Source: a bacterium (GTDB lineage Bacteria > CSSED10-310 > JAJRTK01). From it: a stretch of 9,626 nucleotides of DNA. The stretch spans positions 1 through 9,626 of the forward strand of contig JAJRTK010000405.1 in NCBI GenBank assembly GCA_024278345.1, read 5' to 3'. Below, piece after piece: positions 1 to 9,626 of this stretch. Under the pieces are notes generated by a model, which ran no database searches, was not told where the DNA came from, and saw only the letters and a list, made by a program, of their open reading frames with translations. The number at the start of each line of letters is the position of its first letter. Positions within the stretch are counted from its first letter, which is position 1. The position numbers were made by a program, and so were the translations under genes.

Positions 1-69
1 CCAGGGGATGGAATCCCCGGACCACCTTCGGGTAACGCGCGGCGTGACCCGCCGAGCGATAGCGAGGCG

Positions 70-591
70 TTGCCCGGACGCTTGCGATTCCACAGTCCCG
101 GGAATGTCCCGCCTTGCGTGGATACCCCTCTCTTGAAACGGGGAAAGCTGCCAGGCAAGAAAGTGGGCCGTCAGTGGGTGCTTTCGAAGGAGAAGCTGCC
201 GGTATCGGACGGGCAAAAGCAGGCTTGGATCGCGAAGCGGCAAGAGGTGGCCGGTGTTGTGGATAAGACGCTGGGGCGGCTTCGCACGGGGCCGACGGAG
301 AGTTATTCGGTGACGGACCTTCGGGCGTTTGCCGCGGGGGTCGAACTCCACGGACGGGTGCGAATTCGGTTGGCGGAGAGTGTGGGGCTTTGGGATCGGC
401 GTGGATTGTATCACTGCCTGGAGCAGATGGATTCCTTGGGCCGCCAGCTCGGGGGGGGGGGCATGGCGAGTGGCGGCGGACGGATTGCCGGCGCCGCGAG
501 CGGAACACAACAAAACTCTCACCTATCCGTCTGCCGGGAAACGCGTTCCAGGAGGGCCTCAACTTTTTGCTCGATGATGGGCCATAGGTAG
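70..591 (+). CDS. Truncated excisionase/MerR-type HTH protein, probably a gene remnant
   Basis: The reading frame is open from base 1 of the window; the first usable start is a TTG at 70. Around bases 130-205 the translation LLKRGKLPGKKVGRQWVLSK matches the second half of the helix-turn-helix domain found in excisionases and small MerR-like regulators (recognition helix, then the basic K/R-V-G-R-x-W wing). The first helix and the usual E-A-A start are not visible; the upstream residues are Pro/Gly-rich and do not look like protein. Residues to about base 450 have ordinary codon use and then reach an 11-G run, after which the three frames end at 577, 587 or 591 inside the antisense 3' end of the glycosyltransferase. 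I read it as a 5'-damaged gene, possibly also frameshifted at the G run. DNA binding is inferred only from the half-domain; the C-terminal part is not recognised. Confidence 0.4.
   Translation: MPGRLRFHSPGNVPPCVDTPLLKRGKLPGKKVGRQWVLSKEKLPVSDGQKQAWIAKRQEVAGVVDKTLGRLRTGPTESYSVTDLRAFAAGVELHGRVRIRLAESVGLWDRRGLYHCLEQMDSLGRQLGGGGMASGGGRIAGAASGTQQNSHLSVCRETRSRRASTFCSMMGHR
451..461. repeat. Homopolymer run of 11 G
   Basis: Eleven consecutive G residues lie inside the HTH-remnant reading frame. Each length modulo 3 gives a different C-terminus, with stops ending at 577, 587 or 591. Such runs are prone to replication slippage and also to assembly or sequencing error; the sequence alone cannot separate these. 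Confidence 0.9.
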
Positions 592-1694
592 TTGGCCTGG
601 AAATAGGCTTGTCCGGCTTCTCCCATCTTGTTTCGGAGCTTCGGCTGGTGGAGCATGAGATCGAGGGCTTCCTCGAATTCGCTGTAACCCTTGTAGAAAA
701 GTCCGCCGTTGGAGCGGATGCACTGCCCCTGGAGGACCTTGCACTGGGCGTTGGCCAGAACGGGCCGGCCCAGGGCCCAGGCTTCGAGGACGATGACGGA
801 GAGCGACTCGTACGGAGAGGGCATGATGAGCAGCTCCGCCTGGCGGAGGGCCGAAAACTTCTCTTCTTCCGTGACGAAACCCAGGTGCTGGATGCCCGGG
901 TGGCGGGGAATGTTGATGACGCTTTTTCCTAAGAGAATCAACGGGGGAGCACTGGGCCGCTTGGCCGCGTACCGCTGGTAGTAGTCGAAAAGGCGCTTGC
1001 AGCCCTTGTTCTTGTCTACTCGGCCGACGTAGAGAAGATAGCGAGCCAGACCCCGCTTGGCCTTGAAATCGAAGAGCTTCTCCTGGGGGACGAGCTGGAC
1101 GCCGCTGCCGATGATTTCGTGCTGGCACGTCTTGCCGGTGGCCTGCTCCACGAGATCTCGTTCTTCGGGGGTCAGAAAGAGCATTCCTTGGGGAAGCCGA
1201 AGCAATTCCCGGGACGCGGCGAGGTCGATGGCGTGGTCCTCTTCCGCGGTGGGGACCAGGACGGCGCGTTGGGCCACTTGCGGGAGCCCAAAGAAGGTCT
1301 GGTAGTATCGGTAGGCGTAGAAAACGAAGAGATCGAACTCCTTGGCATGGGTGTGGAGGGCCCGGATGAGCTTCGGGGATTCGGGGCCGTTGAGGCGGAA
1401 CCATTCTTCTTCATCGGCGGGGCTGTGATCGTCGAAGAAAACCAGGTTGGAGATGTCGTGGAACTTGCGAAAGCTCCGTTGCCGGCGAACGCGGTACCGG
1501 TGGACGGGGATCCCGGCCACGTTGGTGGTGCCACGTCGGTAATGGTTGGCCCAGGTCAGGTAGTCCAAGGCGCAGGTGGTGAAGATTTCGACGTGGTGGT
1601 TCCTGGCAAGCCGTTGGGCCAGCCAGCGGCAGTGGAGCTCGCCGCCTCCGTTGACTTCGAGGCCGTATCGTTGGATGACAAAGGCAATGCGCAT
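519..1694 (-). CDS. Family 4 glycosyltransferase (GT-B fold), copy 1
   Basis: Protein of 391 aa, the usual length for a retaining GT4 enzyme, which moves a sugar from a nucleotide-sugar donor to a cytoplasmic acceptor. The N-terminal Rossmann half starts MRIAFVIQRYG with a glycine loop and His (GGGELH, residues 16-21). The C-terminal donor half starts near 222 with Y-V-G-R and K230-G231, the usual phosphate-binding residues, and carries the EX7E signature in PYESLSVIVLE (E296 and E304). No signal peptide or membrane span is seen. It is the last gene of the minus-strand operon, 121 bp behind the flavoprotein gene, with no good Shine-Dalgarno before its ATG. It is closely similar along its whole length to the glycosyltransferase at 7594-8784. 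Donor sugar and acceptor cannot be read from sequence. Its last codons overlap, antisense, the HTH remnant. Confidence 0.93.
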   Translation of the reverse strand: MRIAFVIQRYGLEVNGGGELHCRWLAQRLARNHHVEIFTTCALDYLTWANHYRRGTTNVAGIPVHRYRVRRQRSFRKFHDISNLVFFDDHSPADEEEWFRLNGPESPKLIRALHTHAKEFDLFVFYAYRYYQTFFGLPQVAQRAVLVPTAEEDHAIDLAASRELLRLPQGMLFLTPEERDLVEQATGKTCQHEIIGSGVQLVPQEKLFDFKAKRGLARYLLYVGRVDKNKGCKRLFDYYQRYAAKRPSAPPLILLGKSVINIPRHPGIQHLGFVTEEEKFSALRQAELLIMPSPYESLSVIVLEAWALGRPVLANAQCKVLQGQCIRSNGGLFYKGYSEFEEALDLMLHQPKLRNKMGEAGQAYFQANYLWPIIEQKVEALLERVSRQTDR

Positions 1695-1815
1695 GACGGG
1701 GTTCGCGGAAGGTGGCGGAGGTGCCGCTGCCGGTGGAAAGAGAGGTTTCGGGGGTGGCCGGAAAGTGGTGGGATTCCGTGTTGTTTGGTGGCGGTGGTTA
1801 CCGAGGTCCGAAGGG

Positions 1816-3378
1816 TTAGGCTGTCTTGGCGGGCTTGAATCCCGAACGCTTCAAGAGCTGCGCAATCTCGGCCCTGGTTGCGCCGAGTTTTTGCGCGGCG
1901 GCCTGGAGGTCCTCCGCCAGGACGGGATACCAGTTTTTCCGCCCGCGGTCACATAGCCCGGCCACGTCGAAGGGAGCGATGGCGGATTCCACGGCGGATC
2001 GCAGTTTTTCGGGCGCGGTTTCCGGGTCCATGGCAAGTTCGCAGGCTGCCTGGAAGCCCGGTCTGAATTCTCCATGGGCAGCCAAGAGGAAGGAGCTGGC
2101 GGCTTCGGGGCGGCCCAGGCGGCGCATGGTTTCGGACCAGCTTGCGGCGGCGAAGTAGAGAAGGGTCAAATCGTTGAAGGCCGGTGGCCTGTCCATGGTG
2201 GCGTAGAGGGCGGCCAAGATCCGGACGGCGGCCTGGATTTCTTCCCCAGTGCGTTCTTGGTACTCGTCCAGGAAGACGTTCCAATCCGAGTCTAGAATCC
2301 CGGCGCGGAGGGCTCTGGCAAGACGCTGAATCCCGAAGAGGGCCAGGGGGAAGCCCAGGGATAGAAGAGGATCCACGAAGGCTGCCGCGGATGGCAGGAG
2401 AAGGAATCCGGGCCCCGTCACGGAGCTGGCGCGGAAGGGGACCACTGGGGAGTGGCGCCAGGGCTCGCAGGGAATTGCCCCCTGGAACTGGCGGCGGATG
2501 GAGGGATATTCTTGGAGCGCCGCCTGCCAGAGTTGTTCGGGATTCCGGGTGGTTCCAGCAGGGAGGCGGCTGGGATCGCCCACGATGCCGGCGCTGGTGA
2601 TCCCGTTGTCGAAGTGGAGCACCCAGATCCAGCCGCCGGAAAAAACGTGATGGACCGCTGCGTCGTCTACGGGATAGGGGGGTTCATGGGCATTTTGGAA
2701 CTCTTCGAGCCATGCCAGGCGTCGGACGTCGCGAAAGTGTGTGTAGGCCGTCACCGTTGTGGGGAAGGGGGAGAAGGGGGTTTCCCGGATTCCCAGGTGC
2801 TCCGTGGCGAAGCCTCTTTGCCCGCTGGCGTCGATGAGCCAGTCGGCCTGGATCTCGCATGGGCCGGTGGGTGTTTCCAGGGTCAGCCGGACGTTTCCAG
2901 GGGCCACGTGGGCCTCGGAAATGGTGGCGTGGTCGATGTATCGGACTCCGGCGGATACGGCTTCCGAGAGCAGAAGTAGGTCAAAGTCGGGGCGGTACCA
3001 GTGGGTATCGGCAACCTCGTCGTGGGGGCTGGCCGCCACCAAAAGCTCGTTTTTCCGGTCCGGCGTCTTGGAGAACGGTTTTCCCGGGCGGTGGTGGTAA
3101 AAGGTGAAGCCGCGTTTGAGGCCACAGCCCACGGTGGGGTGGAAGCGCTGCCAATGCCCCCAACTCTTGAGCTGATCCAGGATCGGCAAGTCAAATTCCC
3201 CGGCCAGCTCTTCCAAGAGCAGGTTGGCCAGGGGTGACGAGGATTCTCCGATGACGAAGCGAGGATGCCTGTCCTTTTCAACGAGTGTCACGTGGTAGCC
3301 CAGCCCGGCGGCGAGGGTGGCGGTAATGGAGCCGGCAAAACCGGCGCCCACAACGACGAGGTGCTTTTGATGGGTCAT
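1816..3378 (-). CDS. FAD-dependent oxidoreductase of the flavin-halogenase-like superfamily
   Basis: Protein of 520 aa. An N-terminal Rossmann motif GAGFAGS (11-17) binds FAD, followed by E34 for the ribose. IGESSSP (43-49) is the GESxxP-type motif of tryptophan- and phenol-halogenase-like flavoproteins. K88 in CGLKRGFTF lies where halogenases carry the catalytic Lys. DASGQRG (183-189) is a second FAD-contact motif. WIWVLHF (250-256) sits where halogenases have WxWxIP: both Trp are kept but I-P is L-H. AAAFVDPLLSLGF (331-343) matches the late FAD motif but lacks the preceding Gly-Asp. The region after 350 is helical and not recognised. It could be a divergent halogenase, a hydroxylase or another oxidase; assignment to the superfamily is firm, the reaction is not. 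GGAG lies 7 nt before the ATG. A 56-bp gap separates it from the radical SAM gene, so co-transcription is likely. Confidence 0.88.
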   Translation of the reverse strand: MTHQKHLVVVGAGFAGSITATLAAGLGYHVTLVEKDRHPRFVIGESSSPLANLLLEELAGEFDLPILDQLKSWGHWQRFHPTVGCGLKRGFTFYHHRPGKPFSKTPDRKNELLVAASPHDEVADTHWYRPDFDLLLLSEAVSAGVRYIDHATISEAHVAPGNVRLTLETPTGPCEIQADWLIDASGQRGFATEHLGIRETPFSPFPTTVTAYTHFRDVRRLAWLEEFQNAHEPPYPVDDAAVHHVFSGGWIWVLHFDNGITSAGIVGDPSRLPAGTTRNPEQLWQAALQEYPSIRRQFQGAIPCEPWRHSPVVPFRASSVTGPGFLLLPSAAAFVDPLLSLGFPLALFGIQRLARALRAGILDSDWNVFLDEYQERTGEEIQAAVRILAALYATMDRPPAFNDLTLLYFAAASWSETMRRLGRPEAASSFLLAAHGEFRPGFQAACELAMDPETAPEKLRSAVESAIAPFDVAGLCDRGRKNWYPVLAEDLQAAAQKLGATRAEIAQLLKRSGFKPAKTA

Positions 3379-3434
3379 GGGGTTTCTCCGCGATTAACGT
3401 GCGCGTGGGTGTTTGCGGGAGCACAATGGCGTGT

Positions 3435-4454
3435 TCAAGGGGAGTCTTCGCAACTGGGGCAGGTCGCGGGGCGCGTGGGCCTTTGGGTTCGGTTCATCGT
3501 CTCCATGTTTTGCCGGCGTTCCTTGAAGCAGTCAGGGCAGACAGAAAACTGCTCCAAGTCCCAGAGATCGGCCAGGACTCGGCCACGGCCAAGCTCCAGG
3601 GCGCCTTCCATGGCGGCTTCCAGGGTAGGGAGCGCCGGTGGCTTGAAGAGGCCTTGGCGGGCGAGTTCGTCCAGGGCCCCGTTCCCCGGGCGCGTGGGGA
3701 TCAGAACAGCGGTCTCCGCTCCGGCCTCGAAGGCGAAGTCAGCGGATCGAACGGCCTGGGGTACGCTTTCGACCGGGGGAGTGAACGGTGGTTGTACAAG
3801 GATGAAGGCTCGCACGGCGACCCCCGCTTCGTCAAGGCGGCGGCAGGTCTTTCGAAAGCAATTCAGGTCCATGCCCTTGTTCAGGCGCCGGAGGATCCCG
3901 GGGTCGGCGCTCTCCAGGCCCATGGCCAGCTCCAGTTTTCCGTCGATAAGCTCCCGAAATTCCAGCGCCCCACGACCCACCAGGGCGGGATGGCACTCCA
4001 CAATGACCCTCTGGAACCGACTGACCAGCTTGGCGATCTCCGGAAGATCCGCCGGGGGGATCGCCCGTGGATCGAAGAAGCTCCCGGCGTTGTAGAGCTT
4101 GATCCAGTTGGTTTTCCGGAGCCGCGCCAGGGCGTGGCGGATCTGCTCCGGGATCGCCCCCGGCTCCACCGGCTCGGGGAGAGTATTCTTCCAGAGGTCG
4201 CACGTGAGGCAGCGCCAGGGGCACTCCCCGTTCGTCAGGAAGATCGTGGCGACGCTTGTGCTGTTGCCCGAGCCGTCGGGCTCGGACTCCGCGAAGAAGG
4301 CGTATGGCACGCGGGAATCGAGGTCACCTGTGCGGCGTCCACGTCGTGCCAGAATCCACCGATCCCGGCCCTGTCGTCCCGATGGATAGCGGTGGATCTC
4401 CTGGTTCGGCCCTTCCCGGATCTCAGGTTCGGTGGCCTGCCCGATCAGCTCCAT
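3435..4454 (-). CDS. Radical SAM enzyme, C-x3-C-x2-C type with C-terminal paired CxxC
   Basis: Protein of 339 aa. The cluster motif C78-P-W-R-C82-L-T-C85 would bind the [4Fe-4S] that splits S-adenosylmethionine to a 5'-deoxyadenosyl radical. After it come barrel segments, including YNAGSFFDPR (121-130), VIVECHPALVG (150-160) and the GLES segment (179-182, SAM contact). C306-x2-C309 and C332-x2-C335 close the protein and could bind zinc or an auxiliary Fe-S cluster. The core resembles the Elp3/MiaB/NifB-like radical SAM group; I cannot assign a named subfamily or substrate. The ATG lies inside the end of the upstream asparagine synthetase-like gene (shared ATGGAGCTGA), so translation is probably coupled; there is no Shine-Dalgarno of its own. 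This coupling suggests the two proteins are needed in matched amounts. Confidence 0.9.
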   Translation of the reverse strand: MELIGQATEPEIREGPNQEIHRYPSGRQGRDRWILARRGRRTGDLDSRVPYAFFAESEPDGSGNSTSVATIFLTNGECPWRCLTCDLWKNTLPEPVEPGAIPEQIRHALARLRKTNWIKLYNAGSFFDPRAIPPADLPEIAKLVSRFQRVIVECHPALVGRGALEFRELIDGKLELAMGLESADPGILRRLNKGMDLNCFRKTCRRLDEAGVAVRAFILVQPPFTPPVESVPQAVRSADFAFEAGAETAVLIPTRPGNGALDELARQGLFKPPALPTLEAAMEGALELGRGRVLADLWDLEQFSVCPDCFKERRQNMETMNRTQRPTRPATCPSCEDSP

Positions 4455-5761
4455 AGCGCATAGAATTTTTGGCGGTAGTCCGCGGTCTCGGGAAAGATCC
4501 GCCGGAGCCGCTGGGCCTGGACGGCTCCATGCTGGAAGCGCCGCTTGGGGTAGATGGGCATTTCCAGGCCCGTGAGGGCCCGGATGCCATGAAGGACGAT
4601 TTCGCCTTTCAAGCGGTAGAGATCTCCATGGTCGTAGTTTGTGAGGCCCACGAAGGGAATCGCCTCAGCCACCTCGATGAGAGCCGGTCGCGTGAAAGGG
4701 CTGAACCCCTGGAAACCCAGCATCCGAAGCGGCGCGTAAACCCGCGTGCAGGAGCGGCTCAGGCCCCCGGAATAGGTAAGAGAGTGCTTGATCTTCCCCA
4801 CGCCCCATCCTTCCTGATAGAGCATGGAGTTTCCCAGAACGCTCTGGATGGTGAGCTCCGGGTTTTCCTCGATGGGATAGTCCTTGAGGTTCTCGTCGCC
4901 GCCGTCGCCGTCCAAAAGGAACCGCCAGTCCGGGTACCGGGCACGGATCCCCTTGCAGAGCGCCAGCACCATGGAGGCGCACTCCAGGTCTAGCGGCTTA
5001 TAGTCTTCCACTACCCGAAGCACTTCCAAAACGTCAAGCTCGTCGAGAGACCCTTCCACCGGCTCCAGGAACAGCTCCAGGTCCAGGGCTTGGAGGAAGC
5101 GGCGTGCCTGGACCAGGTCCGCCCCTTCTCCCAGGTCCAGGGTGAATGCCTTGAGACGGCCCAGGTTCATCCCCGACTTTTTCATGACGTAGTACGTCAC
5201 AAGGAAAACGGCGCCGCTGTCGATACCGCCGGAAAAGCAAACGCCGATGGGTGCCCCTTTGGGAAGGGCGGCGAGCCACCTGGAGATCTCCCGGGCAAGG
5301 GCCCCGATATATTCCTTCCCGGCCATGGCGGGATCCGCCGGAAGGACCCCCTGCGGTGGCGCGAAGAAACGCACATAGGTGGGCTCGGGATCCGGGCAGC
5401 CCACAAGGTGCAGCTCCACTACGTGATGGGCCGGCACCATCCGGGTGTAGCTGGGGTGGAATTGCTTCCCAAGGCCTTGGGAAACGAGCCAATCCCGGAT
5501 GGCGTCCATCCGGTGGGCAACGACGAGGACCGGGCCAGCCTGGCGCTTGGCCAGAAAATAGCGCATGGGGCGATCCAGGGATCGGGCCATGCGCACGATT
5601 TCGCCCCGTTTTGCCACGATGGCGAAGGAACCGTCGATTTCTCTCACGTCTCGGGAAGAACCCTCCAGCACGCGTCGCCGCGCTTCCTCCAGGGTCATGC
5701 CGTGCAGGCGATTCAGTTCGGGGTCAAGAAGATCGACCACGCGCTCCACGTTACGGTCCAT
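4445..5761 (-). CDS. Asparagine synthetase-like ATP-dependent amide synthase without glutaminase Cys
   Basis: Protein of 438 aa. The C-terminal synthetase domain has the PP-loop SGGIDS (177-182), which binds ATP pyrophosphate, an acidic DGDGGDE (284-290) matching the GDGxDE segment of the family, and K385 in RLKGEIV near the expected catalytic Lys. It should adenylate a carboxylate and form an amide. The N-terminal part keeps a late piece of the glutaminase fold (IDGSFAIVAKRGE, 42-54), but the first 60 or so residues of a normal domain, with the N-terminal Cys nucleophile, are absent. In-frame TGA and TAG at 5771-5776 rule out a longer start. It therefore probably uses free ammonia or an amine (intermolecular, or internal as in beta-lactam synthetase or lasso cyclases). 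GAGGA lies 6 nt before the ATG. It is the first gene of the operon. Amidation of a surface sugar acid is an alternative role. Confidence 0.9.
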   Translation of the reverse strand: MDRNVERVVDLLDPELNRLHGMTLEEARRRVLEGSSRDVREIDGSFAIVAKRGEIVRMARSLDRPMRYFLAKRQAGPVLVVAHRMDAIRDWLVSQGLGKQFHPSYTRMVPAHHVVELHLVGCPDPEPTYVRFFAPPQGVLPADPAMAGKEYIGALAREISRWLAALPKGAPIGVCFSGGIDSGAVFLVTYYVMKKSGMNLGRLKAFTLDLGEGADLVQARRFLQALDLELFLEPVEGSLDELDVLEVLRVVEDYKPLDLECASMVLALCKGIRARYPDWRFLLDGDGGDENLKDYPIEENPELTIQSVLGNSMLYQEGWGVGKIKHSLTYSGGLSRSCTRVYAPLRMLGFQGFSPFTRPALIEVAEAIPFVGLTNYDHGDLYRLKGEIVLHGIRALTGLEMPIYPKRRFQHGAVQAQRLRRIFPETADYRQKFYALWS

Positions 5762-5845
5762 GTGGCTTCCTCACTACCGGGTCAAAGTCACTTCATTCTG
5801 GCATTCAAGTCCACGAGCGCCCATTATGGGGCCCCGAAGTCCTTC

Positions 5846-5875
5846 ATCATAAGCGGAAATGGTGCCACTGGCCAA
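5846..5875 (-). promoter_or_regulatory. Candidate sigma-70 promoter of the operon
   Basis: On the minus strand TTGGCC (5875-5870) and TATGAT (5851-5846) are separated by 18 nt. The -10 matches 5 of 6 consensus bases and the -35 matches 4 of 6. Transcription would begin near 5839, giving a leader of about 78 nt before the ATG at 5761. The MITE-like element's flanking repeat begins only 3 bp upstream of the -35, so the element may have replaced upstream control sites. Inferred from motif match only. Confidence 0.3.
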
Positions 5876-5877
5876 CC

Positions 5878-5885
5878 CTGGCAGC
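5878..5885. repeat. Left target-site duplication CTGGCAGC
   Basis: CTGGCAGC abuts the left inverted repeat of the MITE-like element and is repeated exactly at 6040-6047. The identity runs to 10 bp (CC added on the 5' side) because the right inverted repeat ends in CCC, so the true duplication length is 8 to 10 bp. Confidence 0.85.
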
Positions 5886-6039
5886 GGGACCTATCAAATT
5901 GTCGTGTTTTTGCTTTACAATTTTCTTCGCCGAAACGGTGGTACCGGCATCTTGCCGGTGTAGCGCCCTCCGGGCTGCACGGAGCCGGGAAGGAGGCCCG
6001 CCCCAGCGGTGATGTTGTCAACCGGATCTGATAGGTCCC
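5886..6039. mobile_element. 154-bp MITE-like element, copy 1, complete
   Basis: The ends GGGACCTATCA (5886-5896) and TGATAGGTCCC (6029-6039) are perfect 11-bp inverted repeats. Directly outside both lies CTGGCAGC (5878-5885 and 6040-6047), an 8-bp direct repeat as left by transposition. Inside are AAATTGT/ACAATTT and ACCGGCA-TCT-TGCCGGT hairpins. There is no open frame able to code for a transposase, so it must move in trans. Bases 5888-6028 recur at 9486-9626 with one visible substitution (T at 5943, C at 9541 in the GGTGGYACC segment). An 8-bp duplication is compatible with IS families such as IS1595 or IS256, but the parent is not identified. Short frames over it are not genes. Confidence 0.88.
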
Positions 6040-6047
6040 CTGGCAGC
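6040..6047. repeat. Right target-site duplication CTGGCAGC
   Basis: This exact copy of 5878-5885 directly abuts the right inverted repeat (ending at 6039). Together they define the insertion boundaries and imply a relatively recent event, because no base has diverged. Confidence 0.85.
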
Positions 6048-6295
6048 CCACCTTTCCGGAGCCTTTGCATTCGGATGCCAATGAGAGCGCAAGTCGATCC
6101 CACTCTCATGCAAGCGCTAGTCAGCAGCCTGACGGGCTTCCGATTTGCCAATGGGGGATTCCGTGTTACCCTTTTTGTCTTTCTTGGATTCTTCGGGAGA
6201 GCGTGGATAGAGAGTGGCGCCTCCTGGTTGAGTCTCCATGGGTTTCTACCCATTGTGCGATCATTTTCCGTTCCTTCCATCCAGCGAGCTAGACT

Positions 6296-7597
6296 ATGAG
6301 TCGATCCAAGGTTGCGATCCTGAAGACCAGCCCCCAGAGGGTGCTTTCTGATTACCACGAGCTGATGAACTTGGCCGGCTACCAGGAGACGTTGGACAAA
6401 GGGGCGGATACGGCGTTGAAGATCAACATTTCCTGGCACTTCTTCTATCCCGCCTCATCGACGACCCCCTGGCAGCTCGAAGGGGTGATCCGGGCCATGA
6501 AGCGGGATGGTTATTCGTCGGACCTGATCCACGGATGCCACAACCGGACCGTGGTCATCGATTCTCACCTGGGCGAGCGCGAAAACAAGCATATCGATGT
6601 CATCCAGGCCCACGGGCTTCGGAACGTCCACCTTTACGAGGGTGAGGAATGGCTCGACATCCGCGAGGCCGTGGGCGACCTTTGCGACAAGTTCCTTTGC
6701 CTGGGCGAGGTCTATCCCAACGGTTTTTCCATTCCCAAGCGCTTCATCGGCGAAAACATTCTCCACTTGCCCACGGTGAAGACCCATGTCTTCACCACGA
6801 CGACGGGTGCCATGAAAAACGCCTTCGGCGGGCTCTTGAATGAGCACCGCCACTGGACCCATCCCGTCATCCACGAGACCCTGGTGGATCTCTTGATGAT
6901 CCAGAAGAAGATCCATCCCGGCATCTTCGCCGTCATGGACGGAACCTTTGCCGGAGACGGCCCGGGGCCCCGCTGCATGATTCCTCATGTGAAGAACGTC
7001 ATCCTAGCCTCGGCGGACCAGGTGGCCATCGACGCCGTGGCGGCGAAGCTCATGGGCTTTGACCCGCTGAAGGATATCAAGTTTATCCGCCTGGCCCACG
7101 ATCTGGGGCTTGGCTGCGGAGATGTCCGAGAGATCGAAATCGTGGGCGACAAGAGTGCCCTGGAAGAAAACTGGAACTTCGTGGGACCCTTCAAGAAGAT
7201 GACCTTCGCTTCCAAGATGCAACACAAGATTTACTGGGGCGCACTGAAGAAACCCATCGAGTGGTCCTTGAAGACGTGGCTCGCCCCTTGGGCCTATATC
7301 GCGAGTGTCCTCTACCACGATGCCTACTGGTATCCTCGCCACCAGAAGCGGATCCACGAAATCCTTTCCAGCGAGTGGGGGAAGCTCTTCCACAACTGGC
7401 GGAACGTGGCCCTGGACCCCAACGACCTGGACCTTCCCGGTTGGGAGTCCGTGGGCCAGGAACCCGCGGTCTTCCGCAAGGAGACCATGCAGCTCCTGAA
7501 GAAGTCCATGAAGATCCTGGGCACTTGCATCAAGGAAGCGCCCGAGGTGGCCGCCCGCCGCCGCGCCAGGGAACGCCGGAAGCGCCTTGCGGGCTAG
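6296..7597 (+). CDS. DUF362 domain protein without ferredoxin domain
   Basis: Protein of 433 aa. The DUF362 fold is recognised from LPTVKTHVFTTTTGAMKNAFG (about 158-178; the K-T-H and G-A-x-K-N-x-F-G features), VMDGTFAGDGPGPR (213-226; D-G then G-x-G-P) and ASADQVAIDAVAAKLMGFDP (238-257). Members are often linked to Fe-S or redox proteins, but the domain's chemistry is not settled. This one has no CxxCxxC ferredoxin module. It has a C-terminal extension of about 120 residues rich in Trp/Tyr (KIYWGALKKP, YHDAYWYPRH) and a strongly basic tail RRRARERRKR (421-430). There is no signal peptide. An in-frame TAG at 6290-6292 fixes the ATG; no clear Shine-Dalgarno precedes it. It is divergent from the operon, and its stop overlaps the stop of the second glycosyltransferase. 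A role in the same pathway is inferred from position only. Confidence 0.92.
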   Translation: MSRSKVAILKTSPQRVLSDYHELMNLAGYQETLDKGADTALKINISWHFFYPASSTTPWQLEGVIRAMKRDGYSSDLIHGCHNRTVVIDSHLGERENKHIDVIQAHGLRNVHLYEGEEWLDIREAVGDLCDKFLCLGEVYPNGFSIPKRFIGENILHLPTVKTHVFTTTTGAMKNAFGGLLNEHRHWTHPVIHETLVDLLMIQKKIHPGIFAVMDGTFAGDGPGPRCMIPHVKNVILASADQVAIDAVAAKLMGFDPLKDIKFIRLAHDLGLGCGDVREIEIVGDKSALEENWNFVGPFKKMTFASKMQHKIYWGALKKPIEWSLKTWLAPWAYIASVLYHDAYWYPRHQKRIHEILSSEWGKLFHNWRNVALDPNDLDLPGWESVGQEPAVFRKETMQLLKKSMKILGTCIKEAPEVAARRRARERRKRLAG

Positions 7598-8784
7598 AGG
7601 CCGAGGCTCCGGTCATGGGCGGCCGGTGCCCCCAGGAGCCATTCGTATTTCTGTTCGATGACGGACCAGTCGTAGTGCGCTCGGAAGTAGGCCCGTCCCT
7701 GCATTCCCATGCGCCGCGCTTCCGCCCGGTGCCCGCGGAGCCATTGGAGAGCCTCGGAAAACTCCGCGTAGTCGCGGTAGAGAAGGCCTCCGTTGGAGCG
7801 GTAGCACTGGCCCCGGAGGACTTCGCAGTCACCGTTGACCAGGGCCGGCGTCCCCCTGGACCAGGCTTCCAGAAGGACCATGGAGAGGCTTTCGTACCGG
7901 CTGGGCATGATGAGCATCTCCGCCGTCGCCATGAGGCCAAGCTTCTGATCGTCGGGCACGACGCCCAGGTAGGTGACCGAAGGATGATCCGGGACGCCAT
8001 CGACTCTTTTGCCCGCCAAGACGAGCTGGAGGCGGTCGCCTGTTTCGTGAATGTGGCGAAGGAAGTGGCTCAGGAGGTCGAGGCATCCCTTCTCTCTTTC
8101 GATTCGCCCCACGTAGAGAGCGAAGGGCTCCGGCAAATCCAGCATTTTCCGGAGCTCGGCGCCCTTGGGGTGCGGAATCTCCCGTATCCCCACGCCCACC
8201 ACGGTTCCCCGGACGTGGCCGTTCTGGGTGATCCGCTGGATGAGCTCCCGCTCTTCAATGGAGTTGTAGGCGATGGCCACGGGTTTCTGGAACAGGTCGG
8301 CGAAGATCTGGAAGTAAAGGACCCGGTCGTGCTCGGCCGTGGGGACCAGGATGCTCTTTTCAGGGGCGACGGCAAGGCCGTAGTAGGTGGTCCAGTAACG
8401 GTAGCAGAAAAAGATCAGGCGGTGGAAACGACGGTGCTCCTGCCGAAGATAACTCAAGAGCCCGCCACTGACGGGGCCGTGCTCGTCGAGCCATTGCTTT
8501 TCGTCGGCCATCCCGTGGTCGAAGTAACAGCACTGGTTGGAAATCTCGTCGAAATCCTCCTGGACCCGTTCCCGGTCCACGGTGAACCTTCGGACGGGCA
8601 GACCGCCCACGGAGCAGAGCCCCGGCGGATACTCATTGCCAAAAGTCCGATAATCGATGGCCGTGGTGGTGAGCACTTCCACCTCGTGTCGCCGCGCCAG
8701 CCGTTCCGCCACAAACCGGGCGTGGATTTCGGCGCCCCCGACAATTTCGTCACCATATCGCTGAACGACAAGTCCGATTTTCAT
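7594..8784 (-). CDS. Family 4 glycosyltransferase (GT-B fold), copy 2
   Basis: Protein of 396 aa. The N-terminal half starts MKIGLVVQRYG with GGAEIH (16-21). The donor half has YVGRIEREKG (224-233, K232) and the EX7E signature in RYESLSMVLLE (E298 and E306). It is a full-length paralogue of the glycosyltransferase at 519-1694: shared blocks are the QRYG start, F-DH-ADE near 88-94, CYRYWTT/AYRYYQT (127-133), LVPTAE (146-151), IMPSxYESLS, and LxGQCxRSNGGLxY followed by EFxEAL. The most similar blocks lie in both the acceptor and donor halves, so the two may use related acceptors and donors, perhaps in successive steps. No clear Shine-Dalgarno precedes the ATG. The stop is shared as CTAG with the convergent DUF362 gene. 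Donor and acceptor are unknown. Its upstream 840 bp is repeat-rich and non-coding, so it probably has its own promoter. Confidence 0.93.
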   Translation of the reverse strand: MKIGLVVQRYGDEIVGGAEIHARFVAERLARRHEVEVLTTTAIDYRTFGNEYPPGLCSVGGLPVRRFTVDRERVQEDFDEISNQCCYFDHGMADEKQWLDEHGPVSGGLLSYLRQEHRRFHRLIFFCYRYWTTYYGLAVAPEKSILVPTAEHDRVLYFQIFADLFQKPVAIAYNSIEERELIQRITQNGHVRGTVVGVGIREIPHPKGAELRKMLDLPEPFALYVGRIEREKGCLDLLSHFLRHIHETGDRLQLVLAGKRVDGVPDHPSVTYLGVVPDDQKLGLMATAEMLIMPSRYESLSMVLLEAWSRGTPALVNGDCEVLRGQCYRSNGGLLYRDYAEFSEALQWLRGHRAEARRMGMQGRAYFRAHYDWSVIEQKYEWLLGAPAAHDRSLGL

Positions 8785-8992
8785 GAGCTGGGCCGTTTTT
8801 TTCGGGGTGGATGGTTTTTTGGGGTGGATTTCCGCTCACATCACTCGCGTCCGCTCGTGCTGCTCGCCTTTCATCGGCCCCTTCAAGGAGTATTTCCCCG
8901 CAGTGGTGAGGGCGTGCTCCCAGTTTTTGGGGATCCACGTAGGATGGAACAGAAGTCAGGAAAAGAAAAGGGAAAACGCGGGTATCCACTTC

Positions 8993-9034
8993 ACACTCAT
9001 GGAGACCAATCGAACCACCCCAGAAGCATGAAAG
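8993..9034. repeat. Diverged direct repeat, copy A
   Basis: This segment (acactcatgg, atcgaaccaccc, gaag, atgaaag in order) recurs at 9273-9312 with small indels and substitutions, in the same orientation. The pair brackets about 240 bp that hold hairpin repeats. Origin unknown. Confidence 0.6.
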
Positions 9035-9079
9035 GCTGGACGTCGCGGCCTCCGATGTTTTCCCCAAAAAATCTTTTCG

Positions 9080-9103
9080 CCTGGCGGCGTTCCGGCCTCC
9101 AGG
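9080..9103. repeat. Hairpin repeat, copy 1 (CGTTCCGG loop)
   Basis: CCTGGCGG and CCTCCAGG form an 8-bp stem with one mismatch around the loop CGTTCCGG. The unit, with the leading TTTTCGC, is repeated at 9187-9217, suggesting a dispersed intergenic palindrome. Confidence 0.6.
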
Positions 9104-9144
9104 CTCTCCGTTGGGCGCTCCCGGTTGCCCGGCAAGAAGCGTGC

Positions 9145-9162
9145 GCGGGCCGGAAGGCCCGC
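9145..9162. repeat. GC-rich hairpin GCGGGCC-GGAA-GGCCCGC
   Basis: A perfect 7-bp stem with a GGAA tetraloop lies between the two CGTTCCGG-loop hairpins. It is followed by CACCCAAAA on the plus strand, without a T tract, so it is not a good terminator on either strand. Confidence 0.6.
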
Positions 9163-9191
9163 ACCCAAAATCCGTTTCCCGGAACCTTTTC

Positions 9192-9217
9192 GCATGGAGG
9201 CGTTCCGGCCTCCATGC
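9192..9217. repeat. Hairpin repeat, copy 2 (CGTTCCGG loop)
   Basis: GCATGGAGG and CCTCCATGC form a perfect 9-bp stem around CGTTCCGG. Its stem differs from copy 1 at paired positions (CATGG/CCATG against CCTGG/CCAGG), which is compensatory change and suggests the folded form matters or is copied as a unit. Confidence 0.65.
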
Positions 9218-9272
9218 TGGCGTTTACTTTCACGGCAAGACAGATGTCTGCTTTGCGTGTACTCTCACGGTA

Positions 9273-9312
9273 ACACTCATGGGAGAATCGAACCACCCTG
9301 AAGAATGAAAGA
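9273..9312. repeat. Diverged direct repeat, copy B
   Basis: Partner of the segment at 8993-9034 in the same orientation: acactcatgg, atcgaaccaccc, gaag and atgaaag in the same order, with a few bases lost or changed. Confidence 0.6.
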
Positions 9313-9326
9313 AAAGAGGCGCAGAG

Positions 9327-9348
9327 TCAAAAAAAGACGCGCAGCGTC
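9327..9348 (-). terminator. Terminator-like hairpin with T tract
   Basis: Read on the minus strand, GACGC-TGC-GCGTC is followed by seven T. The 5-bp stem (6 with a G-U pair) is short for a strong intrinsic terminator. It lies just downstream of the group II intron end and could stop transcripts entering from beyond 9626 before they reach the glycosyltransferase at 8784. A similar unit, GAGGCGCAGAGTC, lies 20 bp away (9316-9328). Confidence 0.4.
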
Positions 9349-9359
9349 CATCCACGTGG

Positions 9360-9401
9360 ATAGGGGTAGGGAAAGCGCATTGGTTTGCGCCTCCCCTCCC
9401 T
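9360..9401 (-). ncRNA. Group II intron domain VI and 3' splice end
   Basis: On the minus strand, domain V is followed by a G-rich arm, the GCGC/GCGC stem around AAACCAAU, and a returning arm CCCUACCCCUAU. The A opposite 9367 lies 7 nt before the end of CUAU, the usual place of the branch-point adenosine, so the 3' splice site would fall after 9360. The 12-bp palindrome ATCCACGTGGAT (9350-9361) spans the junction. Confidence 0.65.
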
Positions 9402-9403
9402 CC

Positions 9404-9436
9404 GAACCGTACGTGCGGTTCTCCCGAATACGGCTC
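9404..9436 (-). ncRNA. Group II intron domain V
   Basis: On the minus strand, GAGCCGUA and UACGGUUC form the perfect 8-bp lower stem, containing the catalytic AGC triad, followed by the conserved CG bulge, then an upper stem UUCGG/CCGCA capped by GAGAA. This is the most conserved part of bacterial group II introns. The length is 33 nt and one upper-stem pair is broken (U opposite C). Domains I to IV and the reverse transcriptase gene are not in the window; if present, they lie beyond 9626 on the minus strand, past the MITE-like insertion. Confidence 0.8.
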
Positions 9437-9483
9437 TCCAGGCGGAGGGTCTCTCATCGAGACTGGCAGGCCGCGGCATGGGC

Positions 9484-9626
9484 GAGACCTATCAAATTGT
9501 CGTGTTTTTGCTTTACAATTTTCTTCGCCGAAACGGTGGCACCGGCATCTTGCCGGTGTAGCGCCCTCCGGGCTGCACGGAGCCGGGAAGGAGGCCCGCC
9601 CCAGCGGTGATGTTGTCAACCGGATC
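9484..9626. mobile_element. MITE-like element, copy 2, cut by window end
   Basis: The left end GAGACCTATCA (9484-9494) matches copy 1 at 10 of 11 bases. Bases 9486-9626 equal 5888-6028 except for one substitution. The missing right 11 bp, with the right inverted repeat, should lie at 9627-9637. The copy sits 47 bp from intron domain V, so it either interrupts the intron or marks its broken edge. Expected duplicated target, by analogy with copy 1, is GCATGGGC (9476-9483). Confidence 0.85.

Follow-up and report, generated by a model that had tools for sequence, protein, structure and literature searches.

A widespread bacterial gene pair for an asparagine-synthetase-type amide ligase and a RaSEA-like radical SAM enzyme, joined in some lineages by a PltM-like flavoprotein: an apparently undescribed module, proposed to be biosynthetic

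The asparagine-synthetase fold is used by beta-lactam synthetase and carbapenam synthetase as an ATP-dependent amide ligase that works without glutamine hydrolysis, and the lasso-peptide cyclase (McjC type) is another glutaminase-less relative of asparagine synthetase that forms amides. Among flavoproteins, PltM (a phloroglucinol halogenase) and tetracycline 7-halogenase act as halogenases, and QhpG, GoxB and LodB are maturases of peptidyl cofactors. As regards the pairing of an amine-transferring enzyme with a radical SAM enzyme, the best-understood case is that of ArcS and RaSEA: ArcS joins lysine to preQ0, and its complex partner RaSEA turns the adduct into archaeosine (PMC11298593).

The stretch of DNA analysed here (the window) is an entire contig of 9626 bases, taken from a genome of 6.06 Mb in 550 contigs, so that the surroundings of its genes are cut off at both ends. 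A sequence-only reading had described six open reading frames, and their strands, families and spacings were borne out by the ORF positions and by Pfam and NCBIfam searches. On the minus strand, an amide ligase of the asparagine-synthetase/beta-lactam-synthetase type (AsnL, 4445-5761; Pfam Asn_synthase, 2.4e-10) is the first gene of the module; it overlaps by 10 bp with the gene of a RaSEA-like radical SAM enzyme (rSAM, 3435-4454, minus strand), which is followed after 56 bp by that of a PltM-like flavoprotein (FAD, 1816-3378, minus strand; Pfam Trp_halogenase, 6e-14) and, 121 bp further on, by a co-directional glycosyltransferase gene (GT4a, 519-1694, minus strand; Pfam Glycos_transf_1, 2.2e-15). 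A divergent DUF362 gene (6296-7597, plus strand; Pfam DUF362, 2.8e-21) and a second glycosyltransferase gene (GT4b, 7594-8784, minus strand; Pfam Glyco_trans_1_4, 1e-14) complete the set, GT4a and GT4b being paralogues with 41% identity. Between AsnL and DUF362 lies one copy (5884-6041) of a dispersed repeat of about 155 bp, with a second copy in the window at 9482-9626 and about 40 further copies in the genome among the matches listed.

The ATP-pyrophosphatase site of AsnL is kept and its glutaminase is lost. The PP-loop motif SGGxDS is exact in 53 of the 62 members aligned, residues S177, G179, D181 and S182 being invariant, and the GDGGDEN motif is found in 59 of them; Cys2, the glutaminase nucleophile, is present in none of the 62. 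The AF2 model (pLDDT 88) matches human ASNS (Z 24.7) and beta-lactam synthetase (1mc1; Z 24.6, rmsd 3.9 over 375 residues), the latter sharing its two-domain fold and likewise having a glutaminase domain that does not function. Both matches start at about residue 36-40 of these proteins, the first 36-40 or so residues of the glutaminase domain being missing from AsnL. With the glutaminase lost, the likely nucleophile is free ammonia or some amine, not ammonia released from glutamine.

The partner protein, rSAM, is distantly related to RaSEA, the radical enzyme of archaeosine synthesis. Its best curated family in NCBIfam is RaSEA itself (TIGR01210, E 4.9e-23), with 81.8 bits against a cut-off of 212.15, and its match to Pfam Radical_SAM (3.5e-5, 24.5 bits) is likewise under the cut-off of 29.5. 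The [4Fe-4S]/SAM motif is intact, CxxxCxxCDLW being found in all 50 aligned members, and the AF2 model (pLDDT 93) has the radical SAM barrel fold, for which the nearest match is queuine lyase (6p78, Z 17.1), level with HydE and biotin synthase, Elp3 also being near; among PDB sequences there was no match. The agreement of NCBIfam family, motif and fold thus identifies rSAM as a radical SAM enzyme despite the sub-cut-off Pfam match.

As for the flavoprotein, its nearest solved relatives are PltM (PDB profile match, 4e-74) and tetracycline 7-halogenase, and the similarity to QhpG (4e-27), GoxB and LodB is weaker, the score against the QhpG family (NF049967) being 95.2 bits, below its cut-off of 240. 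The catalytic lysine (Lys88, in GxKRGF) aligns with that of PltM and is found in 28 of 28 members; WxW is kept in 25 of the 28, and the IP of WxWxIP in none. With an invariant lysine and no WxWxIP, the protein may, judging from these motifs, be either a halogenase or a hydroxylase.

An AsnL alignment scan of 84,980 species genomes gave at least 244 relatives, and the titles of the best 80, which were fetched, name Verrucomicrobia, Acidobacteria, Planctomycetes/Phycisphaerae, Bacteroidetes, Marinimicrobia, Myxococcales and Deltaproteobacteria, the carriers including cultured strains of Granulicella, Gemmata, Maribacter and Lutibacter, among them Granulicella sp. L46, Maribacter arenosus and Lutibacter citreus. 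In a set of 86 AsnL loci from several phyla, with the window included (one locus, L112, duplicates the genome behind another, L035, and some loci end early at contig ends), rSAM adjoins AsnL in 61, i.e. in 60 besides the window, on the same strand and often with an overlap of 4-8 bases. Moreover, of 25 genomes in which rSAM is missing from the AsnL locus, 22 carry the gene elsewhere (E<=1e-63), followed in six of these by the flavoprotein gene; rSAM looks like an obligate partner of AsnL.

The same pairing emerged from a search with rSAM of 386 genomes, which gave six genomes with strong matches (E 8e-235 in that of the window, and between 9.5e-84 and 2.7e-31 elsewhere), well separated from the next match at 3e-14. 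A separate AsnL profile search returned the identical six genomes and none of the other 380, a coincidence with a chance of about 2e-13 by a hand calculation that ignores phylogeny. AsnL and rSAM are adjacent in all five of these genomes other than that of the window, and the flavoprotein gene then follows in three. The co-occurrence and adjacency of the amide-synthase and radical SAM homologues across several phyla, which the sequence-only reading had proposed as a check, are thus upheld, and its suggestion of an undescribed pathway agrees with the open-access papers searched, none of which turned out to describe a characterised pathway containing the pair.

The flavoprotein, whose linkage to the pair was part of the same check, often joins them, next to AsnL or rSAM in 35 of the 86 loci (window included), but only in some lineages. 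When 25 genomes without it beside AsnL were searched, a strong homologue was present elsewhere in seven, and in none of the tested Bacteroidetes that lack a local copy. The gene is therefore facultative and, being missing from most genomes without a local copy, it places ring oxidation outside the core of the pathway. Across the loci, the distance matrices of AsnL, rSAM and the flavoprotein correlate (r 0.66-0.80, reached by 0 of 2000 permutations), which fits joint inheritance and would also be given by shared species history alone. A scan of viral contigs revealed no relative of rSAM; in plasmids, no relative of AsnL was found and those of rSAM were only distant, in two Streptomyces plasmids, near P450, SHMT, GT9 and carbamoyltransferase genes. 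AsnL and rSAM, with the flavoprotein in some lineages, form a conserved, widespread and apparently undescribed module, proposed to be biosynthetic.

The commonest additional neighbour of AsnL is a family of FG-GAP-repeat proteins with a C-terminal UnbV_ASPIC domain; among solved structures, that of human cartilage acidic protein 1 (CRTAC1) comes nearest to them, and from signal-peptide-like N-termini and family membership they are probably secreted. A gene of this family is found within 29 of the 86 AsnL loci, in some of them 7-60 bp upstream on the same strand. UnbV_ASPIC genes were detected in 30 of 30 AsnL genomes tested, with 4-36 per genome, and, in the sample of 386, in all six AsnL genomes versus 104 of the 380 others, a genome-level association that is confounded by phylogeny because such copies are frequent in these phyla. 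At the level of the locus, 14 of 30 AsnL loci contain an UnbV gene versus 1.49 expected from the copy numbers (P 1.5e-11, for an even spread of copies and loci picked by hand, not at random). This strongest partner was invisible from the window itself, since in the window genome the FG-GAP/UnbV genes lie on other contigs, and it is elsewhere that they stand beside AsnL.

Some AsnL loci of Bacteroidetes, Marinimicrobia and Opitutaceae add hydrazine-synthase-alpha-like and beta/gamma-like diheme propellers, together with a RidA-like or chorismatase-like protein and Peripla_BP_6 proteins. In the window genome, a different contig (C160) carries an UnbV/hydrazine-synthase-like operon that ends in a DAHP synthase gene. 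Chorismatase-like genes are found in a minority of AsnL loci only (L103, L116, L050 and L099) and, at E<1e-20, in 8 of 44 AsnL genomes versus 2 of 380 without AsnL; DAHP synthase genes occur in two loci (L100 and L084) and a kynureninase gene in one (L109). These neighbours point to an aromatic acid derived from chorismate or tryptophan, which is a weak hint since two AsnL-lacking genomes (L192 and L193) also carry a hydrazine-synthase-like/UnbV operon with a chorismatase-like gene. The operon, then, does not need the module, and the candidacy of chorismatase-like and RidA genes as AsnL-specific partners is weakened, as they also stand beside UnbV genes in AsnL-negative genomes.

The reading preferred here, to which a probability of about 40% is given, is that a cytoplasmic module makes an amide-derived, perhaps chorismate-derived, molecule for an extracytoplasmic CRTAC1-like system, the GT4 and DUF362 genes being passengers. 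AsnL would adenylate a carboxylate and join it to an amine donor, and the acid may be chorismate-derived, in view of the chorismatase-like and DAHP-synthase genes near some loci. The adduct would be acted upon by rSAM via a 5'-deoxyadenosyl radical, most plausibly through C-N cleavage or rearrangement by analogy with ArcS-RaSEA, and the flavoprotein, where present, would hydroxylate or halogenate a phenolic ring. The resulting molecule would be used by the CRTAC1-like redox system outside the cytoplasm, part of which is hydrazine-synthase-like. The C-N cleavage proposal follows the ArcS-RaSEA precedent as the best understood for such a pair; its basis is a RaSEA family match well below the cut-off and a fold match shared with HydE and biotin synthase. 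A fully specified version, in which the pair performs a new kind of two-step amide or amine chemistry, with ligation of an amine donor and then radical C-N cleavage outside nucleic-acid metabolism, yielding a diffusible chorismate-derived cofactor for secreted FG-GAP/UnbV propellers and the hydrazine-synthase-like diheme proteins that partner them, is considered quite unlikely.

Instead of making a small molecule, the three enzymes might modify side chains of the neighbouring FG-GAP/UnbV proteins before export, in a RiPP-like maturation that could, for example, build a cofactor from the protein itself, which is the role of QhpD/QhpG in quinohemoprotein amine dehydrogenase. Lying immediately upstream in one operon with it, the UnbV genes would join the module to likely secreted proteins, and both the weaker similarity of the flavoprotein to QhpG, GoxB and LodB and the MauG/quinohemoprotein-like domains in the neighbouring diheme propellers are in keeping with this. 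A modified residue was nevertheless sought in vain: nowhere in the alignment could 35 UnbV-family proteins of AsnL loci be told apart from 20 of AsnL-lacking genomes by a single column, and most of the residues that never vary are Asp/Gly positions of FG-GAP repeats. Furthermore, no conserved small precursor ORF was found in the 1.5 kb upstream of AsnL in the 86 loci, and the flavoprotein is closer to PltM and far under the QhpG cut-off (95 vs 240 bits). Such maturation is rather unlikely, but credible on account of the operons. Modification of RNA or DNA in the manner of archaeosine or queuosine, AsnL being the equivalent of ArcS, is very unlikely: RaSEA is indeed the nearest NCBIfam family of rSAM and its fold is near queuine lyase and Elp3, but the score is 81.8 bits vs the 212 of the cut-off, the sole Pfam match of AsnL is Asn_synthase, with no TGT/ArcS family, and among the AsnL neighbours examined there is no tRNA- or 7-deazaguanine-related family.

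Two further explanations rely on the glycosyltransferases. The sequence-only reading took all six genes as a single route to either a glycosylated small molecule or a surface glycan, for which the position of GT4a, 121 bp after the flavoprotein gene on the same strand, and the two paralogues flanking the set would speak. However, relatives of GT4a and GT4b (E<=1e-8) are absent from the 85 AsnL loci other than the window, DUF362 is found in only one locus besides it (2 of 86), and a search of 21 other AsnL genomes with the DUF362 protein yielded nothing at 1e-15. Not being conserved parts, the glycosyltransferase and DUF362 genes are taken to be passengers; the boundaries drawn around six genes were wrong, the real unit being smaller. 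There is thus no indication of a glycosylated product or a surface glycan, and a six-gene pathway is barely credible. Proteins of the Asn_synthase family amidate surface sugars in other bacteria, and AsnL could likewise belong, as do WbpS-type amidotransferases, to a module amidating sugars or uronic acids of an envelope polysaccharide. The GT4 genes close by in the window would suit such a role, which is highly improbable given that AsnL is without the glutaminase that WbpS-type enzymes use and that glycosyltransferase genes are not conserved neighbours of AsnL.

The cytoplasmic synthesis of an amide-derived molecule, the preferred reading, would give the abundant and unexplained bacterial CRTAC1/UnbV proteins a first biochemical partner. 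The gene pair itself, having stayed together in several phyla, suggests a biosynthetic step without a match in the open-access literature searched, and a RaSEA-like radical reaction on the product of an amide ligase becomes directly testable.

Compared with the systems described at the outset, AsnL shares the asparagine-synthetase fold with beta-lactam and carbapenam synthetases (Z 24.6 and 21.9), and differs from them in its more truncated N-terminal domain, its radical SAM partner and an identity of only 11-17%. It is glutaminase-less like the lasso-peptide cyclase, but, unlike in McjC-type systems, its loci show no conserved precursor ORF upstream and no protease or RRE partner. The flavoprotein keeps the lysine of the GxKxGF motif of PltM and tetracycline 7-halogenase, whereas WxWxIP is replaced, mostly by GWxWxL[RHQK]F, and its gene is facultative. 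As in the maturation systems of QhpD/QhpG, LodB and GoxB, a radical SAM enzyme and a flavoprotein are encoded near probably secreted propeller and diheme proteins; in contrast to these, no small client subunit was seen, the flavoprotein scores below the curated cut-offs, and an extra amide ligase is present. Finally, AsnL and rSAM resemble ArcS-RaSEA in what may be the same arrangement, an amine-transferring enzyme beside a RaSEA-type radical SAM enzyme, and differ in that AsnL has an asparagine-synthetase fold, rSAM falls below the RaSEA cut-off, and the pair is bacterial, with propeller proteins as neighbours instead of tRNA genes.

In the window, a dispersed repeat of about 155 bp lies at 5884-6041, in the intergenic region between the genes for the amide ligase AsnL and the DUF362 protein, with a second copy at 9482-9626. 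Some 40 other copies are listed for the window's genome, mostly at 97-99% identity, and the fold of the repeat is a long hairpin, with an energy of -68 kcal/mol. A match to group II intron domain V (RF00029, 49.6 bits) is located at 9360-9438 on the minus strand; no such domain adjoins the seven other repeat copies examined.

On contig C160 of the same genome (locus L191, 478-9879), a conserved operon encodes UnbV_ASPIC, hydrazine-synthase-alpha-like, hydrazine-synthase-beta/gamma-like diheme propeller, Reg_prop and RidA-like proteins, as well as two Peripla_BP_6 proteins and, as its last gene in L191, DAHP synthase. The same operon is found in L089, L093, L116, L192 and L193, occurring both with and without AsnL.

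Divergent FkbO/Hyg5-like chorismatases, none reaching the curated cut-off, are encoded near AsnL and its radical SAM partner (rSAM) in L116 (3341-4516), L050 (12793-13965) and L099 (12800-13927), and 21 bp after rSAM in L103 (7968-9197).

A distant rSAM relative (30% identity) is carried by the Streptomyces plasmids pFRL3 and pFRL5 (L029 and L030, 7719-8834), in what is apparently a natural-product cluster, together with genes for a P450, serine hydroxymethyltransferase, GT9, carbamoyltransferase and heptose-phosphate adenylyltransferase.
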